From: Lentinus brumalis
Lineage: Eukaryota > Basidiomycota > Agaricomycetes > Polyporales > Polyporaceae
DNA: 64,000 nt
Direction: 5' to 3'
NCBI GenBank assembly: GCA_001792895.1
Contig: MARA01000009.1
Coordinates: 744,001-808,000, forward strand
Positions 1 to 64,000 of the stretch are shown piece by piece (positions within the stretch are counted from its first letter, which is position 1; every line of letters begins with the position of its first letter). A program made the position numbers and the translations under genes. The notes under the pieces were generated by a model that was not told the origin of the DNA, ran no database searches, and was given only the letters and a program-made list of their open reading frames with translations.

Positions 1-511
1 CAAACGCTTGGGAATCGGACGATGCTGGATGAAGCCATGACGTCGACGTCGGCACAACCGTGAGTGCGATCGTAACACACGGGCAGTGTCCACCGTTCGC
101 AAGCGGAGGAGTTGTTTTGCGCCTCGGAAGATGGCCGACTCGGAATTTGTAGAGCTTTGCCGATCCGACTTGTTTCCCCGTCATCCGTCAGTTTGTGAGC
201 ATGTACTCGTACAGTATCTTAACCCACCCATAGGAGCCTTGCATATTGGGAATCGGCGCAGGAAGTTTACGGGAGAAATCGTGTCCGGGACATGAAACTG
301 ACGCCGACGCCCTCCGACGTCGGGCATAGACGCCCATGATCTGTTTCGGAAATCCGGGACGGGTACATGTTGTCCCGTGGGGCCCCTGTTACCGGCAACT
401 CGAAGCGCGATGCAAAGCTTGCAAAATGGGGCTTGAAAAACGCACAGGTATGAAGTCATTGGTGTGGAACTGATCCGTCTAAGCCGCACTGTGAACAGCG
501 ATGCAGGATCG
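1..511. other. Left flank, no gene seen
   Basis: This is the flank on the poly(A) side of the retrotransposon insertion. The small open frames here show no family motif and none is bounded by convincing splice sites. I see no RNA gene or repeat. Confidence 0.5.
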
Positions 512-526
512 TATTCTAGCCTACTT
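512..526. repeat. Target-site duplication, left copy
   Basis: TATTCTAGCCTACTT lies directly before the T tract (poly(A) of a minus-strand element) and is repeated exactly at 14816-14830. The last two T's may belong to the tail, so the duplication is 13-15 bp. Length and position are those expected of target-primed reverse transcription. Confidence 0.93.
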
Positions 527-547
527 TTTTTTTTTTTTTTTTTTTTT
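525..547 (-). other. Poly(A) tail of the non-LTR element
   Basis: A run of 23 T's on the plus strand is the 3' poly(A) tail of the minus-strand retrotransposon. It sits between the left target-site duplication and a 3' UTR of about 240 bp that follows the ORF2 stop. An uninterrupted tail suggests a recent insertion. Confidence 0.93.
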
Positions 548-785
548 GGTGGAGCGTAAATATCTTGAATCGTAATCGTCCCCATTAGGGCTTATCATAC
601 AATTCATGGTCGATGAGCATCGGCCAGACACGCTAGGCAGACCTATCCTAGGACTTTCGACCTGGGATACGTCACGATAAATACTGCCGCAACAGACACC
701 ACGAGGAAATGCTATTTACGCACTGTGTGTGGGACTCAGAAGTGCGAGAGGTGAGGTCAGACGTCTCGCAGGCTGACGTCTGGCC

Positions 786-3700
786 TCACCTCCCTCGCTT
801 AATACCCACTAAAACCCCGCCATTAATCACCCATTCAGGAGGTAAGTTTTCTCTGTCCTCTATAATTGGCAGCCATATTCGCTCGACATCGTGCGGTCTC
901 AGAGCCTTTTTTCCAAGGGATCTGGCCCTGGCTGCCGTTTTCCGATTGATATCCAGTCGTGCATCGAGCGTGGAGAAGAATCTGTTGACCACCTCAGGTT
1001 CAGTGAATTCTGTGCCGTCTCTCTGTATCACCCTCTCACAACGCAGTTTCCAGATCAGATGCGTCACTTCTGTGCCTAGGATACACCAGAGGTTCTCGGT
1101 GGCAGGCCTCCTTCCTCCCTTTTCTGACTTGAAGACTGCGCACGCCGCGCCGAAGGCCGTACCCCAGCACGGCTCTTTCCATTCCGCGTTGGTGAGTGCC
1201 CATAACTCCTTCAGTAGACCCCATATTATCTCTTGTCCGTTTGCCTTACAATCGAAAATGATATGGGTCATGGATTCTTGTTCTCCACACGTCGCGCATA
1301 CAGCACGTTCGCGGAGTTCGTCTGACATATTCGGGCGTTGCCAATGGGATCCTATCATGTATGCATCGTGGATCGCCATCCACATGAATTGCGAGGCCGG
1401 CCTTGAGACGTGTTTTGACCTCAGGGAGGTCCAGATCGTTGCCTCGTGAAGTCGAGTGTCGAAGCACGCTTCGATTCCGCTTGTGATTCGGTCGATATTG
1501 GCTACCGTGCGGGGCCTTGGACAAGTCCGTTTGTCCTTCTCATTCCTTATGGCACGGTATGCTAGTTTCTGGGATATTGATTGTAGCTTTGCGCCCGTGA
1601 CCATGAATGGGAGCGGGATTATGAGCGGGAGTCTTTCGCCTCGCGCTTTCCCTGCTCCTAGGGCTGCTAGACGGTCTGCGGCTTCGTTCCCGGCGTGCCC
1701 GCTGTGCCCTCTGACCCATCGGAAGAACGTGTGGCCCGATCTCATCCGGAGGCATGCGACTGTCGTCTGAGTCAGGGCCGCGTTCTTTTGCAGAATGTAT
1801 CCTGTATCTTCGTGTCTTTGGTGCCACTTGGTTAGTGCATTCATCGTGGTTTGGGAATCGGTTTCTTGGATTACGCGTGCACTGGTCGGGGCTGCCCGCG
1901 TTGCCAGGAGTGTCGCCGTTAGCTCTCCAGTCTGATTTGACTGTTCGATGGACGTCGGAAGGCGGAAGCTCCTGTTGAGAGCGTGGCCATTCTCGACGTA
2001 GATCCCTGCTCCTGCCTGCGCGTCCTTCTCACCGTTCCGAAGGCAGGACCCGTCTGTTGCTATTGTAATCTCTTGCCCGGATTCGTGTAGCTCCATCGGG
2101 ATTCCTTCGTCCGATGTCTCTTCTGAGTCTGTGAAGATACGGAAAGCGTGCCCGATGTTCCCGTGCGTTGTGACGCAGCGGTTAAAGGGCACGAGGCCGT
2201 CCTCCAGACCTTCGTTGATCAGGTTGGCCATGATTCCTTCCTCATAGTCTTCCGGTTGCCGGCCTGTCGGGTTCCATTTTGCTGGGAGCGTGTCCAGCAT
2301 CTCTCGCGCTCGTCTGGAGCATGCGGACGGGTTCTCGCACCCCATGGTCGTCCGTACGTGGGCGCATCCTGCGCATTTGCATGCGGCACCCGCGCGGTGG
2401 CCGGGGACGGTGTTTCGGTGACCTAGGCGGACGAAGTCGCCTACGGTTATGGCGTGATGTTTTGTCTGGAGACAATCTAGCAGTTTTGAAGGGACCGATA
2501 GCCTTCCTAACCGCGTTCGATCAGCGTAGATGTGGTCCCACATCGGCATAGCGTCTAGGATCGCCCTAGAGAAAGCGAGACCTTCTAGACGTAGGCCGTA
2601 TTTCCTGGCGGCGTCCATCATTCCTTGAAGTTGTGGCGGCAGGCCTCTCGCTCTGGGCTTCCAGTTTTGAAGGAAAGGGCTGATACGAAGCCTTGCTGAT
2701 CGGGGGCGACAATCCTTAGAGACAAAGTTTGCGATCATGTCGTCTGCAAGGAAGGCCCATAGTGGCCGTTCATCGCTGTAGTCGAGGTACGTCTTGAGCC
2801 ACATGATGTCTATCGCTTCGCTTCTGGCGCTGAGGTCTAACATCCCTAGTCCGCCTTGCTCAATCAGGAGGCATACGTGCGCCATAGCCACAGGGGGGGA
2901 GCCCCGCTCGTCCCATAGGTAGTCTCTCATGATCCTGTTGAGTCTCTGCCGAATGACTTCCGGCATTCGCTGAACGTTTGTCAGAAACTGCGTTATGCCA
3001 CCTATGATCATTTGGACAACATGTTTCTTCCCCTGTAGCGTTGCATGGCCATTTTGCCATCGTGCGATGACTCGCATCAGCGGCTGTCTCATTGCTACGA
3101 TCTTCGTTAGGACGAGCGTCCAGATCGCCTCTTGGTCAATATTGTTTCCGAAAAAAGCCCCCAGGATTCTCACTGCCTCACTGTCCTGGGCGACATGCAC
3201 GCCTCTCGGGTAGTTTTTCCAGGAGCCTAGCATGTTGTATGATTCTGCCATCTCTTTGCGGTACGTGGGATTGCCGATTGGGATGATTTCGGTTTTACTG
3301 ATATTGAACCTGGCTTTTGCCGCCGAGCACCAGGTATCCAGGACTGCTTGTAGAGTGTCGAAATCGTCACGACTCGACAGATACACCGTTGTGTCGTCCG
3401 CGAAGAGCACGGCTTTTAGAACCTCCTCGCATTTCGGGATACTGAAACCTTCGATGTCGGATTTCCTAATCATGGCCGACAGTGGCTCGATGGCGAGGTC
3501 GAAGAGAAGGCAGGAGAGTGGATCGCCTTGTCTGACTCCTCGATATATCCGGTACGGCTTGCTGAGTATGCCGTTGACCATCACTGATGTCACTGCGTTT
3601 GCGTAGAGGGATCTGACAATCTGTATGAATCCCGCGGGGAATCCGAAGCGTTCCAGTACCCTCCATAGATAGTCGTGGGCGATCTTGTCGTAAGCTTTTT

Positions 3701-6053
3701 CCTGGTCAAGTGCGACAATGGCACCGTTCTCATCATTCGCTTCTGCCCAGCTGATCATCATTCTAGCTAGCTGGGTATGGTTGTGAATCTTCCGACCGGG
3801 GACGAAACCAGCCTGAGCGTGGTGGATTAGGCCTGGAGCAACCTCTGCTAGCCGTATCGCAAGTGTCTTGCTCAGTAGCTTGTAATCCGTGTTGAGCAGC
3901 GTGATCGGCCGGTAGTTCACGACACGGGTCCGTTCGCCCTTTTCCTTGTATATCGGGGCCATCCATCCTTTTGCAAAGGGGGTATGGGGACTGACACCAT
4001 GGCATCGGATGTCTTCGAATGCCGCCGTCAGCAGTTTGACGATGTCAAAATTGGCCCGTTCCGGGAAGCGGGCATCCTCGACGTGTCGGGCGTGCAGCGT
4101 CTTCCACAGCTCGAAGGGGATACCGTCGAGGCCCGGTGCCGTGCCGTTTTTGGAGAAGCGGAGCGAGAGCGCACATTCCTCGTAGGTGATGCGGTCGTCG
4201 AGGGCCGCCATTTGGGTCTCGGTGAGCTTAGCATCTAGGCTATCTAGGGCTGACTCGATATCCGCTTGTCTCGACTCGCTTGCAGATTGGTCCGCGCCAT
4301 CTTCCTGGACTTTGATATGGTGCGTGCGCGCCATATCTGCCATCCTGGATGAGTCTGATTCGTAGATCTTTTCGCCTGCCGGGCCTAGCTGACCCTCTCT
4401 CTCGAAGGCATTGATGACGTCGCGAGGAGCGCATTCACGGTGCAATTTGGACCAGTATTTCGTCGGTCTGTCACCGAAAAGACGGTGCGTGGCCCGAGAG
4501 TTTTGTTGTTGGTGCTTAACTCGTCGTTGTTTTAGCTGACGTACTTGCTTTGTCAAGGCCGCTGCCTCCGCAATCTTGTCCTGTTCCGCCATGCTGCGGT
4601 CAGCCTTGCACCTACTGAGCCGCTGCTCGCATTCTCGTATCTCGGCCAGCAGCTTCGGTATAACTTCTTTCTCGCGCGTTCGTGCCATCTTCATCACGTC
4701 TGACTTGAACTTGTATAGGATAGACTGCGGGTTCTTGTATTCCGTGCGTGTGGCCGAGTTAGTGATCTCGTCCAGTTCACGTAGCGCCTCCAGACCTCTT
4801 GCCTTGATGCATTTTGCAAGTTTCCGGTCTCGCATCAGCTGGAGGGGGAAAATAGGGCGGCCGGGGCCCACTATGGGGGAGTTTTCCGCCGTCAGCTGTA
4901 CGGAGATCAGGCTATGGTCGGTTTTCACGCTGGCCTCGCATATTCGCCATTCCCGTGCTTGGTCGAAGGCCTGGGGGGTTACATAGATGCGGTCCAGTCG
5001 TGAGAATACGGCATCTTGGCCGCTCCCTCGGTGGAATGTGTATTCGCGCGTTGACGGGTAGGTGAGCCTCCATCCGTCGGCCACCATCATTCCTAGACTG
5101 AGCTTCAGTTCGTCAAGGTCCATAATGGACTGGTCGGGCCCTTCTCCGATTGGAAGTCTGTCGATCGCATCTTCGACGTTGTTGAAGTCTCCCGCCATGA
5201 GTTGGGGCTTGGGACATTCTGGATGCTCTGCATAGTATATTCTCACTTGTCGGTAGAAGGTCCTACGCTCTTCCGTCCCACATGAGGTCGGCGCGTAGAT
5301 GCAGAGAATGGTCTTCATGTCGCCGCCTTGACATGGCAGGGTAATTTGAAGGGCTCTGCCCGGGACGATCTCCGTTGCTACAGCTTCAGATGCTTTAACA
5401 TATCTCGTGTTCAAAACGATTGCAACCCCTTCTTTCTGGGTCGGTGCGTCCGCATGTTCCGAATGGAAGATTCGTATTTTATGAGCGAACATCTTATGGA
5501 TGCTGGCTCTGCGTTCTCCTGTTAGGTGGGTCTCTTGCAACATGAGTATGCCGATTCTGTTGTCAGCCATCATACGGTACGCTTTACCCCATTTGTTGTC
5601 TGGGTGGTCGCGTACAAGGTTCCCGAAACCATTTATATTCAAGGAGGCGACGTTGACTGTCGTCTTGCGTGCGATCCTGTCAGAACGTCTCTCGCCTGGC
5701 TTGCTATGTGCGTCGTTATTAATGTGGGTGTTGTTTTCCTGGGGGAAGGTGCTACCGTTGCCATCCGAGGCGTCCCTGGGGAGGTGCTGAGCACCCGCAG
5801 GCATCTCTCCTCCGCCTCCGACAGAAAGCCTATGACCATGACCGGATTCTTGTACCGTGTGTAGCGTGGGGTTGAATGAGATTTGGTTCGTAGTTGCACT
5901 TGTCGACTGCGTTACAACCATCTTCGCAGTCCTAGACGGTTTCATCCCTCCGTCCCGGGCGGTGTGTGCTCGGATATGGTGTGCAGCCACCTCACCTTGC
6001 TTTAGCTTTCGCTCGGTCCACCGTCGCCTAAATAAGCCGACCGTTATACGCAT
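786..6053 (-). CDS. LINE ORF2: endonuclease / reverse transcriptase / RNase H
   Basis: This 1755-aa protein would nick target DNA and copy the element RNA in place. An exonuclease-endonuclease-phosphatase domain starts near residue 133 (SLNINGFG, LQETHL, GDFNNV, TDHSLI). The reverse transcriptase follows at about 640-900, with APGLDGIPFE, YRPITLLN, ALDQEKAYD, RGVRQGDPLS and the catalytic FADD near 884. RNase H starts near 1330 (ATDGS, TGELTA, ETDSQ, then GNEAADRLA near 1454), with all acidic residues present. A CX2C-H-C zinc-finger-like motif (CATCGEQ) lies near 1584. The ATG at 6053 is the first after an in-frame stop at 6120-6122. The ORF is intact, with no frameshift or internal stop. It is downstream of the cyclin-like ORF with a 290-bp spacer. 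Confidence 0.97.
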   Translation of the reverse strand: MRITVGLFRRRWTERKLKQGEVAAHHIRAHTARDGGMKPSRTAKMVVTQSTSATTNQISFNPTLHTVQESGHGHRLSVGGGGEMPAGAQHLPRDASDGNGSTFPQENNTHINNDAHSKPGERRSDRIARKTTVNVASLNINGFGNLVRDHPDNKWGKAYRMMADNRIGILMLQETHLTGERRASIHKMFAHKIRIFHSEHADAPTQKEGVAIVLNTRYVKASEAVATEIVPGRALQITLPCQGGDMKTILCIYAPTSCGTEERRTFYRQVRIYYAEHPECPKPQLMAGDFNNVEDAIDRLPIGEGPDQSIMDLDELKLSLGMMVADGWRLTYPSTREYTFHRGSGQDAVFSRLDRIYVTPQAFDQAREWRICEASVKTDHSLISVQLTAENSPIVGPGRPIFPLQLMRDRKLAKCIKARGLEALRELDEITNSATRTEYKNPQSILYKFKSDVMKMARTREKEVIPKLLAEIRECEQRLSRCKADRSMAEQDKIAEAAALTKQVRQLKQRRVKHQQQNSRATHRLFGDRPTKYWSKLHRECAPRDVINAFEREGQLGPAGEKIYESDSSRMADMARTHHIKVQEDGADQSASESRQADIESALDSLDAKLTETQMAALDDRITYEECALSLRFSKNGTAPGLDGIPFELWKTLHARHVEDARFPERANFDIVKLLTAAFEDIRCHGVSPHTPFAKGWMAPIYKEKGERTRVVNYRPITLLNTDYKLLSKTLAIRLAEVAPGLIHHAQAGFVPGRKIHNHTQLARMMISWAEANDENGAIVALDQEKAYDKIAHDYLWRVLERFGFPAGFIQIVRSLYANAVTSVMVNGILSKPYRIYRGVRQGDPLSCLLFDLAIEPLSAMIRKSDIEGFSIPKCEEVLKAVLFADDTTVYLSSRDDFDTLQAVLDTWCSAAKARFNISKTEIIPIGNPTYRKEMAESYNMLGSWKNYPRGVHVAQDSEAVRILGAFFGNNIDQEAIWTLVLTKIVAMRQPLMRVIARWQNGHATLQGKKHVVQMIIGGITQFLTNVQRMPEVIRQRLNRIMRDYLWDERGSPPVAMAHVCLLIEQGGLGMLDLSARSEAIDIMWLKTYLDYSDERPLWAFLADDMIANFVSKDCRPRSARLRISPFLQNWKPRARGLPPQLQGMMDAARKYGLRLEGLAFSRAILDAMPMWDHIYADRTRLGRLSVPSKLLDCLQTKHHAITVGDFVRLGHRNTVPGHRAGAACKCAGCAHVRTTMGCENPSACSRRAREMLDTLPAKWNPTGRQPEDYEEGIMANLINEGLEDGLVPFNRCVTTHGNIGHAFRIFTDSEETSDEGIPMELHESGQEITIATDGSCLRNGEKDAQAGAGIYVENGHALNRSFRLPTSIEQSNQTGELTATLLATRAAPTSARVIQETDSQTTMNALTKWHQRHEDTGYILQKNAALTQTTVACLRMRSGHTFFRWVRGHSGHAGNEAADRLAALGAGKARGERLPLIIPLPFMVTGAKLQSISQKLAYRAIRNEKDKRTCPRPRTVANIDRITSGIEACFDTRLHEATIWTSLRSKHVSRPASQFMWMAIHDAYMIGSHWQRPNMSDELRERAVCATCGEQESMTHIIFDCKANGQEIIWGLLKELWALTNAEWKEPCWGTAFGAACAVFKSEKGGRRPATENLWCILGTEVTHLIWKLRCERVIQRDGTEFTEPEVVNRFFSTLDARLDINRKTAARARSLGKKALRPHDVERIWLPIIEDRENLPPEWVINGGVLVGIKRGR

Positions 6054-6054
6054 A

Positions 6055-6099
6055 TCACGGGCTTTCCTGCGCCCGAAAGCCAGTGTATTGGGCCCGTGA
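6055..6099 (-). promoter_or_regulatory. Nested inverted repeat just before the ORF2 start
   Basis: Outer arms TCACGGG (6055-6061) and CCCGTGA (6093-6099) enclose a second pair, GGCTTTC (6060-6066) and GAAAGCC (6075-6081). The outer and inner left arms overlap by two bases, so the two stems compete or shift. The structure ends 2 nt from the ORF2 ATG. It could affect initiation on a downstream ORF in a polycistronic element RNA, but that role is inference. Confidence 0.4.
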
Positions 6100-6343
6100 C
6101 AGACACCGTGTAGGCAGGTTCAAGCATCGCCTGCTGCGTGCGTTGCTTTCCCCTGACGGTTGCATTCCACCCGGGGCGTCACTCCCGGCGCATTGTCATT
6201 CCGAGATACGTCGTCGCAGTCATCCTATATTATCTGGTCGTCTACATCGTCGTACTACCTCTCTTACGATGCGGCCGCGCATTACTGTCGTATGGCGTAA
6301 CGTATCGCAGCCTCCTGTACGCTTCGTCTCCCTTGCTTCCAGC

Positions 6344-7462
6344 TTATCGAGGGTCATGGCTGGAGACTCCATCGGCGTCCGGGATAGGCCGTTGCGTGGG
6401 AGTGAGCGTACGGTCGCTCGTACATGGCGGGCTGGCGTCTGCGTCTAGTGTGAGGGGTCTCCCGACCCAAAGACGCCAGTCTAGAGCTTCGCCGAGGGCT
6501 CGCTCGCATCGTCCGATTTCCTTTGGGTTGAGTCTGGTTATTATCGCCCACGCCCGGTTTGAGTACGCGTGGTCGTATCTGAATTTTGTTGCGAGGACGA
6601 GACATGCAAGGAAGGTTCTACGTGGACAGCACAGAGGGGACGGTAGGCGGGGCCGCAGGGGGAGGGTGAGGCTGCTAAGCGTGTCGACGGGTTGTCTAAC
6701 CGGGGTGCTCACGTTTGTCTCGTTCCAGGGGAGGGCAGTGAGGCCCGTGTCCTCTGCCCGGCCTCCTGCATCTTCCGGAGTGCCGGGGCACGTCCTGTCC
6801 CCGGAAGCAGCGTCTGCCTGCGGGGGTGTGTGTGTGATTCGCTGCAGTGCCTGGGGCTCGGTCTCATCCTCTCTCACGGTTCTGGCTTTCTCCGATTCTA
6901 GCAGCTCCCGTATCTTGGGGCGGACGGCCTCCAGATAGCATAGCGCAGTCTGCAGTGCGCCCATAGATGTCTGGGAGCGTCGTAGTAGCTCGTGGACGAA
7001 AGAGCTTAGCGGGGCGAGGCGGTCCTCTGACCTGGACGCTTCCGCATTCGTTCCAACTTGCGACGGGTCTCCGTCTTGCTCGGTGAGGCAGGTCGGGATG
7101 GGCAGGGGAACAGCTCCCCGTCGCGGGTTTTTACTCATATTTGTCTCTACCGTAGGTGAGGATTGTCGTTGTGGGACGCGGGTGAGTGCGGAGTAGAGGA
7201 GCGGGATCTCGTCCGGGCGCCAGGTCTCGCAGAGGGTTTGGACCGTCTGATCTATGAGTCGTAACGCGTGGTTCGTTCTTGAGGCGGTCGCCTTGTTCCC
7301 TGGACTGCGTCCGGGGACGGGCCTGTAGGGCGTGCGGCCGAGAGGAGACCTGGCTCCTCGTCTAGGCCGCGGTGTTGCCGCGAGGGTTGTGACGTGTCGG
7401 GCCTGCTGTGGGTCCTCGAGCTCTCGGGTCTCCGGCGGGGTGTAACTAGCTGTCACGTCCAT
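6344..7462 (-). CDS. Pho80/Pcl-type cyclin-like protein encoded inside the LINE
   Basis: The ORF gives 372 aa from the first ATG (7462); the frame is open up to 7696 but has no earlier ATG. Three blocks follow the layout of fungal PCL/Pho80 cyclins: a helix around ALRLIDQTVQTL, then SSFVHELLRRSQTS and ALQTALCYLEAVRP, and after an insert of about 95 residues the box core TFLACLVLATKF, YSNRAWAIITRL, NPKEIGRCERAL, ALDWRLWV (about 6450-6625). Pcl cyclins bind and activate Pho85-type CDKs; whether this one does is inference. It lies between ORF1 and ORF2 on the same strand and well inside the element ends. It shares ORF1's frame but is cut off from it by four in-frame stops (7781, 7766, 7706, 7697), so separate initiation or splicing is needed. 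Confidence 0.82.
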   Translation of the reverse strand: MDVTASYTPPETRELEDPQQARHVTTLAATPRPRRGARSPLGRTPYRPVPGRSPGNKATASRTNHALRLIDQTVQTLCETWRPDEIPLLYSALTRVPQRQSSPTVETNMSKNPRRGAVPLPIPTCLTEQDGDPSQVGTNAEASRSEDRLAPLSSFVHELLRRSQTSMGALQTALCYLEAVRPKIRELLESEKARTVREDETEPQALQRITHTPPQADAASGDRTCPGTPEDAGGRAEDTGLTALPWNETNVSTPVRQPVDTLSSLTLPLRPRLPSPLCCPRRTFLACLVLATKFRYDHAYSNRAWAIITRLNPKEIGRCERALGEALDWRLWVGRPLTLDADASPPCTSDRTLTPTQRPIPDADGVSSHDPR

Positions 7463-7780
7463 GGATGCTGACTCTCCGTGGACGTGCACCTGGGGGAGGG
7501 GTCGACTTGGCGGGATGCTGAGTTGTTCAGGGAAGACTATGGTGAGAGCGGAGGCTGCGGGCACCGCCTCCGCGTCGCGGCGCGTCGGGACGGGGCTTAG
7601 TCCTGCCTGCTCATTTCTCGTACTGGCAGCCTGTTTGTATGAGAAGGGAGGGAGAAAATAGGTGCAATCAAGCTTCCTACAGCATCTGTAATCATCTCAG
7701 ATGTTCTAACATACATGTTGTGTCGTGTCTACATATCCATTGTCATACGCCTCAAGGCCGTTTGGTCAAGATCGCCTTGT

Positions 7781-10700
7781 TCAGAACTTCCTCCGTCCTC
7801 CCCGTCCAGCTCCGCGTGAGGAGGGGTCCCTGGAGGAGGGGTCGCGGGGGTTCCGATCGCGTCTGTCGTTGCGACGACGCCCGGTGTTGTCGTTCCGTTG
7901 CCCACCTGCCTCGTCTCCGTCTCTCGGGGACCTCCTGTCTCTGTTGGGCCTCCGTTGCTGCTGGCCCGTGCCCGGACCCCCGGGAGGGTATGACGGCCTT
8001 GTGGTTCTTGCCGCCTCGAAGCGTCCGTTTGCTTCGCCGAAAACGCCCTCGCCCGGTCTCGGGCCATTCCAGCCACGGGTCCGCGGGAAGGGACAAGCGT
8101 GCGTTGGGTGCGCAACGCTGCCGCATCCTGAGCACGAGGATACGTAGCGTACACGTCCTGTTCCAATGGCGAAGCTCCTGTAGCGGCGGGAGCGAAGGTC
8201 TCCGACCCAACGTCTCCATTCACGGAGGTCTCTCGTTGGCGAGCGGATGAAAACGTTGGCGACGTAGCTACCGTTGTCGAGCTGCATGACCTCGACACGT
8301 AGCGTGGATAGGATCTCCTCCATCGCCCTCCAAGGCGTCCAGTTTGCGAAAGCCGGGTTTGCGGTGATCATGTCCATGATCCACTGTTGCATCTTGTCCT
8401 CTGTGAGTACTCGCCAGACTGCCGCGCGGATCTTCGCGACGTTCCCTTCCAGAAACCCATCGAGTGCGAAAAGCCACGATTGCATGGCATTCGCTCTGGG
8501 CGACGCGATGAAGGAGATCGAGCTATACGACCAAGTACCTTTCGCAGTTGCAATCGCAGTCGCGTGAGGGGTCAGGCCTCGTATCGCCCATACACAGGGG
8601 AGGTCTCTGATTCGCCTGCGTGCGCCTTCCTCAGGTTCTGGCGGGACTACATCGAAGTCTGATTCGCCGCTGATCATCTCGAAGGCCCATCGCAGGGCTT
8701 CTGCGATTCTCCTGTTCAGCGTATCGTCCTCGCTATAGCGGTAGTTGTAGACGTGTACCAGGACGTCTGTCTGTGGGGGGTCGCTCCAGACCTCGCGCAT
8801 CCACTCGAGGGCCATCCCGCGGATGGCCGACTCAGGGTCATCGCGATGTACGAGTGGGAAACCACCGTCCGGCGTCGGTGTTGCATTCGTGTCGCTGAGC
8901 GGAGTGTCTTCGTGAAGTGCCGTCGGCAAGAGCTCGCCGTCCTCGTGCTTCCCCCAGTCCTCGTCGTGTTCTTGGTCCCACTCGTCAGCCTCGCCGTCTC
9001 CTGGGATATCTTGCTGACGTCTTGCCTCTGCGTCTTCCGCCGCGATCACAGCTGCTTCTGTGCCCGTTCTCGGGGGGACCCTTCCAGGATCCTCCCGTCC
9101 CATTGATGAGTCGCGTTCCCGGGTGGGAGAGCCTCGCGCACGTCCTCCCGTACGGTCGCGGGATCTCCGCAGAGTGGGCGGGCAGTTCGGGGCTGGGTGT
9201 CTATTCAGATCACCTCGACCGTGCTCGGACCTCTCGCCAAGGCCGCTCGCAAGGTACTCCGCGGCCCGCGTATTCGGGTACGGGACGAAGTCTGAGTGAC
9301 TTCGCTCTCGGTATCGTCCGGCGTACTCGCCATGCGATCTATCGTTATTGCGGTCGTTCCAGGCAGTCGAGAAGTCTTGCAGGTCTGCACGCCAGCCTTG
9401 AGTCTCCCTGGGCTGCATTGCGTCGCCGTGCGAGGCGAGATCCTCCCGCATGGCGTACGCGTCGTTACGTGGGCCCTCGGAGGCGTAGGGTCGTGAGTAA
9501 TGGGAGCGTGACGGGCCCGCGCCAGCTGTCTGAGTTGCCCGTCCTCGAGGGTAGTGGGTCTGTCCTCCAGCACGTTCCTGCAAGACGTGCCTCAGGCTTT
9601 CTTGCCTGGCACGGAGGATCTCTTGCTCGTCCCAGCCGCCTGGCTCTCTTGAGCTGCACCGCGGGTCCTGCTCGGGCCCTTCCTCGACCGCGGTCAACGC
9701 GCGAGCCCTGCCTTTTCCTTTCTGGGCTCTATTCGGGGTCGGTGAGTCACGTCCGGATGTCTCGGCGTCGTCGTCGACATCGACGTCCATCCCGTTTTGG
9801 GGGTCGGGTAGGAGGCTGCCATGACTCCTGGCGCCGTGTTCAGCGGTCTCCGTGTGTGATGCCGAGTGCCGCTGGTCAGGCCTCTCCGCATGCGTCCGCT
9901 GCAGGAGCGGGGCCGCCGGGCGATTAGTAGGGGTCGGGAGGACGTAGCTCGGCTGCCGCTGACTCGGCTGCGTTACTCGGGGCTCAACGCGGGATACACT
10001 GGCTACGATCGGGGTGGACGACTCTACTGGGGAGAAGACATCACTAATAACACTCCCTCGCCCTTCTACTCCTACACCTCGTTCTTCCTCCCACGGGTTA
10101 GAGGCGGTAGAGGTCGGGATTGGTAGCGCCGCGTTGCTTCGCAGGAGCGGAGTTGTTCCCGCCGGCCGGGGGCGGCGGGAGCTGCGTCGCTGTCCCTCCG
10201 GGTCCGGGGTTCCCGACCACAGACGCTTCCTGATGTTCCGAACGTCATCCTGGTGCGACTGTGTCCGAGGTTGCTCACCATAGTTCAGACCATCAGGGTT
10301 GCCTGCCGCGTTGCCGTTGTTGTTTTGCGTCGCCGCGCCTCCGTCTCCTGGAGCGCGATCGTCGAAGGAGGGAGGGGTCCAGAAGAATCTGTAGTAAGCA
10401 CTGTCGTCGAGTCTGACCTCGTTAGCCGCAGCCTCCGTGCGGGCCGTGATCATGGCCGCGTCGTCTCTGGCTCTCTCCTGGCAGGTGCGTCGATCTTCCG
10501 TTGCGCCGGCAGCGGGCTGGCTGAAGCTGAGGAGAATATGGGCGCTCGCCTCGTTCGCGAGCATGTCGGTCGTTGTGACCTGCGCGACGGGGGCGTTAGC
10601 GGTTGTCGCAGCAGCCGCAGGACCGATGGCGGCCGTCGCAGCAGCGACAGCCGTAGGCTGGGCCGCGCCCTCTGCCGCCGCGTCTGCGCCGGCCTCGACG

Positions 10701-11368
10701 CCGGTAGCGTCCTGCGTCTCCTCGAGTTGGGGTTCTCCTGCATTCGCCTGGCCCGCCGCTTCGCGGGCAGCTCTGGCCGTTGCCGCCCTGTCCGACGGGG
10801 ACGCTGAGTCGGAGGACTCCGTCGTCGTGAAGCTGACGTGGATCGGGGAAGAGTCCGGCGTTTCGTTAATCACGGTCGTCGAGCCTTCAGTGGAGGGCGT
10901 GATATTGACTGCCGCCGCGGCGAGACTCGCCTGGTTCGGGGGAAAGAAGAAGACTTCTGCGCGCGACTTGACTCCTACAGTCAGTCGCTCATTGCGGGGC
11001 TCGTGCGCAGCGAATCGTACCTGCGGGTTCTGGATTTCAGCCATCGAGGCCAAGCCTGCCATGGCCGGGGTTCTGGCAAGTCTAGCGTCGGAGACGTTGC
11101 GTTCCTGGGGCGTCAGGAGACGACGGGCCACCTGAGTGGCCGGTGGCGGCTGCGGGGTACGGGGGAAGTTCTCGTCCACGAAGGGGACGAAAGGTGCCGT
11201 GGGGGAGACGAAGGCCGGGGCGCGGGTGCGAGCCGCCGTGCCGTTTTGGTTGGCCGTGGCCGGGAGCGGGGTGGCTGGGACGCGGACGATGCCACCGCCG
11301 GGCGTGATGTCGCCGACAGCGTAGACCGGTTGCTGGGGGTTGTTGGGGTTGTTTTGGGGGTTCGACAT
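7781..11368 (-). CDS. LINE ORF1: Gag-like nucleic-acid-binding protein
   Basis: This 1195-aa protein begins at the ATG at 11368. The first ~800 residues are low-complexity and rich in Ala, Pro, Thr, Arg and Ser, so probably disordered. A more ordered region follows (MALEWMREVWSDPP, AEALRWAFEMISG, WSYSSISFIASP, WIMDMITANPAF). Near residues 1079-1092 is one CX2CX4HX4C zinc knuckle (CSGCGSVAHPTHAC), and the tail is Arg/Gly-rich (RGAGRGGRRKF). LINE ORF1 proteins coat the element RNA and help it reach target DNA. At 1195 aa it is longer than most. Recognition rests on the knuckle, the basic tail and its place upstream of ORF2. Confidence 0.85.
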   Translation of the reverse strand: MSNPQNNPNNPQQPVYAVGDITPGGGIVRVPATPLPATANQNGTAARTRAPAFVSPTAPFVPFVDENFPRTPQPPPATQVARRLLTPQERNVSDARLARTPAMAGLASMAEIQNPQVRFAAHEPRNERLTVGVKSRAEVFFFPPNQASLAAAAVNITPSTEGSTTVINETPDSSPIHVSFTTTESSDSASPSDRAATARAAREAAGQANAGEPQLEETQDATGVEAGADAAAEGAAQPTAVAAATAAIGPAAAATTANAPVAQVTTTDMLANEASAHILLSFSQPAAGATEDRRTCQERARDDAAMITARTEAAANEVRLDDSAYYRFFWTPPSFDDRAPGDGGAATQNNNGNAAGNPDGLNYGEQPRTQSHQDDVRNIRKRLWSGTPDPEGQRRSSRRPRPAGTTPLLRSNAALPIPTSTASNPWEEERGVGVEGRGSVISDVFSPVESSTPIVASVSRVEPRVTQPSQRQPSYVLPTPTNRPAAPLLQRTHAERPDQRHSASHTETAEHGARSHGSLLPDPQNGMDVDVDDDAETSGRDSPTPNRAQKGKGRARALTAVEEGPEQDPRCSSREPGGWDEQEILRARQESLRHVLQERAGGQTHYPRGRATQTAGAGPSRSHYSRPYASEGPRNDAYAMREDLASHGDAMQPRETQGWRADLQDFSTAWNDRNNDRSHGEYAGRYRERSHSDFVPYPNTRAAEYLASGLGERSEHGRGDLNRHPAPNCPPTLRRSRDRTGGRARGSPTRERDSSMGREDPGRVPPRTGTEAAVIAAEDAEARRQQDIPGDGEADEWDQEHDEDWGKHEDGELLPTALHEDTPLSDTNATPTPDGGFPLVHRDDPESAIRGMALEWMREVWSDPPQTDVLVHVYNYRYSEDDTLNRRIAEALRWAFEMISGESDFDVVPPEPEEGARRRIRDLPCVWAIRGLTPHATAIATAKGTWSYSSISFIASPRANAMQSWLFALDGFLEGNVAKIRAAVWRVLTEDKMQQWIMDMITANPAFANWTPWRAMEEILSTLRVEVMQLDNGSYVANVFIRSPTRDLREWRRWVGDLRSRRYRSFAIGTGRVRYVSSCSGCGSVAHPTHACPFPRTRGWNGPRPGEGVFGEANGRFEAARTTRPSYPPGGPGTGQQQRRPNRDRRSPRDGDEAGGQRNDNTGRRRNDRRDRNPRDPSSRDPSSRGAGRGGRRKF

Positions 11369-11965
11369 CGTCGGCGAGTTGAGCGGATCGAGCGAGGCGT
11401 GTGCGAGAGCGTTGGGGAGCGATGTACGTGGCAGTACTGGTGGGAGAAGAGCAGAGGAGACTGGGGGAAGGACAGCGAGCCAGCAGGCTTACCAGGGCGA
11501 CCAGGCCTGCGTCGGGAGACCTTCCCATCCTTTCCTCGCTCGAAATTTGCCCCACCGTCGCCCTCGAAGCTCGCGCTGTCTTCGACATGTCGCGCGTGCA
11601 GTCCTTGGGCACCGCTTGTCTCGTTTGGGTCGAGAGGTAGAGAGGGCGAGCGTTACAGCGTTAGCCAGAGCACAGAAAGAGGAAGGGATGAGCAGAAGTG
11701 GGAGGAAGGCACGCGCGTTCGCGCAGGAGGTACGTAAGAAGTTCGAAAGTGTGTGCGCGTCTCGCGAGTGTACGCGCGCCTCTTCTGCTTGCCGGCGCTC
11801 CGTCGCTCCCACGTCGCCCTTTGCGTGCGCCGCATGCTGCGTTCGCAGCACAATCTTGTCTCTCCATTGTCCTCCTCGTCTCTGCGTTTTACATAGTGCC
11901 CTTCCATAGTGCGCCTGGCCTCTGCTACCGTTCAAGGTAAAGTGGTTTGTTCAGCGGGCAGAGAC

Positions 11966-12445
11966 TTACGTCATGTCTTCTATAGGCTGTCCTGCGCTCT
12001 CTGGGCGTCGCTAGTCTCCCAGACCGTGAGTACCAGACCTCTCTGCTCCGTGCCTTGGCTTCTCTTCTCGCCTTACTGACGGTTCCCATGCAGATACTAG
12101 GCTCGATGGCGCCGTTTTCAGCAGCCGGGACGCGCTCTCACTCGGGCCGTGTCGCGGTCCGCGGCGCGTGTCTCTAGTGTGCGCTTCGCGGACTTGTCAT
12201 CAAGCTTGCGTGGAGTTTCACTGGTCGTCGTGTTCGTGAGTAGCTCCGTCTTCTCGTACCCTGTGGCGAGCGTTCTTGTCTCTGACTGTCCGTTGGCAGG
12301 TGGCCGAGGTACTTGATAGCGCGCGCCGCGTTTTGCGCTCCTCCGCGGAGAGTTAGACATCGAGGGACATGCGCCCTCAGTGCCTGACAGGCTTCTGGTG
12401 AGTGGCTCGTCGTGAGAGCTGATCGCCGTTACGTCATGTCTTCTA
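11966..12445. repeat. 17-bp direct repeat within the LINE upstream region
   Basis: TTACGTCATGTCTTCTA occurs at 11966-11982 and again at 12429-12445, in the 1.5-kb spacer between ORF0 and ORF1. The flanks are not obviously alike, so this is a repeated short motif and not a clear tandem monomer. It contains TACGTCA, which resembles a CRE/bZIP half-site. A regulatory role is speculative. Confidence 0.4.
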
Positions 12446-12835
12446 CAGGGTCCCTCTCCCGCGTACATATGGACCTCCTTGCGCGAACTCAAAGCGTGCA
12501 GGCGCGTTGCGCTTCGGTCGAGGGCTGGGTCATTGAGCGGTAGGGCGCGTCTGCTGAGATACGCAGGCTGCTCGGTCGTGTACTGGCCGTGAGTGCTCGA
12601 GTCAGCCTCGGCCTCGGCCGCCTTGTCTCGCCGCATTGCCCAGCGGTTCTTGGACTTGCGGCTTGTTGTCTGCGACGTACGTGCGTGGCCGGCCGGGTCG
12701 GGAGGCGGAGTCAGCAGTGGGATTACTGGGTGGCTTGTGTGCCGCGATCAGGTGGCTCGTTCGGGTGGCTTCAGCAGATGTTCATTTATCATCCAGCTCG
12801 TGGTGGGGGCGGCCCGTGATCAGAGAAGCGTGTAT

Positions 12836-13666
12836 TTAGAAGCTAAAGTCCCGTTTCATGTTCCAACATATATCGCCCGCACATTCTCGCGAGATCGGCA
12901 TCGGTCGAATGGCCGCGAAGCTCGCGCGGCCGCATTTAAGCCTGCCTGCCCGGGTTGCCTCCCTTCCGTTCGACTCGCCGTTCGTGTCTGGGGTCGTCGC
13001 TGCCATGTCTTCCTGCGAGCTCCGTCTCGCCGCATCTACATCTCCACTCAGAGCTCCCTCGTCGCAGTCATCCATCGCAACTTCTCCTTCGCCGGGCGCC
13101 GCCTCGGACAGGACCTCCATGTCGACCACGCGTATCGCGTTGCTTCGGCATGTATTCATCACCAGCAACCACTCTCTGCCGTCCTCTCCTCTCCAGATCT
13201 CTGCCACTTCGCCGACTATGTGCGGGTCGTAGGTGTCGAACTCGTTTGGGGGAACATCAGGTGTGTGGTATGCAATTGGCGAGATCGCTAGCAGTCTGAC
13301 TAATCTCCCGACTGTGATCGCTTCGTCTGGCTGAACAGCTAGCTCATACAGGTGTTTGACCGCCTTGCGTGTTGGCTGTTTGGTCGGGGATTCCCCACAC
13401 CCTCTCCATCTGGCTATCAGGAGGAGGGTTCTGGGGCGCGGAGGTGGCGGAATCCGTCTGATGGGATATGGGGTGGCCTGGTGGGGCGTTATGTGTTGCC
13501 CGTTTGGTTGCCTCATGCCTCTTAGAGTGCTTGGTGTGCGGCGGGTGGGGCGGAGGTGGGCAGAGATTGCGCGGATAGTTTCTGGAGGGGACGTGGCATC
13601 GGCTTGGTATTTGAAGGTCCAGATAGTATGGGCGTTACGGCTAGGCTTAAAAGATTGCTTTGCCAT
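12836..13666 (-). CDS. LINE ORF0, unknown protein
   Basis: The ORF is 276 aa from the ATG at 13666 and stays open without introns. The N-terminal half is basic and Pro-rich. The C-terminal half looks more like a folded domain (AVKHLYELAV, ITVGRLVRLLAISP, HIVGEVAEIWRGEDG, EWLLVMNTCRSNAIRVVDMEVL) and is followed by an acidic stretch (MDDCDEGALSGDVD). I do not recognise a family. It lies inside the element, 1.47 kb upstream of ORF1 on the same strand, so it is either an extra LINE ORF or a transduced fragment. Coding status is inferred from length and protein-like composition. Confidence 0.5.
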   Translation of the reverse strand: MAKQSFKPSRNAHTIWTFKYQADATSPPETIRAISAHLRPTRRTPSTLRGMRQPNGQHITPHQATPYPIRRIPPPPRPRTLLLIARWRGCGESPTKQPTRKAVKHLYELAVQPDEAITVGRLVRLLAISPIAYHTPDVPPNEFDTYDPHIVGEVAEIWRGEDGREWLLVMNTCRSNAIRVVDMEVLSEAAPGEGEVAMDDCDEGALSGDVDAARRSSQEDMAATTPDTNGESNGREATRAGRLKCGRASFAAIRPMPISRECAGDICWNMKRDFSF

Positions 13667-14815
13667 TCTTTGGTTCGCTAAACGAAGCGAGACAGCGGCG
13701 GGGCAGTTGTGGGACAGATGGCTTGGGTTGGGCACGACTGACTGGTGCTCCTTGTCATTCAGCTGCCATCCGCCAGTCGCGCCTAAGGCCAGGGTAGCTA
13801 CTAGAGTGAAGGGTGGCGTGCAGGCCGTCTAGGACTGAGATTGTGTCGCCGCGGCTGTTCATACGGGTATGTCGGGCTTCTCAAATTATCGCGGAAACGA
13901 GTAGTGGCTAGTAGCGTGGTGGGGAAGCCCTTTCCGCCCCGTTAGTGGAGGGAACTCCTATCCTGGGGCGTCAGGGAGGGGCGGTCTTGACGTCGGTTCG
14001 TGAGCCGAGAACTCTAAATTGCACACTAGGCGTCGTACGTAGTCTTATGCGTTCAGTCATCGTTCGAAAATGCGTTGAGAGAGGTGGCTGTATTGGGAGC
14101 GTTTGGTATCTCTCTCTTATTTGGGTGGGCTCCTCGCGGGCGTAGCGTGTCACGTGATCGTGAGACAGCTCTGGCGGGCCGCCTCTCCGAGTAATCTTAT
14201 CGCGGGAGATGTCGCGGTACAGGCACAGGCGCGCGGGCTTCACCCGGCTGCCCGGCTGTTGTCTGCTACTGCACAGGGCTTGCAGGTGCAGGGATATATC
14301 TCCTCTGCAAGTCGCGTCGTTTGAGGGGTACGTATCGTCAGGGCTTCTTTTAATGGGAAGAGCAGGCCTGATTGCTCCGCCTCCATGCGGGAGCCACGTT
14401 ACTCTAGCGCGGCGGTCTGGGCTGTTCCGGTCGGAGGCGCCCGTTGCCAGCGCATGCTCGACTTGCGTTGCGTTCATCCGTGTTGACTTGCAACTTCGAT
14501 CGTCCACAATGGGGTCGCCGTACAGTAGGCGTGAGCATGACTGCTCCTTCTCCTGCCACTAGCTTGGCCATGGAGATCTGGCATAGCCAGGCGCGGCCAT
14601 AAGTCGCGCAGCGCTAGCGCTGATAGTCACTGAGACAGTGGGGACATGATCTCGTTGGATTCTGGGTCCGCTCGTACTCGCCGCAAGTGGCTTAGAGTAT
14701 TCTGGGCATCCGACATTGTATTCTAGCCATTAGATAGCCACGGGACGGTCGCTCCAAAGACCGTCGACCGTGGGAGAAACGCGCCATGATGGCGGTTAGA
14801 GGAAGAGGAGCCCCC
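13667..14815 (-). other. LINE 5' region
   Basis: This stretch lies between the 5' end of the element, fixed by the right target-site duplication, and ORF0. The first element bases read GGGGGCTCCTCTTCC on the minus strand. It would contain the internal promoter and 5' UTR if the copy is full length. I see only short, unconvincing open frames, the longest at 13971-14507. Confidence 0.6.
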
Positions 14816-14830
14816 TATTCTAGCCTACTT
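14816..14830. repeat. Target-site duplication, right copy
   Basis: This is an exact copy of TATTCTAGCCTACTT from 512-526 and marks the 5' boundary of the element. On the minus strand the flanking sequence reads CCACCAGGTAAGTAGG, so the insertion point is 2 nt after a GT of a consensus-like splice donor. The element may have landed in an intron. Confidence 0.93.
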
Positions 14831-17800
14831 ACCTGGTGGGCGGCGGCCAACAAGGCAGAAGGCCTTGAGCTCCCGATAATGTACTTAACTGCTCGGTAGG
14901 AACGACCCATAGAACAGCCTACTATAGGCTTACTCCACTTCGATGCCAGCCTTCAATGATGTTTCACGATGTGCCACGTAGCCGGGGCCTTGGGGCGCCG
15001 AGCGGTGGCAGAAAGGAGTCAGGGATATGAGGAACAGGGCGATACATGTAAACGCAAGCCGTAGACTCTATGGGCCGCTCTGACAGCTGGTGATACACCG
15101 CGTATGCACACCGTCACGCTCAGTACTAGTACATACGTCGGCGTCAACTCGGCGTAGTGCGTGAACGGCCTCGCCGCGGTTCAGCGTCTCGCTTACCATA
15201 TCAGGACGACGTGTACCGCACGTGATCGCGGACAGGTTAAGGGCAGGCCCGAGAGTGCTGCGAGTCGCGACCACTATGTTCTCTCCGCCTACTTCCTTCA
15301 TTGTCTTGACACATCTTCCGTGGTCACTTTAGCCATCGCTCTCCATGTCTCTCTCCTACACTGAGGACTACTTCAGTATGCGACGCGATCACTCAAGCTC
15401 TGCGGCACCAGCACCAATCGATGCATCCCGCCTCGTGATGGGCTCGCGCAGTGCGCGTCGAGCGTGAGTCGTCCCAACGCGTTCCTCCTACCATTCAGAA
15501 CTGTCCTCAAACCGCATCTTGGGGCTGATAAAGTGCAGCATATAGCATATAGTCGTCGGAAGCATTTCGAAGACGCGGCTGATGTTCCTCCCTTCGAACC
15601 ATGATCGTAGCGTCACTCTGTTCATGGAACTCTTGACACCACCACCACCATCATCATCATGAGAACGCTGATCTCGTATGAGCTGAGCCTCCTCATTGAG
15701 CTAACGGGTCACGTTTAATCTCCACTCACAGGCTGACACCGCTGCGAAATGTGGCATGCCTCGATCTCTCACCTCCGTTCACCAGACTTCCAAGGTCATA
15801 CGTATCTCCTGCATCATATGCGCCAAGGTACTCGTGGGGGGACCTTGCAGCGCCGAGGGTCTCGGCTCGTTCTGCGAGGATGTGGTACAGTATGTCGCCG
15901 TTCATCAAAAAACGTTACTGCTGCGGTCCTGTGCGGATGCAGACATAATCAACACGGGGCAAGACTAATATACAGCATTCTTCAGGCTCGAGGTCAGTCC
16001 TGAGAGATGCACTACCCAACGCACCTCGCCGCGCCACGGGGATGGTCACGATCCCAACCATCTGACAGACACCGAGGAACCCCAATCCAGGACGCGCTTC
16101 TCCCGTTCATCGTACGTGCTCGACCACATATATGCCCCATTTGGTTCACGTAACGTCTTCGCACGAACAGTGCTTCGACTTTTCCGCGACCCTTTCTAGC
16201 AGTGGTTGTGTTCCCTCGCGAGCCCTGCGCCCTCGATTCACGGAAATCCGCGACGCGACCGACGGACCAGGCGTGAGAGAAGGCTTGCGTGTGCCCATCC
16301 TGCGGAAGCAACTTCGAAGTTGAACATGGGGTCCGGGTCTGGATCGTCTTCTGCCCTCCATGTGCGCCCTCGAAGCCTTTCAGGACATGGTCATGCCAAG
16401 CTCATGCGCCCTCGACATAGCGCCTGTGATGAGACTCCTGTCATAGGACGTGCCTCAGAAGGCCCTTCAATTGCGATGCCGCCCTTCGTGGGACGACGAA
16501 GAATCGCCTCCGCTTGGAGGTGATGAAAGGTGAGTAGCGAAGCAGCACTGGACTCCTCTTAGCAATACTTCTCCGATCCAGCTCCAGTTCAGCGCGTCTG
16601 CAACGGCTCGCCATCATCGCCCGTCGGAAGCGAACAGCTATAGTTGTGACTCTGAGGCTTGAGGGCAGAACGCCGCGCATCGTAGCGCTAGTCCTCAGCC
16701 TCGTTGCTGCATCGTGTTGTATCTGGCCGATACAGCGATACGCTGGCACGATGATCTCGTGTTTGGATCTCTGTCTGAACAAGATCTCCTTGCAGGTTCT
16801 TCCCCGCACAACGACCTACACGTGAATTCGCCACCGCGTAGATGCCCACGCCTGTTTCCTCGGGATCGCCTGGAATCGCTCACTATCAGCCTCAACGCCG
16901 CCGGATCTCAACGCGCACCCGTTGATGGCAGTGCCCCCTGGGGCCTGTAAGGGCCTGTACGTGCGCGACCTCCTGCCCCGTCTTGTTCGCAATGCGCGTT
17001 GTGGAGTAGAAGCGGAAGAGCGAACTAACCACGAATAGCTGCTTGTTGGGACTCGCCGCCGCCCGCGGGCCTCTGTCCAGTGTCAGCTGCCTCGCGTTGC
17101 GAACGAGCGGGTGCTTCTGGTGTGAGGTCGTGTCCGTTCCTACAAACAGCCTCTCACAGTGCCATTCATAGACATCCGCGCACGGGCTTCTGTTCTGATT
17201 GGCCAAGCACAGTACGCTCGCGGAGCACAACGACCGCTATCGGGCGGTGTGGCCGTGCGCCACCATTGGCTGCGAGCGTTCATGCCGTTCATGCATCATG
17301 CACAGATATCTGAGGACGAGAAGACGCGCTGTGCATCCGCCCCTTGGCGAGGCGGTCATGTGGGGGCTCCGCTGAACCTCCCTCCGTGGGGTCCAGCGGA
17401 ACGTCCAGCGGAAGGACGAGGATGTGGACGCTGCGGGTAAGTCTGGGTAAGTCATGTACCACGAAGCGCAGACGAAGCGTCTCCTCCGGCGCGACCTTGA
17501 CTGAACCTTCCGTCCAGCCTGTCCTCTCCACACCTCTAGAAACCTTCCGTTGCGCCTGTCATTCCCGCGTGTGTACATGTAGGCCCTCCTCCATCTCGTC
17601 CATGCATCCGCGACTCTAGACCTCGAAACTTCCCCGGCCCCGACCCAAAGCTGTTGATGCTCAGGTCCTCTAGACCGCGTAGCGGGCGGCAATTCCACAA
17701 TCAGTGGTCTCGGGAACTCCCAGGATTCATTTCGAGGAGGTTCATCAGAACGGCTGCGTGTCGCTGTGGGCAGAGGGTACTGGTAGCACTGATTTCCGTT

Positions 17801-18621
17801 TCGGTACCAATCTCATGGCGCGATCGGCCTTGAGGCAGCTTTTCGTGCCAGCCTCGGCATCCCGTGACTGGAGGATGATATATGTCAGCCTTTGTTCTCT
17901 CCCTCTGCGCAGTGCGCGTTTTCTAACGAGCTTCGAGCAGGATGGTTGGGGACGAGCGATGTCCGGGTGAACCTTGGTGGCGCTCTCTACGGGGGCCACG
18001 GCACGAAGGCTGTGGGGGTGTCGGGATGAGCCCGAGTAGCTCGGCCGCGTACAACAGGTCATCGGTGCTGGGCTCGGACCAGAAGGCGCAGTGAGACAAA
18101 GGAATGTATGTGGCTGCAATCAGTCGTACAGAAGACGACTGCCGTGATGGATCTGCCAGCCGGCGTTGTTCCAACGCGTCGCCGTGGAGAAGAGAGGGTG
18201 GCGAGCTCGGCACTGATGGCAGCCATGGTGCGTCGACGTACACATGCGACGAAGCCGGGGCTTCTTGGACGTACACAGTGTGTGGATGTGAAGGAGGTGG
18301 AAGGTGCGTGCGTGTGGCTGATGCTCGAGAAGTGCGGTGGTGTTGTAGACGGCTGGGTATGGCAGCTGCGACCTCGGGGGACGGGAGAGCTCCCACCTGC
18401 CGGTTGGGGGATGGTCCAGCGCTGGCGTGCCGGGGCGACGTCGGCGGAAAATGGTGCCTTTCATTGGGACCGCGTGCAGCGAACGCCGAAAGAGTAATCA
18501 TTGTGCACAACACGTGTAGAACCGCCCGCTGGGGTTTCTGAGGCACAGGCGAACCGACGGTCACGGACCGTGGTAGGATCATCTGCCGCCGCTGGCTACG
18601 GATTTCTCGGGACGGGGTGCG
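14831..18621. other. Gene-poor stretch, no supported gene
   Basis: The open frames are short and overlapping. The longest is a 219-codon minus-strand ORF at 17923-18582 that is Pro/Ser/His-rich at its start and contains STDDLLYAAELLGL; I recognise no family. A minus-strand stretch at 17289-17531 (GSVKVAPEETLRLRFVVHDL) also looks protein-like, so a decayed multi-exon minus-strand gene is possible. A short (ACC)n(ATC)n microsatellite lies near 15640-15662. Confidence 0.45.
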
Positions 18622-18703
18622 GTAACGCGTTACAAGCGGTAAGCAAGAACTGCTAGTCCTGGTAAGAACGTGGTTGTAGAGTGTTGTAACGGGTCACAAG
18701 CGG
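18622..18703 (+). promoter_or_regulatory. Repeated palindromic motif upstream of the GATA factor
   Basis: GTAACGCGTTAC (18622-18633) is a perfect 12-bp palindrome followed by AAGCGG. A second, imperfect copy GTAACGGGTCACAAGCGG lies at 18686-18703. The two are 64 bp apart and 160-245 bp before the predicted start codon, as expected for a dimeric transcription-factor site. The binding protein is unknown. Confidence 0.4.
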
Positions 18704-18865
18704 GAATATTGATGGGATAATTGAAGTGCGTTTTTCGGAGAGAGCGGTGCAGGGCTCCCCGCGGGCACTGACGCTCATCGGGACAGGTTGCCCTATAACC
18801 GTTCTGTGATCCAAGTACTAGTGCTATCGCTGCTTCTCCTCTTCCTCCTCCGTAACGCCCGGTCC

Positions 18866-21717
18866 ATGCCCTCCATCCTCAATCTCAAGTTCAAAGTCTG
18901 TCCTCGCTGTATGCGCCCTGCCCCGGCGTTGCTCATCTTTGTTCTCGCACCAGGGGAACAAGTCCTTCGTGCCCTTCAGCAATTTGAGCGATGTGGATTC
19001 TCTGACGAAGACCTGGAAGGTGCGCAGCACTTTCTTTCTCTCTCTCTTCCCCCGTAACCCCTCCGAAAATTTTCCAAAGGTTTGCACGAAGGTCGCTAGC
19101 TTCCTGGAGCAGGGCCAGCGTCTCGAGAACCTCAGTTGGAGGCTATGGCATCTCCAGAACCTCATGGTCGACAGCGACAACGCCAAGTCCAAGCGCGACT
19201 TCAAGAAGCTGTCGAAGTGCATGAGTGACAAGCTGGACAAGGAGAAGGGCAGGTGCGTTTTCGTCCACATCCGACTCTCGAGTCAATTTTCCCCCAATCC
19301 CCTAACTCGTCGCCAGGAGCATCGAGGAGCTTCAGGCGCCCGACTTCAAGCGCAATCACTCCACGGAACTCCTCCAACAACGCGCACTCGAGAAGGAGCG
19401 CGAGCGCGAGGCCAGTCAGAACGGTCTCCCCGGCACCATTCACCGGATGCAGTTCACCTTCTCCGTCGACCGGCCCTCGTCCATTGTCGCGACTGCGGTC
19501 ACCACCAAGAAGCCCGACATGAAGCCCTCCCCGGAATTCAAGGACAATGCCAAGCGCGGACGCCCGACTACCCGCTCCACGGCGGCCGCTGAAGAGGGCG
19601 CGACGAAGGACACCGACGATAGAGACCAGCCCCTGACCCAGCGGGGCCGCAAGACCAAGCTCGAGGCCCACAATAAAGAAGACCTGTACCATACCGCCTC
19701 CCTCCGCTTCCCTTCCCTCTTCTCCAACGACTTCGGCCCTGCCGCACTCCTCTTCCCCAGTCCGTCTACAACGAACCCCATGACTTACGGCGAGGGCGTC
19801 GCCTCCACGAACAATGACGGTTTCAGCATCATTCGTCCCACGATAGAGCTTCCCTCGACGAGCTCCTCAATGCAGATAGTCCCGGCGGCTGGTCCTCTGG
19901 AGGCTACAACCACGTCGACGCGCGGCACAATGATCGTTTCGAGTCTCAGGAAGACGTCGAGATGAAGGTTGCCACCGCCGAGTCGTCGTACCCTCCCCAC
20001 GCCGCTCGGGCTGAGCCCGCCGCCGAGGACGAGAGTATGCTGAAGTCTGCAGCCCTTCGCAGCGTCTCCGCGCTCAGCGGCATGGAGGACGTCGTCCCTC
20101 GTACCATCACTCCGTCGCGCATCGGCCCCAATTCCGGCCCCGGCGCGAACGCGTCTACGAGCACCAGCAAGCGGCCGTCTCTGAGCGTGCGCACGCAGTC
20201 TGTGAGCACTCGCTCGACTGGTCCGAGTGCCACCCCGGTAAACTCCTCGCAGCAAAACAGCACCAGCAATTCCGCCCCTGGTGGCGTGAAGGCCGAGTGC
20301 TCGAACTGTGGCGCCACGCATACGCCCCTGTGGCGTCGCGGCCTCAACGACGAGCTGAACTGCAACGCATGCGGGTTGTACTGCAAGCTCGTATGTCGCT
20401 TTGTCTAGCCTCGGCACTGCGTGAACCTGTTCTGACATATTACGTTCTTAGCACAAGCGCCCCCGCCCAAAGAGCATGCGCAACAATCACGGCGAAGGTC
20501 GTGCCCAAGCTGCTCCTCGTCAGGAATCCCAGGAAGTTGTTGGTGAGTGGCCCCCGGCCACGTTCCATTGTCCGCGCGTTCTCACCACGCCTTCCAGCAC
20601 AATGCTACAACTGCCACACGACCGCAACTCCGCTTTGGCGGAAGGACGATGAGGGGAAGACTGTATGTAACGCGTGAGTAAACGTTTCGCGAGATCCTCT
20701 TCCAGCGCTCATAGAAGCCTTCGGACGCGCTTGCAGTTGCGGCTTATAGTAAGTGGCCCACCACATTGTAATAGGATCCCGAGGACTGACGGCCAATATA
20801 GCTATAAGTTGCATGGCTCGGCACGCCCTATCTCCATGAAGTCCGACGTCATCCGCAAACGTGCCCGGCATGACGCCCGGCGCGGCGTCGGGAACGGCTC
20901 TTCGGAGACCCCGCCTTCGGCCAGCCCGGGGGCCAGCCGCCGCGCTTCGCCCAATGCGGAGTCGACGCCGACGCTCGCGCCGGACTCCTCGACGCAGCTG
21001 TCGTACTCCGACAGCGGCAACGGCAACGGCGGCATGGACTACCGCTCGTCGATGCAGTCCGAGCTCATGGGCGCCCTGGGCTCGAACGACGGCCAGATGC
21101 AGTTCGGCAACCATATCTACAGCACGAACATGTTTTCCTATCCAGGGCCGTACCACCCCGACTACCTGACTCAGGTGTACAGCATCCCGAGCGACGGGCT
21201 GCAGTATCCGTCGGACGACACATCGGATCCCGAGTCTGGTTCGGAGTCGCGTTCCAACAAGCGTCGACGGTTGAGCGACTCCTCCGCTTCCGAGCCGCCC
21301 TCGTCCGCTGTCTCGTATTCATCGTATTCGGACTCATACACGTCGCCATCGTCGTCGACCTCGCACTCGCAGCGTTCATCCGTCGACTTCCCTTACACCC
21401 CGTACTCCTCGTTCAACATGCTCCGTGGTGGCTCGTGGCACCCTCCCATGCTTCCTCCGGACCAGTCGCCGCATACGTTCGTCCACCCGCCCATGCTCCC
21501 CCACAACAGCGAGGACTCGCCGATGTTCTTCCACCCTCCGATGGTTCAGAACGACGACACGGACGCGCTGTTTGCGGCGTACCTGCATCCGCCCATGATG
21601 CCACCGGATGACTCGCCGCCGATGAGCTCGCTGCAGCTTCACCCTCCCATGATCCCGAACGAGTGGAAGATGAGCCAGAACGACATGTACGACAACAACG
21701 CCATGGTCACGTTCTGA
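18866..21717 (+). CDS. AreA-like GATA transcription factor with two GATA fingers
   Basis: This nuclear regulator has an N-terminal AreA-type domain (SLTKTWK, CTKVASFLEQGQRLENLSWR, KKLSKCMSDKLDKEKGR). Two CX2C-X17/18-CX2C GATA fingers follow: CSNCGATHTPLWRRGLNDEL..CNACGLYCKL, and CYNCHTTATPLWRKDDEGK..CNACGLYYKL with the basic tail RKRARHD. Exons: 18866-18895, 18954-19019, 19080-19252, 19317 to an uncertain junction, then to 20390, 20452-20542, 20598-20673, 20738-20749, 20802-21717. The frame changes between 19686 and 19849: either a 161-nt intron at 19686-19846, or a 1-nt deletion near 19849 that would break the gene. The C-terminus has five HPPM motifs. AreA proteins control nitrogen catabolism and normally have one finger; two fingers are typical of siderophore repressors, so the exact role is open. 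Confidence 0.87.
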
Positions 21718-22460
21718 CGCGTTCCGCAACGAGCACATTATGCCCCATATGCCCCATCCTTCTTGCTGTGCTCCCATCCTCGGCTCGGTCTTCCGACTCT
21801 CCACCACGGACAGAATCGTAATGGACGATCCACGATGTAGCATTCCACACACATTTTCCGTTCTGCACCACTATGATTTTCGTTATGGGCTTATGCGTAA
21901 TATGGCTCCGCTCTCCCGTCCCCCAACCGGTCTACCCTTTCCTGCACCTCCCATCATCTTGTCCATTGGGTCCGCGTCGACGTCGTCTTGATGCTTTCCA
22001 CCACGCTTCCTCTCTCGCCGAAGTTATCCCCTGTGTAGATCGCCCACACATTTTGTCCGTGTCGTGCTGCATTTCCGGTCCGTTGCATAGCCAGTTCGTG
22101 CTCGTGCTGCATCGTCGTCATCATCAGCATTTGTCCCTCTCCACACCCGTGTCTTCAGTAGTATAGTTTTCTCCTCTCTCTCCATCTCTGTTCTGTCTCA
22201 CGCTGTACCTCTCCGCTGCGCTTCTCTGTGCATTCCTCTCCGGCTCGCTCTCCACTATATCCATACCGGGTCCTCTCGTCCGCCTTGCTCCCCCTTCCCT
22301 CCCGCTCTGCCCCTATTTCTCCTTCCTGTATTCTTCTTTGCCTCTTTCCGCTCTTCCTCTCTTCCTCGCTCCCTCGCCCTCCTCTACGTCCCGACTCCTG
22401 GCACGAGACGACGACCCAACCCATTACGACCTCCCTCTCCCTCTCTCTCCCTCCCTAAAA
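21718..22460 (+). repeat. Pyrimidine-rich tract downstream of the GATA factor
   Basis: From about 22160 to 22460 the plus strand is almost pure C/T (for example CTCTCCCTCTCTCTCCCTCC near 22430-22455). It is low-complexity DNA that creates spurious Ser/Pro/Leu open frames. It may be part of the 3' UTR of the GATA gene or the promoter of an unseen gene. Confidence 0.6.
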
Positions 22461-25400
22461 TTATTTCTCAAATAGGTGTACGAGCGTCGAGCAGAAGCGC
22501 AGAACCAAACGCGAAGGGCTTCGCGAATCAAGCCCCGTCAATTCCGAATAGATATTTATCCACTTCACACCCTTTCGAACGTCCGCCGCGCCCTCCTTCC
22601 GAGTCCCTCGTGTCGACGAAGCGGGCCGTGGACCCCTTGCTTTCCCCCATCCCCTTCCCCCGACTCCCCGACCCAACTACATAGTGCTTAGCGCGTTAGT
22701 TCTTGGCATGTCCGTATACCCCTGCCTCGCGAATACAAATTGTGTCGATAGCCTCATCCATCATAGCCTCTGCCTCGAGGATGGTCGAATGTGTGTGCGG
22801 TGCGTGAACCTGTGAACGCGCTCAGAACTTCTAGGTTCCTCGTCCGAACGGCTTCCTGGGACATTAAATGCACCCGCGTGTGGCCCGTGTTCAGATGTTC
22901 AGCTGGGCGCAAGGGGTTTACGTATACTCGGGCTAGTGCTATTCAGAACGCGCAGCTCGTGCTCCGCTCAGCTTTGGGGGGCTTGGATTGTGTGGCGTTC
23001 GGTGAACATGAGTTGGAGGAGTCGGAAATGGGGACTACCCCGCCTTCATGGGGACGCGAACCTCTTCGAACTCTTCTCCGAGACCGTTCTGCTCACGAGG
23101 GGTGGCGCGCATGCTATGTACGTGACTGGCTTACCTCCAACAGTAAGTATACGTCGTGCTGGCTTGCGCCGCGGAAAACCCTACGCGAGAATTTACTGTA
23201 TGGAGAAGCACGCAGCGCTGACTCACAGGGATTGCTTGGGCTTGGGGACCCTGTTATGGGCAATTCGTGGCTGCCCGCAGACGATCTGCACTGTGTGAGT
23301 TTAAGGCCAGGATCTTCGTGAATGGACGAGATTGCCCTCTGCTCAGGAGCTACTGCTTCCACTCAAATTTCGCTGTTCGTCTCTGTCCAAGAGCGAAGGC
23401 GTGTCGGCTATCAGAAGCTCTTGCAGCCGTCGGAGTGCGATCTTCAGGGAGGTATGCCACGTCTATTCTTGACACGGAGGAGTAGATCTCAGGAGGGCCA
23501 CGGTTCGCGGGAGCGGTACATCGGTCTGAATCCACTGTTCCCCTGAGAGATATGCGTGAGACACTCTGCGGTGCTGCGTACGATACGAGAGTACTCACAT
23601 GTCCGCCACCCTGCCCCACCGTACTTCAGGCGAGCCACCACCACTGGATGCTCACCTATACGGGCATGTACATAAGAGTCTAAGACATAGGAAGCATGCG
23701 CCTGCGCCACTTCTAGATATGACCCTGGTTGTGCAATCGCACTGTCGAAGGCTTCCTGGGCTGTCTGAAGCTGCGCTATGGCAAGGTTTGACCGCGCCAG
23801 CTGACATGGGTCGCGTCATACCGCGTTGTGTATCCCCACGCACCGAAGGCAGGATGTGACCGCCGGTCGGAAAATTGTGGCAGGGCTGTGAGAGAAACGA
23901 TATACCGTGAGTTCGCAAGCTCGACAACTCCTACGCACTGAAGCTGAAGTGTGACGATCTAGAGTTCGTACCTTTCCTTGCAGAAGGACGTGGGCGGCGC
24001 ATGGGGAACACACGCAAACCACGCAGTGCAGCGCAGCCCAGCGGACTGTATTACAAGTATGCCAAGAGCCGGCCGCAACAGAAGTATCGTTGCCTGTCGT
24101 CAGTGCTGCTGATATCGGCGGCAATGGTGGGTGGCACATATGCTGGTGGTCTTCGTGCTTCTGTCACGTCATGAGATGGCCAAAGGCGGCAATGGGACGA
24201 AAGCGGGAGATCGTCGCACCCCTTTGCGCTGTGATGGTGCCGCAGCGGTCCATGAACGGACGTTGGTAAGCCTAAGATCCAACGATCGAATCTGGAGAAG
24301 ACAGAGGAGATTGCGCCCGCCGGGATGCGCGTCCAAGCCCGTCCCGGTTGCGGCCTGAATCACGAGCGAGGGGTTAGCGTAAGAGAGGCAGTTCTAGTTC
24401 CTGCGCCAACTGCGTACCTTCACCTGGAGAACACGTTGTGGCTGGATGAGTATCATTTGTGGGCGTCGTGTGGGATGAGTCCGGTCTAGCACGGACGAGA
24501 GACGGTAGAGAGGCGCGGACGAGACACATCTGTCATTGTCGAAAGCGCCTGGAGACAAGACGATCAGCGTCGGGCGTTGAGTGGCACACTGGGAGGAGTA
24601 CTTACTCAACGATTGAGTAAAGTTCACGTCCCACGGACACTGATAGCGGTGCGGGAGTCGGTGCGTCACGAAATATGAGCGCAGGCAGGAAGCAGATCCT
24701 TTGTTCCCGATCGTCGTCCCTGCCGCGCGACCTGTAAGTACGGATGCATCGGGGAACGGCGGTACGCTCGGGACGGTGATTCCTCGAGGGATTGCGTCTT
24801 CTCCCGAGAACCGAGTCCCGCCTTCATGACGATACCTCAACAAGCTGCAAGGTATTTGCGCCGCACAGCGTCGGAGCTGACGCACCGTAGCTGCGGCGGG
24901 GGGAGATTGAACGCTGGAGTCCCCGGTCCATGTGCACCGACCACACTTGGTCATTTACCCCGACAATTTCTGGAGAGCATTGCGCGAGGCCGCAGTATAG
25001 TCGCATAGTAGCACGGTACCAGAGCTCAGCCTTCGTCATTCAGACCCGGGAGGTAGGGCCGTCAAGCCTTACTGTGTATGGCTCGTGCTGTATTTCGTTG
25101 AACGGACCCGAGAGGGAAAGGAGCGGCGATCGTGTTCAATGCGTGGGGCATGGTAACTCTCCAGGCGCGTGCCCGCTCATTTGATGGACGAGGATCCGGG
25201 GAAGGGAGCTGGAAGGGAGCTGCATTGCAGCTTGCAGACATCAAGGTTTCGGCGGAACACTGAAGTCGTCCGTAAGATTCGAATGTAATCGGACAAGCTT
25301 GAGTTAGAAACGCACCCATGCGAGAGCTACAAGGTTGCGTCGCCTAGCGAAGGCTTCTGCGCAGTGCGTTGTGCCTACCGATGCTGCCGACTCATCGTCT

Positions 25401-27518
25401 ACCGTATGCGAAAGTGTCTGCGGTGCGCGATTGTCCCTCCACACATTCGCTGCCACAACTGGCAAAGTTCCTGCGGCTCGGTCAAGCTGGCGGTCCATGG
25501 ATGATGCAGCGTCCAGCATCTCGCATCTGCATCTTCTGCCACATCCACATACTTACACCCAGTAGTGTGGTGGCGTCCAGGTGACCGCTCAGAAGCGCAG
25601 AGAAGGAGCATCGTCTGTGAGAGTCCGCAAGGCCACGCTGGGAGAGAGTTTAACCCGTTCGGAAAGAACTTCCCGCGTCGCTTGCTCCCGCCCATGTTCG
25701 TCCAAAGCGAGCAGCCAAGGCGATAGATCTGCGGACACGTTCAAGGCACTCCACGCTCACTGGCGAGATGCAATCCGACGATATCAGCAATCACGTATGG
25801 AGCATCAGAGGCATTATGTTGATACTCAGCGAATAATGCCTACAGGTCTTCCGCAGCAGTCTGTCCATGACGGCCACTACGGAACAGAAAACATTGGACA
25901 GAAGGTTGGTAGCAGTAGAGATCAGGAGATCTCCGGCCGAGAAATGGAGAAGCAAACAATGTGGTTGCAGCGTGCCCAAGGAAACTCACCATGAGGCCTC
26001 GGGATGACTCTGGTACGCGCGTCGTTCGGTCCAAGACCGACCATGGTCGGTATGCGAGGTTCCGAGGGGCGGAGGACTCACCGCTCCATTCAGTGGACGT
26101 TCGGCGCGATAGCGCTGGGCGTGTTCGCCGTCCGGACCGCACGGTGCGATTACTCGACCGAGGCGGCGTGTTCGGAAAGGCGGGAAAGCTAGGACTATAT
26201 TGTCCGCGATGTCATGGGGAGAGGTGAGCGATGTCGGCGCATGCAGCACGTTGTCGTGGTTCAACAGCGAGGAGTAAGCGTGCGGGCTGACAGGGCACTG
26301 AATCGAGATTGTCCTAAATGCAGGGGAAGAGGCGATTAGAAATAAGCATCGTCCAAGATCGCCCATCTGCCGTCGCTCACCGTGCGATGCGCCTTGCGGT
26401 AGAGGGCGGGCAATGGACTTTGGCGAAGGCGCGGGAGAAGCCGCAGACATACGGCAGCCTCGAGGCGTGGGCTCTCGCCGGCGTGGACGCCGTGTCCGAT
26501 CCTGACGATGGCTTCGGCACCTGAGGTCCCATTTGACGCGATCCATCACCTGTGTTAGCATTTCAAGTCCTGATCGTCGGATATCCGAGAACATGAACAC
26601 GTTCCGTCGAGCAGATGCCATCGTACGCATTACTCACCGCCGTCGGCCCTCCGCATGGCGTGGCGTCGGAGGTGACGTCTCTCGGATCTTGCGGTGGTCT
26701 CATGCGGATTAGACCTCCACATTGTAAGGCGCATGAGGGCCAGTAGAACTGAGGACCCAACAGGCCTAGGGGTTGCGTCGCACAAAACCCGTAGCTATAG
26801 GTCAATAGATACAGCGGTTACTTATGGAAACAGGTCGGTCCATCGGTCCGTCTCTCCTCAGTACTTACTGACGTAGTCGTTTGAGCCACATCGGAGGGGG
26901 AGTTCGGCGTTCGGCGTTCGCTAGAAGTGCGAGTAGGTCATGGCCCCATCTTGCTACGTCCAGATCAAGTCATGTGTGCGGGAAATGGGTGGTGCGGTGT
27001 GTACGACTGGTGCTGTGATATGGAAGAAGGAAACCCCTCCGGGGCCATGAGGCTGAATTGCGGTTGCCAGTTGGGCGGGAAGGAACAAGGAAGGAGCGTA
27101 AGAGTCGTAAGCTCCAGCAGCCTTCGCTGAACGGACCGCAGCGTATCCACGAGGCGCGGCAGAAGATGCAGATGGCGGCGAGAGGAAAAGAGAGGAAATA
27201 TTCCTTAGCCCTGCATGTCACACGGTGTCACCATGTACCGATCCCAGGCGTCTAACGTTGCGAGTGGTTGTATTATGTGACGCGACTTGAGCTTAAGTAC
27301 TGGTGCCATAACATAACTGAGACCAAGTCGCATAAGTACGGCAACATTCCAGGCTCTGACAGATGAGATTACTGATGAGGCGACGTATAGCTTGCGTCTC
27401 CGAAGTAACTTATAGGGGATGTCGGCACCAGGGCCCAGGAGTGACGACCGCCGCAACCTCTTCCACCTATCAGTATCCTCCGCCCTTCATCTACCACGAT
27501 GCTACCCGGTGCTACTAC
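22461..27518. other. Gene-poor 5 kb with minus-strand splice-like signals
   Basis: No open frame carries a recognisable motif. Good minus-strand donor sequences (GTGAGT or GTAAGT) recur near 24606, 25551, 25988, 26085, 26634 and 26868. A stretch between a CAG acceptor near 26518 and a GTGAGC donor near 26380 reads as protein-like sequence (AEAIVRIGHGVHAGESPRLE). I could not link exons into one frame. This may be a divergent multi-exon gene or its decayed remains. Confidence 0.35.
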
Positions 27519-29151
27519 TCACGCCGACTCGGACACGGGGGAGCCAGCATGCGGAAACACTCTCTGCGAAAACTGGAGCATTTCCCAGGAAAGGTCCGTC
27601 CTTTGTGGGAAGACGACTCGCGCGACGTTCAACTCCCGCAGCGGATGCGGCCTCTTGGGATACCTGATCTTGTCAAAAGCGTCGTGCGTGAGCTCCATCT
27701 CCGGGAGGTGCAGCGCGCGAAGGCGGGGACAGTGTTCTGCGAAGTGAACGAGCGACTCGAACCCTGCGCGTAGCTGCTCCAGCGTGGTGAGCTCCAGGCG
27801 GAAGGTTTCGATGTCCGGCCAGGATTCGGCGAGACACTGGATGTCCGAAGCGTTGTAGGCGAAGCAGAAGTCCCCGAAGCTCAACGAGACATTGCGCAGC
27901 TCGTGCAACTTGAGCAAGGGCTCGATCACTGCACAGAGGGCACCGGCCAGCATCGGGGCCGGCTTCTGCCATGTGCGTTGGACGGGAGTCCCGCCCATCG
28001 GATTGTGAACGGTGGACTTGTAGCATTTCAGATGAAGTGCGGTCAATCGTGTATGTTTGTCCGCCAGTACTTGAAAGTGACTGGTACATTGTGGGGACAG
28101 TTGAGCAGGATCATCGTGTGGGACAGAAATAGTCAGTGAGCGCAGCTGGGGTAGGAGTGCGCTGTCGAGGAAGACTTCCATCGGGTGCCACACGCCCGTA
28201 AGTACGAGCACGCGAACGTGATCAAATGTCAAGTGGGCGGGAGATGCTTGGCTGAGAGTTAGGGAGAGGGATTCGAGGCGGGGAAGGCTGGAGAGAGGTG
28301 TGAGTCCGTGAGGTGGCGCATCCACAAGGGCACTTCGGGAACGCGCCCAGGGCAAGGGGGCGTTGACCTCGACGGTACGTAGGCGCTTCTGGCTCTGGAG
28401 GACTTCCAAGCTGAGTGGGGTTCCGCTGTAGACACGCACATGCTCCAGCTGAGGACTCATCGTACACGCCTCGCAGAAGACCTCTTCGAGCCTTTCTCGG
28501 AGACTGTATTGAATTCGCGGAAACGACATGGACAATTGGCGGACGGAAGGGGACATGAGCTGCAAAACTCCATGCCCATCTGTGTACCCGGTACTGGACC
28601 TTGAAGTCAAGATGTGCCTCTTGGCCTCTTCACTCCTAAGAGCGACTACGACTTCGCGGAGCGCCGGGAGTACCGGGTCTGCTCGTAGTAGAGGAACGAG
28701 GTCCGCCCAAACCGAAGGACGTGCGCTGAACGGATGCAGCGTAACTGTACGCACTCTGGAGGCGTATCCGTAAAATTCCTCCCATCGCGGATGAGTACGA
28801 GGGTCATCTAGAGAGGGATAGGTCTGGTCGACATCAGTACTTTGTATTCAAGGTCTATACGAGTGGTTGACCTACAAAAGTACGACCGACACGTTCAAGA
28901 TTGCTTTCAGGATCGAGCACCCGCAGAATTCCAAGCACAGACAGCAGGTTGAGTAAGGACTCGTCACTGGGGAGACAGGTCCATAGAACATTGAGAGCGG
29001 GTCGAACAAGGTTTCTGCATGTGAGTGCGGAGTTCAAGAGGGCCTGTCGTACTTCCGCGATCTTCTCTTGATCAGCGTAGGCGTCCGGATTCAAGTAGCC
29101 AAAGACTTCGTTGAGGACTTCCGGTACGTCTGAAATAGATCGACTGGCCAT
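27519..29151 (-). CDS. F-box / LRR-like protein (tandem copy 1)
   Basis: The protein is 526 aa from two exons (29151-28876 and 28823-27519) with a 52-nt GTAGGT..CAG intron. The N-terminus is F-box-like (VPEVLNEVFGYLNPD, ALTCRNLVRPALNVLW), and the remainder has leucine-rich repeats (SVRQLSMSFPR, PRLESLSLTLS, LPQLRSLTISVP, HELRNVSLSFG, PRLRALHLPEM). F-box proteins link substrates to SCF ubiquitin ligases; the substrate is unknown. The start is chosen to match copy 2 (MASRSISDV versus MANRSITDV), and both genes have the intron at the same place (TYPSLDDPRTHPRW versus TYPYRGDPRAHPRW). Such families expand strongly in Agaricomycetes. Confidence 0.85.
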
Positions 29152-29780
29152 CGTAGATGCTAAACAGGATTGGACGGATGAGGTACAGGAGAAGACGTTG
29201 TTCGGGCGGCTGCAAAGTAATACGCGCTGACGGCGCCTTGCCCAGACCTCACTTACATACTTCGTGGTACGGGATGTTGAATATTGGATACCCGAGTACA
29301 TGTTCAGATGTACTACGGCATCGATACAGCTTCCGGTTGGGATTAGCGGTTTGCACCAAATCTCACTGTAACTGAATGTACGGAGTGCTCTAGTGAGCCT
29401 ACGCATAAGTACATCCATACCATATATTATCCAAGTTCATCGGCTTCGACGGGCTAGACTCGTTATTGTGAGGCAATAAGGAGGAAGTCATCGCATTGCT
29501 GGGGTAGCTCGACCTCGAAGGAGACACGGTACCATCTCGAACACAACGCCGACCAGCGCCCAGCGAACTTGAGATGGAGGCTCATGCAGGAGAAGGCCGT
29601 CTTTGAATCGAATCAGCCGCGACGACAGGTCTCCCTACTCCTCTCCCTACTTAGTCTCCCCTAGGCAGACGTAAAATATGATCCATGTAGGGGGGGAACT
29701 ACTCCTGGTCCATCACAGAGACCGATGATTCGCGGCCACCGGGGCTCCAACGTGCGGGAAGACCCTCTGCGTGAACTGGA

Positions 29781-31303
29781 TTACCTCGCGAGAGAGATCC
29801 AACCCCCTGGGAACGCGACCTGCGCCACTCTGAACTCCCGCAGCGGATGATGATGCTGTCCTTCGGGGTAGGCAATGCCTCCCAAAGCGTCCCTAGTGAG
29901 CTCCATTCCCGGGAGCTGCAGAGAGCGGAGATGGGGACATTGGTGCGCGAAGTGTACCACAGACTCGAATCCGGCGCGCTGCTCGTCCTGCGTGACGAAC
30001 TCCAGACGGAAGCTCTCGAGACTGGGCCATGACTCGGCAAAAGACTGAATGTCTGAGGAGCTGTACGGGAGCGTGAACTGGCCGAAGAGCAGCGAGACGT
30101 CGCGCAGCTCATGCAGAGCGAGCAGGGGCTCGACCATGAGGCTGAAGGGTGAAGTGCCGGACTCCTGTGCGAGACCGATGTGACCGACGGACATGACATT
30201 GTTGCGGCAATGGACATCAAGTGTGGTGAGACGGGTATGTTTGATCGACAGGGTTTGGAAGCAGCTAGCGCAAATCTGATACCACACTTGAGCGTGACTT
30301 CGTTGTATCACAAAGGCGGAGAACGAGCGGAGCTGCGGCAGATCCGTTTCATCGATGAACAGGTTCAGGCGAGACCATGAACCTCTCAGCGCAAGAAAAC
30401 GAACACGCTGGAACGCAAGGCGGAGGGGAAACGCCCCGCCCACCGCCAACGAGAGATCCTCGAGACGTGGCAGAGTCGTGAGGGGTTCGAGAGCATCGGT
30501 GTTCGTGACGGTGTAGATTGTGACAGCATGTAGTCGCTTGTGGCCGTGGAGGAAACCCAAGTTTATCGGCCATAGAGTACGGACACGTAAGTGGTGCAGA
30601 TCGGGAGCCATACTGCAGGCAAGTTCAACGATTTTTTGCACGGCAGGCCTGCGGACATGAAAGCCAGGTTCCGGAAGCGACACGGACAGCTGATGTACCG
30701 AAGGGGATATCAGCCATAGGGCCCCGCGGGTCGTGTCATTACCAAAGGGAGGTACTGAAGCACCACCATCACGATAAAAGCTGCTTTCTCGGCTGAGGGT
30801 GACCTTGCGTAGTGCTGGGAGTACGGGGTCTCCTCGTAGTCGAGTGACGAGAATCTCCCATATGAACCCCTCACGCGGGATGTGTGGGTCAAGGGTTATT
30901 GAGCGCACTTGCGTGGAATATTCCTGGAAACGCTTCCATCGAGGATGGGCACGCGGATCGCCTCGGTAAGGATAGGTCTGCTCCGTATACGCATCAGCAG
31001 ATTGTGGTTATGGTGCAGGCGGAAGAAGCCTACATATATGGGCCCGGATGCACTACCTTCAGTTTCGACCTCCAGCACAATGCCCAGCGTCCACAATAGC
31101 TCGAGCAATGGCTTTTCGCTCGGGAGACAGTTCCAAAGAACGTCAAGGGCCGGTCGAGCGAAGTTTCTGCAGGCGAGGGCGGAGTGCAAGAGGGTCTTTC
31201 GAGCACAGGCAATCTCCTCTTGATAAGTGTAGTGATCCGGGTTCAGGTACAGGAAGACTTCATAGAGGATGTCCTGTACGTCTGTAATGGATCGGTTGGC
31301 CAT
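29781..31303 (-). CDS. F-box / LRR-like protein (tandem copy 2), frameshifted near its end
   Basis: This is a paralogue of the adjacent gene. Exons 31303-31034 and 30977-29781 with a 56-nt intron give 488 aa as read. The F-box region (VQDILYEVFLYLNPD, ALACRNFARPALDVLW) and leucine-rich repeats match copy 1 along their length. At about 29808-29818 the run AGGGGGTTGG is one base shorter than in copy 1, so the frame ends at SLAR. The next frame continues with DLSREVIQFTQRVFPHVG, which matches DLSWEMLQFSQRVFPHAG of copy 1, to a stop at 29713-29715. The last ~35 residues are therefore lost, by mutation or by a sequencing error in the G run. The F-box itself is intact. Confidence 0.8.
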
Positions 31304-31534
31304 CCTCAATGTTGTAGGTTCAGCATTCGCGGTCCTGTTACCGGTTGTTATTCAATTGATCGCATAAAAGCGCTAACCCCAGACCATTTACTGACTCACC
31401 CTGCGCCGTCCCAGATCTTGGTGAGTATGAAACCAAGTAAGTTGGAACACATCAATGAAAGGATGTTTCGGTACCGTGCGATGGCGGTACGATGGCCGTG
31501 CGATGCCAGGAGCTCTGGCCGCCCTTCAAAGGTC

Positions 31535-31606
31535 GGGCATTTGGCACAGTGGTAGCGCGCACGCTTCGCATGCGTGAGGTCTAGGGTTCGACTCCCTAAA
31601 TGTCCA
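31535..31606 (+). tRNA. tRNA-Ala (anticodon CGC)
   Basis: The 72-nt cloverleaf has an acceptor GGGCATT/AATGTCC (one G-U pair) with discriminator A, an anticodon stem CACGC/GCGTG around loop TTCGCAT (anticodon CGC, reading GCG), and a T arm TAGGG-TTCGACT-CCCTA. The internal Pol III boxes are canonical: A box TGGCACAGTGG and B box GGTTCGACTCC. There is no intron. The D stem has one mismatch. Confidence 0.95.
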
Positions 31607-31619
31607 TACTTTGATACTC

Positions 31620-31628
31620 TTTTTTTTT
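31620..31628 (+). terminator. Pol III terminator of tRNA-Ala
   Basis: A run of nine T's starts 14 nt after the tRNA 3' end, the standard RNA polymerase III stop. Confidence 0.9.
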
Positions 31629-31756
31629 CCTACTCCCATGTACTAGTACAGTCAATGCGACACCTCATATTATGGACGAAGGTGATGCGAAGAGACAACC
31701 GGTGGAGTACCTCAACTAAAAAGGAGTTTCCGTTATCGCACATATGTGTATGCCAC

Positions 31757-33500
31757 TCACTGCACCTCTGGTTGTAGGCCCCACTCCCCCAGCCATCGCT
31801 CAAACAGCCCAGCAATCTTCTGATGTCCGGGAACGTTAGGATGCTGGTTACTACATAACAGATGGAGTGTTGAGCGGCGCGACAGGTCAATGTGCTTTAA
31901 AACGTACTCAGGAAAAACGTCCTCCCAAGCGACCCAGCCAGTGGTATTCACCAGGAAGGTGTTCTTGTCACCGACCAGATGTCTGACATCGCCGTGAGCG
32001 ATCAGAAGCGAGAGCACAAAAATCCACAAAATCCCGGGACGTACCTCTCCTTGACAATGCGTTCGTACTGTCCCTCATAGTAGTAGCTAATCGAACCGTC
32101 CGCGCTCGGCCAGCCCCACTGCCCACGCAGTCCATGAGTTGTAACGGGCCAACAGGCGCACACAGAGGAGGGTGCGCACCGGTGTAAAGACGAAGAAGGG
32201 CTGCACGGGATACAGGCCACGGAGGCGACCCAGGAACGTAGTGAAGGTCTGATAGGGTATTGCTCATGATCAGACCGGGTCCGTGCGGCGCTGGCACGTC
32301 CCATGTACTTACCTGGACGAAGTCGTCTGCTGTGACGTTCTGCGATGCATCATTCGCACTAACAGAATTGCGAGAGAGTCAGTACCTGTCTCGAATTCAC
32401 GCATTTCCACTCACCCAATGTGGACTACGACATGCGTCGGCGGGGGACGGTCACGCAGGAAGTTCCAGGGAGTTGTGTAGTTGTGGTCAGTCGTGTCGTA
32501 GTATCCGGTGTCTTCTGTCTGAGATGCAGCTCAGCACCTGAGCATACCCTGATGCACCGATATCGCCGCGACATACCCTGAAGTACTGGTAAGATACCCC
32601 GTGTTGGTTGCCATATGACACAATGTCCTGCGTTCGAGAATGAGCCTCCAGCTTCAGGGAGTAAACAGACAGAGTAGTACTTTGAGAGCTGCACCAGGCT
32701 GAGCGTTGATGTTGTGCTCTGCCTTGAAGTACTCGCCGGTCAGGAACGGCCACGCCTGGTCCACGCCTGAAGGAAGGTATTGGCCCTGGCAACCGCCGCC
32801 AACCCCCTAAATCAGCCATCAAGCAAAGACAACAGCAGAATAGCGGAGAGTCGAACTCACAGCTGAGAGGGAGTCTCCGATAAACTGGAACGCCAGCTTG
32901 GACGGCGTGTAGGATAACAGATTCGCACCCTGAAGAATGTCCACGCCGGTCCGAGAAGGTCATCCATACCAGTATATACATAATGGATCCAGGAGTTGCA
33001 GACCTTGTTCAACACAATCGACTCGAGGTTAATGCGGTTGTTCTGCCAACCCTCGACGTTGATGCGTACAACGCTGCTTCTCGGTTTTCTAGACCTCTTT
33101 CCCGCCAAAGTGGAAGCAGAGAGGGGGATCTCGTTCGACCCTTCCGTGACGTTCACCGTGTAAAACGGCTCGTAGTCCACTGAGACTCCGACCGAAGCGA
33201 GCGGAGACGTCGTGTGCCGGCCAAGAATCAACTTCAGGGAGGATAGGTCCTCGACGTGAAGCTTGAAGCCAGAACCAGCCCTGCGGATATTAGAACGTCA
33301 GCGAAGTGTGGTTGCGTCTGCAGACTTCCCTACCACCAGGTTCCTGGAGACGAATCCCACCGACCATGGAAGTGGACCAAAGGATGGTCATTCGGGATGA
33401 CCACTCCATTCGCCGAAGTATCCGAAGCAGGTACGGCACCCACGCCGAAGATGGCGAGGAGAGGGATTGCCGTCAGACCTGCAAATGGCTGTAACAACAT
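31757..33500 (-). CDS. Secreted SGNH/GDSL-type esterase (CE2-like layout)
   Basis: Eleven exons (33500-33334, 33280-33004, 32929-32861, 32785-32681, 32627-32577, 32518-32415, 32358-32313, 32248-32180, 32118-32045, 31982-31908, 31850-31757) give 376 aa. A signal peptide (LTAIPLLAIFGVGAVPA) is followed by a beta-sandwich-like region (LVHFHGRWD, SVVRINVEGWQNNRINLESI) and an SGNH domain. Block I is GDSLSAG (Ser168), block III GAND (258-261), and the Asp-His pair is DNQHPN (Asp346, His349). It probably deacylates plant-wall or fungal polysaccharide; a jelly-roll before the SGNH domain is the layout of CE2 acetyl-xylan esterases, but the substrate is inference. All junctions are GT-AG and every catalytic residue is present. 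Confidence 0.9.
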
Positions 33501-33567
33501 GTTACTAGCTGAACCTCAGGAAATCCGGAGCAGCGTGCTCGCTCACGAAAGCTGCAGGTCGAGAGCT

Positions 33568-33574
33568 TATATAA
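33568..33574 (-). promoter_or_regulatory. TATA box of the esterase gene
   Basis: The minus strand reads TTATATAAG about 70 bp upstream of the esterase ATG (33500), a good fit for a TATA element. TATA-containing promoters are common in inducible secreted-enzyme genes. Confidence 0.6.
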
Positions 33575-34787
33575 CGTCGTTGACCTCGTCACGACCACAG
33601 TGGACGGATTGCGTACGAGGCGAACGACCTTCTGACGCCCTCTTTCCCGAAAATCTCCCGCAGGATCCCCGCGAGCTCGTGAGCGATCCGCCAATCCTAT
33701 GACCAAGGTCGGGGATAGTCAGCACGTAACAGTGACGGCGGGCCGCAAATGTGAGCAGAGGGATGATGCAGTGAATACGCGCAGGGTTGTGGTTGGGTTC
33801 TGAAAGGGGTAGAACCTCCACATCAGCATCTGACGGAGTCATGCCTCGGGCATAGGCCAGCAGACTCTGGATGCGAAGTCTTCCTTGCTTGTGGCCGGCC
33901 AACAAAGAAGCCGCCGGTCCGAGTCGGAGCGGGCGATCGCATAACTGAGGTCGGGATCGTAGGATCTCGCTTCGGAAAAGTAGCATCAGTGGCGACTGGA
34001 TAGCACCTGATAGCACTACATAGTTGATAGAAGTACATACTGCACTGGCATTGTCGACGCCGGTCACTCTGAATTCTTTGGCGAAAAGACGAACATCAAA
34101 AAACGAAGACCGGGCGACCACGCCATAGGTGACCGCCGCCAGGCACAAAGTCCCCAGTGGCGCGCGTTCCATCTCGTCGAGCTGTAAGCTTACAATTATG
34201 AGAATCATCCATCGTCGGATGACAGGCACTGACAGGGAAGCGCTGGTCAGTAATCCTTCGAAACAGCGACCATGCGGGATGACGTACGGATATGAGGCAA
34301 GGTACAAGCGTACCGAGTATCAAGGCATTGTCGATGGCACGGTCCAGTGTGACCCCCCTGGTGAACTTCAGCGCGACTGATAATGAGCGGATCGCGGAAA
34401 GGCAGACGCACAGGGTGCAATTGTCAAAGCCGCGCACTGAGCACAGCGTCCCGGCGTAAGGACCTACCGTTCCACCGTGCGTGCATCACACGCCGACGAT
34501 CATTCGGGCACATACTTTGGTATGTCCAGCTTGACCATATGCTATGAGCAAGCACTAGCGATCAAGGAACAGTGGGCTAGCCAGGATGTGAAGGATTGCA
34601 GCCGAATCGCTATGGCGAAACGAGCGTAAATGCAGCGTAGATACATAGGCATATAGTTACCAAGCGATACAACTACAGAGCAGTCCAGCTTCTGCGTTGA
34701 ACTATTTTTTGAATAGAGTTCATGGTGAATCGCGAGACCTGAAGGGAAGGAGGGAGTAGTCATGTGTGTTGAGGCTCGGTCCATCCG
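33575..34787. other. Intergenic, possible remnant of a minus-strand gene
   Basis: Open minus-strand frames at 33567-34307 and 34096-34437 contain hydrophobic stretches (ALILGTLVPCLISV, ILIIVSLQLDEMERAPLG) suggestive of a membrane protein. The frames do not join cleanly and I cannot name a family. It could be a decayed gene. Confidence 0.3.
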
Positions 34788-36627
34788 CTATGAGGCAGCG
34801 TCACCCTCCGTCTTCGCCTTTTTCGAGGACCCAATGGTGGGCACAGCCTGGCCACGGATGCCCATGTTCGGGCCGCCATCTGGCTCGACAGCGCGTTTGC
34901 GCTTCTCGCCGGACTGCTCACTGCCAGCGGCACCATCTCCGCCAGCGGCAGCAGCCTTCTCCGCGTTCCGGTCCCCACCACTCCTCGCACCTCCGCGTCC
35001 GCCACCACGGCCGCCTCGCCCACCACGACCGCCACGTCCACCGCGCCCACCGCGGCCTCCCCTGCCGCCACCGCGTGAGTCGCGATTTTGTGCAAACGAG
35101 AGTGCGCGTTTGGCAGCGGAAGCAGCCCGTTCTAGCTGGAATGCCCGCTCTGTCTCCTCTGTCCGATGCAAGATGTGAAACATGTGAGACATTGAAAGGT
35201 GGAAGACGAGGTGATATCTGACCGTCTGGGACACTCCATGTGACCTCCTTCAAACTGAGAGTCTTCAACTTCTCCCGCACGTAAGCGATGTCATCATCTG
35301 TCAGGACCTTGTCGAAGCCGACGAGACCTGAACTTTCGCCCTTGGTGTACTTGACAAACGGCGCGCGAGCGAAGCGCTCCTTCAGCGTACCCTGTGCGAC
35401 CTGTCAGAAGCTGAGACTGCATACGAGAAAAGAGCACACGGACCTTGATCTCGTCGAAGCTGACATCCTCACCAGCACCCTCAAACTTGAGAGAAGCACC
35501 CTTCACGGCTGGAACATCTTCCGGCTTGACACTGCCACCATCCTCCTCATGGACAAGGATTCGGTTGCCCAGGAACTCGAGGTAGACGTCCGGCTTGCCC
35601 TTCGGCTCATCGTTTCCCTTGCCCTTCTTGCCCTTCTCCTGCTCTGCCATCTCCTTGAACGCGTTGAAACCCTTCCTCCCGCTGCCGGCGATGTTCTGCT
35701 TCCGGAGGTCGGCCGCCTTGCCTGTGAGACCCTTCTCCTTGATCTTCATGTCACAGTAGGCCTCTCTTTGGGTTCTGGATCAGCTGGGAACGGGCATACG
35801 ATGCCGACACATGACCTACTTTGACATGATGAGGAGCTCCTCGCCGTTCCATGTTGGCTTGGGATCGGCATTGAGGAACGCATTCACAGACTTGAAGTCG
35901 GCGAACTCCACGAAGACGGAGCCCTGGTCGCATGATGCTGAGGACTAGGAGATGTGCGCACCGTAGGTTGGGACGCACCTTGAACTCCTTCGTTCCGTCT
36001 ACTCTCCTCATACGCACAGCGTTCGTCTTGCCGTACTTGTCGAAGAACTCTTCGAGTTTCTTCTGCAGACCGGGCTCCTCCTTCCCAAATCCTTTCTAAA
36101 CCACCCGTAAATCCCCAGGAGCGCACCAACGTCCGACCTCACGCACCGCGTAGATACTCCGCTCGAACTGGCCCTTCGGAGGTTGTACCTCTGTCCGCCT
36201 GCGCACATTCTCACCCGCCTCGTCCACTTCCAGCTCCTCGCTCTTGCGGAGGGCATCGGCCACCCATGCGTCTCCGAGGGCCTGGAACTCGCGCATGCGC
36301 TTGAAGGACGCGACGGTCTTTACGGGTACCCAATGCTCGGGGTTTGCTGTGTGTAGCGTCCACATGAACCTGCACACACGACCTGTTAGCATCAATCGCA
36401 GTTATTGAGATAAGAACGCGTACTTGTCGAAGGGAAGGTTGGAGTCCGCGAAGTAGAACTCGACTAGCTCTCCTTCAGTCCGCGAGTCTTTACGGTGATA
36501 TGTATGACATACCTTGGCGGACCGCTCTGAGCTTTTTCGCCTCTTCCTCCTCAGCGGAGGAGCTCGGCTCTTCGGCCATTTTCACGTCCTCAACCGGCTC
36601 AGGCTTGGTTTCGACAGCAGCAGACAT
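34788..36627 (-). CDS. La RNA-binding protein (lupus La homologue)
   Basis: Eight exons (36627-36513, 36463-36424, 36369-36147, 36095-35979, 35923-35820, 35765-35444, 35400-35223, 35158-34788) give 489 aa. An acidic N-terminus leads into the La motif (RQVEFYFADSNLPFDKFMW, WVPVKTVASFKRMREF), then RRM1 (EEFFDKYGKTNAVRMRR, GSVFVEFADFKSVNAFL). A second, atypical RRM follows (LKFEGAGEDVSFDEIK, YVREKLKTLSLKEV), then a long RGG tract (about 35020-35070) and a nuclear-signal-like tail. La binds the 3' oligo-U of new Pol III transcripts such as tRNA and U6 precursors and protects them in the nucleus. Intron 6 (35401-35443) is only 43 nt. The gene is intact. Confidence 0.94.
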
Positions 36628-38930
36628 GGTGAGTTTGTGGGAAGGGGGAGGAGGAGAGCCACGAGCCTGACTTGTAGAGTACGAGTCGATCGGCAGAAAA
36701 TGGGATAAACGCGCAATCTTATCTTATCAGTCTGACTAGTCGCTACCTATCTTTCCGAGTCCGCCTTGGGTCTCCTCATCCTTCACTTTCTCGCCGTCGG
36801 GGAAGCAATGTGAGTCTAAGTCGTGCGATGTTGCATTCAGTAGAGGCGGAATGCTGGCTGACGGCATGCTTCTCACAGAGCTTCAGGGACCGCCTACTGT
36901 AGGTTCGGTAGTCCAGGCTGGAAGCAATTCGTCGAGAGTTGCAAGAACGGCAGCACATGTCCCTCCTATAGATTCACGAGGTGCCGGGTACGATTGCCTG
37001 CGAATTGCCCTTGTAATCTTTGCCTGGTGTGCGAAAAGGCACGCAACACGGCTATCGTCTCCTGCCAATGCATACTTCGCGCTCTGCCATTCCTGTCCCG
37101 CAACTTCTCCGACGTGGCGGGGGAAACGTCCCGCTACATCGCCCGCACCATGTGCACTAGGAACGCAACTCAGCTCAGTCTCCGATCGTGCACGGGAGGA
37201 AGCGAGGGAACGCGTCTACGTCCAGGGCAGACCGGCGCAAGGTACGTACAGCCGTCTGTCGCAAATCGTCGCAAATCGTCCGTGCTGGTGTCATCAGATG
37301 TACATAGACAGCAATCAACCACGTACTAACCAACTCACATATAGCACATAATCGCCCACAGGTACAACATCGCCCGATGCCGTGACCGGAGGCCCGCGCT
37401 ACAAACCCCGCGATGCTCATATGTCCGTTCGCTGGCGTCACCTCGAGGTACATCGATGCGCCCATCGTTATACCAATTGCGATACGGCCGATGTTACAGC
37501 TCGGCACGACAGTCGTGCTAGACGGTGGCTCGGCAAAGACTACGGGAGCAGTCCGAGTGATGTACGCCGCCAGCACGATGCGCTCGAACTGACAGTATGC
37601 AACTCGCTCATCTATTCCGCTTTCACTCACATCTGTGGGCGATACTAGGACATCTTCTATCGTCAAGGTACTGGGACCTATCACATGAGAGCGGCTACTG
37701 CCTGGTGGGTCACCAGGACTCGTTCGCGGCGAGTCGCGTTGCCTCAGAACGGCTCAGTGAGTTGATCTTCACTCTCACTCTCACTCTTGCGTCTTTGCTT
37801 TGACCTACTATCATCGTCTATCCCAGCCCACCGTGTTTTCAGGGGCCCTTCTGACGCTCTACCGGTGCGCTCATTGAAAGTTATCTTCTGCCGCGAGCTC
37901 GTCGACCGCCGAGCCGCAGCGCGGCTCTCCCTGCTCTCCGCAAAATGAAGACGAATACAATACCGTGCGCCTCTCTTGGCGCTCTCCTCTCTAGGACATG
38001 CTGATCCACGCGTTTCGCATCCGCTCACTTCTGTTTCCCAGCACTTATCTAGATGCTTTCCGATTACCGATACCGATCCTCTGACCGTCCCGCCCATCAG
38101 ACAGTGCTGTGCACACAGAGCCTGAAGTCCACCTTGTGCTGTTCGCAAATGATGCTGTTGAAGAGTGTAGATCTTGCCGTGGCTCTGAGAGGTCGTCGGC
38201 GACATTGTGAACTTGATGAAGGTCAGAATTGGTGAAGTTAGCATCGTTCAGACTGAGCTTGATTGCCGCCTGCTCTGATGTTCAGGCGGTTTACCGAGTC
38301 CGACCGCGCCGTCAACTTCTTTCTTTGGACCTTGATGTCTCTCAGTCTGCAACTGCGTCGCAAGTCTCGCTGGTCAATACAAAAGCCCCATCGGGACTTA
38401 TCGCGCCAATTCGCCACAGAAGCATCGACATGTGTCCTCCTTTGGCCTTCCACGGGCGTCCTGGACGACGATGTCGAAGAACGATTGGTTCAGGCTGCAT
38501 GTGCGCCCAACTGACCCGCACAATCAACGATTCGAGAAGCACGTCTTGTCGGGTTTTCCCTGCACACAGCGCCCCTATGGACACGTCGAGGCTCCCCCGA
38601 AGGTGAGGATCCCCCCTCGGAACACTCAGCATGGGCCATACGCGGCGTGGGCCTGGCATTCACACCACGAACTCTAACGTAATCCTCCCAGGTTGTCATT
38701 CGCACCATGCCAATTCTGCCCGTTTGAGACAATCAAACAACGCTCCCGAGCCGGCAGACGGCCAGCGAACTTCGAATTGTACCGCGCGGGAAAGAGTGTG
38801 CCCCGGCAGGGCTGGCGCGCTCAGAAGCTTCGCATATTAATGCTGCACATGTAGGCTCCGGTTCGACATCCGCTGTGCGACCTGCCCCCCCGTTCAGTCT
38901 CCGCCATCTCCTCACGAGCGGGTCCCCGGG
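36628..38930. other. Intergenic 2.3 kb, no supported gene
   Basis: I see only short overlapping open frames. The longest, minus-strand 37744-38244, includes a chance-looking ALCAQHCL motif reminiscent of Josephin proteases but nothing else of that family. The region upstream of 38931 presumably holds the promoter of the Zn2Cys6 gene. Confidence 0.5.
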
Positions 38931-41900
38931 ATGTACGCCGCAAGCTACCACTACCACGACGACCTGCGCACCATGGACCCCCGATCGCGCCTCCCCGACG
39001 ACCCGTACGCGCAACCCCCGCCCAGCTGGCAGATGCTTCAGCATCCCCCGTATCCCGATCTCAGTGTGCCGATCCCGCCTCCGCAGGGGTCATCCGCGCA
39101 CGTTTCATCTCCGATGTCAACACCCTCCAATGCCGGAGGCAACTCCCCCGTTGACTACTTCGGCATGCACAACATGGGCTCAAGCCAGCAAGAGCAGTGG
39201 ATGATGCAACAAGCACAACAGAGTGAGTCGCCACTATTTTCCAGCCCGCTCGATAAGCTAATAAGCTTTGACGTGTAGCGCACTCGATTTCCGGGCCGTA
39301 TGTCGAAGGCGGTGAGTGTTGTTGCCTGATGCTACGTGTCGGAACAAGGTACAAGGCTTGTCGTGCGCGACTGACGTTCACTTTGACCACACAGGATACC
39401 TTCCTCCGGTTAAGGCGGAGACTAACCATTACCCGTCGACACTCAGTGCGGACTACGGGCACATCCTGCAGGATCCCTCACAGTTCAATATCGATCACTT
39501 CACGCAACTGAGTAGCGGAGCGAACGGGGGCAGCACTGCGGGCGGTCCCGATCGTACCAGACGCGGCCGTCAAGGAGCAGCTAAGCGCACTGGCGCGTGC
39601 GCCCGATGTCGGCGGCTCAAGGTAATTTCACCGCGCTCACCCGCGATGACGCACAATATTTTGGGCATGCGCTGATTCCTTTGTAGATGAAGTGCACCTT
39701 CAACCAAACCGACGACGAGGTGTGCTCCCGGTGTGTGGCCGGCGGGTATGAGTGCGTCTTTCTGGGACGAAAACCCCGCGCGCCCGGGTACGTTCCCAGC
39801 GGCCTCTTACATCTCAGCGGCCTGTTGTCGCTAACTGCCTGCACAGCGTGCGGATGGTGCTGCGCCAGCAAATCCGCGAGAAGGATGCCCAGATCGACAA
39901 TCTTTTGAACAGGGTCAACCCTGGTCCCACGATGGCGACACCGCTCACGCTAGTGCCCGCCCGGCTCCCATTCACCCAGAAGGAGCGCGCCGAGTACCGG
40001 GACGTCCTCTCGTACCTCGAGCGCGCCGCCCAGCAAGCAGGGCAGCGGTTCATGGGTGACCATCGCACCAAGTTCGACATCTCCGCCCTGGAGGATGTGA
40101 TGTCCGAAGACGAGTCGGACAGCGGAGAGGAGATAGCCGAAGGGTTGACCAGTCCGAAGCGGGGTGCTTCTCCGAAGAACGAGCAGTCACACTCCATGGA
40201 AAGCATCCTGGAGGTCGCGGCGCCGACAGGAATGATGGCCGCTGCCGCTTTGCAGAACTGGGGCTCGAATGCAAAGCCTCTCCCGGATAACGCGTCGTCG
40301 TCGAGCGGTTCGAAGGACAGCGCCGATGCAGGCGTAGCAGGAGAGATGTACTTCCTCCCTGGTGAGTAGCCGTTCATTGGTCTTCGATGGCCGCTGAACA
40401 CTTCGCTCGTTATCCGACGTCGTCAGGCCCACAAGCCAACCTGCAATTGCGTCGTTTGATAGTCGAGCGTCAAAGCCCTCCGGACATCCTGCTTTCGGGA
40501 TTGATCACGCCAGACGATGTCACCGCTCTGTTTGAGATGTACGTCCTTCTCCCGATACTGTGCAAACTGCCAAGCTGACACATGTCTTCCATGTTGATGA
40601 ACGATAGTCACTATAAATGGATCAATGTAGGCTATTCCAGATCCCATGGTGTTGTCAATCCCGCACTAATGCTCCTTTCAGCCGATCATTCCCATCCTCG
40701 ACGAGAACATCCACAGTCCGGCCTCCGTGCTCGCACGCTGTCCGTTCTTGTTCACCATTAGTGCGTACTTTCCCGCCAATAGTCTAAGGTGACCATCAGT
40801 TAACACAACGCAGTTTGCACCGTCGCCTCACGGTATTACAAAGAGAAGCCTCAAATCCATGGTATGGCCATTCATTTCGCCAAAGCCGCCGCTGCCAACG
40901 CTGTCATCGACGGATGGAAGACTGTGGAGATGTGTCAAGCATTCGCGCTATGGAGCGTGTATAATCCGCCTGCACGCCGTTGGGAGGAAGACCGTGCGTG
41001 GTGTTATACCGGAATTGCATTCCGGTGGGTCATCGACTGCATCATCGCATTGTCACGGTGTTCTGATACGCTGGCTCTGGCACAGACTGGCTACCGAGCT
41101 CAACCTCAGTCGTATCCCCGATACATTCGCCGATGAACGGGCGGAGCGCGAGAGCCATAACCGTACGCGCATGTGGCTGATGAGCTTCATAATGGACCGA
41201 TGTCTGAGCATTCAGTCCGGCAAGGCCTGGATGGTCCAAGAAGACTCGGTGCGTGTCGTAGACACTGTGCTTACCTTCATGAGTGCCGTGACTGACCCCA
41301 GACCCAGACCCTCCGTAACGTCGCCTCATGGTTGCGCAACCACAAGTATCATAACCAGTGCGACGGCTATCTGACGAGCCTCACGGAGCTGCTTATCATT
41401 ATGTCGCGCTTTGTCGGCACCGTCAATCCAGCCTTTGGGACAAGTTCGGTGGAATCTATCGACGTAAGTTTCATGTATCCTTTTGCGGCAGCGGGGTCTG
41501 ACATCATCGTGCTTCGCCGCTTGTAGGACATCGACTTCGCTGCGCTCTATAGAGCATACGAAGACGAGCTCATGGCATGGAAGAACAACATCGATGACCG
41601 ACACAAGGGCGAGAAGTCATCTCCAGGTCCGTCTATAGGCCGTGCAAAGTCTGCACCCGCTTCTCCGCTGACGCACGTTGTCGTCTCCGTGCAGAACCCG
41701 CTATTGTGATGGAAATCACGTTGGTGAACTGGTGAGCATGCCGACCCGTTCTAGCGGCGCTTGTTTCGGCTGCTAACCACCGTGGCGGTCAGCGTGTACT
41801 ATTACTGCCGTCTCGTGATATGTTGCTGCGGCATGCAGCTGATGTCGAAGCAGAAGACAATTAAGCCGAGCGAGCTCTTTGCAGGCGTGCGTAATATCTC

Positions 41901-42673
41901 GTTATTTACCATTGGACCCGGCTGAATATTCAATGGTCCTAGTGTGTGCAAGCCGCCACTAGCCTTGTGAAGCTTATGATTGAAGGTTTCGTGCCGAGCG
42001 GATTCGTACCCTATTTCCCGGAACTCGTGTATGTACACTCCGCATTCGCAGCGGTCGTCCTCCTCAAGGTATGTCCGCTATCTATATAGCGGCGGCCTTT
42101 CTCATTGACGGCTGATCCCTTGTGCAGTGCCTTCGTCCCGAGTACAATGCCTTTTTAGACATTCAACAAGAGGAGCGGATCATCGACCTCGTGAAGCGGC
42201 TCTTTGAAACCTGGACGTCGGACAAGTTCTCTCTCGACGAACGGCACAATACCCAGCTATACGCTCGCTTCGTCAAGCAGCTCATGGAGCCGCACGTCAC
42301 GCGCCTTGCGCAGAAGAAACGCGCCGCCGGTCAGTCTACCACTGAGGTCAAGACCGAGCAAATCCCAATATCTCCGACGAGCATATCGGACTCGTGCACA
42401 TCTCCCACGATGTACCCTGAGCAAGATCCTGCTCTGAGCCTTGGAGACATCTACTCACCCGACGTGGATGTCTCGAAGGCCGCTGCGCAGCTTGCCGCCT
42501 CCGGGATGCTTCCCGACCCGGGTGTCTCATGGGACCAACTTTTCACGTCGTCGGATAGCGGAGGATTCCTCAACGGCCCCATGGGCGGCGGCGATGTAAC
42601 GGGCATGATGGGAGACGAATGCCTCGCAGCGATGATGGGATTGGGCGATGGGGCGTGGTTCCTCCAGACCTGA
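38931..42673 (+). CDS. Zn2Cys6 fungal-specific transcription factor
   Basis: Sixteen exons (38931-39222, 39279-39311, 39395-39621, 39687-39787, 39847-40361, 40427-40538, 40608-40626, 40682-40760, 40814-41024, 41086-41248, 41308-41463, 41527-41626, 41695-41731, 41793-41886, 41943-42068, 42128-42673) give 936 aa. A Pro/Gln-rich N-terminus precedes a binuclear zinc cluster (GACARCRRLK, then MKCTFNQ, CSRCVAGGYECVF) split by intron 3, and a linker helix (LRQQIREKDAQIDNLLNRV). An acidic stretch follows, then the fungal-specific TF middle domain (FTIICTVASRYYKEKP, CYTGIAFRLATELNLSRI, RTRMWLMSFIMDRCLSIQ). The middle domain resembles the PrtT/War1-type group; the regulon is unknown. The acceptor before exon 11 is ambiguous by 6 nt. 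Confidence 0.93.
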
Positions 42674-44033
42674 GGCCCGAGCCTCGGGGCCTGGCCTCTC
42701 CGTCATACGATCTGCTTGTCGCTATCGGACTTCTGTTGGTACCTCTTTTCTCTCGCGCATCTCGTCTTCTCGTCGGTCATTTATTTTCTGCTCTCGCTAT
42801 GCTTCTGTTTGTCGCTGTCCGATCCGTTTGTTCTCGGACTTCTGTGACCTTCTCGTCTTGTTTCTCCCGTTTGTCGTCGGAATCTCTTCGTGTACTTGTA
42901 CTCGCCATGTATTCGCTGCCTCCGTACCTTATGGATAGATGTATCTATGTACCGTAACAAGTGTGTCTGGTTGATCCCGACTTCGCGGATCATGCTGCTG
43001 TACCTTACATACCTCGACCCATCTTTAATATGATCAGCATCGTCTTCCATTCCGCGCTGAGCACGGGATGGTCGCTGAGAAGTAAGAAGTTCAGCGGAGA
43101 TATGATTCGTACGTTCAGGGCGGTCGGGCAGAAGGCGGGGGAGAATAGACGACTGGACGATCGCTTGACCTGCGAGGATATCCCACACTGAATGCAGCGG
43201 AGAACGAAACCAGGGATAGAACGCATAGGTACATCCGCGCTCCGACGCTTTGCGTCGCGTACAAAGTCAGCGAAGCCGATAGTACCTATCGCGCGAGACT
43301 TTCGCCCTCCGATTGGAAAGGGCGCCTGCCCTGGGTGCCCGACCAGGGGACATGACGATTCTCCCAGACGCACATAGAAGGTCTGGAAAATTAAGTGTGG
43401 TTTAGTGGCCGAGTCGTGCGAAATGGACTGCACCTGACAAGCAGCTGATGGGACACACAAGCTCTCAAGACGCCCGAGAATGCCCCCGCGAACCCACCGA
43501 AGACAGGTCGGATCAGGATATACAGTAAGGGTCTCGGCCTCTACAAGCCATGACCTGGGATCATCTGCGACTGCATCCTCCGATGAAACTCAGCGAGCAG
43601 CAGGCAGTACCACCTAGTACCAGTACTTAGAACGGATACTTATTGAGCAATCCGGCCGACAAGGTCCAGATCGGAGAAGGAACCAAGGGAGGGGCACTGA
43701 GCATACCGAACCTTTATATTGTGTGCAGTTGCAAGTGACGAGTTTGAGGCGTCAAAAGGCGGAGCTGTCGACATACGTTTGCCGAAATAGTACCCTCCTC
43801 CTCCTCGACATGCACCTGCTGGAACGAGGACCAATGGGAGAAGACTAGCGAGGTGACTGACATTGAAAGAGCTGAGACTCCACGTACAGTCGGCGAGAGC
43901 TAGATCTAAATGGTGGCGTACCACTACAACACATCTACTGGAGGGACAATAATGGTAAGTTCAGTCGCCCCGCGACTACACCTCCATGTGGTTTATGTTC
44001 AGACAATTGGGATTGAATCAGAGGGGCTCGAGT
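42674..44033. other. Intergenic 1.4 kb, no supported gene
   Basis: It includes the T-rich 3' flank of the transcription factor gene. The minus-strand open frames at 43005-43460 and 43640-43924 carry no recognised motif. The latter could be a worn F-box-family fragment, but the match is too weak to call. Confidence 0.5.
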
Positions 44034-45528
44034 CTACGCCTGGCAGTGGAAAGGGTATCCCAATGCTCCTTTGAAGCGATCAGCGAAGAATTTGATGTTC
44101 GGAGTGACGGACTTACTCATCCACGGCTCACGAACGATTCGCGTCCGCAGCATGCCAGCAGCCTGCAACTCCGGAAGAAGAGGTGCGTCATACTCCTCGA
44201 CAGTCTTCACGCAACAATTCCCCTCGTCCGGGTGGACGTCGAAGATAACGTTCTCCAAATTCGGGAAGCGTCCGGTCCTCGGAGCGAAGATGTCGTCCAA
44301 CTTGTCTAGGTCCCAATATGGGACACAATCGGCCCACCAATTGCCGACCTCCGAGCAGCGCACTCGCAGTCGCAGCACGAGTATGCGGAAGGTAGGCGGA
44401 AGTGTTTTCAGAAGCGGTACAAGCATTGGGGGTTGTGGCATGGGGATGTAGAACTCGCTCTCGCCGAAGCCGTAGGACGAGTGGTACCATCCAAATATCC
44501 CCAGCCTGAGGTACATGAGCTGCGTACAAGCAGCCAAGGCCGCTCCAAGCATCGGTCGGGTGGATTCTGATAACAGTGCAGACCAATGCACGTCAGCGAG
44601 CCTGGAAGAGGAGTGGGTGCATGCGACGACAAACCTGGTATATCGTCAGGTTTTACACCTTCACCCAAGTCGAGGTCAATGCTGACCAGATTGCGCGCCA
44701 CGTCAGACGAAAGGAAGCGACTGAGTGCACGACTTTGAGGGCGACTAGCGCCAATACGGTTGCACTGGATGGTGACTGAACGGAGGGTGCCGGGTGCTAG
44801 GATCCTCTCCAAGAATCCGACATGTTCTCCTAGGAAGTCCACCTCGAGGAGGACCAGTCGGCGCAGACTGACGAGGGACCGCACGTCCACGTCGACTCCC
44901 TTCCGGTGCACCTGACCCGAGATCTTGAGCGTGCCAACGGATGTCACGGACAGCAAACTTGACAGAACCATCAAAAAGTGAGGTCCAGCTTGCACATGTC
45001 CGAGCCGGTACTCCAGGACGTCGATGCAAGCGAGCGGTGCCCGAGCTGCAACGGGGGCGTCATGGAGGCCCAGCTCTCCGAGGACCTCGACGTCGAGGAA
45101 AGTCAGCTTACGCAGCGACTTGAGGCTCGGGAGAATCCACACGAATGCTTCGTATCGGAAGACAAAAGGCTTCACGCCCCAGTCTACCATCCGCTCGCCC
45201 CCTCCAACGAAGGTGAGCTCCCTGATGTGTGTCACCACGTCCGGCTGTGTGTAACAGAAGGAGAAGAACCCTTCAAATCGGCCATTCCGATCGGTCACCT
45301 GCAGAAGACATCCGCGTCAATATGTTATATGTGCGCCTGATGCCGATGTCTGAATGCGCTCACCTTGACGATGGCGAATTTGTGACGTCTAGAAAGCTCG
45401 TACCAGCACTTTGAGACGAGGGTACAGGCATGCAGAGAGGCTTTGTCGTCGATGAGAAAGTCAAAGATGTTGTCGAACATTTCCGGGGGAAGGTCGTCGA
45501 GGACCATGGTCGTAGGATCAGCGGCCAT
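44034..45528 (-). CDS. F-box protein
   Basis: Exons 45528-45364, 45298-44635 and 44566-44034 give 453 aa. A clear F-box starts at residue 9 (LDDLPPEMFDNIFDFLIDD, LHACTLVSKCWYELSRRH) and is followed by a Leu-rich C-terminal part (VVTHIRELTFVGGGERM, LPSLKSLRKLTFLDVEV, LVSLRRLVLLEVDFLG, NLVSIDLDLGEGV, LMYLRLGIFGWYHSS). It probably acts as an SCF substrate adaptor of unknown target. It is one of two F-box genes in tandem on this strand. Both introns are GT-AG and frame-consistent. Confidence 0.85.
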
Positions 45529-45702
45529 GGTGGGAGGTGGACAAGGAGGGGTAATTAATAATAGCGCCAGGACATATGGCATCGTACCTTACGTACCCGA
45601 ACTCGCACCAGGCTCGTGCTTGCGATAACGAACTGGACGTAAGTAGTGCTGCACGTTTCGCATTGAGTACTTGGAAAGAGGCTACAAGAGGCTGACGTGT
45701 AG

Positions 45703-45990
45703 TATCAAAGTGCCGGAAGAATTACGTCCTCTGACGGAGTTGTCATCAACACATACGTTCACGCCTTCCACGACAATGCACAAACTCACGTTCCAGAGAG
45801 GCAGGAGCGAAGACCTCTTTGACTAGCCCGGCGGCGCGCAGCCTGGGATTCATGGCCTCCTTTGAGCGCCTTGTGTCGTGGACAGTCAAGCTCGGATATG
45901 ACCCTTTCGATGATGGGTAATGTCGCGCCCCATCCCGGCGCCAGCAGTTCGTCAATATCGACATCTGTAGAGTCTGACGTGGGCATGGGC
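45703..45990 (-). pseudogene. Truncated, frameshifted F-box gene fragment (3'-end duplicate)
   Basis: On the minus strand, DIDELLAPGWGATLPIIERV then SELDCPRHKALK (frame 1) and KEAMNPRLRAAGLVKEVFAP (frame 2) match the C-terminus of the adjacent F-box gene (EMDDLLYPGRGALFPMLKRV, VELDYAQRKVLEAAVLP, RLRAVGLLTVIVATAP). The non-coding sequence beyond is also shared: TATCAAAGTGCCGG occurs at about 45704 and again at about 46090. The copy lacks the F-box and most of the gene and has at least one frameshift. It is a dead segmental duplicate of a 3' end, lying between two live family members. Confidence 0.75.
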
Positions 45991-46138
45991 TATGTTGCGC
46001 AGCTTGTCAGATTTTGTTTAGCTGATAGCGATACAGCTATATATGTCGTATAAAGTACCAAAGACGGAGCTGCATACATCCGACGTGCCGTATCAAAGTG
46101 CCGGCAGAAAAACATCCTCTGTCGGGACGTCTTCAACA

Positions 46139-47643
46139 TCAGCATAGTTGCATGAAGCGCTGAAGGCTCGACTCACGTGCTAGGGGAGCAGTGGCGACGA
46201 TGACCGTGAGCAGCCCGACAGCGCGAAGCCTCGGTAGGACGGGAAGCACTGCGGCCTCGAGTACCTTGCGTTGTGCGTAGTCGAGCTCGACAACGACCCT
46301 TTTCAGCATAGGGAACAGCGCGCCTCTTCCCGGATACAGCAGGTCGTCCATCTCCGGCAAGTCCCATAGTGCTAGGTATCTGAAGTTGCTTGACCTATTG
46401 ACCACGCGGACTCCCAATACCTGGATCGTAGGAGGTGCCAGACGCAGGATCGGACCCATAATGGAATGTCCCGGATCCGCCGGCCTCTTTCTGAACAGGC
46501 AAGGGATGTCAAGGCGGAGGTATCGGAGACATTTGCAGGAGGAGAGGGCACGGCCCACGGCGTCCCGATCTGGTGGTAACATTTGTCAGAAATACTGTAC
46601 AAGGCGGCATGCGCCAACGGAAGGCAAGACATACTCTCTGACCATGCATAGGTGACGAGCGTCACCAAGTGTAAGTCAAGGCTGACGATGCTCTGTGCTG
46701 AGGCCAAACGGAGGAAATTGTGGAAATGCTGGGCAGTGAGAGCCCGGTAGGGTCGGATTGTTGACGATGTCGTTCTGAGGCCTTCAGGGCTGAGGAGACG
46801 TGCGAAAAAGCCATGGATGTCGATGTCTGTCTGATTCGGCGTCCAGTACATTCCTTCGCCGAACACCAAGTTGTTGGTGGACACGCGTCTCTCCGGCAGC
46901 CAATCAGTCAACGCAACCTCCAGCGTGTCTGAGCTGATGTTGCCAGGAACGAGGAGTCCGTTTACATGCAGCGTGTCCGCGCTGAACAAGGAGAAGAAGT
47001 CGGCAAAGGTGTCCAGGTACCCCGTGTACTCGGCACTGCGACACCCAGTGACCGTGAACTTGCGCAGGACGAAGGGGAACCTCGTGTCAGCGGCGAGCCT
47101 TCGAAGAAGTCTCTTGGGTACGACCAACGCCAGATGCTTCATCGAAAGCGTGTGCAGAGAGGTGAGCGTGGGCAAGATGGCGACGAATGTTTCGAGATCG
47201 TAGTCGCACAACTGCTCTCCGTATATCGATGCAGCCAGGTGCAATTCTTGGATACAGCCGGCGATGGTCGTGCGTTGGCTGAGGAAGTCGAAGAATGCGG
47301 AGAATGACTTTGACTGCCAGTAGGCGTTCACAGTCACGACGGCGTTCAGGTAGGGGAGCATGAAGTCTCTCCAGCGTTTGCAGACGAGCCCCGCGTTGAT
47401 CAACGCTCGTTTCCTATTCCGTAACAGAATGAGGATCTCGTGCCAAAGTTCCGGAGGAAGGTAACCATCCCGCAGTCTAAGATGGAGTCAGCTGCGCGGA
47501 GGACGACGAAAGCGCATCGCACTTACGGAGTATCGAGTGCATCCTACAGTGGTCCATGGAGGACGCTCAGTGGAGTTTCTGTGCATGGATCGGGAGGTAT
47601 TACTCACCTCGAAGTAGAAGGGGAGCTGTGACAGCGTATCCAT
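46139..47643 (-). CDS. F-box protein
   Basis: Exons 47643-47608, 47543-47527, 47476-46635 and 46569-46139 give 441 aa. The F-box spans exons 3 onward (GYLPPELWHEILILLRNR, NAGLVCKRWRDFMLPYL), preceded by MDTLSQLPFYFEDALDTPL. The C-terminal part has Leu-rich segments (ILPTLTSLHTLSMKHLAL, FSADTLHVNGLLVPGN, SIVSLDLHLVTLVTYAW, CKCLRYLRLDIPCL). Exon 2 is only 17 nt but keeps the frame. It is a likely SCF adaptor with unknown substrate. Its 3' end has been duplicated just downstream at 45703-45990. Confidence 0.83.
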
Positions 47644-48573
47644 GCTTCTCGAGTCCCGGGTGAATCTGTACTATGCGAAGCAGATATCAAGTCTAACTTA
47701 TCTGGTTCGGAGTCCGGCGACGGCGGGTTTCGTGAGAGACGCAATGGCGCAGGGCTCTGTTGGGGCTCTGCACAGGATGTCTGATCGATGGTTTGCAGCC
47801 GTTTGTATGTAGAGAGGGAAAGGCTGTGTCCTGGCTGTATCCCACCGGGTAAAGATAGTTCGTGAACGCACAAGCGAGTCAGACATTCGATTCCAGGCTG
47901 AGAGAGGCGCAGCCGACCAGTGTACTGGCGGCGACGAGCAGCAACGCGCACGACTGCAGAGCCGTTTATGGATCTACGTAGGCAGAAAGAAGTACAGCCC
48001 AAGGAACAGCATGTCCGCCAGTCCTTGTATAGTCTGCGGATGTTCAGAGTTCCCGGAAGTTGGCTGACCATGTACTTGAGCCATTGGAAGTTTCCAGCTT
48101 GGAGCCGCGCCGTACATCCTGGTTCACGATTCTTGAATCTGACAAGGTCATCGTAGGCATGCCACAGTCCGCCTGTGTCTTCCAGATAATCTACGGACCC
48201 CTGGCAAAGCGCTTGGACCAGCGAGACTCAAACGTTATGTTGCGAGAGTGGTCGCGTCCACCTCCTGCGTCCCGTCACCTTCGAAATCACTGCAAGCAGG
48301 CGTACCATATGTAAGCAGTCGTTGAAGAAGAGTTCGAGATCAACGCACGTATGTGGACTGTAGGATGTCCTTGCCAGAACATACATTGATACAACGATGA
48401 CCATGTCAGCTGGTGCTACATCAATTTCGGGCGGCGGAGGCGGTGGTGATGGTTCACAGAGAAGCACTGAAGCACGTTCTACAACCTCACCGACTTCCAA
48501 TTCCCGCGCTGCCAGGTCTCCTCTCTCTCCCCACCCCCACCACACAGACCAAACCCCCACGACCTCGATATCC
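47644..48573. other. Intergenic 0.9 kb, no supported gene
   Basis: This lies between the divergent F-box gene (minus) and the CHZ-like gene (plus) and probably holds both promoters. The minus-strand frame at 47604-48071 runs into the F-box start region and looks spurious. Confidence 0.5.
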
Positions 48574-49203
48574 ATGTCATCTCGTAGCAAGCGTCGCGCA
48601 GAGCCCGAGCCGGATAAGAAGAAGAGAAAAAAGTAACGTCTCTCTACCCTCTGTTCGCGATCTAGGTCACGAACGAGTTCGACGTGGCGTGGCGCGACCA
48701 ATTACCTGCTCCTAAGGGCGAAGCGGGACTCGGACGAGGATGACTTCGACGGAAGTGATGATGGCTCTGAAGAGGGTATCGACAATGGTGTGTAGCTTCT
48801 CAAAGTTCGCCGGCTTGGCAGGGTATTGACCCGGAGGGCGACGACAGATGAGCTTGGGGCGCTGAGCAAGGAGAACATCATCACCACGGGTCGGCGGACG
48901 CGCGGGATCCGGATCGACTACACCAAGGTCGAGGGGTTCAACGCGGGCGACGATTCTGATGAAGAGGAGGAGGAGGAGCCTAAGAAGAAAAAGAAGAGCT
49001 CCAGCTCGAGCAAGAGCAAGGCGAAGCCGTCGAGCGCGGGTTCGTCGAAGAAGGCTCCTGCCCCTCCGCCCAAGCCCGTGAAGAAGGCCAAGAAGGTGAT
49101 TGAGTCGGATGAGGACGAGGAAGCAGAGGACAGCGAGAAAAACGACGACGATCACGACGGCGGGGGAAAGGATGAGGAGGGAGTCGAGGAGGACGACGAT
49201 TGA
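48574..49203 (+). CDS. Small acidic nuclear protein with CHZ-like motif (histone chaperone)
   Basis: Exons 48574-48632, 48717-48787 and 48848-49203 give 161 aa. A basic start (MSSRSKRRAEPEPDKKKRKK) leads to an acidic stretch (RDSDEDDFDGSDDGSEEG). The segment ENIITTGRRTRGIRIDYTKV then matches the signature of the CHZ domain of Chz1, a chaperone for H2A.Z-H2B. A Lys/Ser-rich linker and a strongly acidic tail follow (ESDEDEEAEDSEKNDDD to the end). Composition and size suit a nuclear histone chaperone. The assignment rests on one short motif, so it is moderately sure. It is convergent with the acyl-CoA oxidase gene. Confidence 0.68.
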
Positions 49204-49578
49204 TGTGTGGGAGACCAGTGTTTAGTGGACCGCGTACTTGACCGGTATGTCCACCTCGAAATTCCGTGAGTCCGACTCTGATGATCGTGCCAGGTTGTAC
49301 ATGTACGATACGTGACTGCAAGCTGTACGATTAAAGTGTTCCTCATGGGTGTATATCATGTTTGTTCCATCGCACTACCCGAGGTCTTTCCCGCTTGACA
49401 ACGCTACGGATGTCGCTCGCTGTATGCGCGGTCATGCGATAGCAGGAACAACATGCGCGCAGTTTTGGTACGCGATAAACATCTTCCTTCCACATCCTCT
49501 CTCTGGGTCTCAATTCTCATAGTATGCGGTACAGGCTGGCTCCGGGATATGACAACGTTAAGATGCACAGGATATATT

Positions 49579-52295
49579 TCACAACTTCGACCGCGCAGCA
49601 AGACGCTGGCCGCGCTCAAGCATAGGCTTGATGTACTTCTACAAGTCCTCAATCAGCGCATACACCCACCGTCGCAGCGACCCGACGTACCTTGTAGCCT
49701 TCAGTAACCTCGCTGGCGTTCAACGGCTCCGACTGCGCCCGCTTCCACAAGCTCTCGTACACGTTCCCATCATACACTCCAAGGGCACTGGGATACGCTC
49801 TCAGCACGTGGAACGTATTGTTCTGCACGGATATCGCACACTGACCTGTCAAGCTCCCAGTCCGAAAATCCAAAGCCGTCCGACAGCCCGATCGACTCAG
49901 GTAGAAGCTCTTCGCAGTGCCGCTTGATCGCCAGACGGAGGTCCCGAGTAGGATCGCTCCCCTGCGTGGGTGGCCCTAGCAAGCCGAACGACAGGATGTC
50001 CACCAACCCGCTCTCCGCCGTGGTTAGCAGGTGCTGTGCGTCTCGATCAATAAGGCCGATACATGCGGGGCACCAAACGGGGAACGCACGAGGTTGTAGA
50101 GCTTCCTGAGTACTACGGCTTCCTTTCCTCCGACAGTCTCCCGCAGGGACTTTATGATTTCCCAGACCTGAGCGGCGACGAACGCATCCGTCACCGCGCG
50201 CGAGACACGCTGGTCCGCGCTTGCGTCGGGATCTTGCAGGTGCTTGGCACGTTCCTGCACCATCGCAGCTGCGCGCTTCTCCAGTAGGGAGACGACGTTC
50301 TGAGAGTCGTCCCACGACGGCGACGACGGCGACGAGGAGGAAGCCAGGTGGCGCAAGTATACTGTCGATGGCGTGAGCTCATCCACACTCCGCGTGTTCT
50401 TGACGACCAGAGCGTCGAACGCCTTGAGCGCAGCCCGAACGACCTGCTGGTCCAGCACAAAATTGTCGCCCTCATAGCTGTAGCGTATGAGTGGTTAGTC
50501 TTGCACGGACTGATACTCGCGAATGTAACGCACGTCGCTGCGGGGACATAGTCCGCATACAATCGCCCGACGCCCGCGAAGTCGCTGAAGCCGTGCCCGC
50601 CCATGGAGCGCCGAGCAGTCTCGAGGTCCTGGGCGGCGGTCGTGCTAACGAGGACCTTGAGCCCGCTGGTCGTCGCATGCATCTCCGCGAGCAGGGACGT
50701 GTCGCCCGAAGCGAGGCGCGTCGTCATCTCCCCAAACGCCTTCGTCTGCAGGCATTTGAGTCAGCGTGTGCGTCATGCGTGTGCTGCGACTTGACTTACG
50801 AGGTTTCGCCCAAGGACTACGAAGACGTATGCGTGTGCGAGGACGGGGAGAAGACGGTAGTAGACAGAGGGGTAGGTGATGACTTGCCGCTCGAGGCCGT
50901 CTGCGCCTCTGTTGCCCTGCCTCCGGACGGTAGCGTAGCGTATGGCAATCGTTGCGCCTGTCACACGCAGTCAAGTCATGGCATAGATGTGAGAAAATAG
51001 GTGAGGTACCTCTGGCGATGGTCCAGCCTCCTGAGCTCACCATGCTAAAGGGAGGTTTGTTCGTGCGTCACCGCAGGAGAGAAAAGACGGGCTCACCTCG
51101 ATCGGATGTAGAGCATCTGGTTAGAGTGCTTGTCAAAACAACGGCGACGGAGAGCTAATCGAAGACACTCACCCCTCCGTAGCTTAGCTTCGCGTGCGGC
51201 GGCTGCACATACTGTCCGTCCGGCGTCACAGATGCGAAGCCGGACAGCATCTGTTCGCGGGGTATCCGGATGTGGTCGAACCTGGCGTAACCATTGTCCA
51301 CGGCATTGTACCCGCCCATCGCTTTCGGCCCTGCATAGAAGTCCATATCAGCGCACTCATGTACTAGGTCGGAAGCTGGACGTACCGATGTCTCCGATTG
51401 TGATCCCCGGAAGGACTTTGTGGTCTTCGAGCGAACGCAACTGGACGAAGAACAGGTGCGGACCGACGTCCTTCCCCGACGGCAGGATCAGACGAGCCTG
51501 CACCACGCCGTGCGTCGCGGTCTTCCCGAGCGCGCCGATCCACCACTTGCTGCTCGTCAGCGTCGGAGAGTGGATCTCGAACTCGCGCGTCTCCGGGATG
51601 TACGTGGCAGTGGTCTCGAGCGAGGCGACATTCGTTCCGTGTCCGAGTTCTGTCTGTAGGTAGCACCTTGGTAGCTGCAGTTAGTGGAGGAGGCTGTAGG
51701 TTTGCGACGTGTGGCTTACCCGAGGATGCCACGCTGAGCGATGAGTTCGCCGAACTTCTGTCTCAGCTCGGGTGCCCCTTGCGTCCGTATAACCGGTTCA
51801 AATGCTGGACAGATTCTGTCAGCCTATGTTTCACTTCACATGAACAGCAGAGCTGAACCCACCCGCCATGTGCAGTTGCATAGGAAGCGGCTCGTCGATG
51901 AGTCGGAACGCGATGCTGGCTTCCTCGGCCGACCAGTTATGGAACTCCTGTAGTTCGTGGAGACGGTTCGTCATCGCCAAAGCGCGATGGTAGAGTTCTG
52001 ACCGCGTTAAGAAAGATCTTTGACCATGCATGAGACTGAGGCGCAACTGAGGCGAGGTACACATAGGAAGAGCTGTACCTCGAAGCTTTATCAAAGATGG
52101 TGTCTTTGGACAAGACAGACTCGATCCGCTGCCTAGCCTGCCATTCCCGTTCACCTGCGAGACCAACGTCAACTAGCATCACTGGGGAATGACGGCCTGA
52201 AGCATACCCCAAAGGAAGACTTGCAGCTTCAGCGCATCGACGCTGAAAGATGCGCGCGCTTGCGCCATGTCTGCTACATTCTGGTTTACGGGCAT
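49579..52295 (-). CDS. Peroxisomal acyl-CoA oxidase
   Basis: Fourteen exons (52295-52208, 52154-52079, 52017-51863, 51804-51720, 51666-51386, 51330-51173, 51116-51097, 51044-51010, 50957-50800, 50745-50534, 50477-50090, 50033-49846, 49787-49691, 49638-49579) give 666 aa, the usual size. The FAD enzyme converts acyl-CoA to trans-2-enoyl-CoA and H2O2, the first step of peroxisomal beta-oxidation. Family blocks are all present: CYLQTELGHGTNVASLETTA, TSSKWWIGALGKTATHGVV, IGDIGPKAMGGYNAVDNGYA, GGHGFSDFAG, YEGDNFVLDQQV. The protein ends in SKL, a PTS1 peroxisomal signal. For intron 1 I chose the 53-nt form; a nearer acceptor would give 35 nt and six extra residues. The start is 206 bp from U6, transcribed the other way. 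Confidence 0.96.
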
Positions 52296-52500
52296 CGTCC
52301 TCAAAAGACGATGTTCATGAGCAAAGAGTGGCAAGGTTATGGCATGAGATGACTGTTGAACGTTGAAGTACACTCGGAATCATGATGCCTGCCGGCAGCT
52401 GCCGGCTTTCAGCTTGTAGCCGTGCCTAGCGCCCAAGTGTTACCCGCAGAATGAACTAAATGCAGAAGCGTCTTCTCTGCACAGCAAAACTCTACATGAT

Positions 52501-52528
52501 AGTTGTCCCCTTCGGGGTGACATACGAA

Positions 52529-52559
<31 letters not shown>

Positions 52560-52619
52560 GGCCCCTGCACAAGGATGACACGCTTTCCCGGAGTGGTAGA
52601 CCTACGGGTCTCAATATTT
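52501..52619 (+). ncRNA. U6 spliceosomal snRNA
   Basis: The core is nearly identical to U6 across eukaryotes: a 5' hairpin with TTCG loop (52503-52521), AATTGGAACGATACAGAGAA with the ACAGAGA box, GATTAGCATGG with the AGC triad, and CCCCTGCACAAGGATGACAC forming the internal stem-loop. It forms the catalytic core of the spliceosome. The 3' part differs from the usual tail and carries a hairpin AGACC-TACG-GGTCT (598-611 of 52 kb) before ATATTTATTTTCTTTTT, the Pol III stop, so the exact 3' end is uncertain. It is divergent from the acyl-CoA oxidase gene. Confidence 0.95.
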
Positions 52620-53024
52620 ATTTTCTTTTTGCCTCTGAACGGTTCTAGGTTGTCAAGGATTCGGCCATCACCATCACCACGATCGCTGAAGGCCTTTGTG
52701 AGGTTCGTATCTGCCTGCAGCCTCGGTGACTCAAAGCGGGGCTCCCCGAATAAGTAGTATCACTGTATACTCTATGTAGCCATAGGTAGGTACCGAGTAG
52801 TGCCGGGCAAATCGACGCCCACATACTCATTGCGATCATTCGCGGCCCTGTGGTTATCACTGCACGATGATGATATCTGACACAATTTGAGACTCGGAAT
52901 AAGACACAATACTCGAAAGACTACTCAAAATCACCACGGTCAGCGTGGCTCGCTCCGGACGTCCAGGGGTTGGAGATCAGGGCGGCCCGTCCACGGGTAC
53001 TAAGTAATACTTACTTCGCTACGC
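52620..53024. other. Short intergenic stretch between U6 and the P450
   Basis: It starts with the T-rich U6 terminator (52620-52630). The rest lies beyond the 3' end of the P450 gene and shows no further feature. Confidence 0.5.
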
Positions 53025-55247
53025 TCATAACTCCCCCAGTTGGGCAGCATACGCCTCCGACCGGAAGCGCATCTCGCACGGGAATGGTTTCGGTTCACTA
53101 TCAACCATGGTCCCCAATACAGTTACAGTCAGCCCTCATCCACTCAGACCGTCTTGAAACCGCCAGAATGAACGACTCACCTCACGAAGCTGCTGACGAA
53201 ATCCTCCCCAACTTCGATCTCCCTCCCCGCCTCGTTCTTCGCCTTCCTGATCTCCAGACACACGACGACGCACGCGATCGCGATCCACATGGTGTCGTAC
53301 GCCATGTGCTGCCCGGGACAGACGCGGCGCCCGAATCCGAATGCGGCGTCTTCGGGGTTGGGCACGGATGGATTCAGCGCGCCGTCCTTGAGGAACCGGT
53401 CTGGGTTGAAGAGGTCTGGGTCTGGGTAGTGCTTCTCGTCGTGCAGGATGGACCTACGGCGCGGTGGCTCTAGCATGAGGAGGATGAGGAGGATGAGGTA
53501 GCAGAAGGGGCGTACCAGTGATTCACCATGACGAATGAGCCCTTCTCGAGGTGGTATCCGGCGTAGACGTCGTCCTCCCGCAGCTTGTGGGGGAGATCTG
53601 TCGGGCAGTCAGGTCAGAGGACTTCGCTCATGAGCACTAGGCTCGACATACCTAGGGGGACGATAGGATGCCATCGGAGAGTCTCCTTGACGAGTGCATC
53701 GACGTAAGGGATGGAGCCAAAATCATCGAACGTCGGGAGACGGTTCGGGCCGACGACCTTCTCGACTTCGAGGCGTGCGCGCTCTTGCACCTCTGGGTAC
53801 AGGAGCATGGCGAGGATGAAGCTATGCATGCTGGCTGCGATCTGCGGGAACGCACGGGTGTTAGCAGAGCGTGCATGCTTCGCCGAGGTATGCAGGAACT
53901 CGCCGTCTCCGAACCACCTGACAACGTCCGAGTCAGACATAAAGCACGATATGTACATCAGCCGGATATACACGCGCATGCACAGGTGCGACGTACCCAT
54001 GTACATCGTCGCCGTGGTCATCTTCGCTAGACGTGACGACTCTTCGTCGTCGCCAAATGTGTCGAGGAGGGCCTTCGCCATGCAGTCCTCTACGTGACCG
54101 GCCTTCTACACAAGACTGACGTCTCAGCATTACCGCAGAACCATCAGCTGTGCGAGCTACCTACCAGTCGGCGGGCGAAATCCGCGTAGGGCACGTGAAG
54201 CTGGCGCGTCGCCTTCTGGTGCCAGGCCTTCGCTTGCCTCTGGAAAGTTGCGCCAGGGAACCAAGTCGGGAGGTACTTTACTGCGGGTCATGGATGGTTT
54301 CGGATAATAAGCAGGAGTTCGAGCAGCCTACGAGACGCATACGTACGAATGGGTAGGAGCTCCACAAGATACACCCCAGCAGTCGCGCATCGCCCGACAC
54401 ACTCTTGACCGGCTTCCGCGAGCTCGATGAACGGGTCGTGCTCAGGGAGGACCTTGATCCCATACGTGACTTCCATGATGTTCGCGCCTACCATACTATG
54501 CGAAGTATCGTCTCAGTTGGTATAACCGGACGCTAGCCGATGCAGGACGACTTACTGCTTGAGATGGACCGGGACGCGGGATCCACGGTCTTTGACCAGT
54601 CTGCGGACGAGATTATATGCTTCCTTGGCAAGGATGGGGCGGTACTTCTTGAAGGAGGTCGCGTGGAACTCTTGGTGCGTCATCTTCCTGCACATGCGCC
54701 AGTCTTCGCCGTAGTCCATGGATCCGAAGTTCCAGCCGAAGCCCGCTCTGTGCGTCGTGGAGTGGTATCAGTGCATGTCCGGAAGCTGGCGGCTGCGGGA
54801 GCGTCCACGTACAGCTCGTTGAGCATGATCATCCGAGGTCTGTGTATGCGTTAGCTTGATTGAGAGCTTCGGGGAAGAGGACGAACCTGTCAGAGTAGAT
54901 CGAGGATCGCCTGTCCAGGAGTTCTTTGGCGGCTTCCATCGTGTCAATAATGATGATGTTCATACCGAGTGCGTTTAGGCGCAGGATTTCGGTGTCTGCG
55001 CGAAACCTCTGTCAATGAAAGCAGACGCAGCACAAGTATCTCTGGCGGATAGCTCACTGTATTCTCGACACCATCTGTGGTACGTCAGCCACGGATATTC
55101 CTGTGGCGAAGGGATATCGCGGACATTGCCTATGAGCGGCAATCCAGGAGGTCCAGGAGGAAGATGCTGCGCTCGACGCGCAAAGCGACGATACACGATG
55201 AGGAAGGGAATGACCAAGAGCAGGGCAACCACGACAGGATGGACCAT
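53025..55247 (-). CDS. Cytochrome P450 monooxygenase (OrdA/CYP64-like)
   Basis: Twelve exons (55247-55058, 54995-54887, 54839-54813, 54747-54556, 54495-54347, 54280-54165, 54105-53997, 53917-53900, 53834-53652, 53597-53516, 53453-53181, 53097-53025) give 506 aa. An N-terminal membrane anchor (VVVALLLVIPFLIVYRRF) precedes the Pro-rich hinge LPPGPPGLPLIGN. The I-helix oxygen motif is GGSETATS, the ExxR pair is in KETLRW (Glu354, Arg357), PDRF follows, and the heme loop is FGFGRRVCPG (Cys437). It should be an ER-bound heme oxygenase; the substrate cannot be told from sequence. Exon 8 is only 18 nt and encodes most of the I-helix motif. Similarity to O-methylsterigmatocystin oxidoreductase-type P450s is a family-level impression. 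Confidence 0.95.
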
Positions 55248-56608
55248 CGTTCCCGCTGAACCAGCAGAACTGTGGTCGAGTATGTAGTAAGTACTGTTCG
55301 AATTCAGGTTCTGTCAGTTCGCACTGCCTTCCCTCCAGTTCCCACCGCGCCTTATGTAGATAAGTCCCAGCGCCTTGCATGTACCTAGGACTTCTTGCAA
55401 CCGGCCATCACACTACTGCTTGCCGCCGAAATCAATAAACCCGACGCCTGACGGAGGTCGAAGCAAACCGGGTGCAGTTGAGGAGGCAACGGCCGCAACA
55501 GAGGCCGACAAATGCGGAACTTTTACAGACCTCATATGCCCGGTCGCATTCATGCACAGTGATAAGTACTTCGCGTGCGGTTGGGACAGTAGAGCAGGGT
55601 GTGTAGCAAGCAGATGCTGGAGCAGGGTCCGGGCTATATCTGTGATGGTTTCCGGTCCTCCGGCCGCAGCCAGCACACGAGGGGGGACAGAGCGCCGAAC
55701 GCCCAACGTTTCGTAGGGCATGTTCCTGTTCACTTTGCCTCCTTAGGATTGCAGTCCGGGAAAGAACCTGGAACGGCTCACAACGGGTAGGCACGAGCGC
55801 AACTTTGTCGAGTTGCGTCATACATATCATGCAGACGACAACATGCCCTCTTCTGACTCTGAGGCATGAGAACGCAAAACATCTGCACAGGCGACTCACG
55901 TATCTGTCCTTGCCTTATGTAAGAAGGTGATTGAGTAGTAAGGAATGCGGGTTGTACGTGGGGCAACGGTGATATTATAGCAAACACGACTGCTTCCGAG
56001 TCGTGACCAAGTTTCTCGAAAGCCAGTGAAGTCCTGCAAGCGTAAGTTGAGCTATAAGCGTGCGAAGTATGCGAATACTCACCCCGGACGTCTTCGCTCT
56101 CGGTGTATTTTCCCAGCGTTGACTCATGAGAGATAACGGACGGTTATCGGGCCTGTGTCCCTGGGGTGGGGCAAACAGGCAGCTCACCACACGCAAAGTT
56201 ATGAGTAAAAATCATCCCTAAATACCCGACGTCAATGACCCACTTCCCTTAACTCTCCATACGTCCGCTATGTCAGGGTCAAAAGTGGATGCTCCTGGAC
56301 ATGGACGTGGATGGAGACGAGACATCCAGCCTGCAGCAGCCGCAGGAAAGCAGTGCGGGCGCCCGTCTGAATCGTAAATGGCAAACGCCGGACCAATGGG
56401 AAGGGGGGAAGGACAGGCAAAAGGCCGCGCCGATTCTCTGCACCAAGCCACAAGCCCAGTCGCCAACCGGGTCACCCGAATCAAGTATTCTCATCCTCCG
56501 AACTTCAGAGATGTGCAATCTTCCATCTCTTCCTCCCCATCCCCCCGATTCTTGCCTAATTAGGTAACCTCTCCCTCCCTCCCTCCTCGTTTTCCTCTCC
56601 TCTTTGCG
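55248..56608. other. Intergenic 1.4 kb between divergent P450 and Hpc2 genes
   Basis: Minus-strand frames at 55413-55733 and 55432-55899 look weakly protein-like (for example TITDIARTLLQHLLATHPAL) but show no family motif. The remainder, with a pyrimidine-rich stretch at 56520-56600, probably contains both promoters. Confidence 0.45.
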
Positions 56609-59312
56609 ATGGAAAAGGACATCAGCGACGTCGAGATGGCCGCCGCCGACGCCCGCGAGGAGCAGGCGTCGGGCGCGGCGTCGTCGGCGTCGTCCACGAC
56701 TACCTCGCCGCCCCCTTCGCCGCCAGCACACCATTATTCTCCCCCGTTGACATCGATAGCCGAGCCTCTTCCGCCTCGCTCGTACCTCCCCCCGTCGTCA
56801 TCGATGCTGCGTCGTCCAGCGAGGCCGCTAGCACCGCCGACGGCGCGCGGGGACGCAAGTCGAAGCCATCATCGTCCAACGTAGCCGCAGCGCCCCCGGG
56901 CGCCAAACCCAAGTCCACCAAATCCGCCGTCCCTCGTCCCTCCTCTCCCTCCCCGCCCCCGCCCCCGCCCGCCAGCCTCTCCAGACGATCCGCTTGGACA
57001 TTCAGCTCGGCGGCCCCGAGGACTATGAAGTCAACATCCGCGAGCTTGCGAAGGCCACGGGCCAGCGGCCGGCCACCCCCGCTCCGGAGCCGAAGCCGGA
57101 CACGAGCGACGAGAGCGACGGTGACGACGAGGGCGGCCCTAAGGTCGACGTCAAGCAGCAGGAGCAGCAGCCGGGAAAGCGACGTAGGAAGGTGAGTACT
57201 ACTGCTGCGATGAACCCTCCTCTTGCATGCGGAAAGGAGCATATAGCCAGCTGGACCACGTTCATCCTCGCGCCCAGCACAGGCGATCACCGCATCTCAC
57301 CCAGCTGCGATGACTGTCTGTGGGCTCGGGCTCGTTTACGATATGACAGATTTGGACACACAGTCGAGTCGACTCGCCGTTCTTTGTCCATCATCCGCAT
57401 TTAGCTACCGCCGTCCCGCAGGCGTCGGTCGTCGTGCTTCACGGTCCACTTGAGGATGTTCACCTCACGGCCAAGCTGGAGATCACGCATCCCATCTGCG
57501 TACAAGGCTTGCCTGTTCTATGGGAGGGACCTGCACCGAATTCAAATCTTTCACGTAGACATATGCCGCGGTCAGATCCTGCAGCGTACTTCATTCTCTT
57601 CTTCCCTCGCTCAGAACAAGGTCGCTCATTGCTTCCCTAGCAGAAGAGGCACCATGCCTCCGAGTATTACGACACTACGGATCCCTTCATTGACGATTCG
57701 GAGCTCGCGCAAGACGAGCGGACGTTCTTCGCCCAGACGAAGCAGAAGGGCTTCTATGTCTCGAGTGGCCAGGTCGCGCTGCTCAACAAGTACGTGACGC
57801 ACACACCTACATACTACAACCTGTTCTCATACTCGGAGCCCATTCAGGCCGTCTGCGAAGAAGCCAAAGTCCAAGAAGGTCAACATCCTCGCACCCTCCG
57901 CGTCGGTCTCCGCCGCGCTTTCTACAGCGACACTTCCTCTACCTGCGTTGTCCGTCTCAGCTCCGCCTACCGGCGTCTCTCCATCAAATGGGAAGGTCAA
58001 GACCGAGGAGGGCTCGCGGGATGCGCCTATCGCGCTCCTGTCCGATGGCGAGGACAATGGGAAGCTCAAGCGGAAGAACAGCGAGGCACTCAGTGTGTCG
58101 GAGGGCGGCGCCAAGAAGCGGCGGAAGACGGTGGAGATCGTGAGTATATGCGCCCTTCTCGCAGATACGCTCTGACACGATCATCGCGCGTAGCAACCCT
58201 TCCATCCGGAGCTTGAGCAGGCCATGGAGGTCCTCAAGGAGGCCATCGCGAAGGAGAAATGGGACGTGAAGGGCAAGTTCCCGCCGGGGCTGAAGCCGAT
58301 CCTGGGGCAGGTCGCGCTGAAGGCTGTCATCCTCGGCGAGTACGACGACAACTTCTTCAACATGATGCCGCGGCTGTTCCCATATAACAAGTTTACGATG
58401 ACGGTATGTGCCCCTGGCTGTGCTTGGTCGTCGGTGACTGACGGCACCTCCAGAAACTCATCAAGCGGACGATTTGGCGAGATCACACCAATCTGCTCCT
58501 TGACCGGCAGAACGCGCTCATCGAAGAGCTACGCGTCCTTGCCGAAGAGGGCTTCCCCAAGGCTCAGGAGGAGTGGGAGAAGAGCGTCGTCCAGTGGGGT
58601 GCGTCAGCATCCCTGCTCTTTCTTCTCTTCGCATCGCATGCCTAACAGATGCCCTCTCCAGAGAAGCGTCACGAGCGCGCGAAGCTCGAAGCCGGCGGGG
58701 AAAGCGCGAACGGCGTCGCACCCTCGCACGAGGGCTCCCCCGCCGCGAGCGACGCGCAGGCGACACCCATGATCGCCCCCTCCGCACTCGAGCATCGCGC
58801 ATCGCTCGACGACGGGGGCGAGAACGAGGAGGGGACGGGCGCCGGCGGTAAGGGCAAGGACGCGCATCCGCCTGCGAAGCGGTATCGCCTCACGGACCAG
58901 ATGAAGGCGATCATCTGGCAGCTGGTGTGCCTCAGCAACGAGTGCTGTCGCATCGAGAACGAGAAGAAGTGAGTGTTTGATTGCTATGTCACGATATGTG
59001 AGACGTCGTGCTGACGTGCGGCAGCTCGCTGGAGGGCTCGAATCAGATCGTGAGCGACCAGGGTGTGCGCAAGAACCTGTACCAGAAGGTGCGTAGAGTG
59101 TAGCCCTAGGTTTCTTTGCTTGCGCATTCTCATGCGTGACGACGTGCAGATTGTCGCGGCGTTCCCGGACGGCTGGCTCTCGTCCGGTCAGATCTCGCGA
59201 GAAGGTATGTTTTCATCTACTTCGTCTGTACCATCGTTTCACTGAGCGATCGCATCCAACAGTGAGCGTGATGAAGAAGAAGTACGAGAAGGAGTCAATG
59301 GAGAATGACTGA
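56609..59312 (+). CDS. Hpc2/ubinuclein, HIR histone chaperone subunit
   Basis: Eleven exons (56609-56679, 56727-56928, 56976-57191, 57644-57789, 57848-58139, 58194-58403, 58454-58598, 58662-58968, 59025-59088, 59150-59204, 59263-59312) give 585 aa. The disordered N-terminus has TPLFSPVDIDSRASS, then QTIRLDIQLGGPEDYEVNIR. The Hpc2-related domain lies from residue ~164 (EYYDTTDPFIDDSELAQDER, FAQTKQKGFYVSSGQVALLN), and a C-terminal helical region resembles the ubinuclein middle domain (FNMMPRLFPYNKFTM, KLIKRTIWRDHTNLLLDRQN). In the HIR complex it helps deposit H3-H4 outside replication. Intron 1's donor is ambiguous among several in-phase GTs; intron 3 is unusually long (452 nt). The apparent frame breaks in the GC-rich start are resolved by introns 1 and 2. 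Confidence 0.9.
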
Positions 59313-59780
59313 ACCGAACGCTCGCCGTGCCCACGCTGCCCGCAGCCCCCCCGGACCTCCATTCTCATATCTTCATCACCATCACTATCTTGACTTCTCC
59401 CGCTCTCCGTCCTCCGTGTCCTATCCTGTGTCGCCCTGTTTTCCTACTTATTGTGCTCTGTTGTTCGCCTTACCTGTACGCTTGGTTACTTAGTGATAGT
59501 GTATATGTGTGTATGATAATCCCCCATGCATCCCGACGGACTCGTCTATGAATGAACGATGATCATGTCTAAGCTCAATCTGGATTGAATGCGAGAGCGA
59601 ATGAAACCCGTGTGTCCGTTGCAAATTATCGTTACAAGTGATCGAAAGGTACAGTACAGACAAACACAAGATGAACAAGGTGTCAGATGGACTAAAATGA
59701 GAGATGGAAACGCAAGGACGAGTGGGGATACACAACAACGACAGTCCTGTCGGTCAGATGCGGCGGAAAAGGACACCAGC

Positions 59781-62168
59781 TCACCCGAGCCTGTACACAG
59801 CCTATGGAGGGGAGATGGTCAGTCCACGACCAAACAAAGAGATACGAACAGCACGCGCAAAACGCACCTTGATCTCTTCCTTGAAGACCTCCGCGATCTT
59901 CTTCCGCTGGATCTTCTGCGCGGCGGTAACGAGCCCACTCTCGGGCGTCCACTCCTCGGGGGTGAGCACGACGGCCTGAAGGAGCTCCATCTGCTTGAAC
60001 CCGTTCTTCTTGCCGAGCGCATTGCACTCCTTGAGCACGAGCTCCGCGACCGCCTTGTTCTTGCACAACTCGGGGAGGGGCGCCTTCGGGTCCGCGCCGA
60101 TGTCCTTGCCCTCGAGCGTGTGCCGGAGGTGCTCCGCGTGCGGGATGATGACCGCCATCGGCTGCGACGCGTCCGGGTCGGCGTGCACGCAGATGTTCGC
60201 GACGAGGTTGCACGACTTGTAGATCGACTCGAGGCGCTCGAGCGCGATGTACTGCGGAATAGGGCGCGGCGTTAGTCATGTCACATATAGTTTGCTTGGG
60301 GATTGGGGCAGTGGAGGCTCACCTCGCCCTGGCGCAGCTTGACAAGGTTCTTGATGCTGAGTTGGGGGAAGCGCGACACGTCAGCACCTCGGCATGAGTC
60401 AGGTACGAAGGGAGAACGTGGGCTGACCGGTCGATAATCCTGAGCGTGCCGTCCGGGTTCCACTGGCCGACGTCACCTGTGCGGAACCAGCCATCCTTGG
60501 TGAAGATGGTCTCGTCATTGTTGAGGTCGTCGCGCTTGTAGTATCCCTTGATGACCGAGGCGCCGCGGATAAGGACCTCGCCCTGTGGCAGCTCGTTCGT
60601 AGAGCGGTAGCCCGCATCGGGAACGTCGAGCAGCTTGATCTCCACGGAGGGCAGGGGCAGGCCGACGGTGTTGTACTGCATGAACTCGGGCGGCAGAATG
60701 GCACACATGCCGCACGTCTCCGTCAAACCGTAGCCTGTGGGTGGTATGAGGCCTCACAAGACCATATACGGGTACCACAGAAACGTACCCTGGATGACCG
60801 TCACAAGAGCGACGGACAAGAACTCCTGCGTCTCAGCACTGAGCGCAGCGCCACCTGAGAACGCCAGACGGAGGCGGCCGCCGGTTGCCTGCTTGACCTG
60901 ATTGAACACGGCCGCATCGACGAGCTGCGAGAGACCAGGCAAGCCGGCCTTCTTGATAGTCAGGGCGCCATTGAACACGTTCTTCTTCAACGTCCCGCCG
61001 GAGTTGACCTTGGCCGCGATGCCTTTCCTGATCATCTCCCATACAGCGGGAACACCGATCATAACGGTGGGCTTGAGCGCGCGGATGTCGCCGACGCAAT
61101 TGCGGACGGACGCGTCAGTGAGGGTCTTGACGCGCGCGTACCCGAAGGTCATGCCGACGAAGAACAGGGCCAACTCTACGATGAACTCGAGGATGTGCGC
61201 AAGAGGGAGGTAGGCGATGAAGACGTCATCCGAGTGCAGGTGGTGTCCGAGTAACTGGTAGATTGCGCCGAGCGACGCCGTGAGGTTGCCATGCGTGATG
61301 ACGACACCCTTCGGTGCCCCCGTCGTGCCACTCGTGTACATGATACACGAGACGTCGTCGTAGCCGGGGCGTCGGTCCTTGAGATCCTCCGCGCTCGTGC
61401 CCTTCCCAAGCTTTCGCAGCTCGTCGATGGAGAGCACCTGCATGTTCTCGTGTCCCGCCTTGATCTTGTCAATGTGCTCCTGCTTAGCCTCTCCGTCGTA
61501 CAGCACGACCCGGAGTGATGGGACTTTGGCGGCCACGTTGGCGACGACGTTCAAGAGTTCCGCGTTCGTGAAGATGGCCACGCACTCGGGCTCGTTCAGC
61601 GAGTGCTGCAGGCCCGACTCGCCAAGAGTCTCGTACGCAGTGGCGATAGCGGTCCCGATGAGATTGCACCCATGGGATATGAGCTGCCAGTTCGGGCTAC
61701 GACTCGCAGTTGGGACGGGTGTGTCATTGGAGACGACGAAGACACGTACCTGGTCGCCGCGTAGATGTTCACTATATCCTTCTTCTGGATGTCCAGCTTC
61801 AACAGACCCCCCGCGACCTCGACCGCCGCCTCCTTGACTTGAATGAAGGACATATACTTGTAGTCGCTGAGCTGGAAGTACTTCCATGTCTTCGTCTCCG
61901 TGGTCTCCTTGCCGTCGACGAACTTCTTCACCTCCTTCTTCTCCTCGTGAACGTCGACGACGTCGCGCCAGCCGAACGCGTCCTTGGTTCCGTGCGTGCG
62001 CGCAGCGTAGTCGAGAACGTCACAGACAGTGTCAATGCCATGGGGGCACTTCGTTGTAAGGGCGTCTTTCGTCATTGCCAGCCGGCGAACAGGTGTCTCT
62101 CCGGGGATGGACTCGCCAACCTGGGCCGATCCAGGGAAGCCATAGATGGATTTGCTTGCTGTCGCCAT
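59781..62168 (-). CDS. Long-chain acyl-CoA synthetase
   Basis: Six exons (62168-61750, 61696-60789, 60734-60428, 60356-60323, 60251-59868, 59801-59781) give 690 aa, the usual size for fungal Faa1/Faa4-type enzymes. It activates fatty acids with ATP and CoA through an acyl-AMP. The AMP-binding core is complete: phosphate loop YTSGTTGAPKGVV (about 260), FSGGAALSAETQEFL, GYGLTETCGM, GWFRTGDVGQWNPDGTLRI and IIDRIKNLVKL, then EYIALERLESIY. There is no PTS1 at the C-terminus (ends VYRLG), so it is probably cytosolic or on ER or lipid droplets. It ends 468 bp from the convergent Hpc2 gene. Its product is the substrate class of the acyl-CoA oxidase 8 kb away. Confidence 0.96.
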
Positions 62169-63346
62169 GAGAGAAATGAGATGAGTCTGGCGGGAAGAGT
62201 AGGGGAGCAGGGGAGAAGGGAGTTGGTGGGGCCACTTACCGGATCGCGAGGACTTCATACTCCGCCGGTTGGACTCTCCACCCATCAACGTGTTGCTGGA
62301 TCAATCCGCCGCTAAACAAGCTTTCCGATTGCCGTAAGTGAGCGTAAGTAACTCTGCTGCGTCTGACCGGGCTGCGTGCTGAGTCCTCGAGGACGCTGTC
62401 AGGGGAGAGGTGAGTTGAAGGGCGTTCGGCTCCTGACCTTTATGTATGTGTGTCGCCAGCCTGCGCCGCCGTCCACATTAATTCCCCACATTACGGGCGC
62501 TGACGAAATAGACATGACGCACACACAGATCGTCGCCAGACCCACCCAGTCTTCCGGGCAGCCGCATATGGCAGTGCCGGCGGCATCTTGCTCACCGCCA
62601 CCTCCTCAGGCTGCTCCTGTCGACAACGCTGGTGACCTCAAGAGCCATTGAGCTTCGCTTGTGCGACGATTGTATGTTGACGACAGAGGAGGACGCGACG
62701 CGCATGGGGTCCGTATTGTGTGTGTTGAACGTCGCCATGGCGAGCATGTCTCTGAGATCTCATGGATGGGTCCGAAGGAAGCTCGACTCGCACGGAAGAT
62801 GCTGAGGGTACCGGACTGTCGTGTTTTCATGTTCGAGCCTTGAAGGCGGATGTGATGCATCGTGTGGTGTGCCCTCGGGAGGAGAGAGTGGTAGGGCGCT
62901 GAGAGCGGAACTCGAGATATTCTCAACGTCGAATTCACTGGCAGGACCGGGACGCCAGTGGTCGAGGGCTTCAGACGTCTATCTGAGTCTCTTGAGAGTA
63001 CAAGAGCCCTACCTAAGGCCAAAGATATCAGGTAACAAGAAGCCAAACAATGCAAGGTTTCGGCTCACCAACGAAGGTAGCTCCTAGGACATCCCGCAAA
63101 CGCATATAGTCATCCGTTCAGGCTGGGCAGAGTTTTTGTCAGTGGAAGACCAGGTAAAGAGAAGACATACTGATGGCGCATGGCAGAAAGAGTCACTGTG
63201 AACCCGATTGGTCAGGGCAGAAGCCGCAGAACTCGCCAGCCGAGAGCGCGTGTCGATGTAGTGAAAGCGAAGGTAGCACCAAGCGTGTGTCCGATCGAGT
63301 CGTCCCTCAGTGTATTAAGCACTTGAGCTGTGAGCCAGTTAGGTGA
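62169..63346. other. Intergenic 1.2 kb, no supported gene
   Basis: Upstream of the acyl-CoA synthetase I see only short frames, the longest on the minus strand at 62606-63055 (Ser/Arg-rich, no motif). No RNA gene or repeat was recognised. Confidence 0.5.
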
Positions 63347-64000
63347 CGCCTTCTATGGGAACCAAGGCTTGGTACTTCGCCGGCAGCAAGCGCATATAGC
63401 CACCTGCAGCGCGCCACTGCACATGCAGAGCTTCGTGTTTGTCAGACTGACAGCCCAGCTCAAACAGTAGCAATACTCGCACAGACAGAGGCCAGAGAAT
63501 GCATGCAAACACGAGCGCGGAGGATGGTGGTGGTAGAGAGCCAAGAGAGGCCCGCTAGCCTCGGCCCTCCAGGCTTATACCCGTACGCGCGACGCGTAGG
63601 TCAGGTGACCGTATGGCACCGCGTCTCCGATGTTCTCGGACCCGGACATGAATGAAGCCTGCGGGGAATCGCGATGTATGTAGTCGATCTCACATTGGTT
63701 CTCATTGATATGTACTTGGAGGGAGGTCGCGATGCTACGCACGCTATATCCGATTCCACATTGTCGGTCTGTTAAGGACTATAATATTACATACACATTG
63801 ACACTAACAAGCTGGCCGCAAATGACGTACGCTACCATACCTACTCGGCAGGTCCTATCACCGTTGACTGGAGCAGTTCAAATCCCGCAGTGCGCCCGGA
63901 ACCTCCCATGAACTCGGAAAGGTACACTTCCGCCGTGACGAGGTCGCCAACGACCACATCCTCGAAGCATAAGATGTGCTCTAACGTACGACCGTACACG
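63347..64000 (-). pseudogene. Aspartic peptidase-like remnant (polyporopepsin type), partial at the window edge
   Basis: From 64000 down to about 63845 the minus strand reads VYGRTLEHILCFEDVVVGDL, AEVYLSEFMGGSG and GFELLQSTVIGPA, which follows the order of fungal A1 aspartic peptidases (flap Tyr-Gly, DTVTLGDL-like strand, GFDGVDGILGIGP-like segment). Further on, VPYGHLTYASRV and GGYMRLLPAKYQALVP resemble later blocks of the same family. I cannot connect these pieces in one frame, and stops intervene. The catalytic DTG of the first lobe would lie outside the window. It is either a decayed copy or a divergent gene whose introns I could not place. Confidence 0.45.

Follow-up and report, generated by a model that had tools for sequence, protein, structure and literature searches.

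A complete LINE in the genome of Lentinus brumalis was found to carry an open cyclin frame between its ORF1 and ORF2. The stretch of DNA analysed, hereafter the window, comprises 64,000 nt (contig MARA01000009.1, positions 744,001 to 808,000), and the genome that was searched comprises 53.4 Mb in 136 contigs. The cyclin-bearing element is 14.3 kb long (527..14815 of the window, minus strand), and the frame within it encodes 372 aa (6344..7462, minus strand) and is, by homology and predicted structure, a Pho80/Pcl ('pas1')-type cyclin. New in this analysis is that the exon-1/exon-2 junction of the cellular gene is spliced in the LINE copy. The reading as a whole, that a processed copy of a host cyclin mRNA was taken up by the LINE, kept by selection and acts on a kinase, is given a probability of about 0.5.

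Boundaries of the LINE and position of the cyclin frame

The whole element is enclosed by a direct-repeat pair, a perfect target-site duplication (TSD) of 15 bp, TATTCTAGCCTACTT, with one copy at the LINE 3′ end (512..526) and one at the 5′ end (14816..14830). The poly(A) tail, seen as 23 T on the plus strand (525..547, minus strand), overlaps the TSD by 2 nt. The 5′ end is matched at 4 other places of the genome, with the similarity stopping at window positions 14812-14816, and the 3′ end at 40 other places, 39 of which start at 520-534. Since both ends agree with family copies, they are ends of the LINE family and not a chance pair of repeats. ORF2 (786..6053, minus strand; 1755 aa) contains endonuclease (PF03372, E = 2.1e-8), reverse transcriptase (PF00078, E = 6.2e-34) and RNase H (PF00075, E = 1.8e-22) domains, and the element is classed as a LINE on the first two of these together with the poly(A) tail and the TSD. 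ORF1 (7781..11368, minus strand; 1195 aa) is without a Pfam match and has a CX2CX4HX4C knuckle near its C terminus, recognised by eye. Upstream of it lies an additional LINE-family frame, here called 'ORF0' (12836..13666, minus strand; 276 aa), which has no Pfam domain and 81 genome matches including its own, a few of them second pieces of one place; it is apparently an unnamed extra protein of this LINE family. From 5′ to 3′, all on the minus strand, the order is the 276-aa frame, ORF1, the 372-aa cyclin frame and ORF2.

An earlier sequence-only reading had placed the ORF on the element strand, between ORF1 and ORF2 of a LINE bounded by poly(A) and TSD, and this placement is confirmed by the TSD and the family ends. 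ORF1, the cyclin and ORF2 are separate frames, as they would be if a host cyclin gene merely lay between the ORF1 part and the ORF2 part of two different LINEs. Such a juxtaposition is very unlikely, since all three frames lie within a single TSD pair, the two ends are those of the family, the ORF2 leader common to other copies is present on the cyclin side, and order and strand agree with those of other copies.

The ORF1-ORF2 linker was read in 25 of 29 non-window ORF1 loci (L009-L037), taken from the first 30 of the 41 ORF1 matches in the genome (the element's own included). The set is without L011 and L015, which have no ORF2 match in the stretch read, and without L033 and L036, which have no ORF1 match there, and it includes two identical pairs (L014/L024 and L031/L034). 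The 25 linkers measure about 97-1151 bp, approximate lengths for which the first in-frame ATG was used, against 1727 bp for the cyclin-bearing linker. The cyclin is absent from all 25, a relaxed search giving, in L010 alone, two matches at chance level (E = 0.33 and 5.1). On its ORF2 side the cyclin-bearing linker is matched by 13 of the 25, and in five linkers the similarity starts at window positions 6192-6195, about 150 bp past the cyclin stop. This common ORF2 leader (6054..6195, minus strand; delimited by blastn among the linkers) is possibly involved in ORF2 translation. The stretch from ORF1 to about 6195 has no significant match in the other linkers, which places the cyclin in that part of the linker that varies between copies. 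The insert is bounded on its ORF2 side (about 6195), its 5′ edge not being fixable because the linker part following ORF1 matches none of the others.

The nearest other LINE copies have 70-71% DNA identity (best candidates only), and ORF2 protein identity to other copies reaches 69% (27 of 244 candidates scored); no database ORF2 relative above 70% was seen in 120 of 123 matches. A second member of this LINE lineage was not found in the genome among the best candidates compared. The absence of the cyclin from the 25 linkers is, to the letter, what the sequence-only reading had said would speak against it, but no copy of the lineage was found that could lack the cyclin; its further suggestion that the LINE could be spreading cyclin genes through the genome is not borne out by the single copy found. 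Dozens of long LINE copies occur genome-wide, many with open ORF2 frames, and the scored copies lie at 64-69% (ORF2 protein) or about 67-73% (DNA) identity to the window copy. The LINEs of this genome look like many lineages with a low copy number each.

Identity of the cyclin and its host relatives

The cyclin ORF begins with the first ATG (context CATCCATGG) in a stop-to-stop frame of 450 codons. The first half of the predicted cyclin box (about residues 148-205; 6848..7021, minus strand) was placed by model helices and conservation, and the second half (residues 273-335, LPSPLCCPRRTF...WRLWVGR; 6458..6646, minus strand) by Pfam, alignment and model. Among 7994 candidates scored, 430 homologues were obtained at E<=1e-3 (best 2.6e-55), the alignment to Pho80/Pcl cyclins spanning both halves of the box, and homology of such strength leaves chance as no explanation. 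The best-scoring database protein, from Trametes sanguinea, has 46% identity over 72% of the query. When the model was compared with 252 chains, ranks 1-4 were taken by Pcl10 and Pho80, which makes the fold closest to Pho85 cyclins, at a structural Z below the level that the tool deems safe for helical proteins. A PDB search with the profile of alignment A1 gave no chain at E<=1, and one with the single protein gave only two matches, both at chance level. The homologues and the top structure ranks uphold the earlier claim of a Pho80/Pcl-type cyclin with ordered blocks. The Pfam search that had been proposed gave a divided answer: Cyclin_N was matched at residues 282-331 (E = 6.5e-4) but below the cut-off (19.9 vs 23 bits), and PF08613 was not matched. 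On the host genes introduced below, PF08613 barely reaches the cut-off for C93 (21.1 vs 21) and does not reach it for C49.

The LINE copy keeps the conserved blocks, their order and the exon-1/exon-2 join of Agaricomycete Pho80/Pcl cyclins ('G1/S-specific cyclin pas1', 'PHO85 cyclin-5'). It differs from these cellular cyclins in being intron-less and inside a LINE, in the absence of about 230 C-terminal residues of the host protein, in an exon 1 that is mostly unrecognisable and in a very long branch (1.9-3.3 changes per column; all cyclin trees were quick trees). Eight invariant residues are altered, two of them, Q296Y and K307I, in a clearly non-conservative way.

In the genome, the LINE cyclin protein matches three places, namely itself, C93:611052-611945 and C49:1008405-1009289. 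The latter two are outside LINEs: neither ORF1 nor ORF2 is matched in the 15 kb read around the first or the 11 kb read around the second. Identity to C93 is 46-48% (46% over 260 aligned codons) and identity to C49 is 67%, but over 76 residues only. The C93 cyclin is nearly identical to a Polyporus arcularius protein, with a tree path of about 0.008-0.015 changes per column. The C49 gene (C49:1008087-1009301) is a truncated, fast-evolving second cyclin gene with splice signals at the same place as in C93. Its frame, like the LINE cyclin, ends just past the cyclin box, and the two have Y296 in common, a position occupied by Q in all 149 database proteins with a recognised motif. In quick trees, the pairing of the LINE cyclin with C49 received SH-aLRT values of 85 and 48 and was flagged as long-branch attraction; in the tree without C49 the placement of the LINE cyclin was still not firm.

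No database relative exceeded 47% identity over half or more of the query in the best 120 of 430 matches per search, none exceeded 51% among the tree rows, and a profile search with the LINE cyclin and C49 gave no closer relative among the matches listed. A LINE-borne relative was not recognised in two database searches (best 120 of 430 each) of proteins that come without genomic context. In IMG/VR one stretch fits a pattern, and none encodes a relative. The polypore Trametes cingulata has this cyclin twice, as P0006 and as a shorter additional copy, P0042, on a 3.9-kb contig.

Probable passage through RNA and capture by the LINE

The former exon-1/exon-2 junction lies at 7251..7252 (minus strand), between bases 1 and 2 of codon D71. 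In C93, use of the splice signals GTGAGT...CTCTAG joins ...KYAAKLV to DQAVKSL, as seen in many database proteins, and in C49 the signals GTGAGT...TTCAG stand at the corresponding place; the LINE copy reads ...RTNHALRLI-DQTVQTL across the junction, without an intron. That the junction is spliced in the LINE copy while both host genes keep splice signals argues for a capture through RNA. The recognition of a removed intron rests on a nine-residue match to exon-1 ends: this stretch scores 12.4 and ranks first among the 100,433 stop-free stretches in the six frames of the window when compared with an exon-1-end profile whose filter favours L[V/I] ends and so helps the LINE copy. The profile was made of 72 tails (52 distinct) that passed this exon-1-like filter, some database proteins starting inside the intron. 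It gives 21.8 for the exon-1 end of C93, -22.8 and -25.3 for the intron ends of C93 and C49, and a low -5.9 for the exon-1 end of C49 itself. A tblastn search of C93 exon 1 and 56 other exon-1 pieces against the LINE copy gave nothing at E<=1, so that exon 1 of the LINE copy is recognisable by its last residues only.

The cyclin copy shows neither a poly(A) nor a TSD of its own, as the cyclin stop is, by eye, not followed by an A run, and the two sides of the frame have no direct repeat of >=12 nt in common. This argues for a template-jump capture, with a jump out and back as the simplest course, and not for a separately inserted retrogene. A processed cyclin retrogene put into this LINE copy by the machinery of another LINE, after or independent of the mobility of the copy, would also be intron-less, and processed pseudogenes of cellular RNAs are made by LINEs (PMC2104539). 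Such an insertion is nevertheless improbable: the missing poly(A) and flanking repeat, both of which could have decayed, speak against it, and the LINE insertion looks recent, given its perfect TSD and its open ORF1 and ORF2, while the cyclin has diverged strongly from all donors seen.

On this most likely route, a template-jump capture, the reverse transcriptase would have left the LINE RNA just upstream of the ORF2 leader during target-primed reverse transcription, jumped onto a spliced Pho80/Pcl ('pas1')-type cyclin mRNA and returned by a second jump to the LINE RNA near the end of ORF1. The product would be a full-length chimeric LINE, still mobile, and the outer TSD together with the lack of a close source gene suggests that it has since transposed at least once with the cyclin on board. 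A fungal precedent for double template jumps by LINEs is given by the MGL/WEIRD/Mg-SINE chimeras of Magnaporthe, which arise by single or double template switching (PMC2104539). The Magnaporthe chimeric retrogenes likewise consist of a cellular-RNA copy fused to a LINE in the same orientation, and the tripartite chimera is flanked, as here, by one pair of short direct repeats; the LINE part there is a 5′-truncated 3′ piece, whereas here the insert lies in a full-length element in which ORF1, ORF2 and the cyclin frame are open (PMC2104539).

Constraint on the frame and its proposed action

Over the 260 codons aligned with C93, the LINE cyclin differs at 38% of first, 37% of second and 63% of third codon positions. 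Changes were found in 8 of the 60 columns that are invariant in 41 relatives, in 4/23 columns conserved at >=95%, in 13/29 and 21/37 columns of the intermediate classes in descending order of conservation, and in 86 of the 100 columns below 50%; against the P. arcularius protein, they affect 11/78 conserved and 60/88 variable positions. When neutral drift of C93 to the same identity was simulated, the frame remained open in 1 of 500 runs. In the branch test for the LINE copy, omega=1 was rejected over 249 codons (2dlnL 10.1, with dS saturated) and not rejected over 124 conserved codons (2dlnL 0.8, with dS saturated); the three-sequence branch dN/dS was saturated and the C49 branch stood at its bound. 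Because of this saturation, reliance is placed on the conservation gradient. The avoidance of residues conserved in cellular cyclins suggests purifying constraint on the LINE cyclin, and on this sequence pattern neutral decay is disfavoured. With regard to such decay, raised by the sequence-only reading as a counter-indication, the distribution of changes speaks for the cyclin, but the codon test is saturated and not significant for the conserved core.

Part of the constraint could predate the capture. With RNA passage and capture as a single event, it would have acted within the LINE; part of it would have acted outside had the source been a cellular retrogene or paralogue that is now lost. 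C49, truncated and with Y296, hints at such a source lineage by its sequence, the tree pairing being weak. The cyclin might accordingly be a passenger, captured by template jumping without a function in the element, its frame open because the capture is recent, from a fast-evolving cellular paralogue that has been lost in the meantime or that exists in a different strain or species. This is a real possibility, held at somewhat below even odds, as the genome contains a single LINE copy of the cyclin and C49 demonstrates that a fast-evolving truncated paralogue exists, with splice signals at the same place, Y296 and an end past the cyclin box. It requires, however, a lost or unsampled source: no close one was seen, C93 standing at 48% and C49 at 67% over 76 residues only with a weak pairing (SH-aLRT 85 / 48, long-branch attraction flag), and no source exceeds 47% over half or more of the query in the database matches listed or 51% in the tree rows.

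Under the preferred reading of a captured cyclin kept by selection, the frame would afterwards have been held under purifying selection, as the gradient suggests, and its protein would be made from the LINE RNA, like ORF2. It would bind a host Pho85/Pef1-type kinase and bias the cell toward G1/S, a stage with conditions in favour of reverse transcription. In fission yeast, Pas1 works together with Pef1 at G1/S, and human L1 prefers S phase; a LINE-made Pho80/Pcl cyclin could bring cells into a state favourable to reverse transcription. That the LINE encodes a CDK activator is a possibility, and the loss of the C-terminal tail together with Q296Y and K307I could also mean an altered kinase choice, a decoy or a loss of function. 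It is proposed tentatively, as a bolder claim that we consider possible but do not favour, that a host Pho80/Pcl cyclin has been domesticated by an autonomous LINE lineage and now serves it as a third working gene, which would activate a host Pho85/Pef1-type kinase and tune cell cycle or nutrient signalling to the reverse transcription of the element, a non-LTR counterpart of the retroviral cyclin. The rv-cyclin of walleye dermal sarcoma virus binds cdk8 and cdk3; its identity to metazoan cyclins is <20% in every case, and it has been described as functionally orthologous to cyclin C (PMC3185748). The likeness is that of a reverse-transcribing element with its own cyclin, and the difference is that rv-cyclin belongs to a retrovirus and not a LINE and is not Pho80/Pcl-like (PMC3185748).

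The LINE, the Pho80/Pcl cyclin, template-jump chimeras, the retroviral cyclin and the capture of host RNA by LINEs are each already known. What appears to be new is their combination, a full-length LINE with an open cyclin frame for an additional gene; the open-access literature searched (titles and abstract openings, with subscription journals mostly outside the scope) showed no cyclin-bearing LINE. LINEs are usually viewed as carrying only copying tools. The finding would be of high interest if a second LINE-borne copy of the cyclin were found. If the reading is true, an autonomous element can acquire regulators of its host when LINEs jump between templates, and a captured and readable CDK activator in a full-length LINE would make the link between retrotransposition and cell-cycle state directly testable.
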